Assembly: GCA_964019415.1 (NCBI GenBank) | Contig: OZ025874.1 | Coordinates: 2,315,512 to 2,379,511 of the forward strand | Origin: Ianthella basta | Lineage: Eukaryota; Porifera; Demospongiae; Verongiida; Ianthellidae | Direction of reading: 5' to 3' | DNA length: 64,000 nucleotides | In this document: piece by piece, positions 1 through 64,000 of the stretch | Layout: every line of letters begins with the position of its first letter | How positions within the stretch are numbered: the stretch's first letter is position 1 | The notes under the pieces: model-generated | The model's database searches: none | What the model saw: the letters and a program-made list of their open reading frames with translations, nothing else | What the model was told of the DNA's origin: nothing | Position numbers and translations under genes: made by a program

Positions 1-269
1 TTAGCTCGCTCGGCCAATGTGATTAGCATGCTTGGATTTTAGTGTTAGGGTTAGGGTTATGGCTGGTTTTATTTTTAGTCTCTTACATTTAGTCATCCTA
101 TATGGTAGGCCTGGTATACCTAGGCATTTGTTTGCCCTAGGACTGCTGTCCATGACGTCATGGTCGCTCTGACATCATTGCTCACCCCGTATATATACGT
201 AGAAGAGGGCTTGCGCAACATGTAGTCACGTGCATCCTACTTCCGTACTTCAACATTGGTCATTTCCCA
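1..269. other. Left-edge non-coding sequence
   Basis: No convincing coding sequence. Two TTAGGG units occur near 43-60, too few for a telomere. The upstream CARD-like minus-strand exon found before exon 1 in units 2 and 3 is not recognisable here, so homology to the duplicated block begins only around 260. Confidence 0.5.
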
Positions 270-270
270 A

Positions 271-383
271 AGATGACGCAATCTCAACTTGCAGGGATTA
301 TGAAAGGGAAAGTCCGCTATCAGAGCTTACCGAGATCGATCACCGGCCGACAACTACCCTGGACGGAGACCAAATGACTTCTG
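271..383 (+). CDS. Exon 1 of CARD-TM-AIG1 gene, unit 1 (start Met at 374)
   Basis: The stretch is a clear paralogue of 31388-31498 and 49088-49189. The conserved coding part is only ATG ACT TCT G followed by a GTAAGC donor at 384, giving Met-Thr-Ser plus one base (phase 1). I prefer this ATG because it and the donor are kept in all three units, whereas the ATG near 273 opens an upstream frame that stops at a different point in each unit. The TTGCAG acceptor-like sequence before this block in units 2 and 3 reads CCCAAAG here. The matching exon 2 does not follow: a 3.8-kb DNA transposon sits 93 bp into the intron, and the next recognisable gene piece is more than 17 kb away. Confidence 0.6.
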
Positions 384-476
384 GTAAGCAATTGTCCAGT
401 CTCACACGCCCACGCATCTTTATATTCACCAGCGACCACATCAGAGAGTTCAAAGTACTCTCTATGCAGGGATAGT

Positions 477-3400
477 CGAGGGGTCCGACACGCGAGAAAT
501 CTCGTACACCGTCATAGAAATCCAGCCCGAAATCCAGAAATCCAGCCCGAAATCCTGAAATCCATGTGAAATCCAGAAATCCATTTGAAATCCATCTGAA
601 ATCCAGAAATCCTAACTGAAATCCAGAAATCCTAACTGAAATCCAGAAATCCCAACTGAAATCCAGAAATCTCGACTGAAATCCAATTCAAGCGCCATTA
701 CTTCTGTTGAGAAAATGGCGGTTTGACTAGCGCGCTGGTGCCGGCTAGCCCTTCCACTAGTCCAGCCAGCTGGACTAGCCCTCCACCTATATGCCGAGCA
801 GAGAAGTAGCGCAAGATTATGGATTGTTATACATATATACTGACTAACACCAATGAATAATGAATCGGCAGGTGCGTTCTCGTGCTTGACCTCGTGCGCA
901 ACTTCGCACTGTGCTCGACCTCCGTCGCGACCGTGTTCCAGCTGCAAGATCAGACAGTTATTGCCAGCTAGCTACATGTGAAACATAGCAATAACTAGCC
1001 AAGCATGCAACCTAATCTATTCATCATTTACTCATTAAACTGAGCTGATAACCATAAGTTCCACTTTGAGAGCAGAAGAACTCTCCAATCTCCGAGCTGC
1101 GTACAGGCCTGCGTCAGCAAGCAATAAAGTCTTTAAGTACTAAACAATAAATGAATTAATGATAATGAGGATTACATAGGCATACATGCGCAATGCCTGA
1201 TAAAATAACAAACAATAATTGATGAAATAATGCATACATTACAGTAATAAAGTCTTTAAGTCCTCAGCGCCTCCGTTTTCAAAAGAACGAGTACGGCCAT
1301 TACGTTCGTGGTTCACACCTCATAGCAGTATTAGGTGTTATGTAAACAACTAACCACAACCTACCACGGCTGTTTCGCATATATAAATGGCGGCAACTTA
1401 GGTTTGGTTTGGAAACCAGAAGGGCGCGCACGAGTTTTTCTCGAGGAAAGCTATGCATAGGAATCTCTACCCTTTACTGCACGAAAACTCATGCAAGGAA
1501 AGTGAAACCCTTTGCATGGATAGAGGTGACCAGAAGTAAGCGGTATTTGCATTCTAACTTATTCTTTATTCTTATTATTCTTTCCCAGTGTGAAAATATC
1601 GACTATTGGTCGCGTTATTAAATTGCTCGTAGCGTAGTTCTGCGGGTTTTCCCGCCAGTGAGCTATGTCTTGTGTGATAGCCAAGGGAGCGTAGAAGTAG
1701 CCGATACAGAGCCTGTTCTGCTGCGCGCTAAACTTTTGGCGAAATATGCGTTTGTACTGTAGCATGTTCTGCCATTTGCATTTGCATTCAATCAGGCAGG
1801 CCTACTTGATAGCTGTCATAGAATTTGAATATGATGGGAAGATCTTCTATGTGTATGGACATGCATGTCACATATTATTATACACTTCAAAATTGAAATT
1901 CTGTTGCATGGCATGGACTTCATATAATATACGTATTGCGGTGATCAATGTTATACGTTTTATTCATCCTGTTGCCTATATAATATATATTATACATGCC
2001 TTACATTGATCTTTCATGTGCAACGATCTATATGTTGTCAGGTGTAGGTTTGATGAAAAGGCTGCAGTTGGCAGATGATAGGTAGTTTTGTATGTCATTA
2101 GACTAATATACCGAACATTATACTACAATCATAATTATGCAGTCGTACATGTGAATATGCATGCATATTTGTACACACCATTGATATAATATTTGCTAAA
2201 TCGCATTCTATTAATTATTAACATATTGGTCCCCCAATCAGTATTATAATAATACAATAATAATATAAGAAGCCATTAAAACAATCAGATGTTTACAATC
2301 AAATGATGCAAACAATCAAATATTTCTATAATACATACATAGGCAACGAGTAAACCAAAATAAAGAATCCAATGCAACAACATACACAATTATAACAGTA
2401 AAAAATAATGATAATGGCGGATGCTTGTGAAGACAGTTAAGACAGTTAGCATCATCTGATCTGGCCCTCTGTCATGGCCAGATCTGCAATCCCTAGTCCA
2501 AGTCATTTTGGGTGGCATGCAGATGATCTGCTGCTGTGGAAACACACGATTGAGGATCGCAGTAGGGCGAGGCTGAGGTAGAATCTCAAGAGTTCTATGA
2601 CCATGCTGTAGTTGATAGGGTTCTTCTCTGACGACAGTACATTGAACCTTCTGAGAAACACAGTTGCACTGGGACTTGCTCCTCCAGTGCAGGACATTAC
2701 CAGTGGGACAAAGGATGTGTGTTAAACTTCTCAAACTCACTGATCATACTTCTGCCTCTTCTTATGCTTGAGACGTCAGTAGCAAGAGGCCATCTGTGGT
2801 GTCTGGTTTGAGGGGACAAAAAGGTTAATTATCTTTAAGTTGAAAGATACTCTCTCAATCTTCCACAGCAGAATGCACTTGCTGCAATGGCTAGCCTCGA
2901 GTTGTCTTCTGTTGCTACAGGTGAATGTTTCACCGGAAAGGGATTGCAAGCGGGGCTCTACATTGACGTCATGGCAGATATCGGTGAGAAGATCAGCCAT
3001 TAGATCATGAACTTAATTGTGACAACATGGTGGCTCCTCCAGTCTGAGAGGGGTATGAGAGGACATGAGTGCACCATACACATAGATGGAGGGAGGGAAC
3101 AAGAGAGAAACTGGTAGCTACAAAACTTCAAACAGAATTAGCAACTTATATATTTTAGAACTGACTACCCTACTATGAAACACAGCTGTATTCATTAATA
3201 CTCATGTATTTTGAACATCTGTATTTTCCACAGTTATATGCTGATTGCCTGATTGTGTCATTTACATATGTCATGCTGTCAGCATTTACAGACAAAAATT
3301 AGCTAGCTCAGTTGCTTAGCTATGTCATCTTTGATTTCAAGAAGCAACGGCAGCTACACACAGCTAACTGCTGTACCGGCTGCTGCACAGCTAAACATAT

Positions 3401-4266
3401 GGCTACATATACATGAAGAGCAAACTCGATCTGCACATGTACAGATTAAAGTAAATTTCATAGAGTTGACTGTGGAAATGTGAGAAAGTCAGTATGCATA
3501 TAGCTAATATGATAATTGCGCAAGGCAAATGCAAAATGGCAGAACATGCTACATTACAAACGCGTATTTCGCCAAAAGTTTAGCGCGCAGCAGAACAGGC
3601 TCCGTATCACCTAGTTCTACACTCCCTTGGCTATCACACAAGACATAGCTCACTGGCGGGAAAACCCGCAGAACTACGCTACGAGCCATTTAAATCTTTG
3701 CGGGGAAACTGTCTAGTTTCGTAACCTAAAGCCATGTTCCACAATTTTTAAAGCACAGCTCACCTTTACTGGGTCAGATCTATCCAGATGGAGAGTTCCG
3801 GCCTCCTTGGCAGCGAAGATGGCCTGGGGGCAAGGCAATAACTGGCCGACATCGACGACAGTCGTTGTACACGTATTCCCATTCCCATTCCCAACTTCCC
3901 ATTTCGGAAAACTAAGTTGCCGCCTCGAAACAGCCGTGCTACAGCAATAGTGTGACGGCTGAGATCTGCCAGCGAGAGTCTGAACTACGTAGTTTTGGTG
4001 GCTAGACAGGTTAAGGCGCCGCAGGCAAGCTATCACAGACGCTTCATTGCTAAGATCGGCCCGGATTGGCCTATAATGGCTTATACTGCTCAGAAACAGG
4101 TCACTAATCGTGAAATCCAGAAAAACACGTGAAATCCAGAAATCCACGTGAAATCCTCGTGAAATCCAGAAATCCATGTGAAATCCAAGTGAAATCCAGA
4201 AATCCATTTGAAATCCGGTGGATTTCGAAATCTCGTACGCTTGAGTGAGTCGTGTCGGACCCCTCG
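477..4266 (-). mobile_element. DNA transposon copy 1 with 16-bp terminal inverted repeats and 8-bp target duplication
   Basis: The ends are CGAGGGGTCCGACACG and its exact reverse complement. The element is flanked by the 8-bp direct repeat GGGATAGT (469-476 and 4267-4274). Just inside each end lie tandem subterminal copies of a GAAATCCAGAAATCC-type unit. A nearly identical copy in opposite orientation lies at 31755-35525. The 19-bp length difference matches one subterminal repeat unit. Strand here only records the opposite orientation relative to copy 2. An 8-bp duplication fits hAT, P or Merlin-like families, but the termini do not match a family I can name. No transposase is visible, so it is probably non-autonomous. 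Confidence 0.92.
1625..3686. repeat. Inner segment with ~160-bp inverted repeats inside transposon copy 1
   Basis: An arm at 1625-1785 is repeated in reverse complement at 3525-3686 (both begin GCTCGTAGCGTAG and include GGGTTTTCCCGCCAGTGAG), with about 90% identity. The 1.7-kb interior is AT-rich. It includes a minus-strand peptide around 2776-3000 beginning with the motif DICHDVNVEPRLQSLSGE, which resembles a protein segment I associate with invertebrate retrotransposon-related proteins. This suggests an older TIR element nested in the larger transposon. No clear target duplication was found for the inner unit. Confidence 0.7.
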
Positions 4267-4274
4267 GGGATAGT

Positions 4275-5690
4275 GCAGGGTGTTTCTGATTCACAATACA
4301 TAGGTAGAGCATAGATAGAGGAACGAAATCGCGAAAAGCGCTGAAAACCGCCAAAACAAGGCTTATTAGGGTTAAATACAAACTATTCTTACACTAAACT
4401 GACCTGGAAGGCAAGCGAACGTGGTCTGTCAGCGAGAAAATGGCACTCGAAAACATCCTTTTACGTTTATCAAATAATTCGATGAGCAATACTGCAGCTT
4501 GAAGAAAGGAGGGTCGCAGGACGTTTCGGCTCGAGAGCCTTTATCAACTGCTTACTGACAAAGGCTCTTGAGCGTATTGCTCATCTCGTGTTATGTGGTC
4601 AGTATACCTTGCCTGATCTGCTCCTGATGCACAGGAGTAGGTGCATGTTCCTTTCTCCATAAATCCAAGATGGCAGACAGTTGGTTCATGGTTTCTGCTG
4701 TTCTGTCTTCGACAGCAGCTTATTCGTGTACCCGACCACCTTAGATCGAGATGTGATACAGTGTTTGACAACTGGGAAAGTTTGGTTGTGATGCGTCGAT
4801 GCTCGCGAGTGGAGTTCGCAACAACCATTGGAGCTCCTTTTTTGTGTTGCAGCATAGGATTCAGCCCTGTCTCAGCAAGACACTGTCCTGATTGCATCAG
4901 GTGAAGAACAACACATTTTATGATTCCAATGAGCCAGTGTACAGATATTTTATATACTAGGCATACGCTAAGCGCATAAGAATTGCCTCGCAGCCTGAAT
5001 ATTACTTGGCCAGTAGACAAGTGTATTGTGATGTTACAGAATGGAGCTGTCTTAGCAGCCAAGCGCCTTGTTTGTTACTGCCAAAGCTCCCCAAGCCTGG
5101 ACTGCCGCTGCTCGTCCATCGCTGATGCCAGTAGCCTTGCACCTATCCTCCGCATTCAATTCTAGTCTATCTTTGCCCCGCTGTCTCCGTATCAAGTCAC
5201 ACGCACTGTTATGCGGCGTGGCCCCCTCGGCGTGCTGGATGCAGCCTCATCGTTGCCATTCCCATCTCTGGCTTTCCTCTCCTTCTGTGCCCCTGATCCG
5301 CGGGAGCATGCCGGCAAAGATGAGCAGCCGAACAGGAGCAGAAGCATCCTTTGAAAGACGAGCCGTCACATGCGCAGTCACGTGTTGTGCGATATAAATA
5401 TTGGATATATATCGCCAAGGCTCAAATAGACAGCGATCATTAGCCTCGCTTCGCTCGCTTACGCTCGCCGCTCGGCAATTAACAGTATTGTGCAATAGTG
5501 AGATGTACCATACTGCACAAGGCAGTCTATATACGTATGGTCCATATTCCAAACACATTTCAGAATATGTCTCTCTCTTCTATAGTGAAGTGATCATATT
5601 TCTACAATTCATCTTCCGTAAGAAGCATCTACGTTTCCTCCTTCTGTGACTGTATGAGAATCATTGAAAGCCAGTGGATGCATGGCCAAT
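4275..5690. other. Intergenic or intronic sequence with dispersed repeats
   Basis: No gene is supported. A fragment of a dispersed repeat near 4640-4850 (motifs ATCCAAGATGGC and GAGTTCGC) is shared with 8695-9000 and 14570-15000. The segment near 4510-4560 (GGACGTTTCGGCTCGAGAG) resembles the end of the inverted-repeat element at 23408-25458. Homology to intron 1 of units 2 and 3 is not recognisable. Confidence 0.45.
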
Positions 5691-5691
5691 T

Positions 5692-6223
5692 TAGTCAGGC
5701 GGCGCTTGACCCCTCCTCACGGAAGGGTCAGGTTAAATCTAATACATTGACTTGTCCACGTGGAATGTAATTATTGCACAACATTATGCCTCGCCCAGCT
5801 CGCAACACTTACCTGATCTTTCATAATAGCCGTCAAATGAGCGACAGCGAGGTCTATCGATGTCCCTTTGACCGGCAACACCAGGCCAAACACTGTCGGC
5901 GAGCATGCGTAGCAATGGTTCTTGCCGAAGCCGGTCGGCGAAACAGCGAAAACGTCCCTCCCAGAATCAATGCCAGACACGACCTGAAGTTGCTCTGGCT
6001 TCATGGTAGAATAACCAAGGCGCTGGATGGCTTCTGTCACAGCGTATAATACTCTCTGGTCCATGCTCTGGTCTGCTACCATTTGCGGACACGCAAGCAA
6101 TAAATATTTCACACCTTTCCTGCAATCTGATTGGGCACGCAACCATTGTGGCGTGCTGCACAAGTCAATGTATTAGACTTAACCTGACCCTTCAGCGAGG
6201 AGGGGTCACGCAACGCCTGACTA
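5692..6223. mobile_element. Short element with ~60-bp terminal inverted repeats enclosing a RecQ-like fragment
   Basis: The left end (TAGTCAGGCG, then a CCCCTCCTC and AAGGGTCAGGTTAA stretch, ending in CAATACATTGACTTG-like sequence near 5757) is matched in reverse complement by 6161-6223. The arms differ by a few substitutions. I could not fix a target duplication. The interior is almost wholly the helicase fragment described separately. Confidence 0.75.
5771..6163 (-). pseudogene. RecQ-family DEAD-box helicase N-terminal fragment
   Basis: The minus-strand frame contains AIQRLGYSTMKPEQLQVV, then a Walker-A-like segment SPTGFGKN, then LTAIMKDQV. These are the RecQ motif 0 and motif I region and the following 'L..LM.DQV' segment. 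The usual motif I reads TGxGKS, so the N replacing S, and the absence of the DEAH box, HRDC and zinc-binding parts, mark it as a fragment. It lies between inverted repeats, so it was probably captured by or belongs to a mobile element rather than being the host RecQ gene. Confidence 0.65.
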
Positions 6224-7439
6224 TGGCCTATTATTGTCCATGGCCCTAATTCCAGACTAGAAATAATAAAATTTTCTGCAAACGTTGTAAGGACTAGCTG
6301 AATGCCCGTCCTTCAGGTGGGTTCCCAGCATATCATTTTAAATTTGGAGCATTTAACCAATCAAAACCGTCCATTTAATTGGGAGCATTCTGTAAACTCG
6401 CTCCGTAAAACTCCGTGCGTACAGAACTTACTTATGTTAATCCATTTCGCCTAAAGGAGTTCAGCGGCCAAGGCGATGCCCACCTTAGATTACCCCCCGT
6501 ATTTCCGTGATATACTATTCCAAGTTTGCCAAAGATTGGTGGGAAATTGAAGGAGGAGTTTCTGGAAAACGAAACACGATCTTTTCCCTATCTCTTAGAT
6601 ACGGCAGCGACCGTAAAAGTGGCAAGAACTCGGATGGAACGACTTTAAACCAAACTTCGGCTCGGCGAGGTTACTCACAGCACGCCCCTTCGTAATCCTA
6701 CCAAGTTTCATCCAGAATTGAAGGAGATTATCCCGAACAACAAAAATGTGCGTTACGTTTATTATAATAAGATGTAGGGATGGCATAACAAGTAATTCGA
6801 GTTAAAAAAAGCTTGTGGGGCACCCCTGAACTCGAACTACTTGCTAACAACTTCCCTGTGTATGTTCAATAGTTCAGATAGCTGGGTATGCAGCATTGCT
6901 GCTGGTTTGAAAGATACATCACAATGCCAAAAACTGGGGCTGCAAGAGTTTCTAGTCTCAAGACCAGGAAGTCATCCAGTGAAAGCACACCTACAAACTG
7001 CCAAAATGCTTTGCTGATGCTTTTTGATCTACATAACATTCTGAATGAGTATGTACATGTTGTTTTGTGCCTGGAGGAGGAGTGTGGTGTCTAAAAACGC
7101 TACCCTATTAGGCTAAGAAGGAATGCCATGATTTGTCTCTCATTGGCCAACGAGTTGTTCGACCTCTGTTGTATTTGGGGCTGTACCTCGTAGGAGAATA
7201 GTTAGATAAGCTTTCTGCTACAATACTATTACTTAAACATGTTCTAGAAAGACTTTACGTTCTTCGGGTTTACGGCGATATACGAAGAAAGATGATTATG
7301 AGCCTAGCAAAGAGAGAGAGTCGAGCGTGGCCATTTTAGAATGTCCGTCAGTAACAATTGGAGCGATATCTCGCAGAATAGTCTTTCGTTAGGCTTTTTA
7401 CGAGTATGACTCTATCAACACATCTTCTTGAACACATTT
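6224..7439. other. Intergenic sequence with a dispersed non-coding repeat
   Basis: The stretch at about 6290-6790 has the look of a SINE/LINE-type dispersed repeat (segments such as CCAAGTTTCATCCAGAATTG and TAGGGATGGCATAAC). Related wording, TATGCCATCCCTACATC, recurs in reverse near 9590. The rest (6790-7439) shows short, unsupported frames only. Confidence 0.4.
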
Positions 7440-8694
7440 CGTTCAATTGAGAGATGGCAAAACACCATTAAAGATAGGATGAATCCCAACCTGGTCATAT
7501 CCCCACGTAACTCATCCATCTTCATTACTCAGTGGAGCAATATTCCCGTACCATGTTCAAGGTAATGTAGACGGGGACATGGAAGTAGCTCCATTTTCAC
7601 CTTACTACAGTTAATTTCAGAATGGTTACCCAAATTACAAATGGTCAATCACACATGGTAACTGGCAAATGGAGTGACATCATTGTGCAACTTCATAAAA
7701 TTTGATGCCTACTGTGTCATTTTAGTCACATGTGCCACTCAAGACAAGCACACTAGACAGCACTCTACAACGCCACACTACTTGCTACATACCATTCGCA
7801 ATCTACCATTTGACATTGGGGCAACCTTTCTGAAATAGACAGTAGATCACAGAGAGTATGCTTACATGAAATTGTATAATTATGCATCATCAAAATGACT
7901 GTCCCACACGGTGGTATGGTAAACAACATATTTCTAGAGTAACAGCAGCAACAACGTCAGCAGTAGCTCTAACTCATCTTTTACCACAACTCAGCATTAG
8001 TTGTCAGAGATTCCTCTAATAAAGGTTTCCTGAATCGCTCGGAAATCCCCTTCCCTAAGTCCCTGAAGTACTGCAGCAACGCAACCCATGCCCCTACATT
8101 ATTGCTATATACAAGCACTGCACTGTGTTTGTGTGTGTGTGAGTGTGTGTGTGTGTGGTTGCATGCACACACAGGATTGCTTGTTCCACTTCAGAATGCT
8201 CTGAAGCTGTTCGGCATTCAACTCTGCAGGGAAAATGGCAAATGGTCAGGGTAGTGTATGCATACAGTCAATATGAAGCATTCAACACACCTAAGGACAA
8301 CACAGGGTAGAGATTGTCCAAAGGTGAATCACAATGTTTATTCTCCGCGACACATGATGAAAGTAGACTTGTGGTTTATACACATCAGTGTAAACTGAGC
8401 AGTCCCTATATGCCAATGTGTCAAATTTCACTGATAGAAAAATACAGCTGGGTGCATATTGTCATCCCTTACAACCTTTATTTTACATAATAACCCTACA
8501 CTGCTTGAAGCAGCAGGGGGTGGGGGGCTACAGTGCATGTAACACCATTGGGGTTTGAGGATTCATGATGTAGCTACACCACGGAGTGTCCTCTACAGCC
8601 ATGTCGTGACTGCCACTACTACTAAAGCTGTCAGGAATCCAGATTTTCTCAGAGAGCAGACTCATAGTTTAAAAGGTACGTGGATAGATGGAGC
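7440..8694. repeat. Orphan copy of the duplicated intergenic block
   Basis: The sequence is collinear with 29760-30840, 47330-48600 and 59470-59850, from the AACCTGGTCAT region through the GT tract at 8126-8158 to the AAAAGGTACGTGGATAGATGGAG motif region near 8671. In units 1 and 2 this block is followed by the minus-strand CARD-like exon. Here homology stops at about 8694, exactly where a dispersed repeat begins, so the CARD exon of this extra unit has been lost. Confidence 0.8.
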
Positions 8695-9000
8695 GCTGTA
8701 GCTGCCAAGGAGTGCGTGGCGAAAAACCTCCAAACGACCGTCCATCTTGGATTTACGGAGAAAATATACGGTTTTCCGCGCACGCTCCCATGCTGCCAAT
8801 ACAAACCCCAACCCCCAACCATTGTTCGCGAACGTCGACAAAACGTGCCCAAACGTTCCCAGCCATGGCACGCTGTACCTCACATCAATATAAGGTGGTA
8901 GACGTGCTAACATAAGCTGCTACCAAGGAGCGTGCGGCGATAACCCAGAATGAACCAACCGTCGGCCATCTTGGATCTTGGAAGAAAGTATGCCGTATCC
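8695..9000 (-). repeat. Dispersed repeat family, reverse-oriented, two degenerate monomers
   Basis: The reverse complement shares long segments with 14570-15000 (for example the stretch with AAGGTGGTAGACGTGCTAA and GTTCGCGAACG) and more weakly with 4640-4850. Two monomers of roughly 200-250 bp follow each other, each containing CGGCCATCTTGGAT-like sequence. No protein is supported. One edge coincides with the breakpoint of the duplicated block. Confidence 0.7.
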
Positions 9001-9441
9001 TAGGCGTTCGCGCAGGTGCAAGGAATGCACCTAAGCTAGCGCGATGCCGTAGTGGAGAAAAGAGAAAGGGGGTTAATTGTCTCACACACAGAAACCATCA
9101 GCTTCTTACAACTATCCGTTGTTTGTCTACGGTGATCTTCAATGTAAATTTGCAGGCACACATGGTAACTAGGTCAGTCACACTGACATCACCAGGTCAG
9201 CCTGGACTATCCTTTGCCAGAGCATGCATGACCAGCCAGTGCATTACTAGCTGGGGCCTGAGTAGCAATGGCATTACCAGCCTGTGTCCGACCAGCTGGC
9301 ATACGCTGAGCATGCGGAGAGACCTGCCCAAAGGGCGGGTCTGTCCGCTAGTATTATTAATATAATTATACGAACATGAAGCCATACAAATACCTAAATC
9401 TGAAACAATATAGGGGCGCCTTTGGCGCCCCAAGAATAACG

Positions 9442-9578
9442 GAAACAAGTAAGGCTGTTACACAGTGGAGTATTAACCATGGTTCCTACGTGCAAGAATG
9501 TCACACCTTATAGTCCTACACCCTTGAATGTAGGGACGATGGTTAATGCTCCACTGTGTAACAGTCTTTACTTGTTTC
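9442..9578. mobile_element. 137-bp MITE-like hairpin
   Basis: The two arms of about 48 bp (GAAACAAGTAAGGCTGTTAC at the left and its near reverse complement ending CTTTACTTGTTTC at the right) pair almost perfectly around a short loop near 9491-9530. There is no coding capacity. The size and structure fit a MITE or foldback element. Confidence 0.75.
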
Positions 9579-11235
9579 TATCCTTTTTATGCCATCCCTA
9601 CATCCTTACAATTTTTGCAGAAAATGTTTATCATTTCTGGTTTCTGTACTTTTGATGGAGCATGAGTTAAGATGCACGATATGGCTATTTTAACTTTAAC
9701 CTTGTGTAGCTCCTGATAGAATTAGCTGAGAAATAATATTGACATTGTGAATAATTCATTCCACAAGTCAAATGTCATGACAAGTCGTAGAGCAAGGCGA
9801 AGAATTCCACAGTGGTGCAAAGCAACGGAAGAAGGAGCCTTCTCGCAATAGCACCAGTCACGCCAGTGTCATCCAGTTGCATTACGTAATTTGAAAATGG
9901 CGTCCGGCCCGCTTGGCCAAGTAACGCGGCTGGAGTTGTGGCAAGCGTCGTCTTTTGCACTACATTATGCCGTCTTCTAACCTACAAAGGAATGCAGCCA
10001 GCCAAAATGGAGCAAAATAGTGCGAGAAGTATTCTCTTGGTCCCTTTGGTTTGTGCATTATGGCTGTCAGTGAAGAAGAAGAAGAAGAGGAAGAAGACGG
10101 AACATGGGGAAAAGGCAAGGGCGCTCTCTACATGTTGGCGCGCCTTCGCTTGGAAGCAAGATTAGCTATTAATCTGGCCTGCTGCGACCGTCCCAACAAG
10201 CGCCCGGGGGGGCGGATTAAGGAAGGGACGGTCTAGCAAGCCAGACTAGATTAGCTATATGCTCTGTTCAGTCCCCGTTTCTTCATGGGAAGCTTTGTGT
10301 GCCGGTTTTTGGTTCCATTTAGGAGTAGCGCAACTTTTTGTTTGTATTACAGCATACAGACAACCACCACCATCCCTACAAAGAAAGCACTACCGTGCTG
10401 TCTGATACACAGTACTTACACAGCAGTGGTAGCTCATACCGCTTACTGAAGTAGTCAAGAACATGGTCAAGAATTCCTTATGGTAGCTAGACAAAGCCCC
10501 AAGTAGATTGTTTTTGCTGATATGACAAAGCCCCAAAAGTGTAGCTGTGAGTTGTTTCTTGTGAGTCCTTACAGCCCACGCTTAATCATGTGATGTCATT
10601 GCTTGTGGCAAATTTCTCCACGGTGCAAGTGTCACCTGCCAGAAGGCCCAGCTGTGTCCAGTATGAAGATTGACTACACAGACATACTTTTATTAACCTT
10701 TTGTGAGGGAAATCAACGAGCCAAGCACTGCAATATTTCAGTGAGGCGTAGTTCTTCGGAGAATAATTTGATGTGAAACACTTATGACCGAAGATTTTCC
10801 TTATTGTAGAATACTATGGTAAACATCCGCAGTCACTTTGCCAACAACAACTTATTATTCAAGCAACAAAGAGCATTGTCTAAGATGATACTAAGTACAG
10901 TCACAACCAACACTTGACATGACTAAGATAGTAGCACAGCTATGACTAGTACAGTCAGTAATTAACACTACATAGTTAGTGTTCAGCTTATGCCACACTT
11001 ATGACTAAGGGGTTAGTTGTGTCTTTGCAAAGTTCGTTGACATAATATAGCTGAAGCCCCATAGATTGAGGATTTGGCACACTATTGTACACCAGTACAC
11101 TTGGATGTGTTATACATGGTGTGCATGTTGTAGGTTAAAACATTTAATGCTCCTTCTCCTTGATAAATGAATTTGCTGAGTGGTTCCATGGCTGCAGTGT
11201 TTGACTTCTCACACATCCCTCATTTCATTCCACAG
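9579..11235. other. Intronic or intergenic sequence upstream of the Death-domain exons
   Basis: No gene is supported. An imperfect inverted repeat lies at 10161-10258 (ATTAGCTATTAATCTGGCCT against its reverse complement, with GACCGTCCC/GGGACGGTC), likely another small TIR element. A GAAGAA-rich stretch at 10070-10100 gives spurious acidic frames. Confidence 0.4.
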
Positions 11236-11289
11236 CTGTACATGTCCCACCACCTGGTGGAGCTGGTGGACAAGTGACCCATCCATCTG
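11236..11289 (+). CDS. Gly/Pro-rich linker exon preceding a Death domain
   Basis: A 54-nt exon lies between a TTCCACAG acceptor and a GTAAGG donor. Read in phase 1 it gives VHVPPPGGAGGQVTHPS, a flexible Gly/Pro linker. Both borders are phase 1, matching the following Death-domain exon and the cassette exons of the AIG1 genes. The short length makes the exon call depend on the splice signals and the matching phase. Confidence 0.55.
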
Positions 11290-11357
11290 GTAAGGGCATA
11301 GAATACAATGACTTGTTATTATCATAAGATGTTAACTTCATTGTTTGCCTATGACAG

Positions 11358-11627
11358 ATGTAATACAGGCCCTTGGGGGGAAACTTGATGCAAAGTGGAG
11401 ACAGTTTGGCACTGCTCTTCATTTTGAGGGCTCACTGATGGACACAATTGAGAGTAACAATGGCAAGAGTGTCACTGACTGTATGCTAGACCTGGTCACC
11501 AAGTGGGTGGACAACTACAAAGGAAGTGGTGACTTCCCGCGCACATGGCAGACAGTGGTGGAAGCAGTGAGGAATACAAAGTATATGAAACTGGCAAAGG
11601 AATTGGAGAAGGCACATGTAGTGAGCA
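11358..11627 (+). CDS. Death-domain exon
   Basis: This 270-nt exon has an ATGACAG acceptor and an A|GTAAGT donor, phase 1 at both ends. It encodes about 90 residues with the Death-domain pattern: VIQALGGKLDAKWRQFGTAL (helices 1-2), an ENNxxxS-like IESNNGKSVTDCMLDLVTKW (helices 3-4 with the conserved Trp) and PRTWQTVVEAVRNTKYMKLA (helices 5-6). Death domains act as homotypic adaptors in apoptosis and NF-kB-type signalling. Its gene partners are not visible: downstream lies a GT tract and a LINE. It may be a cassette of the unit-1 AIG1 gene, since it has the same strand, lies between exon 1 and the TM exon, and has the same symmetric phase. It could equally be the remains of another gene. Confidence 0.85.
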
Positions 11628-11669
11628 GTAAGTGAGCGAGCAGTTTTATTTGATATTTCTACCCTCTCT

Positions 11670-11764
11670 GTTGTGTGTGTGTGTGTGTGTGTTCGTGTGT
11701 GTGTCTGATTTGTGTGGTGTGGTGTGTGGTGTGTGTGTGTGTATCTGGTGTGTGTGGTGTGTGT

Positions 11765-11843
<79 letters not shown>

Positions 11844-11851
11844 TCAAGATG
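11670..11851. repeat. GT microsatellite
   Basis: GT dinucleotide tract with interruptions in its first half, becoming pure GT from about 11768. It abuts the 5' edge of the LINE remnant. Confidence 0.95.
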
Positions 11852-13215
11852 TGCCCGGCCATAGTACTAATTCTTGTACGTCTTTTCAATATGGCTTGGT
11901 GCACTGGATCCATCCCAACATCGTGGCAGGTAGCGGTAATCGCACTATTACCAAAGAGCACTAGTGCAAATGATCCAGCTGACCCTTCACTTTTCCGACC
12001 AATAGCCCTGACATTGTGTATAGGCAAACTTTACACATCCATTCTAAAAAAGCGCCTGATGGCTCTAACAGATGTTCATCATAACCAACGGAATATACAT
12101 GTTTGCTGGTTGGATATAGCTAATGCTTATGGCAGCGTACACCATAACCTGATATTACATGCTTTGCATCATTATCATCTCCCTGCGCATTTCATCCGCA
12201 TTGTGAGCAGTCTTTATTCCAATCTTTGCGCGTTAGTATCCACACACCAAAGGATATCGAATCCTATTCATCTTCAGATTGGAGTTTATCAAGGTGACCC
12301 CCTATCTGCTGCCATTTTCAACGTTGTAATAAATCTACTGTTGGATACCATTCAATCCCAATGTCATCACATACGGTATTGTTTCAGCAGCTCCTCAGTG
12401 GTCATTCCAACTTTACAGTAGGCTGATGACACTTGCCTTGTCTCCAATAGTAAAGAAAACTGTCAGACCATGTTAGATGTTACACAACGTTGGTTATATA
12501 GTGGGCTTTAATGAAGGCAAAGGTGAACAAATGTGTAGCAGTGGCAATCACAGGTCAAACAGGCAGGGTATATGACCCAAAGCTGACAATGGCTGGGGAA
12601 CCCTTACCTTTTCTAGCAAACAAAGCTGTCAAATTTCTTGGTCTTCTCATTACTACACGATTTGACAGTGAAGAGATTAAATCTAGCTTAATCTAAGCTA
12701 GAAAGCTACCTCACTCGGGTTCATGAAGCACCTCTTACCAGGCAACAGAAGTTACGCATCTACAAAGAAGCTCTGATCCCTCGTCTTAACTGGCTACTAA
12801 CCATAGCTGATCTTCCTCTAACATGGGTTGAACGCACTTTAGAGCCACTAGCCAGGAAGTACCTAAAGATATGGAGTGGGCTTCCAAGATGTGCAGACCC
12901 ATCTCGGCTATATCTTCCAAGATCATTAGGAGGCCTGGAGATGCCATCTTTGCCAACAGTTTTTAAGAAGCTGCAAGTTACTCGATACACTGGATTACTG
13001 ACATCCCAAGATGCATGCTGCAGATTTCTAGCCCAAAGACAGAGTGATCATGACAAAGGAATAGCAAAGAAATTCTTAGCTGCAGTAGAAGCAAACCAGA
13101 TTGTATCCCAACACCCTGAACTATCCAGGAAGCAAATTTCCAAGCATGCAGCAACTGCAGTAACTGAGGCAGACACTCAAGCTCACTTGCACCATGCACG
13201 AAGCCTACAGAGACC
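11852..13215 (+). mobile_element. RLE-type LINE (R2-like clade), reverse transcriptase portion, broken
   Basis: Frames on the plus strand contain RT motifs: FRPIALTLCIGKLYTSIL (RT-2), WLDIANAYGSVHH (RT-3), GVYQGDPLSAAIFN (RT-4), then ADDT in another frame, followed by the thumb-like VNKCVAVAITG and FLGLLITTRFD. Frame changes near the catalytic ADDT box and at 12690 show that it is defunct. The 5' end abuts the GT tract and no N-terminal zinc fingers are seen, so it is 5'-truncated. It continues at 16023 after an insertion. Confidence 0.8.
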
Positions 13216-13338
13216 CCCCTTTCACATGCGCAACTAAACCGGGTAAGCGAAACTGGTTTCAACCCGGTTTTGACTCGCTTCGCGTTCACGTGAGCATTAT
13301 TCGTTCACAAAGAAAGTGACATAATTCATGCAAAGAAA

Positions 13339-13851
13339 ATGGCGGTGGAGGACGAGACAGTGATTCTTCTTTTATGTTTCGCACTAGTTTGGGTTTGGAG
13401 GAGACAGAAACAGCGACGCAGTGCAGCGAGAGCTAGGGTCATGGCTGCAAGAAGACGAAGGGAGGCCCTTCGTCACCGTCAAGAGGACGAGCCCGCCCTG
13501 ATCACGATGGTACTGGCGCGAAGACATCTTCTACTCGCTGTACGGCAGAGACGGACAATATGGGTGAGACACAGGAGTCACGCGTTTCTCAACAACGTTG
13601 TGGCAAGCTGGAATGATGAAGAATGGAAGAGAAACTTCAGAATCAGCAGGCCTACGTTTCATTTTCTTTGCATCCAACTCCATCCCCAGCTCCAGCGCAG
13701 ACATGTTGTGAGAATGCCCTTATCTGTTGAAGAGAGGATTGCCATTACTTTATGGAGACTAGGCACTAACATTGAGTATAGATCAATTGCCCATCTTTTT
13801 GGTGTAGGTCTGTCAACTGTGTGTGTTACTGTCCACGAAGTTAGGGTTTAG
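13339..13851 (+). pseudogene. PIF/Harbinger transposase, N-terminal part
   Basis: The 170-codon frame starts at MAVEDETV. It has an Arg-rich segment, then FRISRPTFHFLCIQLHPQL and MPLSVEERIAITLWRLGTN followed by IAHLFGVGLSTVCVTVHEV, which is the helix-turn-helix region typical of HARBI1/ALP1-like transposases. The frame ends where the DDE catalytic core should begin. The core is missing before the C-terminal remnant at 13884. DNA transposases of this family act with a Myb-like partner. Confidence 0.85.
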
Positions 13852-13883
13852 GGAAGTTAGTTGTAAAATGCGCATTTGGCCAT

Positions 13884-14129
13884 TTGAAAGGACACTGGAG
13901 GTCGCTCATGAAGAGGAATGATACTGACATCAGCTTCATGCCGACACCGGTTTCTGCATGCTGTATTCTTCACAATCTGTGTGAAGTACATGGTGATGAT
14001 TTTGATGATGACTGGCTGTGTGAGGAAGAAGCAACAAGTTCAGCAGATGCTACCAATGCTACCAATGCTACAGGTGTTTCAGCTACTGCAGAGGCAATTA
14101 GAAGAGCACTCTGTGGTTTCTTCTCTTGA
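13884..14129 (+). pseudogene. PIF/Harbinger transposase, C-terminal remnant
   Basis: KGHWRSLMKRNDTDISFMP followed by SACCILHNLCEVHGDDF matches the conserved C-terminal 'LKGRWRxL...ACCILHNLC' block of HARBI1-like proteins. The stretch lies about 30 bp after the N-terminal piece, so the whole DDE domain, roughly 150 residues, has been deleted. The Ser/Thr/Ala-rich tail ends at 14129. Confidence 0.8.
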
Positions 14130-14569
14130 ACATGCCAATAACCCCATATCGGTGCAACTTTACTTTATTATCATAAAATTGTGTTGCAGGAGTGAAACAG
14201 TGTGCTTGGCATGGATGGTTGTTCTAGACTGGTCATCATCATTCAATTGACTATTACAAGCATTCACCCACCATGTATCCCTTGCTAATGTAACCTGACT
14301 GTGCATGAACATAGCTAATAGATCAGATTGATGCATGCCCACATTCACTCTGATGTTTCGTCATCTTCAGCGTCCTCATTGCAGGAAAAACTATACATGG
14401 TTCCATGGGAATGTAGGAGTGGTGTTGGCCTTGGCATTGGTGGTGGTTGTAGAGGAACCGGAAGGCTGCAAGGCCCCCGCCTTCGGCAGGCCCTGTATAT
14501 AGGAGGGTAAACTGTAAAGTGGTTGAGTGCTTCCTGTAGGGGGGTCTAGTGCGTCCTGTAGAGGGGTCC

Positions 14570-15000
14570 TTACGTTTATCGCAGATCCAAGATGGCCGAC
14601 GGTCGGTTCATCCTGAGTTTTAGCCGCGCGCTCCTCGGCACCAGCTTATTTTAGCACGTCTACCACCTTATATTGATGTAAGGTACAGCGTACGACGGCT
14701 GGGAACGTTGGGGCGCTTTTCGTCGACGTTCGCGAGAGGAGTTCGCGAACAACGGTTGGGGTTCTTCTTTTGTATTGGCAGCATAGGAGCGTGCGCAGAA
14801 AACCATATATTTTCTCCGTAAATCCAATATGGCGGACGTTCGTTTGGAGGTTTTTCACCGCGCACTCCTCGGCAGGGGCTTCTTCGCGCACGTCGCCCCC
14901 CTTAGATCGAGACCGGGTGTGGCGTCCGTAATCTGGGAAAGTTTGGTGTCCATGCGCCGTTGCTCGCGGGAGGAGTTCGCGAACAACCGTTCTGCTCAAC
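14570..15000 (+). repeat. Dispersed repeat family, two tandem monomers
   Basis: Two adjacent monomers start with ATCCAAGATGGCCGACGG at 14584 and ATCCAATATGGCGGACG at 14821. Each carries a CGCGCTCCTCGGCA-type segment and a GAGGAGTTCGCGAACAAC segment. The same family occurs reversed at 8695-9000 and in degenerate form near 4640. It overlaps the 3' half of the minus-strand Myb-like frame, replacing that gene's natural end. Confidence 0.75.
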
Positions 15001-15730
15001 TCCTTCTTTATAGGCTGGGGCTGTGGTGGCCTTACCATGGACACGAGTTGTCCCAGCAAAGTCATGAACTGCTCATCTCTCTCTGACTCCCTCTTGGCTT
15101 TCTCTTCCTCCAACTTCATTCTTTGTCTTTCTAGTTCATTTGCCTTCTCCCTCTGCTCCACCTGCTGCTTCATTACCTTCTCCAACAATTCACTAGTTAC
15201 CTTATCAGCCTTATCCATTTTTGTTACTTTCTTTCTCTTCTTTTTTGGTGGTGCCTGAGGTGCTGGTGTGGTGGTCCTGTCAGTAGGTGTCACACTCCTG
15301 CTGTTGCTCAGTGTGGGGGTCCTGCAGTCTGCCACAGTGGGGGTCGTGCTCCTGCTGTTACTTGGTGTAGGGGTCCTGCTGTCTGCAACAGTGGGTGTCG
15401 TGCTCCCTGTTGGAGTAGTTTCTTGGACCATACTGCCAGACTCGTGCTCTACATCGCTCTCTTTCTCCTCTTCACCCTCGGCCCTGCTACTAGACGAGTT
15501 GCTGGGTACTTGGCTTGTTCCTGGGTTGGCACTGTCAATAATGTTCCATGGATTGGTTACTGCCCTGTTCCTTAAAATGGCATGGATTACTCCAAACCAC
15601 GGAAAGTCAGACACTCTGACTTCCTCATCGCTTTCCATGCCGACACCACTCCTCCGCAGCCCGTCCACAACTTCCTTATACTTTTTTTCAGTGCTTTGAC
15701 CTTGTCCCTGCACTTTTTGTAAGACCCCTT
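14950..15730 (-). pseudogene. Harbinger Myb/SANT-like partner, C-terminal half
   Basis: The minus-strand frame contains KKYKEVVDGLRRSGVGM, DFPWFGVIHAILRNR, Ser/Thr/Pro-rich repeats, a basic PPKKKRKKVTK patch (a likely nuclear signal) and a Glu/Arg-rich coiled coil. This is the second half of the Myb/SANT-like protein that accompanies PIF/Harbinger transposases. The preceding CRDKVKAL segment is present in a neighbouring frame, so a one-base slip in the A run near 15700 has shifted it. The frame runs on into the dispersed repeat at its end. Confidence 0.7.
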
Positions 15731-15880
15731 TTACATGGACCATTTCAAAGCGGGTCGAACCTGGGTTCGACCCACTTTGCACCTTTCACATGCGCTGCAA
15801 ACCGGGTTGAAACCAGTTTAAATAACTGAGTTCGACCCACTTGCAAAGTAGGTTTTGACCCGGTTGTAAAGCGAGGTAAG

Positions 15881-16021
15881 ATGGCGGAATGCGGACGCAC
15901 GTGGTTGGACGAAGAGATCGATCTGCTGCTGCAAGAGTGGAGTGAGGGTACCATTCAAGTGCAGCTCTGCGGTGCCGTTTGCAACACAGTTCCCTTCCGA
16001 AAGATTGCAGAGGAGCTGAGG
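15881..16021 (+). pseudogene. Harbinger Myb/SANT-like partner, N-terminal half
   Basis: MAECGRTWLDEEIDLLLQEW and RNTVPFRKIAEELR-like sequence (here CNTVPFRKIAEELR) form the first part of a Myb/SANT-like DNA-binding domain. It lies head-to-head with the other half on the minus strand and is cut off at the junction with the LINE at about 16022. The C-terminal continuation is absent on this strand. Confidence 0.7.
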
Positions 16022-16022
16022 C

Positions 16023-16760
16023 AGGATACGATCGCACTTAGTATGAGAGAGAACAAAGCAGATGATCAGTGGACAGTAGCTACAACCAAGCTACTTGAGA
16101 ACATTTTTGCTTATGGCATGAAAGCCATTACTGACACTCTCCCACGCAATAGCAACCTTTGTCTTTGGAAGAAGATCCAAAGTGACCACTGCCTGATATG
16201 TTCCAGTGACAGCATCCAACATCATCAGACGCAATTACATGTACTGAACAACTGTCCCACTGCACTCAAGCAAGGCCGATACAATGTCAGACACAACAAG
16301 GTCTTGTTGACCCTTTTTCATCATTTGCAGGCCAATGTACTATCCTTGTTTTGTGTTACGGCAGACCTAGATGGTACAGACTATCGTATCCCCCAATACC
16401 TACTGATCGACCTAAGACCAAACATCATAGTCTGGAATGATCATCAGATACATATTTTTGAGCTCACTGTTTGCTGGGAAGGAAATTTCCAGGATATTGC
16501 AATCAGGAAGGAGGCAAAATATCTACACCTTCTAGAAGTAGTGAGGTAGAAAGGTGTTGCAGGAAGCCTGCATACCATACAGGTTGGCAGCAGAGGCTTC
16601 CTAGACGTTCGAAGCCTAGACTATCTCTTTAACCTAACAAACACCAACAGAATCACAAGACATCAAGTGCAAGAACAACTCATACAAGCATCGCTACGTG
16701 GCTCATACACTATCTGGGCACTGAGAAACACAGCAAGTTTTTCATCTTACAGCAGTTAAA
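16023..16760 (+). mobile_element. RLE-type LINE, zinc-knuckle and restriction-like endonuclease portion
   Basis: This continues the LINE interrupted at 13215. It has a CCHC-like knuckle (CLICSSDSIQHHQTQLHVLN then C) followed by NVRHNKVL, then LRPNIIVWNDHQIHIFELTV. The latter corresponds to the 'RPD...ELT' catalytic strand of R2-type restriction-like endonucleases, with N in place of the expected D. A stop at 16547 breaks the end (EVVR then KGVAGSLHTIQVG). The C-terminal block with an ALRN end follows to about 16760. Confidence 0.8.
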
Positions 16761-17535
16761 CCCATAACATATTGTTCACTGTAACACATTTTTCAAGCAG
16801 TATCATAGTGTACATGTAGTGTCATTACTAGTCTCTGTAAGTTATAGCTATCATACACCTTTGTTGTTGAGGTCAGGACTAACTGATGTGCCAAGTGTTC
16901 CACAGCATGCTGCGCATCACCTGTTTTAAACTCAACACCATTTCTTTTGCTCTGTACTGTTGTTGAGTAAATGAAATGTGAATTAAAAAAAGAAAGTGTG
17001 TGTGTTTCCTACAATAGTGCAAAGCTGCTGTAGTCACACACTGCAATGATGCAATGAGCAATGATAATCCAGAACCACTTTCCATTGATGTGAATTAAAT
17101 GATTAACTTTGTTGTGCACTGATTCATGGCAGTATTCCTTTTGTGTGTAAGAAGCAGACTTTCAACCACCTTCACTACAGGGGAAATGTCCTCGGAGTGA
17201 TCTGCGGTATAAGAAGTCATTGTAGTTGACACTTCCACTGCAGTTCCTGGAGCACCTTCTCTAGGCACAGCATACTAGGTAGCCGTGTGTGTCACAGTAT
17301 GTATCAATTATCTTCTGTGACTGTCTAGTCCAATTGATCAAAGGCAACTCAATTCATGAAACAGTATGACGGCTTCAGCCCTATACTTGTAATTTTCTTT
17401 TGCAACAGTACAAAATGCACAAAAACATGTTATTATTTATGAAGTGGTCTATAGTGAGTGATCTTTTAATAAACATTTAGGTGATGTGGTGTAAGGTGTG
17501 ATTCAACATCACCCTTCTCATAAATGCTCTAGGTG
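16761..17535. other. Non-coding stretch between LINE and unit-1 gene remnant
   Basis: Probably LINE 3' untranslated sequence followed by host intron. No supported frame. An A-rich AATTAAAAAAAG run near 16981 is too short to call a poly(A) tail with confidence. Confidence 0.35.
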
Positions 17536-17812
17536 GTGGCCAACAATTGCAGAAACAAATCCAAGGTTCTGATGCACACAAAAGACGGTCACCTTCACCT
17601 GAAGCTAACTCGCCATCATTAATTATCTTCAAGTTCAGCCTCAAAGTTATTAACCCTTAAACTTGTAATTTATATTGCTGTTCCTGTGCTGGTCATTCCA
17701 TGTGCTGCTGTGGTAGTCAAGAGACTACAGTCTATACTACTATAGTCAATGGGCTACCCATCTGTCTTCCCCCATGGCCTTTCACTAACATCTGGCAGCA
17801 TCAGATGTGCAC
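17536..17812 (+). pseudogene. Remnant of the CARD-TM exon (linker and TM part), unit 1
   Basis: Collinear with 36130-36390 and 49820-50050. It shows the linker motif RRSPSPEANSPS and the CIPCAAVVV-like segment, but stops interrupt the frame and the first (CARD) half of the exon is missing. Homology breaks at 17812, where a hairpin element starts. A second, better preserved copy of the same exon half lies at 18294-18564, so this exon region is itself duplicated in unit 1. Confidence 0.7.
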
Positions 17813-17813
17813 A

Positions 17814-17913
17814 CGCATAGCTAGCTAGGAGGCAGAGAGCAAGCGGCCGCGAAGTAAATTACTTCAGTTGCTTTTCACTCTCTGCCTCCTAGCATAAGGA
17901 AGACAGCTATGCG
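17814..17913. mobile_element. Hairpin/foldback element
   Basis: CGCATAG, GCTAGGAGGCAGAGAG and their reverse complements CTCTCTGCCTCCTAGC and CTATGCG form the two arms around a GC-rich NotI-like core (GCGGCCGC). It interrupts the exon remnant. Confidence 0.65.
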
Positions 17914-18293
17914 TTCATTCTATTCAGCTCTAGCCTATATTACCCTGCTCTCAAAGCATGCCAAGTTAAAATCTCTGGCTCCTCTTAGCTATAGCTATAA
18001 TATTACGAAGAAGGGGCGGCCGAAGTACCGGATGCTAGCTGTGATCATTGTTATGTTACTGTGACTAGACTATAACTACAACAACGCTGCATAATTACAA
18101 TACTGTCGCCTACAGCTTTTGTCTTACACTAGGCCGATGACGTCATCTCATGTGACCCTCGGGAAAATGGTCTATGTATTGATGATCAATAGAAGAACCT
18201 ATTATTAAGGAAGTTCCCTATCCTTAAGATACTATAAGTAGGTTATAGGTACTATACCGTAAGCTATAAAGTTAAGCTTGTATAACTTTTACT

Positions 18294-18564
18294 TTGAACT
18301 CTGTTACTCCAGTTAATGGCAACAGAAGAGCATCTTTGATCTCAGATTCCCCACCCCTATCAACTCAACAATGTGCACGTGTTCTGCTTTATTTTGCTGT
18401 GATCATTCCATGTGCTGCTGTGGTAATCATGGGATGCGGACTACCCATATGTCTTCCCCCGTGGCCTTTCACTAACATCTGGCAGTATCAGGTGTGCTGG
18501 GAAGGCATGTCATGGACCTGGGTTACTGGTATGGAAGAAAGTCAACTCTCCACTGCCACTCCAG
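18294..18564 (+). CDS. TM/Trp-rich exon part of the AIG1 gene, unit 1
   Basis: The frame is open and ends at ACTCCAG|GTACGT (phase 1), as in unit 2. It encodes a hydrophobic helix VLLYFAVIIPCAAVVI and a conserved Trp/Pro/Cys segment LPICLPPWPF, QVCWEGMSWTW and STATPG. In unit 3 this part follows a CARD-like domain in the same exon. Here the upstream half is missing, so the true 5' border is unknown. The next phase-compatible exon is the cassette at 19468. Confidence 0.6.
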
Positions 18565-18869
18565 GTACGTGCATGTTTGCAGCCAGTACCAGTGTAGATT
18601 GATAGGCATACATGTATAGACTATATGTATGCGATCACTTAAACACATAATGTTGTCAAGAGTATGTATCATAATGAAAGACGTATTGGTGGATTTACCA
18701 TCCAATTACACCAGTGTTTGTGTCACAGTTGCCCGGTTGTAGCTATATGCATGTTTGTAGCTATATGCATGTTTCCCATAATGACACATCATACATAGCG
18801 CAAAACGCCCGTCTTCTCAAATTCATCACATTTACTTGTAGAAGTATCTTTAGAGTTATAGCTGTATAC

Positions 18870-19390
18870 AGTGGGAAATAGTGGAGCTAGGCTTTTGGCA
18901 AGTTAAAATTTGGCAGATTCCACATCCTAAACACCGATGATGTCATTGAGTATGGCAATGATGGAGAACCGTTTGCTCTGGTTTCATCTCATTTTAGCAG
19001 TGTACCTTCATATCTTAGTTCTCTCTTTAGGTGTCACTCTCTCATTGGTGGTATACTGGTGTATGTGCTGTGAGTCGCACTGTGCTTCTTTCAGGCCTTA
19101 ACTTGCGTCCTCATCCAGCACAAGAGCTCGCCCTCTCAACGCACATGTTCGTTCATTGGTTCTGTCTCCTTCTTGAGAAAAGACCACACTAGAGCACAGC
19201 TACTTTACTTGTGGATACTGAAGTCCATATCAGTTGCAAACATTACATACACATTGACTGCCTTGTAAATGAGCCGCCTACACATCATACTTCAGTACAT
19301 GGGTGGTAATATTGGTAAGGAATTAAGTTTGGCAATTTTCAGAAATCCACCAAACAGCCAAAGTTAAAACCCTGCCAATAGTTCCCACTA
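18870..19390. repeat. Old TIR element in intron, unit 1
   Basis: It begins GTGGGAAATA and ends with the near reverse complement (CAATAGTTCCCAC), with GGCAGA/TGCC-rich subterminal sequence. Collinear copies occupy the same intron in unit 2 (36751-37307) and unit 3 (50376-52003), so it inserted before the duplication. Confidence 0.65.
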
Positions 19391-19467
19391 TATTCGGTTG
19401 ATAATTAATTTGTAAAATATGGCTATACACATAATTGTTTCATATTTTGCTTGTGTTGAATTAATAG

Positions 19468-19551
19468 ATGAATTATTGATTACAAGTTCTGTGGCTATCA
19501 CTACCGATCTACTTCAGCCAACGTTGACTAGCACTGGAGTGGAAACTGAAG
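19468..19551 (+). CDS. Ser/Thr-rich cassette exon 1, unit 1
   Basis: An 84-nt exon, acceptor TTAATAG, donor GAAG|GTTTGT, phase 1-1. It encodes DELLITSSVAITTD followed by STGVETEG, a Ser/Thr-rich segment ending in the shared (D/E)TEG signature. It is collinear with 52252-52335 in unit 3. Confidence 0.75.
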
Positions 19552-20080
19552 GTTTGTCTTGCATATTCACCAAATTGTTGTGGTTAGGTGATGTAATGGG
19601 TAAGAAGTCTTTGCTTAGGAATAATTGTTTTACATGTGAGAGAAGCTTTAGTGCTGAAATTACTAATTCTTGGTATCTGGATTTCACTGCGAAACTGGTT
19701 TGCTTGAATCACTTTCCAAACTCAGCCTCAAAGTTTGCTTTTGATGTCCAAAATTATCAGCAAAGTAATTTCTTTACTATCCAAGTGACCGCCAAGGTGT
19801 CAATTATACAAGAGCCAAACCATTTTAACTGAACTGGGCTGGTTGTGCTGTATTGGTTGCATGGACCAAACTGATTTAAGTAAACAAACGAATATACAAG
19901 TGTGAATGTTAACCCTAACTGGTTTTGGGCCACTTCAAATCGGGGTCACTTCAAATCTGGGGTACACTAGTACTGTAAAGGCAGAGCAAGCCATACAAGC
20001 AAAACAAAGTGAATTCGAACACTCCACGCATCACTCGCCGCACTGCCACCCTACCTTAATATTGTGCAAGAATTAACCAT

Positions 20081-20082
<2 letters not shown>
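19552..20082. other. Intron sequence, unit 1
   Basis: Collinear with 52336-52720 of unit 3, then (19960-20082) with 52960-53060. It ends at the LINE poly(A)-tail junction. Frames here are not supported. Confidence 0.5.
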
Positions 20083-20133
<51 letters not shown>

Positions 20134-22886
20134 TATATAATTTTATAATTATATGCATAAGCATGATTGAAATGACTAATAACAGAGTCAAAGTAATTAA
20201 TAGGCAGTGCACAGCACCACCTATGCAATGTCTGAATAGTAATTAATTGTCAAGTAAATTACATTGTTCCATGGTGCCCAGCACCGAGGCAGCGTTGCCT
20301 CTTTGTAGGGCAACTGATATCTGCTGGATCATGTGGCACCGGGACATCAAATCCCCTGTGACTCGAATCAACCGCCTGCCCAGTTCAGTGAAGAATTCGC
20401 GAGCCCCTGAGCCAAACACACCAGATGTCTCGACCGCCAGTGGGGCCACATGGTGAGTCCTAGCCAGCTCCGCGTATTTTACAGTCTTCTTGGCCTCGGC
20501 TGCAGCCGCCACCGCTCCTGCCTCTCTTGTTGACAACACCATATGGGAGACTGCATAGGTGTCGGGGCAGGTCACATCCCAAACAAGGGTGCGACCTGCT
20601 TGCCATGGAGTGATGGTAACCCCGTCTGGGCGTTTGCCGTCTGACCGGCTGAGGCCAGAGGGCTCCAGCGTAGATGGAAACTGCGCTCTGGCTAGGGACG
20701 TCTTGACAATAGTGTTGATTGCCGTGTGCCGCGGAAGACGCCCTGCACTGAACTTGCAGCTGAGCCCATGTATGCCCAGCTTGTCCACATGGCCTCCACA
20801 CTGACTGCACACGTGTGGACGGCAAAGGGGAACACCGAGACGAAGACCGGCAGCGATGCGCACCACTTCATCATCAAGGCGGAGCCCCAGGGATGGAACA
20901 GGCAGTGCATTCAGCCATGCACCAGACTCCTTAGCCTGAACTGCCAAAAGTCTAGCTCTCGTCCTGGGGTCTGCAGCAGAGTCCAGCAGCCCTTGCTGAG
21001 TCGCCTCAATGTGGGGCTTGTCCCACTCTTTCTGCTGCTGCTTCACTGGGGTGGGAGGTGGTGTGTGCTGGTGACCCTGCTGCCACTCATTACGAACCTC
21101 CAGGGTGTATGGGGGGGGCGTGCCTTTCAACCGGTTAGGGATGATCTGGTTCAGAAGATCCTTGCACCCAGCAGCAGATGCCAAAAAGGCGGAGGGGGCA
21201 AGCTGGGTGGCCCTTCGGATCCCCAAACCTCCAGCCCTAACAGGAAGAGTGGCTTGTATCCAGGCTGAGTGGTCGTCCAGGCTGACATTCAAGATGCTAG
21301 TGAGGATCGATCGTAGCTCCTGGTCAAAAGAGGCCAGTACCGGTGAAATGCAGCATGGGGCAGTTCTGAGGGTGTACAGGATCTTAGGAATGGCGAAGGA
21401 TTGCCTAAGCAGCAGAAGCGCATCCTGCCTGTGGAAGTGGGGCAACCTGGAACCCATGGTCTTTAGGGCCTGCAGCCGACTAGAAATTGCTGAATTGATG
21501 GACTTCAGCTGACCAATGGGGGCCCCAAGGAGGGTGGCATTCTCAGGCTTCACCTGACACAAGTCTGGAGCTGCTTGCAGCAAAAGATCACCAGCTGGTT
21601 CTTCACAAATGAGCTCTGTCTTCGCATGGTTCAGAAATAGACCTAAGTGGGCAGCCTGGCATTCAATGTACTGTAGGTCTCGTAACACCTCTTCCTCGGC
21701 ACCTCCAATTGTGCCATCATCCAGATAGAAAACCCTGAATTCTGATTTCAGGGGTGTGATGAGAGGGTGAATGGTCAGGCAAAAGAGGAGGGGTCCCAGA
21801 GGGTCTCCTTGCTGAACCCCCTCAGCAGATTGCAGGGTTGTCCCATGCAGGAAAAGGGTAGATGGGGCGGAGTAACAGGAGAAGACATAGTGGAAAAGCT
21901 CAGGAATGCTTTCCCTTGCTGCTTCCAACACCTTATCTCTTCTAATGCTATTGAATGCATTCCTAAAGTCGAGCTTGAGGAGGACATGGTCCGGGAGGAG
22001 GTGGTGGAGATAGACCCTTGCGGAGTGGACTGCTGCTTCTGCTCCCAAGGACGTTCCGAATCCTAGCTGGAGTGGTGCCAATAGCGATCCCATACGCTCC
22101 AGGACAGCTCTGCTTGCCACTTTTGCCACCATACGTCGAAGGGTGCACCCAACCGCAATGGGGCGCAATCCACCATCCTTCTTGTTCAGAGCTGTTAAGG
22201 TTGCTCCGAAAAAGAGGGGCCGTACCTGCACAGGTGTGATCCCAGACAGCACAAGGTTGGTGAAAGCCGTTAGTGCTGCCAACAGCTTCTTGCCTCCCGC
22301 CCTGGCAGAATTGCTGATGAGATCCTTGAGGTGTTGAGGCAGGAGTCCGTCAGGGCCTCCTGCAGAACCCCTAGGGAAAGAAAGGACAGCCCGGGCTACA
22401 TCCTGCTCTGTCACTGCTATGGGGGGCTGTGGTTCATTCTCCTTGGGAGGCAATGGGAAATTGGTATCCGGATGCGGGGCTGGGTGCTTGGCCCGCAAGG
22501 CTGCTATGGTGGCGTCATTGTGTTCTGCGACAGCATCCTCTGAGCAAGCCAAGCGTACCGCGCCTCTGAAATCCCCCTCCTCCAGCTTAGTTGACACTCT
22601 AGTGGCCAGAGAATGAAGTGGATCAGATTGTGACTTGCTGGCATGACAATAAGGATGGGCAACACTTGGGTCCGGTGTCACCAGTGTAGGATCATTCTCT
22701 TCAGCTACCTGCTGATTAACCAGTCTAGCAAGGTTCCACCGTCGTCCTCCTCTTCCAGGAACCCGAAAGCACTGTCGAGGGAAATTCAACAGCCTTGTCC
22801 AAGCACTCACGTTGTTGCTTCGGTTCACCTCCTCCAGAACAGTCGACAACTTGCTCGCTGCGAGGTCGCGGGACGCTAGCGGTTAC
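20083..22886 (-). mobile_element. RLE-type LINE with long open frame and 45-nt poly(A) tail
   Basis: Read on the minus strand, an open frame of about 870 codons (22849 to 20243) is followed by a 45-nt T run at 20083-20127, i.e. the poly(A) tail. It has RT motifs LRPIAVGCTLRRMVAK, VLLKLDFRNAFNSIRR, SAEGVQQGDPLGPLLFCL and the catalytic YLDDG. A zinc knuckle CSQCGGHVDKLGIHGLSC and an RLE core KRPDGVTI and LVWDVTC follow. The frame starts at TTG with no upstream ATG before a stop at 22883, so the 5' end is probably truncated. The matching intron of unit 3 (around 53070-53085) lacks it, which fixes the insertion edges to a few bases. No clear target duplication. Confidence 0.92.
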
Positions 22887-23003
22887 ACATTAATTATATC
22901 CCTGTAGTACAGGTCAGCTTACACAATACTACCAAACCCTTCCACAAGGGGTGTAGCATGCGAGACCAACTCCCTATATAGCTATTGCATTTTCTGTATA
23001 TAG

Positions 23004-23087
23004 ACGAGTCATTGAGTACAAGCTCTGTGGCTGTCACTACCGACCACCCACAGCCAATATTCCCTAACAGTGGATTGGACACTGAAG
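23004..23087 (+). CDS. Ser/Thr-rich cassette exon 2, unit 1
   Basis: An 84-nt phase 1-1 exon between a TATATAG acceptor and a GAAG|GTTTGT donor. It encodes DESLSTSSVAVTTDHPQP and NSGLDTEG. Its nearest relative is the unit-3 exon at 53195-53278. Confidence 0.75.
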
Positions 23088-23239
23088 GTTTGTTTTGCGT
23101 GTTCTCCTAAGGATTGTGGATATAATGAGGAGTATATAATGGGTAACAGGCCTTTACTTGGGCTTGGAAGCTCTAGAGTTCAAATTTCTGCTTTGTATAA
23201 TGGCTATATATATATTGCGTATTTTACTGGTACACATAG

Positions 23240-23323
23240 ATACGCCACTGAGTACAAGTTCTGCATGTACCACTGCCAATCACCCACAGCCAAAGTTGGC
23301 TAGCACTGTTGTGGACACTGAAG
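23240..23323 (+). CDS. Ser/Thr-rich cassette exon 3, unit 1
   Basis: An 84-nt phase 1-1 exon (acceptor CACATAG, donor GAAG|GTTTGT) encoding DTPLSTSSACTTANHPQP and VVDTEG. It is followed in the intron by a nested transposon insertion before the GTPase exon. Confidence 0.75.
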
Positions 23324-23752
23324 GTTTGTACGTCTTGCTTGTTCACCTAACTATTTATGTACTGGTAGATTCATGTTATATCAATTTATGCTTCCATCTT
23401 GTAACATCAGAGAAGTATATTGTGAGCACCAGAAGAAACAGATGGGTAGTAAACGATTGAGACAGGACGTTTCAGCCATGCACGTAGGCCTTCTCAGCTG
23501 TACATAAACTGAAAAAGCTGCAGTGAGGTGTTGGTTATATAGCAAAAAATTGGTGCGAGCTACGTGTGTGGGTGACGTGTAATCAATTAAAGTTAAAATG
23601 CGTGGGCGTGAGAGCACCTAAAGTGGGTGACAATTCACAACCAACCCCCTAGACCACACCGTTAACTAGAACAGTGATTAGAATGTTATTGTTAGACAAA
23701 CATTGTCACCCACTTTAGGCCATATATAACTAGAGTTGCACCGATATGTATT

Positions 23753-23869
23753 AGTTATACCACGGCGCTGAGGTGTATATGGATTTTAGGCGCACGATGC
23801 CCGAGGGCGCAAAGCGCCCGAGGGCAAGTGCGTCTAAAATCCATATACACCGAAGCGCCGTGGTATAAG
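23753..23869. repeat. Large palindrome with CCCGAGGGCGC core
   Basis: AGTTATACCACGGCGC to GCGCCGTGGTATAAGT forms a near-perfect hairpin with arms of about 43 bp. The apex itself is a palindrome (CCCGAGGGCGCAAAGCGCCC). A related apex occurs at 42082-42191 and a weaker one at 37321-37420. Confidence 0.8.
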
Positions 23870-24450
23870 TGATATATACCCCGCCTAGCGCGTCTAGGCT
23901 CTTATTCGAAAGGCGGGCTTCTTCCAGGGCGGCAGATCTGAAGAGCGGCTGCCAAGTTTATTTGAATTCGCAAGTGCTGTGAAGTTTTCGCCTGCAGTTA
24001 AGCAACTGGAGCAACACTCTAAGGGGCCAGTGAAGTGACTAAGGCTTCTGCGACGTTCTCGGCCTTCGTCGGCTTCGAGGGTTCTTTGCGCTCGTTACTC
24101 GACTTTCTGTTCTCCTTGAAATAGTGCGTTCCCACTGCTGCAGTGAGTTTGAGTGCCCTTGCGTACGAATTGGCGCACGAGCTTGCTGTTTCTCATCTGT
24201 GCACTGTGCGGGTCGTGTACATGGTTTATCTAGCTCGGCTATGGAGCGCTTTACATTGTTGGCTTGCGTGCATGGTTGCAGCGTGGTGGAGAGAGGTATT
24301 CTCCTTTTCAATGCTTTACGGACTCTCCCGAAGCCACGCAAAGTTGAAGCTGACTGTAAGTTGCTGCATTTGTGCTTTGGTTTGATTTGACACATTCTTT
24401 GTTATCAATAACAATTCTTTGTTATCTTTCACACCTTCCATATTTGGGCT

Positions 24451-24513
24451 GGGATATAACAGGATTTAAGCGCCCCTGTGCATATATATGCTTCTTAAAT
24501 CCTGTTATATCCC
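24451..24513. repeat. Hairpin
   Basis: GGGATATAACAGGATTTAAG pairs with CTTAAATCCTGTTATATCCC around a short AT-rich loop. Confidence 0.75.
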
Positions 24514-25537
24514 GGCTGGCTTGTTTACGCGATATATTTTCGCGCGGTTGCCATGGCAACGGGGTATATAGGTTTTTACTGATTATCCGAATTCCGATTT
24601 TTAAGTCCAATCCAATATTCTGATTTTTGCTTCACAATGTGTTCCTTGGTTTCTTTGATCTATTGCCTGAAGCCCTGGTTCTCAGCCACAGAGAATGGCT
24701 GACAATAATCGAGTGCAATCATCCACTAGATCCCCCGTGAATACGCTGTGTGCGCGCATCACTAATACAGCTTAGCCTACAGATTCATATGCGATCTTCA
24801 CTTTCAGGCTCGAAGCGATATTTGCCAGAAAGGCGCTGGACTACTTGATAAAGTCGCTGCATTCTGCACCTCAACTATTTTGTTGAAACTCTCTGTGTAG
24901 TTGAGCGTGCTTGTCCTTCAGATGCTGCACCAAATTCGTATTATCGGCCAATAATATAACTCGTGCACGCAATTCCTACCGCTGCGCAGATTCCTACTTG
25001 TTGCAGGCCTGGCACACTACGAAGTTGAGGTCCTCGTCGACAGCGAAGTACTCCCATGCTGGTGAATCTTTCTTCCTGGCGATTCCATGCGCCGCAGACC
25101 CAGAACAAACCAACAGCAAAAGCTGCAACAACGTAACCACTTGACATAACACTTTACTCGCAAACGTCATGTGCTCGAGGTGACATAATCGGTAGGGGAC
25201 AAAGGAAAAAAACGATTACCGATAAGGTTACAGAGACCCAATATCGGCCGATACCGATTGCCGATCCAATTATTAGTGCAACTTTATATATATAACCATC
25301 ACCTCACTGCAGCTTTTTCAGTTTATGTACAGCTGACGAAGGCCTGCATGCATGGCCGAAATGTCCTCTCTCAATCGTCTACTACCCACTTGCTACTTCT
25401 GATGCTCACAATTTACTTCTCTGATTTGGTTTACTGTAGCAGTGAGCCTCTACAACTTCATCTTGTAACATGCATAATATGAGCCAATCATGGACCTTTG
25501 TTAGCACTCTGTTCATTCTGCTCCTGAATACATACAG

Positions 25538-26916
25538 ATTTACAAGTGAAAAAACCTGATGTGAAGCTTACAAGTGAAGAGCTGCATTCCCTTCAGACCG
25601 TTAGTGAAGATGATCTTGTGTGGATTGAGATTGGCGTGACTGGAGTAGGGAAGAGCACATTAGGGAACTTTCTCCATGGAAAGCATGTGAATGAGGTCGG
25701 ACGTGGCCTTGTTTCTGTGACTGATAAAGCTCAAGTGAACTGCTCTGTGCTGGACGGACAACGCATGTGCATCGTGGATACTCCTGGCTTTGGCGATACT
25801 CATCACATGGGAACACAGAACACTGAAGCAGAGAACCTGGCCAATGATGCAGCCCATTTGGTTGTGGAGCTCAGCAAGACCATGCTGATGGCAAGGCATG
25901 GTGTTCACGCTTTCTTTGTGGTTGTTCGAGCTGACAGCAGAGAACTGTTTAGCACCACAAAGCTGTTGGACCTGCTTGATATTCTAGGCAACTATTGGGA
26001 CCACACCATTCTAGTGTTGACCCACGGAAAGGAGTTTGACGAGGAAAGTGAGGATAAGCAATATGAGGAATTTGAGGCAATGTTGAACAGTCCCAAATGC
26101 CCTGAAGTATGGAAGACTCTTGTTGAGAAAGTTAGCAAGCGATATGTGATTATAGAGCCAGAGGACTGGAAAGATGACAGAGCATATCATGCAAGAAAGG
26201 TTAAGGAGCTTAAAGAGCACTCCTCTGCCATTGTGGCTGCTCATGGTCCATACAATGACACTTTACATTCCTTGTTAAAAGAATACATTGAGACTGCCAA
26301 ACTTGAGTTGCGCAATGAGTTCGAAGATGTGGACAGCCCAGAGGCCCAGGTTGCTGCACTGCAGGTTGCCTTTCAGAACGTCACGGCCATGCTGTACAAG
26401 CTCATTCGCATTAAACTTGCAGGGGGAGTTGACACTGAGCTGTTACAAGAGATGGCTAAAACAAAAGAAGAAGAACTATCAGAAGTTCGCAGGCAAAGGG
26501 ACGAGTTAAATCAGCAGTTCTTGAAAGAGCAGGGAGAAAAGCGCAAGGCTGAGGAAGAAAAGCGCAAGGCTGAGGAAGAAAAGCGCAAGGCTCAGGAAGC
26601 AGAAGACAGAGCAAGGGAGGCAAAAAGAGCGGCTGAGGAACAAGCAAGGATAGCACGTGAGGCAGAAGAGAAGGCTAGAAGGGAATTGGAGGAGTACCTA
26701 AAGAAGCCTACATTTAAGGAAAGGGTTGTAGAGACACGTGTCTACAAAAGCAACTTCTACAAGTGGAAGTGGGTACACTCTGCTGAGGCTGTGGATGTGG
26801 CTACAGGGATATCGGCTAAGGCTCAGAATTACCAATCCAAAGATGAGGCTAAGGAACTTGCTAGAATTTATCTCAAGGCCATTTTACTGGAAAAAGGCAT
26901 CATCCGCAAAGATTGA
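25538..26916 (+). CDS. AIG1/GIMAP-like GTPase exon with coiled coil, unit 1
   Basis: The terminal exon follows a CATACAG acceptor. It has no in-frame ATG at its start, enters in phase 1 as D-L-Q-V-K and ends at TGA. G1 P-loop is GVTGVGKS (25633-25656), G3 is DTPGFGDTH, and the G4-equivalent is LTHGKEFD. These mark the AIG1/IAN (GIMAP) GTPase family, whose members act at intracellular membranes in immune cells and defence. After about 270 residues comes a Lys/Glu/Arg-rich coiled coil with three KAEEEKR-type repeats, then a conserved 70-residue C-terminal domain (LKKPTFKERVVE to EKGIIRKD). The exon looks fully intact. Upstream exons are damaged in this unit, so whether it is expressed as a CARD-TM fusion is doubtful. 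Confidence 0.9.
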
Positions 26917-26929
26917 GTGATATTCTGCA

Positions 26930-27005
26930 ATTAACCTTCATCCACAATTGACCTTCATCCACAATTAACTTTCATCCACAATTAACTTTCATCCACAATT
27001 AACCT
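26930..27005 (+). repeat. Short tandem repeat after the stop codon, unit 1
   Basis: About four copies of an 18-bp unit, CTTCATCCACAATTAAC. The same array follows the GTPase exon in unit 2 (43858-43935) with a similar number and in unit 3 with about two, so it is a variable 3'-UTR repeat. Confidence 0.8.
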
Positions 27006-27895
27006 GCAATCATGGGTGATTGTAATGCAACTAATTACATGGTTGTATGGTTTAACTTTGTCTAGCTATAATAGTTATGCTTTGCTCATTTGCTGTATAT
27101 ATGTAAGCAAATTTAGCTCTTTGTAATTACATCAATTGGTGCAGAATTACAATGGTATTGTACGTACATCAATGGCCAGAACATATGCATTCCTGTATAA
27201 TTGCATGCAATATTTGGGCATGCATGCATTGATGAACTATATTGATTATATTATACATTAGGTGCATGCAAATTAATGCATGTGACGTCTTCATCATAAT
27301 TTTATAATATTAATAATTATTATATATAGATCAGGAGCGCATAATGAGAAAAAAAGGAAGGGGTTTATGGGATTATAGAGTGGGGCTCCGCGTGTGTCCT
27401 CCACGGGTTGAAATCGTCCGTCTTGCAGTTATTGAGATATCCTTCTATTTCCGGTTTTTCGTTCGCGGCTGACGGCCATTTTATTAATTATCGCCCCCTT
27501 GACTTTCGGTTGTCGGCCGGTTTGATTCGCTGTCGTTCAGCGATCGACTTTAAACTCGGCCGTCGTCATAGCAGCTACCTTCCGTTGCTACCAGCTCACA
27601 TACGTCAAAACTGGCTGGGGCCGACTCGCTGTTGTGCGACTCGCCATAGCAGAAGCCCGCCGAAGGCGGGCGCCCTGCTAGTTTAATTATAATACTATTA
27701 TTATATTATAGACTGCATGAATTAATTGTAGTATGACGATGGGTATAAGATTATAACAGAAATGCAGTATGTGTACAAAAATGTTGCCTTAGTGTGACAA
27801 CTGTCAGTAACATGCATGCAAACAAGAACTTAGTGCACATGTGAGTGAAACACAGTACAGCCATTGTAATCAAATACATGCAGCATGTTGCCAGG
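27006..27895. other. Convergent intergenic spacer, unit 1
   Basis: Paralogous to 43936-44568 and 54980-55605, but with an additional block at about 27340-27690 absent from the others. That block is GC-richer and ends in the hairpin CCCGCCGAAGGCGGGCGCCCTGCTAG-type motif near 27655, so it is a unit-1-specific insertion of a dispersed repeat. No gene is supported. Confidence 0.55.
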
Positions 27896-28857
27896 TTACA
27901 TTTCATCCATGCCACTCGGCATGTAGTCGTGGTCAAACTCCTCCCCACTGTTCCTCGCCTTCTGCCCCTGCAGTTCCATTGTCTCAATGACAAAGTGACC
28001 ACTGGCGTCACTATCGTCAGAGTCCTCGTCATCCCAAAAACGGCACTCCCATGAGCCGTCCTCAAGATCATCAAGATCGTCTAGGTCCTCCAAATCATCT
28101 TCCATCTCATCCACATCGGGCTGATCAGCAGGAGTGCGTTTCACTGTCTCCTTTGGAAATGATGACACCACCTTATGTTCGGGTGATTTGTGGGTATGGA
28201 TGGGAGAGGTGGGGTCCTTTTGTGGCTGCGGGACATTGTGTACTGGTGACTTGATTATGCTCCCAGTGTCAATGCTGACTAAACGCCGTGGTGAGAGCAA
28301 CAATCTGGGCCCTTCCTTCTTCAAAGGAGACTGTTGAGGTGTCAAGGTGACACCTCCTCTGGACGGACTTGAAGTTGGAACTTCACTACCTGTAATCAAA
28401 GGGCCGATAGGGATGTCCTCTAGTGGTGGAGCAGGGTTGCTGTCCTCCTCTTCCTCAGCTACAATTCCTTCTTGTGGGCTGTGGGCGTGGTCAGAAGAGG
28501 GGGTGTGGTCAGTGGGAGGTGATGGAGGGAGCTCCTCATCACCATCAGATAGCTCTTCCTGTATTGCATCATCATCTTCCTCTTCCAAATCTGTTGCTTT
28601 CTTCTGATCATACACCAGTGGTATTATGGCAAGAGCTTCCTTGCAGAACTTTGCTCTCTTCCTCGTGTCCTCATACTTGGTGCCCAGTCTGTCCCTCTTC
28701 CTCCGCAGACGCTCTTCCTTGTTACAAGTATCCCTGACTTCTTCCCTCAAACTCTCCAGCTCTTTATTGCGTTTTGCTATTTCTGCATTCACCTGTGTGA
28801 GTTCGGTTTGGATCTGAGGTGCCTTCTGGCGACAGTACCTGTAAGTCTTTAGAGCAC
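27896..28857 (-). CDS. Acidic coiled-coil protein, last exon, unit 1
   Basis: A large terminal exon after a TACCAG acceptor, entering in phase 1 as G-A-L-K-T-Y-R-Y-C. It begins with a coiled coil (TELTQVNAEIAKRNKELESL, then RLRRKRDRL), then a long acidic, Pro/Ser-rich tail (LEEEDDDAIQEELSDGDEEL, EDDLEDLDDLDDLEDG) and ends MPSGMDEM. I do not recognise the family. The conservation of three paralogues on the protein level, including the acidic blocks, supports a real gene. It is convergent with the GTPase exon, about 1 kb apart. Confidence 0.75.
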
Positions 28858-28997
28858 CTGGTAGCAGTAGAAAGGGAGGAGTCAATGACAGAGCAGTAAG
28901 AAGTGTAAGATGGAGCAACTAATGAAGGCAGTGTTTCATACAAGCAAACTGAACCTTCTCATACGTACATACATACATCACAATGTCACAAACACAC

Positions 28998-29132
<135 letters not shown>

Positions 29133-29151
29133 CTATCCCCTACAGCCTTAC

Positions 29152-29361
29152 CATCCAGCAACTTCTTCACCCTCTGCAGTTCCTGCTCTGCCTGGCGATG
29201 TTGGTCGGCCACCATTGCTCGAATAGTGCTCACAGGCACTGCCTTGGTCAGCAGAGAGATAAACTCGCTCTCCACACTGCCAGCACCATTGGGCACTCCA
29301 GCTGTGGGACATTCAACTCCCTCTACATCACTCACAGTGCCATTCTCCTCAGTCCTTGGTG
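29152..29361 (-). CDS. Acidic coiled-coil gene, upstream exon, unit 1
   Basis: A 210-nt exon, phase 1-1, acceptor TGCATACAG, donor GATG|GTAAGG. It encodes APRTEENGTVSDVEGVECPT, then SEFISLLTKAVPVSTIRAMV and QHRQAEQELQRVKKLL, a helical segment. The exon before it is not certain. The CARD-like exon at 30889-31230 could splice to it: its potential donor CAAG|GTAGC is also phase 1, but a TAA precedes that donor in this unit. Confidence 0.7.
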
Positions 29362-30888
<1,527 letters not shown>

Positions 30889-30909
30889 TGTGACAATTAG
30901 GTGAAGGAG

Positions 30910-31230
30910 TTAGAATTCCCCCAGAATGCTGAGAAAATCTTGGAATCGTTGCACACCAGTGACAGTGATGGCGTTCTTAACACTCTGTAGTATGCGTGGG
31001 TTCTTGGCTTCCTTGACCTCCTGGAAGTCCCTCACTGCTTCCAGGTCATTATCGCCAAGTAGATGTTTTTGATGATGCTTTAACGCCTCTGACAAACTAT
31101 CCATGCCACTACAAAGCTTTCCAGTCCTTTCTATAACGGCGTTCCTGGCAGCTAGGCTATAAGGATCTTTGACGAGGGAGCGCTGTTGTGTGTACCCAAC
31201 ATCGGAAACAATGGGTGGGATATGAGCCAT
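30910..31230 (-). CDS. CARD-like death-fold protein or exon, unit 1
   Basis: Begins at MAHIPP. I chose this Met because sequence upstream of it carries an indel between the two paralogues, while sequence after it is conserved in frame. About 106 residues: NAVIERTGKLCSGMDSLSEA, HLLGDNDLEAVRDFQEVKEA, RILQSVKNAITVTGVQRFQD then FLSILGEF. The 'I...V..KG...F..FL.IL' ending and the all-helical pattern resemble a CARD. In unit 2 the frame continues past this point: CAA there is TAA here. It may be a short adaptor or the first exon of the coiled-coil gene. It is head-to-head with the unit-2 plus-strand gene. Confidence 0.65.
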   Translation of the reverse strand: MAHIPPIVSDVGYTQQRSLVKDPYSLAARNAVIERTGKLCSGMDSLSEALKHHQKHLLGDNDLEAVRDFQEVKEAKNPRILQSVKNAITVTGVQRFQDFLSILGEF

Positions 31231-31387
31231 AGACTCACAAGCGACTCGACCACTGCTGAGGCTGTAGCTGTTCCGTTGATTTATGCGTACTCTGGCCAAA
31301 TTACCTGCAGTCACTGCATACACCTACACATGTTCTGACCTTATTAAGCTTCCATGCATGGCAATGTATACGGCCATTTCCTTGCAG
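31231..31387. promoter_or_regulatory. Putative shared bidirectional promoter, unit 1/unit 2
   Basis: The minus-strand CARD-like start codon and the plus-strand exon 1 of unit 2 are only about 160 bp apart and diverge. The same arrangement recurs at 48979-49087. No core-promoter motif is evident, so this is inferred from layout alone. Confidence 0.35.
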
Positions 31388-31498
31388 AAGATGACGCAAT
31401 CTAACGTTGCGGGAACAGTGACAGGGAAAGTCCAAATCAGAGATCACTGGCCGGCAATACTAGCAAGGTGACCCTGGACGGAGACGAAATGACTTCTG
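31388..31498 (+). CDS. Exon 1 of CARD-TM-AIG1 gene, unit 2 (start Met at 31489)
   Basis: Follows a TTGCAG acceptor-like site, which hints at an earlier non-coding exon. It ends in ATGACTTCTG|GTAAGC, phase 1. An upstream frame from 31391 codes for 27 residues and stops just before the start, so it may act as a uORF. The next exon should be at 35656 but the intron now carries the second 3.8-kb transposon copy. Confidence 0.65.
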
Positions 31499-31754
31499 GT
31501 AAGCGATTTGTCCTTTTCACACGCTCAGATCATCTTTATATTTACCAACGACCACGCATAAGTGTTTAACTGGAGAAATTGATGAGTAATTGGGTCCCAT
31601 GGCCATCGGGAGCGTTGTGGTACGCGTGCTCATATTTATAGAAAGGAGCTAGGGCTGGAAACTCTTTCCAAGTAATTTTGCCTCCGAAATGATTCGGCTG
31701 TATTTGCTGTTGAGGTTGATTGAGACCGAAAGTTTCCGACACATAGATTTAACC

Positions 31755-34700
31755 CGAGGGGTCCGACACGACTCACTCAAGCGTACGAGATTTCGAAATC
31801 CACCGGATTTCAAATGGATTTCTGGATTTCACTTGGATTTCACGAGGATTTCACGTGGATTTCTGGATTTCACGTGTTTTTCTGGATTTCACGATTAGTG
31901 ACCTGTTTCTGAGCAGTATAAGCCATTATAGGCCAATCCGGGCCGATCTTAGCAATGAAGCGTCTGTGATAGCTTGCCTGCGGCGCCTTAACCTGTCTAG
32001 CCACCAAAACTACGTAGCTCAGACTCTCGCTGGCAGATCTCAGCCGTCACACTATTGCTGTAGCACGGCTGTTTCGAGGCGGCAACTTAGTTTTCCGAAA
32101 TGGGAAGTTGGGAATGGGAATGGGAATACGTGTACAACGACTGTCGTCGATGTCGGCCAGTTATTGCCTTGCCCCCAGGCCATCTTCGCTGCCAAGGAGG
32201 CCGGAACTCTCCATCTGGATAGATCTGACCCAGTAAAGGTGAGCTGTGCTTTAAAAATTGTGGAACATGGCTTTAGGTTACGAAACTAGACAGTTTCCCC
32301 GCAAAGATTTAAATGGCTCGTAGCGTAGTTCTGCGGGTTTTCCCGCCAGTGAGCTATGTCTTGTGTGATAGCCAAGGGAGTGTAGAACTAGGTGATACGG
32401 AGCCTGTTCTGCTGCGCGCTAAACTTTTGGCGAAATACGCGTTTGTAATGTAGCATGTTCTGCCATTTTGCATTTGCCTTGCGCAATTATCATATTAGCT
32501 ATATGCATACTGACTTTCTCACATTTCCACAGTCAACTCTATGAAATTTACTTTAATCTGTACATGTGCAGATCGAGTTTGCTCTTCATGTATATGTAGC
32601 CATATGTTTAGCTGTGCAGCAGCCGGTACAGCAGTTAGCTGTGTGTAGCTGCCGTTGCTTCTTGAAATCAAAGATGACATAGCTAAGCAACTGAGCTAGC
32701 TAATTTTTGTCTGTAAATGCTGACAGCATGACATATGTAAATGACACAATCAGGCAATCAGCATATAACTGTGGAAAATACAGATGTTCAAAATACATGA
32801 GTATTAATGAATACAGCTGTGTTTCATAGTAGGGTAGTCAGTTCTAAAATATATAAGTTGCTAATTCTGTTTGAAGTTTTGTAGCTACCAGTTTCTCTCT
32901 TGTTCCCTCCCTCCATCTATGTGTATGGTGCACTCATGTCCTCTCATACCCCTCTCAGACTGGAGGAGCCACCATGTTGTCACAATTAAGTTCATGATCT
33001 AATGGCTGATCTTCTCACCGATATCTGCCATGACGTCAATGTAGAGCCCCGCTTGCAATCCCTTTCCGGTGAAACATTCACCTGTAGCAACAGAAGACAA
33101 CTCGAGGCTAGCCATTGCAGCAAGTGCATTCTGCTGTGGAAGATTGAGAGAGTATCTTTCAACTTAAAGATAATTAACCTTTTTGTCCCCTCAAACCAGA
33201 CACCACAGATGGCCTCTCGCTACTGACGTCTCAAGCATAAGAAGAGGCAGAAGTATGATCAGTGAGTTTGAGAAGTTTAACACACATCCTTTGTCCCACT
33301 GGTAATGTCCTGCACTGGAGGAGCAAGTCCCAGTGCAACTGTGTTTCTCAGAAGGTTCAATGTACTGTCGTCAGAGAAGAACCCTATCAACTACAGCATG
33401 GTCATAGAACTCTTGAGATTCTACCTCAGCCTCGCCCTACTGCGATCCTCAATCGTGTGTTTCCACAGCAGCAGATCATCTGCATGCCACCCAAAATGAC
33501 TTGGACTAGGGATTGCAGATCTGGCCATGACAGAGGGCCAGATCAGATGATGCTAACTGTCTTAACTGTCTTCACAAGCATCCGCCATTATCATTATTTT
33601 TTACTGTTATAATTGTGTATGTTGTTGCATTGGATTCTTTATTTTGGTTTACTCGTTGCCTATGTATGTATTATAGAAATATTTGATTGTTTGCATCATT
33701 TGATTGTAAACATCTGATTGTTTTAATGGCTTCTTATATTATTATTGTATTATTATAATACTGATTGGGGGACCAATATGTTAATAATTAATAGAATGCG
33801 ATTTAGCAAATATTATATCAATGGTGTGTACAAATATGCATGCATATTCACATGTACGACTGCATAATTATGATTGTAGTATAATGTTCGGTATATTAGT
33901 CTAATGACATACAAAACTACCTATCATCTGCCAACTGCAGCCTTTTCATCAAACCTACACCTGACAACATATAGATCGTTGCACATGAAAGATCAATGTA
34001 AGGCATGTATAATATATATTATATAGGCAACAGGATGAATAAAACGTATAACATTGATCACCGCAATACGTATATTATATGAAGTCCATGCCATGCAACA
34101 GAATTTCAATTTTGAAGTGTATAATAATATGTGACATGCATGTCCATACACATAGAAGATCTTCCCATCATATTCAAATTCTATGACAGCTATCAAGTAG
34201 GCCTGCCTGATTGAATGCAAATGCAAATGGCAGAACATGCTACAGTACAAACGCATATTTCGCCAAAAGTTTAGCGCGCAGCAGAACAGGCTCTGTATCG
34301 GCTACTTCTACGCTCCCTTGGCTATCACACAAGACATAGCTCACTGGCGGGAAAACCCGCAGAACTACGCTACGAGCAATTTAATAACGCGACCAATAGT
34401 CGATATTTTCACACTGGGAAAGAATAATAAGAATAAAGAATAAGTTAGAATGCAAATACCGCTTACTTCTGGTCACCTCTATCCATGCAAAGGGTTTCAC
34501 TTTCCTTGCATGAGTTTTCGTGCAGTAAAGGGTAGAGATTCCTATGCATAGCTTTCCTCGAGAAAAACTCGTGCGCGCCCTTCTGGTTTCCAAACCAAAC
34601 CTAAGTTGCCGCCATTTATATATGCGAAACAGCCGTGGTAGGTTGTGGTTAGTTGTTTACATAACACCTAATACTGCTATGAGGTGTGAACCACGAACGT

Positions 34701-35525
34701 AATGGCCGTACTCGTTCTTTTGAAAACGGAGGCGCTGAGGACTTAAAGACTTTATTACTGTAATGTATGCATTATTTCATCAATTATTGTTTGTTATTTT
34801 ATCAGGCATTGCGCATGTATGCCTATGTAATCCTCATTATCATTAATTCATTTATCGTTTAGTACTTAAAGACTTTATTGCTTGCTGACGCAGGCCTGTA
34901 CGCAGCTCGGAGATTGGAGAGTTCTTCTGCTCTCAAAGTGGAACTTATGGTTATCAGCTCAGTTTAATGAGTAAATGATGAATAGATTAGGTTGCATGCT
35001 TGGCTAGTTATTGCTATGTTTCACATGTAGCTAGCTGGCAATAACTGTCTGATCTTGCAGCTGGAACACGGTCGCGACGGAGGTCGAGCACAGTGCGAAG
35101 TTGCGCACGAGGTCAAGCACGAGAACGCACCTGCCGATTCATTATTCATTGGTGTTAGTCAGTATATATGTATAACAATCCATAATCTTGCGCTACTTCT
35201 CTGCTCGGCATATAGGTGGAGGGCTAGTCCAGCTGGCTGGACTAGTGGAAGGGCTAGCCGGCACCAGCGCGCTAGTCAAACCGCCATTTTCTCAACAGAA
35301 GTAATGGCGCTTGAATTGGATTTCAGTCGAGATTTCTGGATTTCAGTTGGGATTTCTGGATTTCAGTTAGGATTTCTGGATTTCAGTTAGGATTTCTGGA
35401 TTTCAGATGGATTTCAAATGGATTTCTGGATTTCACATGGATTTCAGGATTTCGGGCTGGATTTCTGGATTTCGGGCTGGATTTCTATGACGGTGTACGA
35501 GATTTCTCGCGTGTCGGACCCCTCG
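31755..35525 (+). mobile_element. DNA transposon copy 2 with 16-bp TIRs and 8-bp target duplication
   Basis: Same termini as copy 1 (CGAGGGGTCCGACACG), flanked by ATTTAACC at 31747-31754 and 35526-35533. Internal sequence is almost identical to copy 1 in reverse orientation, apart from a few substitutions and one missing 19-bp subterminal repeat. It carries the same inner inverted repeats (about 32320-32476 and 34222-34382). Different target duplications show that it jumped independently and was not copied along with the segmental duplication. Confidence 0.92.
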
Positions 35526-35655
35526 ATTTAACCCTAATTTAGACATCTGTAGCTAGCTCAGCTATGTGTTATAGCGTTTTTGGTGGGAGGAGGGCGAATG
35601 TTGTTGCAGTCTCTTGTAACTAGTTCCACGTTTTGTGCTTTCTAACATTCTTCAG

Positions 35656-36457
35656 ATAATTTGGTGAAGGCAATTTTGCAAGATGTTAAAGATGACATTT
35701 TGACCAAGGTGAATGCCAAAGAGTGTGCACCAGCATTGAGACGTCAAGAGGTAATACCAGAGGAGATTGAGCTTAAAATTCTATCAGAAGCTGCGCAAAG
35801 GCACGGGGGACACTTTATGACCACTTAAAGAGTGATTGCACACTTCGAATTCAGCAGTTAGAGAAACTGGCCGAGGTGCTGGTGGGTGTCGATAGAGCTT
35901 TGGCACAACAAGGGAAGTTGGCCAAGAACTACAGAAACGAATCCAAGGTTCTGATGCATACAAAAGAAGGTCACCTTCACCTGAGGCTAACTCGCCATCA
36001 TTATCTTTGAGCTCAGCCTCGATGCAATTGGCACAGGGGATACTTTGTGATGACTTACAGAAGGAGTGTACACTTCAGCAGACAGAGACACAGGCCGGGG
36101 TGCCGGTGGATGCAGATAGTGGTTTTAGCGCAAAGGAAGCTGGCCAATGATTGCAGAAACGAATCCAAGGTTCTGATGCGCACAAAGGAAGGTCACCTTC
36201 ACCTGAAGCTAACTTGCCATCGTTATCTTCACGTTCAGCCTCCTCGTGCTCGCCCTCAAAGTTACTAACTCTTATAATTACTTTTGCTGTTCCTGTGGTG
36301 GTCATTCCGTGTGCTGCTGCGGTAGTCAAGAGACTACCCATCTGTCTTCCCCCATGGCCTTTCACTAACATCTGGCAGCATCAGATGTGCTGGGAAGGCA
36401 TGCCTTGGACCTGGGTTACCAGCAAAGAAGAAAGTGAACTCTCCACAGCCACTCCAG
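35656..36457 (+). pseudogene. CARD-TM exon, unit 2, frame disrupted
   Basis: Starts after TTCAG and ends ACTCCAG|GTACAT. The CARD-like start (DNLVKAILQDVKDDILTKVN, then VIPEEIELKIL) matches unit 3, but a one-base loss near 35798 (AAAGGCACG versus AAACAGCACG in unit 3) shifts the frame to an early stop. Downstream, a partial internal duplication repeats the TLQQTET...SPEAN linker segment. The TM/Trp-rich end is open again: ITFAVPVVVIPCAAAVV, LPICLPPWPF, STATPG. As a whole the exon cannot give one continuous protein unless the lesion is an assembly error. Confidence 0.75.
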
Positions 36458-36750
36458 GTACATGTATATGTTTGCAGCCAGTATTGGACCATGGTAGATT
36501 GATATGCATGCATAAACTATATGTGGTATCATGGGTATATGCATAATGTTGTCAAGAGCATGAATGAAAGAAGGATCACTAAATTTACCGGCCTATTACA
36601 CCAGTATTGGTGTCACAGTTGACTAGTTGAAGCTATGCATGTTTCTGCCCATAGTGACACTGTGACATCATACATAGCACAAAGTGCCCCCTCTTCTCAC
36701 ATTTATCACATTTACTTGTAGAAGAATCTTTAGAGCTATATGTACTGTAC

Positions 36751-37307
36751 AGTGGGAAATATAGGCAGGAATGAAATTTGGCAGATTTGTCATGAAGGGG
36801 TTCTGGCAGGTTTTAAATCTGACAGATTCTGCATCCCAAGCACCAATGACATCACAGAAAATGGTGACAATGGAGCACTGTTGGCTCTGGTTTCATGACA
36901 TTTCAGCAGCATACCTTCATATAATATATTATTAGAGACGTTAAGATCTCTCTCACATTGGTGGTGTAGCAGATGTAGGTGTTGTGAGTCGCACTGTGCT
37001 TCTTTCAGGCCTTAACTAGTGTCCTCATCCAATACAAGAGCTCACCCTCTCAATGCACATGTTCATTCGCTTGCTCTGTCTCGTTCTTGAGAAAGGACCA
37101 CACTAGAGCACGGCTACTTTACTCTGTAGTTACTGAAGTCCATATCAATTGCAAACATTATGTACACGTTGACTGCCCTGTAGCTGAGCTGCCTACACAT
37201 CATACTTCGGTACACAGGCAGAAATATTGGTGAGGTATATATTAAGTTTGGCGGTTTTTGAAATCTGCCAATCTGCCAAATTTAAACCCAGTCAATATTT
37301 TCCGCTA
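36751..37307. repeat. Old TIR element in intron, unit 2
   Basis: Begins AGTGGGAAATATAGGCAGG and ends with near reverse complement CAATATTTTCCGC. Collinear with 18870-19390 and 50376-52003. Confidence 0.65.
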
Positions 37308-37320
37308 TATACAGGTTATA

Positions 37321-37420
37321 GTTATATTATGGCCGCGAGGGCATTATCTAATTTAACCATGAGGGCGCAATGCACCCAAGTGATTAATTAGATTAACGCC
37401 CAACCATGCCATAATATAAC
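37321..37420. repeat. Palindrome with GAGGGCGCAATGCACCC apex
   Basis: GTTATATTATGGC at the left and GCCATAATATAAC at the right pair. Inner segments (TTATCTAATTTAA / GATTAATTAGATTAA) pair less well. Same design as the palindromes at 23753 and 42082. Confidence 0.7.
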
Positions 37421-38375
37421 TGGCTTGTTGTTTTTGGAATGAGAATGGTTTGCATCGTTGAACAAATCAAGCTACAACGTCGTTTCATAGGTACCGATGG
37501 CAGACATTTTGAAATCATGAGTATATGGCGAAACGAAGGCACTGTGTGAAAAGGAAGTGATTAGTGATGACGCAGGACCGAGTAGCTCCAAGAAGCCTGC
37601 TTCTTTGCTGAACATTGAATGTTTCATTGCCAAGCGCATAGCTGACCAGATCAGAAGTAATGCACAAGAGCTCAGAAGGAGTCTTCTGTAGAAGAAGCAC
37701 TGTTCTTGTTTTCACCTCAATTAAAGGAACTTAGTAGCTAGCTATGTAGTTTTACCAGACAAGAGGCACTACAAATTAAGGGTGTTTGTGTAGCAACACA
37801 TGTACAGCCACTGATTTCAAGGTAGTTACACACGCCAGGCCTTACCAAGTTACCTGATTTTGCTGTAACAAAATTTGCATGGACCCAAATGTCTAGCTAG
37901 CTAGTTCCATATGTAGCTAGCTACAAGAAAATTAGGAATGCAGAGTGAACTTCAAATGGAAGTGGGAATGTGGTCTATCATGGTGTTGAGTTACTGTTGC
38001 TTGTTTCTGTGCTTTTTCTGCTGGCCACTCCTAAATCCCTTTTAATTCTAAAGGAATTTTATACACTAGTTTGTACAGTTTTTGCATATCCAAAGGACTG
38101 TGGCTACATCAAATTAATACCAGTGCTGACTAATACCCCTTTATTAAATTATAGATGAAGATTGTGCAGAACATCAAGCACAGTTATGCCACTCTGGATA
38201 AACCAGCTGCTATGTTACCTTAACAGTATACCGGCGCAACAAAATGGCGGCATTGGGGTATCTTGCCGTATTGTCCCTAATTATTCGGCAGAATAAAACA
38301 CAGAGTCGGCACTTAGGTTGGCACACATTGTGAACACTCCCATATACGTAGCTATTGCATATTTTCTGTATGCAG

Positions 38376-38459
38376 ATGAGTCACTGAGTACAAGTTCTGT
38401 TGCTTCCACTACCGGCAACCCACAGCCAACGTTGTCTAACAGTGTATTGGATGCTGAAG
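38376..38459 (+). CDS. Ser/Thr-rich cassette exon, unit 2 (first present)
   Basis: An 84-nt phase 1-1 exon (acceptor ATGCAG, donor GAAG|GTTTGT) coding DESLSTSSVASTTGNPQP and NSVLDAEG. Closest to the second cassette of units 1 and 3. Confidence 0.75.
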
Positions 38460-38615
38460 GTTTGTTTTGCATGTCGCCTAAGTGTTGTGGATATAATGAG
38501 GGATATACTGTATATAACATAACAGGTCTTTACTTGGGCTTTCGAGCTCTAGAGTTAAAATTCTACTTTGTATAATTGTGGCTAGCTCTATTGCATATTT
38601 TGCTTGTGCACGTAG

Positions 38616-38687
38616 ATACGCCATTGAGTACAAGTTCTGCGGCTACCACTACTGCTACCAATCACCCACAGCCAACAAACACTGAAG
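38616..38687 (+). CDS. Ser/Thr-rich cassette exon, unit 2 (second present)
   Basis: A 72-nt phase 1-1 exon (acceptor CGTAG, donor GAAG|GTTTGT) coding DTPLSTSSAATTTATNHPQP and NTEG. Shorter by four residues than its unit-1 counterpart, yet still in frame. Confidence 0.7.
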
Positions 38688-41409
38688 GTTTGTATTGCTT
38701 GTTCACCAAGCTATTTGTGCACAGGTATGAGGATTCATGCTATCAGTTCTTGCTTCCATCTTGTAAGTTGTAACATGGATGATATGAACCTATCATGGAC
38801 CTTTGTTGGCACTCTGTTCCTTCATTCAATCCTCTGTCAAACTACCTGTATAGTGCTGATAATGCCTGCACCTCCAATTAGAACTGTGTACAAGCTGGGC
38901 TGAATTCCTTGTTCGCTACTATAATGGCCTATGTAGGTACAGCAAATGCTAGTGACCCATGTGTGGGTCTAGCTGGAATTCCATATTTCCACTATGTGTA
39001 CCTCAGTAGAGCCATCTCTTGCAGTTCCGTCAACAGAAGTAATTCAGATGCAGAATGTCAGTATTCTAGTAGACATTTTTGGGGCTCGCTTCGCTCACCC
39101 CTTTATCAATCGGTAGGTAGCTTGACTCAACGCTTTGAGCAGGACTTATTTCTATTGGTCTGTTCGTTTGCTTCTACCACGCCGTAACTATCCTATTTGT
39201 GCAATGTCCACTTCCCCTGTGTCGTATATATGGCAGCCAAATATCATTTATACCAGTACACATTCATTATACATGCATTGCTGTTGCACCATCAGACATT
39301 TTATACACACAACACACACTGTAGTGTATTTGGGTCTTGGAATGAAAGATTTGCCCAGTTACCGTTAGCGCTGCCGCTGAGCCATCGGCAGTGCAAAAGG
39401 CCTAACTGCCAAGCAAGCACAGCTTCAGCTAGCTAAGGCCAGGCAATGCCAGCGAGCATGCAGTCAGGCAGAAACTGAAGCGCAGACACAGATTCGGCTC
39501 GAAGTCCACAGCATCCTGCTGAGTCGGCTTATCTATCCGTAGCTCCCACTTTGTCCCTACTCCCATGGCCCTTCCCACTCCTTCCCCCATCTGTATCTCC
39601 CACTCCTCCCATGTATATACCTAGAGTAACTGTGTGCACCATAATGTCTTGCTTTCAAGGAACTCCTAACTCCTGACCCACATGCAGATAAGGGCCCTTG
39701 TGTGCTCATCCATTGTCCTCCTCCCTCCCTAGCTCTTACAAGTCTGTTTACGCTCATCTTGCAGCCTCTCCAGCTCTTTAACACTCACGCATGCGCACAT
39801 GGCTTGTGTTCATGCACTATGGCTACAACTCATTTGGCTTGCTCAGGCTCGCCCCCACGATGCAATGCATCTGCCCAGTCTATTATGAGCTGCTTTGTAC
39901 ATTAGCATAAATTTTGTGTACATAACTATCATGGATTGAGGCAACCATGAAATTTCTCTGTACAAAATGTCTGTAACCTAACGTTAATATGGAGAGACTC
40001 TGAGGCTGTATAATCTTTGGTATAGATGGGGCATGGTCCATGCAACACCTTGACATTGGCCCAATCCGGCCACCTGATAGTACATAGTATGCATGTCCCA
40101 GTGCTGAGGTGGCTGCTTCACATGAATCGGGATCCACTGCCCACATGTGAGTGTGCTCACACAACTGCTGGTTCATGAGGCATCTGCTTGTCTGTCCAAC
40201 AAAGTGACACCTAGGGCAGCTAGCCCATCTTACACCAAAGACTTTTCATCAAGTCTATCCACATTAGGTCACAGACTATATAGCCAGGCTACTAAACTAA
40301 TACATAGGATCAATGCCTTAGATTTGCAATTCTTTACTTTCAAGTAGACTGCCAACCCTAGGCCAACTCCTGCTCAAATTAATTACTTGTAGGTGTTAGT
40401 TCAACTAGTAGCTATTCCGTGTCGAGACGTCTTGTTCGCCACATTCTCATCGCTCATGTCAGCGAATACCCCTTCACGACCCCCGAACTTGGTGACCATA
40501 CACCATATCAACCTCAATCCATGACCATCAGGTGCATATTCATGCGAACCATTCAGCTGAGGCGTCTAAATGGGAACATTCAGCACAAAGCACTCGAGGC
40601 TGCTGGTGCAACACCTTTTTGCCTATCTTTTTCAATGTATTAACCTGCCAACAGTGATGACATCATATGCAATTATGACGTACTGTATTCCTTAACGCTT
40701 ATACGCAACTGGTCTATTGCATTCCTGAGCGTGACCAACATACATACAAATGCTAGTCAAGACCATGCAGATTCAGCCAATGATTCAGATTATGCTTGGC
40801 AATTAAAGAGCTCTGAGACTCTGACCACTGCACTTCTTCCCTCTCTATAATCCTGCTATATCTGAACATCAATACATGAGCTCCCAGAAATGTGAGACTG
40901 AAATTAAACATCCCTTATGCATCTTCAGTGAAGTATGTGGTTCAGTAGCTTCTATAGAGCTGAGACACAACAACACAACAATGTACATTTAAACACTGAA
41001 TGAAAGCCATACCCAATTTGTGTGTCAATTGCTAGGTACAGAGACACCATCCCTACACAGACGGATAAATATGTGTGAATGACTATTAGGATTATTGGGC
41101 ATTTTTTATGCATCAAGCCACCACTTGTACATGATTGGCTGGCAATGACGCTGATGATGTTAAATCACGTCATTGCTCAAAATACAGAGGGAGATTCGTG
41201 CAGGTTGAACAAAAATACAATAAAAGACTTGGCTAGACTACTCCCTGCGAGTTCTCTGCACCTAGATGCAGTACACATCCACCATAGTGGCATAAAAGAG
41301 CTATCTGGTCCCATGATTGTTATCATATGATAACGTCATAGATCAAAGGCAGCGACACGCAGGTAAACAGGTTACTGCAGTGGCAATCACGTAAGCACCC
41401 TTAACACCT

Positions 41410-41516
41410 CCATATACGGAAGGTGGTGTGGGAGCAAAACACTTACCAGCAGTGCTGGTAAGCTTGCAGAAGTGCATGGTAAGCGTTTTGCTCACACGCC
41501 ACCTTCCATATATGGC
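41410..41516. mobile_element. MITE-like hairpin
   Basis: CCATATACGGAAGGTGGTGT and its near reverse complement CACGCCACCTTCCATATATGG flank a second inner palindrome, TTACCAGCAGTGCTGGTAAG. No coding capacity. Confidence 0.7.
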
Positions 41517-42081
41517 TACTGTCACATCAATGTAACAGGTACACTCTCCAAAGGTCATGGGGAAGCTGCATGAACCAATTCTAATCAGCAAATGGCTTGC
41601 AACAAAAATGGAGCATGCACATGTTTCAGTGTCCCAAAAGATGGATTCACAACCGAGGATTGACAGAACAGATCGTCGGCGACGATACTGTGTATCAATT
41701 GCTTACCCCTTCACTGCCGCTGTTGTACTGGGCTGAACCAAATTCTTTCCTAGCACGCTTGATCCAGTAACTGATCTGAAGTCGAAACATATGCACCTAC
41801 GCCTTCCTAACGTGTCCGTGCACTCTGGCGTCAGTCATTGTGCGGAATATCATGGACACAAATCGCCAGCTCTTTATAAATGGCCCTGGATAGGTTGCGA
41901 AGATGCAGAAGACGTCTGCCACAACGTCTTACGGGGCTCAGCAGTGTTGCTAGTCAATGAAGACAGGATCTAAAGTGTTCTTCCCTGTTCTAGGATGGGA
42001 TTACCACCAGGTCCGTCTCATATCCCCAACAGAAGTCACACTAAGATTCAAATCTGAGGGTGCTTATTTACGATAAGCCAC

Positions 42082-42191
42082 TTACTACACGCTATCAATG
42101 CCATACCGCATTTACTGCACGAGTCCCGAGGGCACGAAGCGCCCGAAGGGGAATGCAGCAAATATGGTACTGCATTGATAGCGTGTAGTAA
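42082..42191. repeat. Large palindrome with CCCGAGGGCACGAAGCGCCC apex
   Basis: TTACTACACGCTATCAATGC pairs with GCATTGATAGCGTGTAGTAA. The GC-rich apex resembles that of 23753-23869. Confidence 0.8.
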
Positions 42192-42522
42192 CTAGTACTT
42201 ATTGCAAGTTCACCTGCATATTATGCGTTAGGAGTTAACTCCATTTCATTCCATCTTGTATGTGTTATCTATATACCACACTCAAGTGTAATGCATATAA
42301 GTGATAGCCACTGGAGGCAAAGGCCAAGGGTGGATATCATGTAGCATCATGCATGAAGTATAAGTAAAAAATATTGTATATATCACGTCAAGTTCAAGTG
42401 TTACCAACATTATTTTGCCACACTCCAGATGTCACCCAGTTGCCATGGTAGCATGTTATATAATGGTGACTGCAGTATATACGATACTTTGTTATGGTAC
42501 TGTCTGCTCCATATGCATGCAG

Positions 42523-43847
42523 GTGTGGAAGTGGTGAAAACAGACACGAATCTTACAGGAGAAGAGCTGCATGCCCTTCAGACTGTTAGTAGTGATGATA
42601 TTGTGTGGCAAATGGTTGGTGTGACCGGAGTGGGAAAGAGCTTGTTAGGGAACTTCTTGCTTGAAAAGGATGAGTTCAAGGTCAAAGGTCCAGGTGTTGC
42701 AGGCTCTGTGACTGATAAAGTTCAAGTGGGCTGCTCTGTCCTGAACAGCCAGCGATTGTGCATCGTGGATACTCCTGGCTGCTTTGATACTCGGCGCGGG
42801 AGAATGCAGAATGAAGAAGCTGAGAACCTGGCAAATGATGTAACCCATTTGGCTGTAGATCTCAGCAAAACTATTCTGATGGCTCGGCATGGCATTCATG
42901 CTTTTTTGGTGGTAGTTCGAGCTGATGTAACAGAATTGGTCAGCACCACAATGCTGTTGGACTTGTTTGGCATTATTGGTAACTTCTGGAACCACACCAT
43001 TGTGGTTTTCACACATGGAAAGAGGTTTGACGAAACAAGTGAGGATAAGAAACACACTGCACTGGAGGCAAGGCTAAACAGTCCCACCAACTGCCCTGAA
43101 GACTGGAAGACTCTCATTGAGAAGGCTGGTAATCGGTATGTGATTGTTGAGTCAAAGGAGTGGCGAGATGACAAAGAATACCACAAGAGAAAGGTGGAAG
43201 AATTTATAAAGCACTCTTCTGCCATTGTCTCTTCTCATGGCCCATACAATGATGCATTGCTTTCTTTGGTCCGGGTTCACATTGAGAATGCCAAGCTTGA
43301 ATTACGCCATGATTTCAGTAACATGGACAGTCCAGAGGCACAGGTTGCAGCACTGCAGATTGCATTTCCAAACATCAAAAGCTCGCTTCACAAGATTATT
43401 AGCATGAAGCTGGCTGGAGGGGTTGATGTTGAAGCAAAGGAAGAAGAATTGTTGGAAGCTCGCAGGCGAAATGACCAGTTGCATCAGCAGGTCCTGAAGG
43501 AGCAAGCAGAAAAGCGCAAGGCTAAGGAAGCAGAAGACAGAGCAAGGGAGAAACAAAGAGTGGCCGAGGAACAAGCAAGAGTGGAACGTGAGGCAGCAGA
43601 GAAGGCTAGAAGGGAATTGGAAGAGTACCTAAAGAAGCCTACATTTGCGGAAAGGGTTGTAGAGACACGTATTACCCGTGAGGGATTCTATAAGTTTCAG
43701 TATAAGTACACTGCTGAGGCTGTAGATGTGGCTACAGGGATAACAGCTAAGGCTAGGAATTACGAATCCAAAGGTGGGGCCAAGGAACATGCTAGAGAGA
43801 ATCTCAAGGCCATTCTACTGGACAGAGGCATCATCCGCAAAGATTGA
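42523..43847 (+). CDS. AIG1/GIMAP-like GTPase exon with coiled coil, unit 2
   Basis: Terminal exon after an ATGCAG acceptor (phase 1, G-V-E-V-V-K-T-D). G1 GVTGVGKS lies at 42618-42641, G3 is DTPGCFDTR and the G4-equivalent is FTHGKRFD. The coiled coil is shorter than in unit 1, lacking the KAEEEKR repeats. The C-terminal domain is conserved: LKKPTFAERVVETRI, VDVATGITAKARNYESKGGA, DRGIIRKD. It is the most divergent of the three paralogues (for example WQMVGVTG instead of WIEIGVTG) and has no internal stop. Its upstream CARD exon is frameshifted, so it may be expressed from an alternative start (an in-frame ATG exists at 42429) or not at all. Confidence 0.9.
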
Positions 43848-43857
43848 GTGGTCTTCT

Positions 43858-43935
43858 GCAATTAACCTTCATCCACAATTAACTTTCATCCACAATTAAC
43901 TTTCATCCACTATTAACTTTCATCCACAATTAATC
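43858..43935 (+). repeat. Short tandem repeat after the stop codon, unit 2
   Basis: Four to five copies of the 18-bp CTTCATCCACAATTAAC unit, corresponding to the unit-1 array. Confidence 0.8.
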
Positions 43936-44568
43936 TGCAATCATGAGCGATTGTAATGCAGCTAATTACATGGTTGTATGGTTTAGCTTTGTCTAGCTGT
44001 AATAGTTATGCTTTGCACATTTGCTGTACATTATATTGGTAAGCAAATTTAGCTCTTTGTAATTATATCAATTGGTGCAGAATTACAATGGTATTGTACG
44101 TACATCAATGGCCAGAACATATGCAATTGGGCATGCATGCATTGATGAACTCTATTGCATGATTGTATAGGTGTATGCAAATTAATGCATGTGACGTCTT
44201 CATCATAATATTATAGTATAGATAATATAGTTGTGCCTATATATATATATAATTATATATAGTAATAAAATATGTAGCTTGATCTATTCCATGACAAAAA
44301 CGAATTATTATGCTCCAGTCTGGTCCCATACCCCAAAATGAACTATATATAATTTAATTATAATACTGTTATTATAATAATAGACTGCATGAATTATATA
44401 TAGCATGACGATGGGTATAAGATTATAACAGAAATGCAGTATGTGTACAAAAATGTTGCGTTAGTGTGACAACTGTCAGTAACATGCATGCAAACAAGAA
44501 CTTAGTGCACATGTGAGTGAAACACAGTACAGGCATTGTAATCAAACACATGCAGCACTTTGCCATGG
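43936..44568. other. Convergent intergenic spacer, unit 2
   Basis: AT-rich spacer between the two convergent 3' ends. Collinear with unit 1 except that the 0.35-kb GC-richer repeat block of unit 1 is missing. No feature beyond AT simple sequence. Confidence 0.5.
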
Positions 44569-45530
44569 CTACATATCATCCATGCCACTCGGCATGTAGT
44601 CGTGGTCAAACTCCTCCCCACTGTTTCTCGCTTTCTGCCCTTGCAGTGCCATTGTCTCAATGACAAGATGACCACTGGCGTCACTATCGTCAGAGTCCTC
44701 GTCATCCCGTAACGGCACTCCCATGTAGCCGTCCTCAAGATCACCAAGATCGTCTAGGTCCTCCAAATCATCTTCCATCTCATCCACATCGGGCTGCTCA
44801 GCAGGAGTGCGTTTCACTGTCTCCTTTGGAAATGATGAAACCACCTTCTGTTCGGGTGATTTGTGGGTATGGATGGGAGAGGTGGGGTCCTTTTGTGGCT
44901 GCGGGGCACTGTGTACTGGTGACTTGATTATGGTACCAGTGTCAATGCTGACTGAGCGTCGTGGTGAGAGCAACAATCTGGGCCCTTCCTTCTTCAAAGG
45001 AGACTGTTGAGGTGTCAAGGTGACACCTCCTCTGGATGGACTTGAAGTTGGAACTTCACTACTTGCAATCGAAGGACCGATAGGGATGTCCTCTAGGGGT
45101 GGAGCAGGGTTGCTGTCCTCCTCTTCCTCAGCTACAATTCCTTCTTGTGGGCTGTGGGCGTAGTCTGAAGAGGGGGTGTGGTCAGCGGGAGGTGATGGAG
45201 GGAGCTCCTCATCACCATCAGATAGCTCTTCCTGTATTGCATCATCATCTTCCTCTTCCAAATCTGTTGGTTTCTTCTGATCATACACCAGTGGTATTAT
45301 GGCAAGAGCTTCCTTGCAGAACTTTGCTCTCTTCCTCGTGTCCTCATACTTGGCACCCAGTCTGTCCCTCTTCCTCCGCAGATGCTCTTCCTTGTTACAA
45401 GTATCCCTGACTTCTTCCCTCAAACTCTCCAGCTCTTTATTGCGTTTTGCTATCTCTGCGTTCACCTGTGTGAGTTCGGTTTGGAGCTGAGGTGCCTTCT
45501 GGCGACAATACCTGTAGGTCTTTAGAGCAC
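44569..45530 (-). CDS. Acidic coiled-coil protein, last exon, unit 2
   Basis: Intact counterpart of 27896-28857, same acceptor (TACCAG|G) and phase. It codes the coiled coil from LKTYRYCRQKAPQ through LRRKRDRLGAKYEDTRKRAK, the acidic Pro/Ser tail, and ends GMDDM. The 5' neighbour exon at 45706 has lost its consensus donor, so splicing into this exon may fail in this unit. Function unknown. The long acidic tail could bind basic partners, which is only a general inference. Confidence 0.75.
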
Positions 45531-45705
45531 CTGGTAGCAGTAGAAAGGGAGGAGTCAATGACAGAGCAGTATAAAGTGGAAGATGGAGCCTTCTCGTACG
45601 TACATACATCACAATGTCACAAACAAACACCATGCACACTGCGAGTGCACACACATGCACACCACACAGACACTCACACAGACACACTATCCCTCACAGC
45701 CTTAT

Positions 45706-45915
45706 CATCCAGCAACTTCTTCACCCTCTGCAGTTCCTGCTCTGCCTGGCGATGTTGGTCAGCCACCATTGCTCGAATAGTGCTCACAGGCACTGCCTTG
45801 GTCAGCAGAGAGATAAACTCACTCTCCTCACTACCAGCACCATTGGGCACTCCAGCTGTGGGGCATTCAACTCCCTCTACATCACTCACAGTGCCATTCC
45901 CCTCAGTCCTTGGTG
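45706..45915 (-). CDS. Acidic coiled-coil gene, upstream exon, unit 2 (donor lost)
   Basis: Matches 29152-29361 with APRTEGNGTVSDVEGVECPT, SEFISLLTKAVPVSTIRAMV and VKKLLD. The splice donor read on the minus strand is GATG|ATAAGG, where unit 1 has GATG|GTAAGG; the G of the GT dinucleotide is A at 45705. Acceptor TGCATACAG is kept. Confidence 0.65.
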
Positions 45916-48615
<2,700 letters not shown>

Positions 48616-48978
48616 TTAGCTACCATGTAAATCCGATACAATTGGGTGAAGGAGTTGGAATTCTCCCAGAATGCTGAGAAAATCTTGGAATCCTTGCACA
48701 CCAGTGACAGTGATGGCGTTCTTAACACTCTGCAGTATGCGTGAGTTTTTCGCTTCCTTGACCTCCTGGAAGTCCCTCACTGCTTCCAGGTCGTTATCGC
48801 CAAGTAGATGCTTTTGATGAAGCTTTAACGCCACTGACAAACTATCCATTCCACTACAAAGCATTCCAGTCCTTTCTATGACGGCGTTCCTGGCAGTTAG
48901 GCTATAAAGATCTTTGACGAAAGAGGGCTGTTTTTGTGTGTACCCAACAACATCGGGAATGGGTGGGATATGAGCCAT
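48616..48978 (-). CDS. CARD-like death-fold protein or exon, unit 2
   Basis: Begins MAHIPPIPDVVGYTQKQPS and runs about 120 residues to a stop at 48616. Core death-fold segment HLLGDNDLEAVRDFQEVKEA, RILQSVKNAITVTGVQGFQD, FLSILGEF, then FQLLHPIVSDLHGS. A possible donor CATG|GTAGC at 48624 is phase 1 and would join in frame to the exon at 45915, giving a CARD plus acidic coiled-coil protein. Either the short form or the spliced form is possible. Divergent from unit-3 exon 1 at 49088. Confidence 0.68.
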   Translation of the reverse strand: MAHIPPIPDVVGYTQKQPSFVKDLYSLTARNAVIERTGMLCSGMDSLSVALKLHQKHLLGDNDLEAVRDFQEVKEAKNSRILQSVKNAITVTGVQGFQDFLSILGEFQLLHPIVSDLHGS

Positions 48979-49087
48979 TAACAGACATAAACGACTCAAC
49001 CACTGTTGAGGCTGTAGCTGTCCCATTGATTTATGCGCCCTGCGTTCCGACCTTAATACATGACAATGTAACGGCCATTTCTTGCAG
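48979..49087. promoter_or_regulatory. Putative shared bidirectional promoter, unit 2/unit 3
   Basis: About 110 bp between divergent start regions, homologous to 31231-31387. Inferred from layout only. Confidence 0.35.
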
Positions 49088-49189
49088 AAGATGACGCAAT
49101 CTCAACTTGCGGGGACAGTGTAAGGGAAAGTCCGCTATCAGATCACTACAGTAGCAAGGTGACCCTGAACGGAGACGAAATGACTTCTG
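49088..49189 (+). CDS. Exon 1 of CARD-TM-AIG1 gene, unit 3 (start Met at 49180)
   Basis: After TTGCAG. Ends ATGACTTCTG|GTAAAC, phase 1. The upstream ATG at 49091 stops after ten codons here, which argues against it as the true start. Intron 1 is only 366 bp in this unit, without a transposon, showing the ancestral gene layout. Confidence 0.7.
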
Positions 49190-49555
49190 GTAAACAATTG
49201 TCCCTTTCACACGCTCAGATCGTCTTTATATATTATACCAACGACCACGTATAGCTACTTAAAGGTTGAACTAGAGAAGTCGAGGAGTAATAGCTAAATT
49301 GGGTCCCATGGCCATCGGGAGTCTTGTGCCTATACGCGGGCTCCTATTTATAGAAACGAGCTAGGCTGAAAAAGTAATTTTGCCTCCGACAGGATTCGGC
49401 TATGTTTGCTGTTGAGGTTGATTCCAATAGCTACATAGATTTAACCCTAATTGGACATCTGTAGCTCAGATATGTGTGGTAATGTTTGTAGTGGGAGAAG
49501 GGCAACAAATGCTGTAGTCTCTTGTAACTGATTCCTCTTTTTGTGCATTCTTCAG

Positions 49556-50131
49556 ATAATTCAGTGGAGGCAATTTTACAAGATGTTAAAGATGACTTTT
49601 TGACCAAGGTGAATGCCAAAGAGTGTGCGCCAAAGTTAAGACGTCAAGGGGTAATACCAGAGAAGATTGAGACTAAAATTAATCGATCAGAAGATGCGCA
49701 AACAGCACGGGAGATACTTTATGACCACTTACAGAAGGAGGGCACATTTCAGCAGATTGAGACTCTGGCCGAGGTGCTAGCGGATGTTGATAGAGGATTT
49801 GGCAGAACAAAGGAAGTTGGCCGACTGTTGCAAATGCGAATCCGAGGTCCTGATGTACACGAAAGAAGGTCACCTTCATCTGAAGCTAACTCGCCATCAT
49901 CTTTAAGCTCAGCCTCCTCATGCTTGCCCTCAAAGTTACGAACTCTTTTTATTTCTTTTGCTGTTTCTGTGGTGGCCATTCCATGTGCTGCTGTGGTAGT
50001 CAATGGGCCACCCATCTGCCTTCCCCCATGGCCTTTCACTTACATCTGGCAGGATCAGATGTGCTGGGAAGGCATGCCTTGGACCTGGGGTACCAGTATG
50101 GAAGAAAGTGGACTCTCCACAGCCACTCCAT
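49556..50131 (+). CDS. CARD-like plus transmembrane exon, unit 3 (intact)
   Basis: Open from the TTCAG acceptor to a CCAT|GTACGC donor. It codes a CARD-like helix bundle of about 85 residues (NSVEAILQDVKDDFLTKVNA, RRQGVIPEKIETKI, SEDAQTAREILYDHLQKEGT, FQQIETLAEVL), whose 'L..L.KEG...F..L...L' ending is CARD-typical. A Ser-rich linker follows, then a hydrophobic helix LRTLFISFAVSVVAIPCAAV and a conserved Trp/Pro/Cys segment (PPICLPPWPF, MCWEGMPWTW). CARDs recruit caspases or kinases by homotypic contact. The TM helix would anchor the protein in a membrane. The last exon base is T where the other units have G, which weakens the donor. Confidence 0.75.
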
Positions 50132-51057
50132 GTACGCAGAGTGATAGGCATACATAGACTATATGTGGGATCAATGGGTAGATACATACTGTTGGTAAGG
50201 GCATGTATGAAAGAAGGATCACTGGATTTACCAGCCTATTACACCAGTATTGGTGTCACCATTGGCTAGTTGTAGCTATGCTTTTTGCCCATAGTGACAC
50301 ATTATACATAGCACAAAGTGCCATTCTCAAATTCATCGCATTAAATTGTAGGAGAATCTTTACAGCTATAACTGATAGTGGGAAATATTGGCAGGCATGT
50401 AATTCGGCTGATTTGCTAAGAAGTCTAGGCTTTTGGCAGGTTTAAATTTAGCGGATTCTGCATCCTAAATATTGATGACGTCACAGTATATGGCAATGAT
50501 GGAGCACCGTTGGGTCTGGTTTCATATCATTGTAGTAGTGTACCTATAGTTCTCTCTGCAGGCGTTGCTCTCTCATTGGTGTGCATGTAGCTGATGTAAG
50601 TGATGTGAGTCACACTATGCTGCCTACTGTATAGTGGGAAATGACATTGGCAGGATTATAATTTGGCCGATTTGCTATGAAAGGCTTTTGGCAGGGTTTG
50701 GCAGATTCGACATCCTAATCACCAATAACATCACAGAAAATGGCGACGATGGAGCACCATTGGGTGTGGTTTAATGTCATTTCATCAGCGTACCTTCATA
50801 TCTTATATCTCTCTCTCTTCAGATGGTATAGCTGATGTAGGTACCATGAGTTGCACTGTCCTTCTGTCAGGCTTTAATTAGTATCCTTATCCAGCACAAG
50901 AGCTCACCCTCTCAATGCACATGTTCGCTCACCTGCTCTGTCTCCATCTTGAGAAAGGACCGCACTAAAGCACGGCTACTTTACTGTGTAGACACTGAAG
51001 TCCATATCAAATGCAAAAATTACATACACATTGACTGCCTCACAACTGAGCCACCTA

Positions 51058-51883
51058 CACTGTTAAAAATGTGGTGTGATCAGTCACACTGATACTTTAG
51101 TGTGATGTTCACAGTGACACCTGTATCAAGAGACTTCGAAGTATTTCATAACCAAGTTAAAAATGACAAGAGTTTATTTGGAATCCTATACAAGGGGAAG
51201 TTCTATGCAAGCTGTCTAAGTACATAAATGGCTACCCAGGATACAGCTTAGCCTGATGGTATGTTGTGAACAGTGGGAGGACCTCCTCAAACTAAGTATG
51301 CTATTTGTGCAGTTTAATTGTACCGTTAGGGACTGTGCGCTGCAGGGGATGCCGTATTCCCCAGTGAAGTTCAATTTACTGGGGCACCAGATGCCCAATG
51401 TTTGCAGGGGATGCTGTATTCCCTGGTAAAGTTCACTGGGGCACCAGATGCCCAATGTTTGCAGGAATGCTGTCACCCACAAACTATCCTGCCAGGTGCA
51501 TGTGGTATGCTGTGCGCTACATATACAGTGAAACGTCAGAAATATGACCACTATCTGGACCATCCAAAGTTGTCTTATTTTCGAGGTGGTCTTAATTCTG
51601 CAATCAAATTACATGTGTACATGAATTTGGGACTAAACCAAAGCGGTCTTATTTCTAAGGTGGTCATTTTATAGAGGTGGTCGTTTAGTGGGGTTTCACT
51701 GTACACGAATCCTCGAAGTAGTGTACAATATCTGTAGTGAAATGTACCATGAAGCTTTACCCATAGTAGTATGTTGTGTACTGCATGGTTGGAGTGAACA
51801 TCACACTGCAAAAGGGTGTGCTCATAGTAGCACCAGTTCACACCAATTTTGGGTGCAATCAGCACTCCCTAGTTTTAACAGTG
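51058..51883. mobile_element. 826-bp element with CACTGTTAAAA ends and TA target duplication
   Basis: Ends are CACTGTTAAAA and TTTTAACAGTG, flanked by TA on both sides. Units 1 and 2 have the uninterrupted site (CCGCCTACACATCATAC / CTGCCTACACATCATAC), so it arrived after duplication. TA flanks suggest a Tc1/mariner-type family. It holds a MITE at 51526-51701. Confidence 0.8.
51526..51701. mobile_element. MITE copy 1, TA-flanked, nested
   Basis: Begins CAGTGAAACGTCAGAAATA and ends GGGGTTTCACTG, with TA on each side. About 176 bp. Nearly identical to 52016-52192 only 315 bp away. The CAGTGAAACC terminus and TA flanks fit Tc1/mariner/pogo-type MITEs. Confidence 0.85.
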
Positions 51884-52015
51884 TACGCATCATACTTCGA
51901 TACATGAGTGGAAGTAGTGGTGAGGAATTAAATTTGGTGGTTTCTGAAATTTGCTAGAACTACCAAATTTAAAACCCTGTCAATATTTTCCGCTATATAC
52001 ATATACAGTGAAACC

Positions 52016-52192
52016 TCAGAAATAAGACCACTATCCGGACCATGCAAAGTGGTCTTATTTTCGAGGTGGTCTTGATTCTGCAATCAAAAATACACGTGTA
52101 CATGAATTTGGGACTAAACCAAAGCGGTCTTATTTCTAAGGTGGTCATTTTATAGAGGTGGTCGTTTAGTGGGGTTCCACTGTATATAATTA
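52016..52192. mobile_element. MITE copy 2, TA-flanked
   Basis: Begins CAGTGAAACCTCAGAAATAA and ends GGGGTTCCACTG, flanked by TATA and TATA. Same orientation and family as 51526-51701. Confidence 0.85.
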
Positions 52193-52251
52193 TTTCTTAC
52201 ATGGCTATACATGTATAATTATTTCATATTTTGTTTGTGTTGAATTAATAG

Positions 52252-52335
52252 ATGAATCATTGATTACAAGTTCTCTGGCTATCACTACCGATCCCCCACA
52301 GCCAAAGTCGCCTGACAGTGGAGTGGACACTGAAG
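52252..52335 (+). CDS. Ser/Thr-rich cassette exon 1, unit 3
   Basis: An 84-nt phase 1-1 exon (acceptor TTAATAG, donor GAAG|GTTTGT) coding DESLITSSLAITTDPPQP and DSGVDTEG. Confidence 0.75.
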
Positions 52336-53194
52336 GTTTGTCTTGTGTGTTCACCAAATTGTTGTGGTGAGGTGATGTAATGGGTAAGAACTAAGAAAGA
52401 AGTCTTTGCTCAAGAGTATGAGAGAAGCTTTAGAGCTGAAATTACTAATTCTTTGCATCAGGATCTTTCACTGTGAAACCAGCTTACCTGAATCACTTTC
52501 CAAACTCAGCTTCAGAGTCCGCTACTGATGTCCGAAATTGTTAGCAAAGGAATTTATTTACAAGTGACCGCCAATGGTGTCATTATGCAAGAGCTGAACC
52601 ATTACAACTGAACTGGGCTGGTTGTGCTGTATTGGTTGCATGGGCCAAACTGATTTAAGTAAACAAACGAAGTTAACAAGTGTGACTGTTAACCCTTACT
52701 GGTTTTGGACCACTTCAAATCGGATTAATGTTGGCACACATTGTGAACACCCCCTACATAGTCTTGCATGCCAGACCCCCCTCCGGAAGGGTCTGGTATT
52801 ATTGCGTACATCAACTTCAAGTTGTGTCTATAAGACAAGATCCTGTCCTGGCCAATCAGATTTGCTGATTGCTATATGACGTCAGCCTAAATTTAGAGAC
52901 ATGGTGTTGGCCCGCTTGAAGGAGGTTGTTAATTGGATGTACTGCGATTTCACTAGGGTACACTGTAAAAGCAGAGCAAGCTATACAAACAAAACAAAGT
53001 GAATTCAGACACTCCATGCATCACTCGCCGCACTGCCATCCTACCTAAACGTTGTGCAAGAATTAACCACAACTGCAATGAATATATTCCTGTGGTACAG
53101 GTCAGCTTACACAATACTACCAGACCCTCCCACAGGGGGTGTAGCATGCGAGACCAACCCCATATTATAGCCATTGCATATTGTCTGTGTACAG
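52336..53194. other. Intron, unit 3, with a small hairpin element
   Basis: Collinear with unit 1 at both ends. An extra segment at about 52755-52935 contains the hairpin CCAGACCCCCCTCCGGAAGG and TCTGG. A related half-site (CCAGACCCTCCCACAGGGGG) is at 53119 and in unit 1 near 22935. No coding sequence. This is the intron into which the unit-1 LINE jumped. Confidence 0.5.
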
Positions 53195-53278
53195 ATGAGT
53201 CACTGAGTACAAGTTCTGTGGTTGTCACTACCAACCACCCACAGCCAACGTTGCCTAACAGTGGATTGGACACTGAAG
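53195..53278 (+). CDS. Ser/Thr-rich cassette exon 2, unit 3
   Basis: An 84-nt phase 1-1 exon (acceptor GTACAG, donor GAAG|GTATGT) coding DESLSTSSVVVTTNHPQP and NSGLDTEG. Confidence 0.78.
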
Positions 53279-53383
53279 GTATGTTTTGCATGTGTTGTGG
53301 ACATAATGAGGAGTATATAACAGGTAACAGGCCTTTGCTTCCTCTTTGTATATTTGTGGCTATTATATTGCTTGTGTACATAG

Positions 53384-53455
53384 ATGCACCACTGAGTACA
53401 AGTTCTACGGCTACCACTGCCAATGACCCACAGCTAACGTTGACTAGCACTGAAG
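53384..53455 (+). CDS. Ser/Thr-rich cassette exon 3, unit 3
   Basis: A 72-nt phase 1-1 exon (acceptor ACATAG, donor GAAG|GTTTGT) coding DAPLSTSSTATTANDPQL and TSTEG. Confidence 0.75.
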
Positions 53456-53600
53456 GTTTGTACGTCTTGCTTGTTCACCTAGCTATTTATGGACTGGCAG
53501 TTTGATGTTATCAATTCTTGCTTCCATCTTGTAACATGGATATGAGCCAATCACCTTTATTAGCACTCTGTTAATTCTGCTTCTGAATTCATGTGTACAG

Positions 53601-54937
53601 ATATACAGGTGGAGAAACCAGACACAAAGCTTTCAAGAGAAGAGTTGCATTCCCTTCAGACCATTAGTGAAGATGATTTTGTGTGGATAGAGATTGGAGT
53701 GACTGGAGTAGGGAAGAGCACATTAGGGAACTTTCTCCTTGGAAAGTATGTGTTTGAGGTCGAAGGTGCCCTTGTTTCTGTGACTGATAAAGCTCAGGTG
53801 GGCTGCTCTGTGCTGGATGGACATCGCATGTGCATCGTGGATACTCCAGGCTTTGGCGACACTCATCGCATGGGAACACAGAACACTGAAGCGGAGAACC
53901 TGGCCAATGATGCAGCCCATTTGGTTGTGGAGCTCAGCAAGACCATGCTGATGGCAAGGCATGGTGTTCATGCTTTCTTTGTGGTTGTTCGAGCTGACAG
54001 CAGAGAATTGTTTAGCACCACAAAGCTGTTGGACCTGCTTGATATTCTAGGCAACTATTGGGACCACACTATTCTAGTGTTCACCCACGGAAAGGAGTTT
54101 GACAAGGAAAGTGAGGATAAGCAATATGAGAAATTCGAGGCAATGTTAAACAGTCCCAGCTGCCCTGAAATGTGGAAGACTCTCATTGAGAAAGTTAGCA
54201 AGCGATACGTGATTCTAGAGCTAGAGGATTGGAAAGATGACAGAGAATATCATGCAAGAAAGGTTAAGGAGCTTAAAGGGCACTCCTCTGCCATTGTGGC
54301 TGCTCATGGTCCATAAAATGACACTTTACATTCCTTGTTAAAAGAATACATTGAGACTGCCAAACTTGAGTTGCGCAATGAGTTTGAAGATATGGACAGC
54401 CCAGAGGCCCAGGTTGGTGCACTGCAGGTTGCCTTTCAGAATGTCACGGCCATGTTGCACAGGCTCATTCGTATCAAGCTTGCAGGGGGAGTTGACACTG
54501 AGCTGTTCCAAGAGATGGCTAAAACGAAAGAAGAAGAACTTTCAGTAGTTCACAGTCAAAGGGACCAGCTATATCAGCAGTTGTTGAAAGAGCAGGAAGA
54601 AAAGCGCAAGGCTCAGGAAGCAGAAGACAGAGCAAGGGAGGCACAAAGAGTGGCTGAGGAACAAGCAAGAGTGGAACGTGAGGCAGCAGAGAAGACTAGA
54701 AGGGAATTGGAGGAGTACCTAAAGAAGCCTACATTTGAGGAAAGGGTTGTAGAGACAGATGTATCAGGTGGAAACTTCTACAGGTGGGAGTGGGTGTACT
54801 CTGCTGAGGCTGTTGATGTGGCTACAGGGATAAAGGCTGAGGTTCAGAATTACCAATCCAAAGATGGTGCTGAGGAGCGTGCTAGAAAACATCTCAAGGC
54901 CATTCTACTGGAGAGAGGCATCATTCGCAAAGATTAA
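53601..54937 (+). pseudogene. AIG1/GIMAP-like GTPase exon, unit 3, with internal stop
   Basis: After a GTACAG acceptor in phase 1 (D-I-Q-V-E-K-P-D). G1 GVTGVGKS (53696-53719), G3 DTPGFGDTH and the G4-equivalent FTHGKEFD are all intact. It is closest to unit 1. At 54314-54316 the codon is TAA where unit 1 and unit 2 have TAC (AHGPYND), so translation would stop after the GTPase domain, before the coiled coil. The frame is otherwise open to 54937 and codes the same coiled coil and C-terminal domain (EERVVETDV, ERGIIRKD). Either a recent pseudogene, a truncated GTPase-only form, or a base error. The upstream exons of this unit are the best preserved of the three. Confidence 0.8.
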
Positions 54938-55605
54938 GTGATCTTCCACAATAGACCTTAATCCACAATTAACCTTCACAATCATAGAGATTGTAATGCA
55001 GCTAATTACATGGTTAACTTAGGTTAACGTGTCTAGCTAGTATAGGCTTTTGAACATTTGCTACACCTTTGCAAGCAAAATGTATAATGTAGCTCTTTGT
55101 AAATTGGTGCATAATTATAATTATTATATGGCATGCTATGAGTACATTAATGGAACATTAAGTATTGGGCATGGCTACGGCTGAACTATAGTACTGGGTG
55201 CGAATTAATGCGCATGCATGCATATTAATATTTTTGTGCCATTGCCCATATGTACAATAGTATATAAAATATGATGCATGAATATGCATGGTTCAATGGT
55301 TATATATAATACTGTTGCGCCATGCAAATATAGCTGCTATAATCTATAATTATAGTAGTATTGTATGTGTGGAATGCCCTAGCTCCATTCCATGACAAAA
55401 TTGGGTATATTGTCCAATAACCCAAAAAATGAAGTTCAGATGGATTAATACTACAACAGAAATGCAGTATTATGCATACATTAAAGTTTTGTTAGCGTAA
55501 CAACCATCGATCAGTAACATGCATGCAAAACATGAACTTAGTGCACACGTGAGTGAAACACATGCAGTAAGTCATTGTCATCAAAAATACAGCATGTTGC
55601 CATGG
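54938..55605. other. Convergent intergenic spacer, unit 3
   Basis: Paralogous to 43936-44568. Only about two copies of the 18-bp 3'-UTR repeat remain (54950-54985). Otherwise AT-rich with no supported feature. Confidence 0.5.
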
Positions 55606-56570
55606 CTACATATCATCCATGCCACTCGGCATGTAGTCGTGGTCAAACTCCTCCCCACTATTCCTCGCCTTCTGCCCCTGCAGTGCCATTGTCTCAGTGA
55701 CAAGGTGACCACTGGCATCACTATCGTCAGAGTCCTCGTCATCCCGTAACGGCACTCCCATGTAGCCGTCCTCAAGATCATCAAGGTCGTTTAGGTCCTC
55801 CAAATCATCTTCCATCTCATCCACATCGGGCTGCTCAGCAGGAGTGCGTTTTGCTGTCTCCTTTGGAAATGATGACACCACCTTCTGTTTGGGTGATTTG
55901 TGGGTACGGATGGGAGAGGTGGGATCCTTTTGTGGCTGTGGGACATTGTGTACAGGTGACTTGATTATGTTCCCAGTGTCAATGCTGACCGAGCGCCGTG
56001 GTGAGAGCAACAATCTGGGCCCTTCCTTCTTCAAAGGAGACTGTTGAGGTGTCAAGCTGACACCTCCTCTGGACAGACTTGAGGTTGGAACTTCACTACT
56101 TGCAATCGAAGGGCCGATAGGGATGTCCTCTAGGGGTGGAGCAACGTTGCTGTCCTCCTCTTCCTCAGCTACAATTCTTTCTTGTGGGCTGTGGGCGTGG
56201 TCAGAAGAGGGGTGTGGTCAGCGGGAGGTGATGGAGGGAGCTCCTCATCACCATCAGATAGCTCTTCCTGTATTGCATCATCATCCTCCTCTTCCAAATT
56301 TGTTGGTTTCTTCTGATCATACACCAGTGGTGTTATGGCAAGAGCTTCCTTGCAGAACTTTGCTCTCTTCCTCGTGTCCTCATACTTGGCACCCAGTCTG
56401 TCCCTCTTCCTCCGCAGACGCTCTTCCTTGTTACAAGTGTCCCTGACTTCTTCCCTCAAACTCTCCAGCTCCTTATTGCGTTTTGCGATCTCTGCGTTCA
56501 CCTGTGTGAGTTCAGTTTGGAGCTGAGGTGCCTTCGATCTGGCGACAGTACCTATAGGTCTTTAGAGCAC
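55606..56570 (-). pseudogene. Acidic coiled-coil protein, last exon, unit 3, frame disrupted
   Basis: Homologous to 27896-28857 and 44569-45530. The coiled-coil half (NAEIAKRNKELESLREEVRD onward) and the acidic tail (ending GMDDM) are in different frames because one G of a run near 56212 is missing. A 4-bp insertion near 56535 also changes the frame near the acceptor. The upstream exon with SEFISLLTKAV is absent, replaced by CA tracts. This unit's coiled-coil gene is therefore dead. Confidence 0.8.
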
Positions 56571-56747
56571 CTGGTAGCAGTAGAAAGGGAGGAGTCAATG
56601 ACAGAGCAGTATGAAGTGGAAGATGGAGCAACTGAAGGCAGTGTTTCATACAAGCAAACTGAACCTTCTCATACGTACATACATCACATTGTCACAAACA
56701 CACATTGCACATGATGTGAGTTTTTCACACAAACCACACACACTGCG

Positions 56748-56819
<72 letters not shown>

Positions 56820-57011
56820 ACACCCTTCAGCCACCGTCAGTACCCTGAACGTCATCAATACACTTCATGTCACAGATATGTACTATGTACATTCCTCCCT
56901 ACACACCACACAAACACACACACACACACGTACACACACACACACACACACGTACATCCCACAGACATCCCCCCACACACACGTACATCCCACAGACATC
57001 CCCACACACAC

Positions 57012-57046
<35 letters not shown>

Positions 57047-57552
57047 TGAACCTTGAAACCTTGAACTCTGCCCACAGCACCAAGTGCTGTGATGGCAGGG
57101 CCCTGGGCAAGCCTGAGCCAGCAGCAGGGGGAACGTCCTGGGTGACACAACCCCCCGCCACTATCTAGCGCATAGAAGATGGTACTCCCCATGGATTGCG
57201 AGTCCAAAGGCGAGTCAGAGAAACCACCACCAGAATCTGGACTACTCCTCACGAAACGATGGTGGTTGCGGACCCTGGATTCAGTGACTAACGGGCACCA
57301 AAAAGCCGTCAGGCTATAGATATGGTACCCGCTCGACTGGTCGCCACGCGTAACCTCGATGGCCGACATGAGTTCTAGTCAAAGGACACACACACACACA
57401 CACAGTCTCGTGTGAACAGGGCCTAGCCTCCACTTCAGTGTTATGCAACAGTGCAAGTGGTTCAAAGGAACGCGCAAGAGTAGTCATGTGGCGTCATGCC
57501 ATTTGAATGTGTACTTGCCAGATTGATAGTTTCTATTGTGATGCTTAGCCAG

Positions 57553-57626
<74 letters not shown>

Positions 57627-57656
57627 AAGCTTACAAGTTAGGCTTCAACAACTTAC
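56571..57656. other. CA-tract-rich region with unidentified unique insert
   Basis: CA tracts at 56752-56818, 56920-57043 and 57554-57625. The stretch at 57055-57385 is unrelated to the other units and not simple sequence (GGCAGGGCCCTGGGCAAGCC-type, moderately GC-rich). It could be a retroelement fragment but I cannot name it. 57415-57550 is an inverted copy of sequence at 46270-46400. Confidence 0.5.
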
Positions 57657-57721
57657 ATCAAACTCATAGCACTCCTCTTTAGGCCACAACTGTAGGTCAA
57701 CTTCAAAAGCAGCAATGGAAC
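57657..57721 (-). CDS. Possible exon of an unidentified gene
   Basis: Read on the minus strand: acceptor-like CATAAAG, then GSIAAFEVDLQLWPKEECYE then FD, then GAT|GTAAGT, a strong donor. Too short to identify. It lies on the same strand as the next candidate exon. Could be chance. Confidence 0.3.
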
Positions 57722-58017
57722 CTTTATGTGACGTTAAGGGGGCAGAAAAGAATTCCAACTATGTTAGAGGCAAGATACTTCTCGAATACAGTACAACAGC
57801 ATACATAGCATTATGCTATGATAACAGTATCGTAATGTACACATTCTATATACACTTGACACTCTGCTATAGAAATTGAGCATTTGAGTTATGCTACCAC
57901 AACTCAGTACTATATATAGTTGTAAGTGAAACTAATCTGGCTGGAAACTAAAGTTAATCCTAGAGCATTGATGCATACATGTATACAGTGATAGGTCCAT
58001 CACAGTATCATACATAC
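57722..58017. other. Possible intron between candidate exons
   Basis: AT-rich sequence without repeats shared with the other units. Nothing further is supported. Confidence 0.3.
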
Positions 58018-58163
58018 CGTGTTGAGTATCAATCCTGAGAAGGTCAGACTGTCCTTTGAACTGCCAAAGTAAGCATCTCGTTGAGCAGTAGGGATAGAAG
58101 TCATTGTAGTAGCTATCATTGCAGAGAAGTGATGCTGTCACACTGACATACAATGGACCACTC
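58018..58163 (-). CDS. Possible Cys-containing exon of an unidentified gene
   Basis: The minus-strand frame has SGPLYVSVTASLLCNDSYYN, DFYPYCSTRCLLWQFKGQSD, LLRIDTQ, ending at an ACG|GTATGT donor. Three cysteines and aromatic residues suggest an extracellular or secreted segment, but no family is recognised. A CA tract lies directly upstream. Confidence 0.35.
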
Positions 58164-58187
58164 CTTAAAGTAGATTTGGAGATTGTG

Positions 58188-58280
<93 letters not shown>

Positions 58281-58372
58281 ACATACATGCATAGACACCA
58301 CACACGCACACACACACACACATCCCACAGACATCCCCCACACACATACACCATACACACATGCACACACAC

Positions 58373-58439
<67 letters not shown>

Positions 58440-58622
58440 ACATACATGCATAGACACCACACACGCACACACACACATCCCACAGACATCCCCACACACA
58501 CATACACCATACACACATGCACACACACAAAAACACACACACACACACACACATGTACATACATGCATAGACACCACACACGCACACACACACATCCCAC
58601 AGACATCCCCCACACACATACA

Positions 58623-58702
<80 letters not shown>
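58188..58702. repeat. Compound CA minisatellite with higher-order unit
   Basis: Pure CA tracts alternate with three copies of a complex unit (GTACATACATGCATAGACAC, then CATCCCACAGACATCCCC, then ATACACCATACACACATGCA). Smaller pieces of the same unit (CGTACATCCCACAGACATCC) occur at 56952 and 56982. Confidence 0.9.
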
Positions 58703-58705
<3 letters not shown>

Positions 58706-58719
58706 GTGTAACTAGCTAA

Positions 58720-59860
58720 GCATTACAATAGAAACTATTAATCTGGCAAGTACACTCAAATGGCATGACATGACATGACTACTCTTTTCTAGTCCAAACT
58801 TCTATGACGTATATTGATGTGTGAGACTCCATTACTGGCTGTGGCCAAGAGGTCATAACTCTCACCACGCTCTGGATGGCACTACAACATGCATGCATGG
58901 TTGATGCTCTTCCCACTAGTACAACCTCAAACAAAATATAATTAGGCTCCCCTTAAGGAAATACAGCTGCGGGTGTTGTGCCATTACTGACACACAGCCC
59001 ACACACCGGCCCCAAATAGCACTTACTCTGTGACCACTATTCAACACCCTTTTGGGTTTTATGAGTTACATGCGTTTGCGTATCACCTTCTACATCGGAA
59101 TGAAGGGCAGGAGGTATCGGATCCTCTCGTTTCTTGAGCCTCAAAGCCTGGAGAAATTGGGCAGCTGGCGTTGTAGCCATCTTAACCACAAGGAGATTCC
59201 CGGACGCTGAATAATTTCCATCCCAATTTCATTGCAACCTCGCAGAACTGCCCACCAAATGCTAGGTCACTGTTGCAGCAGATGAGTCACCGGTGATCTC
59301 CAGCTCTAAGCGCCCTCCCCTTGCACATCCCCTATCATGGGAATCACATGTGAGCCGTAGAGGGAGGACAACTGCTGGCAGGTAGAGCTTGCCTGAAGGA
59401 TGCTCTGCACTGGTGAGGTACCCTGCAGTGCATTCTGCTGCTCCCAAATTTCACCTAAGAAAGGAAGGGAGACAGGATGAATCTCCACCTCACTCATCCA
59501 TCTTCCTTACTCAACGGAGCAATATTCCCAACACTTCAAGTACCATGTTCATGGTAGTGTAGACGGGGATATGGAAGTGGCTCCATTTTCACTTTACTAC
59601 AGTTAATTTCAAAATGGTTGCCCAAATAACAACTAGTAAATCACAAGCAAAAGGTACATGGCAAACGGCGTGACATCATTGTGCAGCTTCATAACATGTG
59701 ATGTCTATTGCATCATTTCAGTCACATGTGCCACTCAGGACAAGCACACTAGACGGCACACTACTTGCTATATACCATTCACAATCTACCATAGAGAATT
59801 AGGACAACCTTTCTGCAATAAACTGTAAGTCACATAGAGTATGCTTACATAAAATTATAT
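58720..59860. repeat. Duplicated intergenic block, unit 3 end
   Basis: Collinear with 46270-47700 of unit 2. Homology ends at about 59860 before the position where the CARD-like exon would occur, so the duplicated array stops here. Confidence 0.75.
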
Positions 59861-60086
59861 ATGGCATGATTTGCTCCGCAGACTTGGTGTGGTACCTTTA
59901 GTAAGGAGTACCACAGTACCACCCGAGGTGTATATAGGCAGTGGAGAACAGTGGAGATCAGAGAAGATATACTAGCTATACAGGGCAAGTAAATGTATAG
60001 TAAAATACATATAAGCTGTAGATTGTATTAGTACTACAAATACCAATACGATCTACACACCACGGGCTGCATGGGAGCTGTATGAC
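59861..60086. other. Unique spacer with a small hairpin
   Basis: GTAGATTGTATT and AATACGATCTAC (60017-60056) form a short hairpin. No coding sequence. Confidence 0.5.
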
Positions 60087-60851
60087 ATGTATAGGTACCA
60101 TAATACCACAGTACCATGCACACAGTACCACAGTATCACAGTACCACAGTACCATGCACACAGTACCACAGTACCACACTATACCACAGTACCACAGTAC
60201 CACAGTGCCACAGTACCACAGTGCCACAGTGCCACAGTACCACAGTACCACACTATATATACCACAGTACAACAGTGCCATAGTACCACAGTACCACAGT
60301 GCCACAGTGCCACAGTACCACAGTACCACACTATACCACGTACCACAGTACCACACTATACCACAGTACAACAGTGCCACAGTACCACAGTGCCACAGTA
60401 CCACAGTACCACAGTGTCGCAGTACTACAGTACCACAGTACCACACTATACCACAGTACCACAGTACCACAGTACCACACTATACCACAGTACCACAGTG
60501 CCACAGTACCACAGTACCACAGTACCACAGTGTCGCAGTACTACAGTACCACAGTACCACACTATACCACAGTACCACAGTACCACAGTACCACACTATA
60601 CCACAGTACCACAGTACCACAGTACCACACTATACCACAGTACCACAGTACCACACTATACCACAGTACCACAGTACCACACTATACCACAGTACCACAG
60701 TACCACACTATACCACAGTACCACAGTACCACAGTGCCACAGTACCACAGTACCACAGTACCACAGTACCACACTATACCACAGTACCACACTATACCAT
60801 AGTACCACACTATACCACAGTACCACAGTACCACAGTACCACACTATACCA

Positions 60852-60855
<4 letters not shown>
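60087..60855. repeat. CCACAGTAC-type minisatellite
   Basis: Dozens of units of a 9-bp repeat, ACCACAGTA, mixed with ACCACACTAT units in higher-order groups (for example a repeated block with GTGTCGCAGTACTACAG at 60415 and 60532). Long open frames in several phases result from the repeat and are not genes. Confidence 0.95.
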
Positions 60856-61030
<175 letters not shown>

Positions 61031-61266
61031 GTTTGCTTGTGACAGGATGTGCAGCTATGACATTGAAATATACCATGCACCACATACGTGGACAAATATA
61101 TGCATTCTATCACCTATGCATACAACACAGGAAAATTTATCTTATAGCACAAAGGCAATGATTGTGCATAATAACATAAGTGTGCATATATAACAGCGCA
61201 TTGAATTGCATATAATATGAAAACAAATTAAAATAAGAAAGTTGCAATCAGTAAGTGAATAGCTAG

Positions 61267-61515
61267 TCACACCAATGTGCAACTGTCAGGGCAGGTGAAG
61301 TCCATCTCCTCAGCCTCTTTATGGCTGATGTTGACACACTTGTAGTGAAACCACTGTCCACACATATCACACTGGACCATGGCATTGCTAAGCTTTTTGA
61401 TCATTTTGTGGCACACTCCACATACATTCTTCTTCACCTGGCTCAACAACTTTGCAGTTGGCATTCGTGGTCGCCCAGGAGGCTTTTTCACTTTAATTGG
61501 GTGCAGGCTGAACAT
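61267..61515 (-). CDS. PHD-finger exon with AT-hook-like motif
   Basis: The minus-strand frame has KKPPGRPRMP, an AT-hook-like GRP motif, then a PHD finger: CGVCHKMIKK, CDMCGQWFHYKCVNIS, CPDSC, with the C4HC3 spacing. It ends at a TGA. PHD fingers read histone tails, and in invertebrates they also occur in transposon-related proteins. The upstream border may be an acceptor at GTTCAG|CC within the first codons, which would make it a last exon. Upstream on the same strand lie three cassette-like repeats and a retroelement fossil, so whether the PHD exon belongs to a host gene or to an element is open. Confidence 0.7.
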   Translation of the reverse strand: MFSLHPIKVKKPPGRPRMPTAKLLSQVKKNVCGVCHKMIKKLSNAMVQCDMCGQWFHYKCVNISHKEAEEMDFTCPDSCTLV

Positions 61516-61616
61516 CCACCCTTGTAACTTTAAATAGAAGCTTTCTCACGTGTTCTGAGTACAATACAAGTACAAGAACATTTTTAATGAATCTACAACA
61601 AAGCCTACAATCAATG

Positions 61617-62240
61617 TGCATATTCATGCATGCACTCAATATCAATGTATGCTCATGTATTCAATATCTGTACATACTTACCCCTGCCACTGGGAGAAGA
61701 GCTAGATAGAGGTACAGTCTGGCTGACATGGACGTGTCTAGGTGAGGTACGCCTAGGGGTAGGCTGTCTGGAGGTGACCAGAGTAGTCCCTAAGTGTGTA
61801 ATTGGACAAGACATCATGTGCATAGCATATTCATGCATGCATTCAATATCATTGTATGCTCATGTATTCAATATCTGTACGTACTTACCCCTGCCACCCG
61901 GAGAAGAGCTAGATAGAGGTACAGCCTGGCTGACATGGACGTGTCTAGGCGAGGTGCGCCTACCTAGGGGTAGGCTGTCTGGAGGTGACCAGAGTAGTCC
62001 CTAAGTGTGTAATTGGACAAGACATCATGTGCATATTCATGCATGCATTCAATATCATTGTATGCTCATGTATTCAATATCTGTACATACCTACCCCTGC
62101 CACTGGGAGAAGAGCTAGATAGAGGTACAGTCTGGCTGACATGGACGTGTCTAGGCGAGGTACGCCTAGGGGTAGGCTGTCTGGAGGTGACCAGAGTAGT
62201 CCCTAAGTGTGTAATTGGACAAGACATCATGTGCATATTC
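61617..62240 (-). repeat. Triplicated ~205-bp cassette with splice-like borders
   Basis: Three direct copies (from about 61617, 61827 and 62032) each contain, on the minus strand, an acceptor-like CACCTCCAG, a Pro/Arg/Ser-rich frame (QPTPRRTSPRHVHVSQTVPL) and a donor-like GGG|GTAAGTATG or similar. The middle copy has a 4-bp insertion, so its frame differs. The third copy's donor reads GTAGGTATG. They may be duplicated exons of the PHD gene or a plain tandem repeat. Confidence 0.6.
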
Positions 62241-64000
62241 ATCATCCGAGTGGATGATGAAGTGGCGTCCATAGAGGTATTGGTGAAATCTCTTAACCCC
62301 AAATATGATGGCTAGGGCTTCCTTATCTAGCTGGGAGTACCTCTTCTCAGGTGGAGCTAAGGTGCGTGAGGCAAAGGCGATGGGTTTCTCAGTGCCATCT
62401 TCCATGACATGAGATAGAACTGCCCCTAACCCATAAGGTGACGCGTCACAAGCCAACACCAGCTGTTTCCGGGGATCAAAATGTACTAACAGGTCTGCCG
62501 ACTGAAGCAATTTCTTCACCTCCTCGAAAGCAGAACTCTGGTCCTTCCCCCAAACCCAGTGGGCCTTCTTTTGGAGCAGACGATACAGTGGGGCCGCTGT
62601 GGAAGCCAGGCTGGGCAAGAACTTGCCGTAATAATTTACCAAGCCAAGGAAAGATCTCAGTTCATCCACTTGCTGGGGCTCCGGGGCTTCTGCCACAGCC
62701 CGTACCTTGGCCTCAGTGGGTTGAAGGCCTTCCTTGCTGATCGGTGACCTAAGTACTCCACCTCCTGCATCAGAAAGGAGCACTTTGTAATAACTTGGGT
62801 TCCAGTCGAGACGTCAAAACAACTTCCCCGCACTCAAACTCAATCAATGAATCAGCGGTACAACAGTACACAAGCACTCTAGACTCTAGACTGACGAAAG
62901 TTACGGAAACATGCCAGCTTGTACACAACTGAGCAATTACAGATTCACACCAAAAACCAATTACAGGCAAGCACACCAGATAAATCAATTACAAGCTAAG
63001 CATATACAAATACAATAAGCACATGCAAATCAAGTACACCACACACTTCTCTTTCTTCAGTCTCAGCCCTGCTTCTTCCAGTCTTTTGAGGACCTCCTCA
63101 AGGTTCACCAGGTGCTCCTGCATTGACCTGCCTGAAACGAGTATATCATCCAGGTACACACATACGTTAGTGAGACCTTGTAGCACCGACTCCATGGTTC
63201 GTTGAAAGATGGCGGGAGCTGAGGCAACTCCAAACGGCAATCGTTGGTAGCGGTACAGCCCCTTGTGCGTGTTCACCGTCACGACTGGTTGTGACTCCTT
63301 GGCCAGGGGTAGCTGTAAATAGGCATGTGACAGATCTAACTTGGAAAACATCTTGCCCCCGGCCAGGGAGGCAAACAGGTCCTCAATCCGTGGCAAGGGA
63401 TACACCTCAGTATTGGTTGCCTTGTTTGCGGTTAACTTGAAATCTCCACAAATTCTAACCATCCCATTGCTCTTTAGCACAGGTACTATTGGAGCTGCCC
63501 ATTCAGAGTGTTGTACTGGAACTATCACACCCTCACTTTCCAGCTTGTTGAGTTCCTCCTCTACCTTCGACCGTAGTGCGTAGGGTACAGAGCGTGCCTT
63601 GAGGAATCGTGGCTGGACATTAGGGTCCACGTGAAGCCTTGCCTCCACACCTTGAATCAAGCCCAGCCTGGACTGAAGACCATTTCATACCTATCCAAGA
63701 CACTCTGCAGTTCTTTCTCAGCTCGTACTGCAAGGATGGTACTCCAATCTAGCTTTAGCTTGGCCAGCCAGTCCCTCCCCAAAAGGCTCGGGCCATCACC
63801 TGCGACAACAACCAGGGGTAGTTGTTCCACCTGCCCCTGGCACTGTACCTTCACAGAAAGTTCCCCTACCACTGGAATTTCCTCTCCCGTGTAAGTCCTC
63901 AGCTTCACCATGGAAGGATGTAATTGTGGGAGTGAGCTCACACCACCAACCTGATTGAATGTGGCCTCACTGATCACCGTGACAGCGGCGCCTGTGTCCA
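62241..64000 (-). mobile_element. Ty3/Gypsy LTR retrotransposon fossil, pol region, running off the window
   Basis: On the minus strand, from the window edge inwards, parts typical of Ty3/Gypsy pol occur in order: the end of a protease-like region, reverse transcriptase (with a YLDDILVSG-type catalytic box), and RNase H. Integrase, gag and LTRs are not seen in the window. It is broken, with a small handful of breaks, and a stretch of about 0.25 kb without pol similarity lies inside, possibly a later insertion. Protein motifs are still easy to read, so it is probably fairly young. Confidence 0.88.

Follow-up and report, generated by a model that had tools for sequence, protein, structure and literature searches.

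A tandem GIMAP-type gene family in the sponge Ianthella basta with a probable CARD-to-GTPase gene structure

We analyzed a 64,000-nucleotide stretch of the Ianthella basta genome (hereafter, the window) and found in it three units of a tandem GIMAP-type gene family. Each intact member of this family is probably one gene that runs from a CARD to an AIG1 GTPase, whose CARDs would be gathered by GTP-dependent pairing. An intact gene would consist of a short start exon, a CARD, a hydrophobic segment, two to three Ser/Thr exons, the AIG1 domain, a charged helix, and a C-terminal domain. The family is not confined to the tandem triplication given in the preliminary description. A genome search detected at least 15 AIG1 exons within 400 kb (C7 2.056-2.450 Mb), 15 of 15 on the + strand; since 150 candidates were scored in each genome search, the unit counts are lower bounds.

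Exon organization of the three units

The CARD-like/hydrophobic exon, Ser/Thr exons and AIG1 exon previously proposed for unit 3 are all found on the + strand, with AG and GT edges and with every internal edge in phase 1 (Table 1). The start proposed at 49088 fared differently: its coding status is not borne out, and unit 2 has a stop in the same frame. The recurring start exon is instead ATGACTTCTG/GT at 49180 (the slash marks the splice edge). The same start exon occurs at 8 distinct places (window positions 374, 31489 and 49180; loci L010, L011, L012, L014 and L018), as retrieved by a search pattern that itself required GGT or GGC at the edge.

Unit 3 cannot be taken as the intact "whole ancestral layout". 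An in-frame TAA cuts its GTPase exon into 237 codons followed by 206, and the donor after its CARD-TM exon is AT/GT; of the 13 copies aligned, the remaining 12 have AG/GT there. By their sequence, all three units of the window look damaged: unit 1 in its CARD (two CARD queries run against the window by tblastn detected no CARD exon), unit 2 in the CARD reading frame, and unit 3 in the GTPase exon. These lesions favor the view that the three units are functionless relics, which we consider only slightly less than an even bet. However, the GTPase exons of units 1 and 2 are wholly open, and the family GTPase is evidently under constraint (median dN/dS of the exon, 0.38). Moreover, a truncated or GTPase-only product is possible, and the stop and the frameshift may be single-base assembly errors.

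Table 1. Features of the three units and of the neighboring open reading frame (window coordinates).
Unit	Feature	Position	Strand	Remarks
1	Hydrophobic exon, 3' part	18429..18564	+	No CARD exon found upstream
1	Ser/Thr exon 1	19468..19551	+	
1	Ser/Thr exon 2	23004..23087	+	
1	Ser/Thr exon 3	23240..23323	+	
1	AIG1 exon	25538..26916	+	Open up to its own stop
2	Start exon	31489..31498	+	
2	CARD-TM exon	35656..36457	+	Frameshifted, with a stop; donor AG/GTACAT
2	Ser/Thr exon 1	38376..38459	+	
2	Ser/Thr exon 2	38616..38687	+	
2	AIG1 exon	42523..43847	+	Open up to its own stop
2	C-terminal domain	43611..43844	+	The modelled piece
	CARD-like ORF (MAHIPP...), 120 codons, head-to-head	48616..48978	-	hhalign to CARD set
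3	Start exon, ATGACTTCTG/GTAAAC	49180..49189	+	MTS and first base of the next codon; recurs elsewhere
3	CARD and hydrophobic exon, phase 1-1	49556..50131	+	Splice edges, frame; donor edge exact, 13 copies
3	CARD	49564..49845	+	Model helices within residues 4-97
3	Hydrophobic, membrane-span-like segment	49945..50001	+	Mean hydropathy 2.64 over 19 residues
3	Ser/Thr exon 1, phase 1-1	52252..52335	+	
3	Ser/Thr exon 2, phase 1-1	53195..53278	+	
3	Ser/Thr exon 3, phase 1-1	53384..53455	+	
3	Terminal exon: AIG1 GTPase, charged helix, C-terminal domain	53601..54937	+	Acceptor edge exact, 12 copies
3	AIG1 GTPase domain	53693..54310	+	Pfam AIG1
3	In-frame TAA within GTPase exon	54314..54316	+	
3	C-terminal domain, 3' of the stop	54701..54934	+	dsRBD-like fold modelled on unit 2 copy

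Identity of the GTPase and N-terminal domains

The assignment of the GTPase exon to the AIG1 type is confirmed by Pfam AIG1 (E-values 3.1e-21 in unit 3 and 1.3e-21 in unit 2), with scores of 76.1 and 77.3 bits for these two units against a curated cut-off of 27. Units 1-3 retain an intact P-loop (GxxGxGKS/T), as GVTGVGKS, and an intact DxPG motif, as DTPG. The closest PDB matches of the domain are GIMAP5, GIMAP4 and GIMAP7. The GTPase is followed by a long charged helix-like stretch, which looks coiled-coil-like in sequence.

The N-terminal domain is supported as CARD-type by the profile of its family, its modelled fold and its NACHT-linked kin. As a single sequence, the unit 3 domain has no CARD match in Pfam, NCBIfam or PDB, the outcome that had been named as refuting the CARD claim, and the profile of the N-terminal domain family (A1) finds no CARD among PDB sequences. 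Among the 25 family members, PF00619 matches three (best 0.012) and Dark_CARD one (0.009), and each of two unrelated families likewise hits a single member (0.007-0.009). The family profile and the fold outweigh the single-sequence result. Compared with a CARD profile, the family profile gives 93.7% (E 2e-7), versus 0.6% with the Death profile, whereas its reversed and 30 shuffled versions give at most 0.5%. The CARD set comprised 13 of 20 loci, omitting the near-duplicates L067, L070-L073 and L077 as well as L061, whose frame was not found; the Death set comprised 12 pieces less L079. A Death-domain identity is rejected on this comparison. Against all 20 CARD loci, the A1 profile weakly matched four Pfam-CARD-positive domains (E 3e-4 to 5e-3) and strongly matched one ORF adjoining a CARD. 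The model of the domain is a six-helix bundle with a broken first helix, which fits solved CARDs.

A relative of the CARD, the only one examined for a NACHT partner, lies in the same genome in an open frame that it shares with NACHT (L039; E 9.9e-17). In the scanned exons of units 2 and 3, Pfam detects no NACHT and finds AIG1 instead.

A separate CARD-like ORF begins head-to-head with unit 3, at a distance of 201 bp. In hhalign comparisons it matches the CARD set at 66.4% (E 5.5e-5, score 30.2; maximum of 30 shuffles, 18.4), the Death set at 0.8%, and the A1 family itself at 0.4%.

Splice edges and gene continuity

The acceptor edge of the GTPase exon was compared in 12 copies (66 pairs). Inside the exon there are no indels, while upstream of it there are 209 gaps, of which 173 are not multiples of three. 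From this pattern it follows that coding does not continue 5' past the acceptor edge and that an upstream exon is needed. A GTPase starting at its own upstream ATG is rejected on the non-coding evolution of the flank in these copies. The donor edge of the TM exon is equally sharp: 13 copies (78 pairs) show no gaps inside and 368 beyond, 300 of which are not multiples of three.

Two other loci of the array region bear on continuity. A contiguous copy (C7:2213051-2216875; start exon not identified) remains open for 709 codons across five phase-1 exons. In C7:2140841-2142191 (1.35 kb), a start exon, a CARD exon and an exon for the C-terminal domain make up an open 213-codon gene, the last exon of which is an open frame without an ATG. 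A third locus, C7:2174024-2181842, likewise has open exons. Together, the edges, the phases, the open 709-codon copy and the 213-codon gene point to a single gene for the CARD-TM and GTPase parts, as originally suggested.

The order of exons along the array was evaluated using 15 hydrophobic-exon places hand-picked from the search matches, one per place: a TM exon precedes 13 of 15 AIG1 exons, compared with a mean of 7.5 in random orders (P 1.1e-4). The other two AIG1 exons have no TM exon ahead, and an AIG1 exon of their own is missing for some of the CARD exons. The median dN/dS is 0.60 for the CARD and 0.51 for the C-terminal domain (above 1 in 6% of pairs for each), and 0.71 for the TM exon (above 1 in 17% of pairs).

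Membrane topology and alternative gene models

The best 19-residue mean hydropathy of the TM exon is 2.42-2.98 in 13 of 13 copies examined. Basic residues are present ahead of the span in all 13, and several copies also have one directly behind it. A single span between the CARD and the GTPase would place these domains on opposite sides of the membrane, which weakens the earlier idea of a membrane-anchored, GTP-switched CARD platform. The Ser/Thr/Pro exons that directly follow this segment resemble a stalk on the outer side, which would be a further point against it.

This difficulty does not arise if one locus yields several isoforms by skipping of phase-1 exons, namely CARD-TM-Ser/Thr and CARD-GTPase products, as the span then never separates CARD and GTPase within one protein. 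We regard this alternative as possible, at roughly one chance in three or a little under. The internal exons are phase 1-1, which would allow in-frame skipping; CARD and TM occupy separate exons in L027, L028 and L035/L037; and the 1.35-kb gene has a CARD without TM or GTPase. Isoforms both with and without a CARD are described for Biomphalaria Bg8770 in the available text of PMC7053062. However, in unit 3, L011 and L012 a single open exon encodes both the CARD and the hydrophobic segment, and skipping the TM there would remove the CARD as well.

Duplication of two adjacent genes as a pair, a CARD-TM receptor-like gene and a GIMAP gene, would also remove the topology problem. It fits the spacing of 0.7 to 31.7 kb between the beginning of the TM-exon match and the AIG1 match, and the in-frame ATG that some copies (e.g. 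P0003) have 5' of the GTPase exon. We nevertheless consider it improbable: the sequence 5' of the AIG1 exon lacks coding-type evolution, the TM exon continues without a stop up to a conserved donor, and the 1.35-kb gene links a CARD to the C-terminal domain of the GTPase protein.

C-terminal domain

The model of the C-terminal domain, built for the unit 2 copy, has an alpha-beta-beta-beta-alpha order and a dsRBD-like fold. Its sequence has no match to Pfam dsrm at E-values up to 1, and in hhalign against 15 dsRBDs of the genome it reaches 0.5%, with a score of 11.9 versus a maximum of 12.6 among 30 shuffles. Because the fold fits but the sequence profiles do not match, we label the domain dsRBD-like rather than dsRBD. 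In its last helix, positions 54, 58 and 62 carry a basic residue in 88, 84 and 84%, respectively, of the 32 sequences compared, and the alignment contains no GPxH-type loop between the first strands; such a loop and basic helix positions are RNA-contact motifs of dsRBDs.

It is quite unlikely, in our estimate, that the family acts as a GIMAP RNA-sensing adaptor, with the dsRBD-like end as RNA detector, AIG1 pairing as threshold, and the NLR-type CARD plus membrane segment as signal; this would amount to RIG-I/MAVS-like logic on a sponge GIMAP, in which the 213-codon gene would be the minimal version and the CARD-like ORF lying head-to-head would act as a regulator.

Proposed mechanism

For the CARD-to-GTPase gene that we favor, a joint transcript would give a protein in which GTP-dependent pairing of the AIG1 domains, aided by the charged helix, draws the N-terminal CARDs together. 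A CARD of the type seen in this family also heads an NLR-like gene of this genome, and once gathered, the CARDs may recruit or seed those of NLR-type partners. Anchoring of the protein to a membrane would fall to the hydrophobic segment, inserted either as a hairpin or in certain splice forms only. The domains, splice edges, reading frames and array are observed, whereas the joint transcript, membrane insertion, GTP switching and CARD assembly are predicted. The dsRBD-like end would make RNA a further possible trigger.

Comparison with known systems

An AIG1 GTPase with an N-terminal CARD and an internal TM helix had been regarded as an architecture not known to be described; the combination of CARD and AIG1 is in fact already in print. 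In the text available from PMC7053062, Biomphalaria glabrata has proteins with an N-terminal CARD and AIG1 (plus a coiled coil), including splice variants of Bg8770. Its AIG genes form 19 architectures, and 12 genes have predicted TM segments. The Bg8770 product (DD-CARD, AIG1 and coiled coil) resembles the Ianthella family in its N-terminal CARD, AIG1 domain, putative coiled coil and tandem arrays, and possibly in its isoforms, whereas the same portion of the paper names neither a CARD-TM-AIG1 order nor Ser/Thr exons nor the sponge C-terminal domain. In amphioxus, CARD+AIG1+HINT proteins (PMC12373286) likewise carry a CARD ahead of AIG1 and belong to an expanded, variable family, but they end in HINT instead of the sponge C-terminal domain, and a hydrophobic exon is not named in the sections at hand. 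What is known is thus CARD+AIG1 itself; the CARD-TM-AIG1 order is not named in the available parts of either paper.

Vertebrate GIMAPs (GIMAP2, 4, 5 and 7), among which are the nearest solved structures, are alike in AIG1 and helical extension, and some are membrane-bound. In vertebrate GIMAPs the membrane segment is C-terminal, and the portion of PMC8201404 seen proposes GIMAP membrane scaffolds and does not name a CARD. Sponge NLRC receptors (CARD-NACHT-LRR; PMC12909245) are comparable in that a relative of the family's CARD shares an open frame with NACHT in the Ianthella genome; the family itself carries an AIG1-type GTPase where these receptors carry NACHT.

Among sponges, Amphimedon is described in the available text of PMC7053062 as having no AIG genes so far as is known. 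Dysidea avara is another sponge with a GIMAP family; the word "CARD" is absent from the main text of PMC11229196, in whose accessible part IAN/GIMAP genes are altered upon contact with foreign symbionts. The Ianthella family probably ties an NLR-type CARD to a GIMAP GTPase far from the snail and amphioxus lineages, in a large variable array. Should the joint protein be produced, GIMAPs and NLRs could both feed into one set of CARD assemblies.

Array organization and duplication

The preliminary description had the genes as triplicated, an underestimate given that the interval 2.056-2.450 Mb of contig C7, which carries the window, contains at least 15 AIG1 exons, all on the + strand. Hydrophobic exons, encoding a membrane-span-like segment, alternate with AIG1 exons along this array. 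Using 15 AIG1 exons and 15 hydrophobic-exon places picked from genome-search matches, we found 13 of 15 AIG1 exons preceded by a hydrophobic exon, against a random-order mean of 7.5 (P = 1.1e-4, 100,000 shuffles). This alternation shows that the two exons were co-duplicated as a unit, although it does not by itself prove that they form one gene. A further copy of the unit 3 CARD exon lies at C7:2187575, with 100% identity over 200 residues, and this duplication is therefore recent.

Features of the window (G000:C7:2315512-2379511; genome, 209 Mb)
Feature	Position	Strand	Remark
Unit 3 start exon	49180-49189	+	
Unit 3 CARD + hydrophobic exon	49556-50131	+	
Unit 3 Ser/Thr exons (3)	52252-52335, 53195-53278, 53384-53455	+	
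Unit 3 AIG1 exon	53601-54937	+	
C-terminal domain of GTPase protein	54701-54934, 43611-43844		
Second CARD-like ORF, unit 3	48616-48978	-	120 codons; head-to-head with start at 49180 (+)
Second CARD-like ORF, unit 2	30874-31230	-	Stop after GEF; head-to-head with start at 31489 (+)
Unit 2 CARD exon	35655-36457		Partial second CARD half inside, as in copy C7:2174408
Acidic coiled-coil gene, repeated between units	27896-28918, 44569-45693, 55606-56561	-	44569-45693: weak Pfam CCDC113/CCDC96 match (1.5e-6, below cut-off)

Evidence for a single gene

As initially proposed, the CARD/hydrophobic, Ser/Thr and AIG1 exons of unit 3 share one strand; their internal edges are AG/GT and in phase 1. With the cut-off at 27 bits, the AIG1 domain of unit 3 scores 76.1 and that of unit 2 77.3, and the nearest PDB chains are the solved GIMAP5, 4 and 7; by sequence, the GTPase domain is AIG1 beyond doubt.

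At the AIG1-exon acceptor (12 copies, 66 pairs), indels are absent inside the exon, while the upstream flank holds 209 gaps, of which 173 have lengths not divisible by three; coding thus starts at the splice junction, and the exon requires an upstream partner. In some copies (e.g. P0003) the preceding flank contains an in-frame ATG. Likewise, the donor behind the hydrophobic exon (13 copies, 78 pairs) has no gaps inside and 368 beyond, including 300 that are not multiples of three. The CARD, hydrophobic and AIG1 exons lie within 1.9 kb at C7:2055337-2057211, where the GTPase frame stops early, and C7:2213051-2216875 has 709 open codons, not counting the start exon, through CARD, hydrophobic, two Ser/Thr and AIG1 exons. 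The compact 213-codon gene at C7:2140841-2142191, open throughout, combines a start exon with exons for CARD and for the C-terminal domain (the latter an open frame without ATG); it lacks the GTPase but ends in a domain that belongs to the GTPase protein. A stop interrupts the CARD of its second copy, near C7:2230412, and the gene's splice words were not found near that position. Taken together, these observations favour one gene.

The C-terminal domain is modelled as dsRBD-like; in the portions of open-licence PMC literature searched, no paper combined AIG1 and "double-stranded RNA-binding", nor GIMAP and "dsRBD". Relatives of this domain beyond the array occur at C6:5046745 and C6:7313344.

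The starts of the second CARD-like ORF and of the CARD-GTPase gene lie 201 bp apart, and the ORF matches CARD by profile (66.4%, E = 5.5e-5). The matches listed for it comprise 20 pieces, of which C7 carries 19 and C1 one; several have internal stops. The ORF may encode a protein consisting of CARD alone, or be a first exon.

Damage and constraint

Unit 3 had been taken for the whole ancestral layout, which is contradicted by a TAA inside its GTPase exon (54314-54316) and a hydrophobic-exon donor reading AT|GT in place of AG|GT. The unit 2 CARD exon carries a frameshift plus a stop, and no unit 1 CARD exon was found in the window; the AIG1 exons of both units are open throughout. Across copies, the GTPase has a median dN/dS of 0.38, calculated from 9 sequences and the 35 of their 36 pairs whose dS exceeds 0.05. 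The C-terminal domain gives 0.51 (9 sequences, 35 of 36 pairs) and CARD 0.60 (9 sequences, 36 pairs), each with 6% of pairs above 1; the hydrophobic exon gives 0.71 (13 sequences, 78 pairs), with 17% of pairs above 1. The coding parts are constrained overall, most weakly in the hydrophobic exon.

Possible function and known relatives

According to the available part of PMC8201404, GIMAP2 dimerizes upon binding GTP, and a scaffold-building role has been proposed for membrane-bound GIMAPs. In the simplest reading, AIG1 pairing would cluster CARDs, which could then engage CARDs of the NLR type. The hydrophobic segment is found in 13 of 13 copies examined; however, a single span would place CARD and GTPase on opposite membrane sides, so the suggested membrane-anchored, GTP-switched CARD platform is possible, not established. 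A hairpin, or isoforms omitting the segment where it is a separate exon, would circumvent this problem.

The accessible text of PMC12909245 describes sponge NLRs that carry a CARD or Death domain at the N terminus; at C2:1653000-1655800, a relative of the array's CARD shares one open frame with NACHT. Excerpts of PMC11229196 report a response of Dysidea avara IAN/GIMAP genes to foreign symbionts, and those of PMC12373286 the use of AIG1 sequences from the sponge Halichondria panicea in an amphioxus study. The architecture had been thought undescribed, but CARD and AIG1 are already combined in Biomphalaria, there with a coiled coil (PMC7053062), and in amphioxus, there with HINT (PMC12373286), as far as the excerpts go. 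Since the CARD-TM-AIG1 order is named nowhere in the portions of open-licence PMC literature searched, it appears to be a new variant of this known combination.
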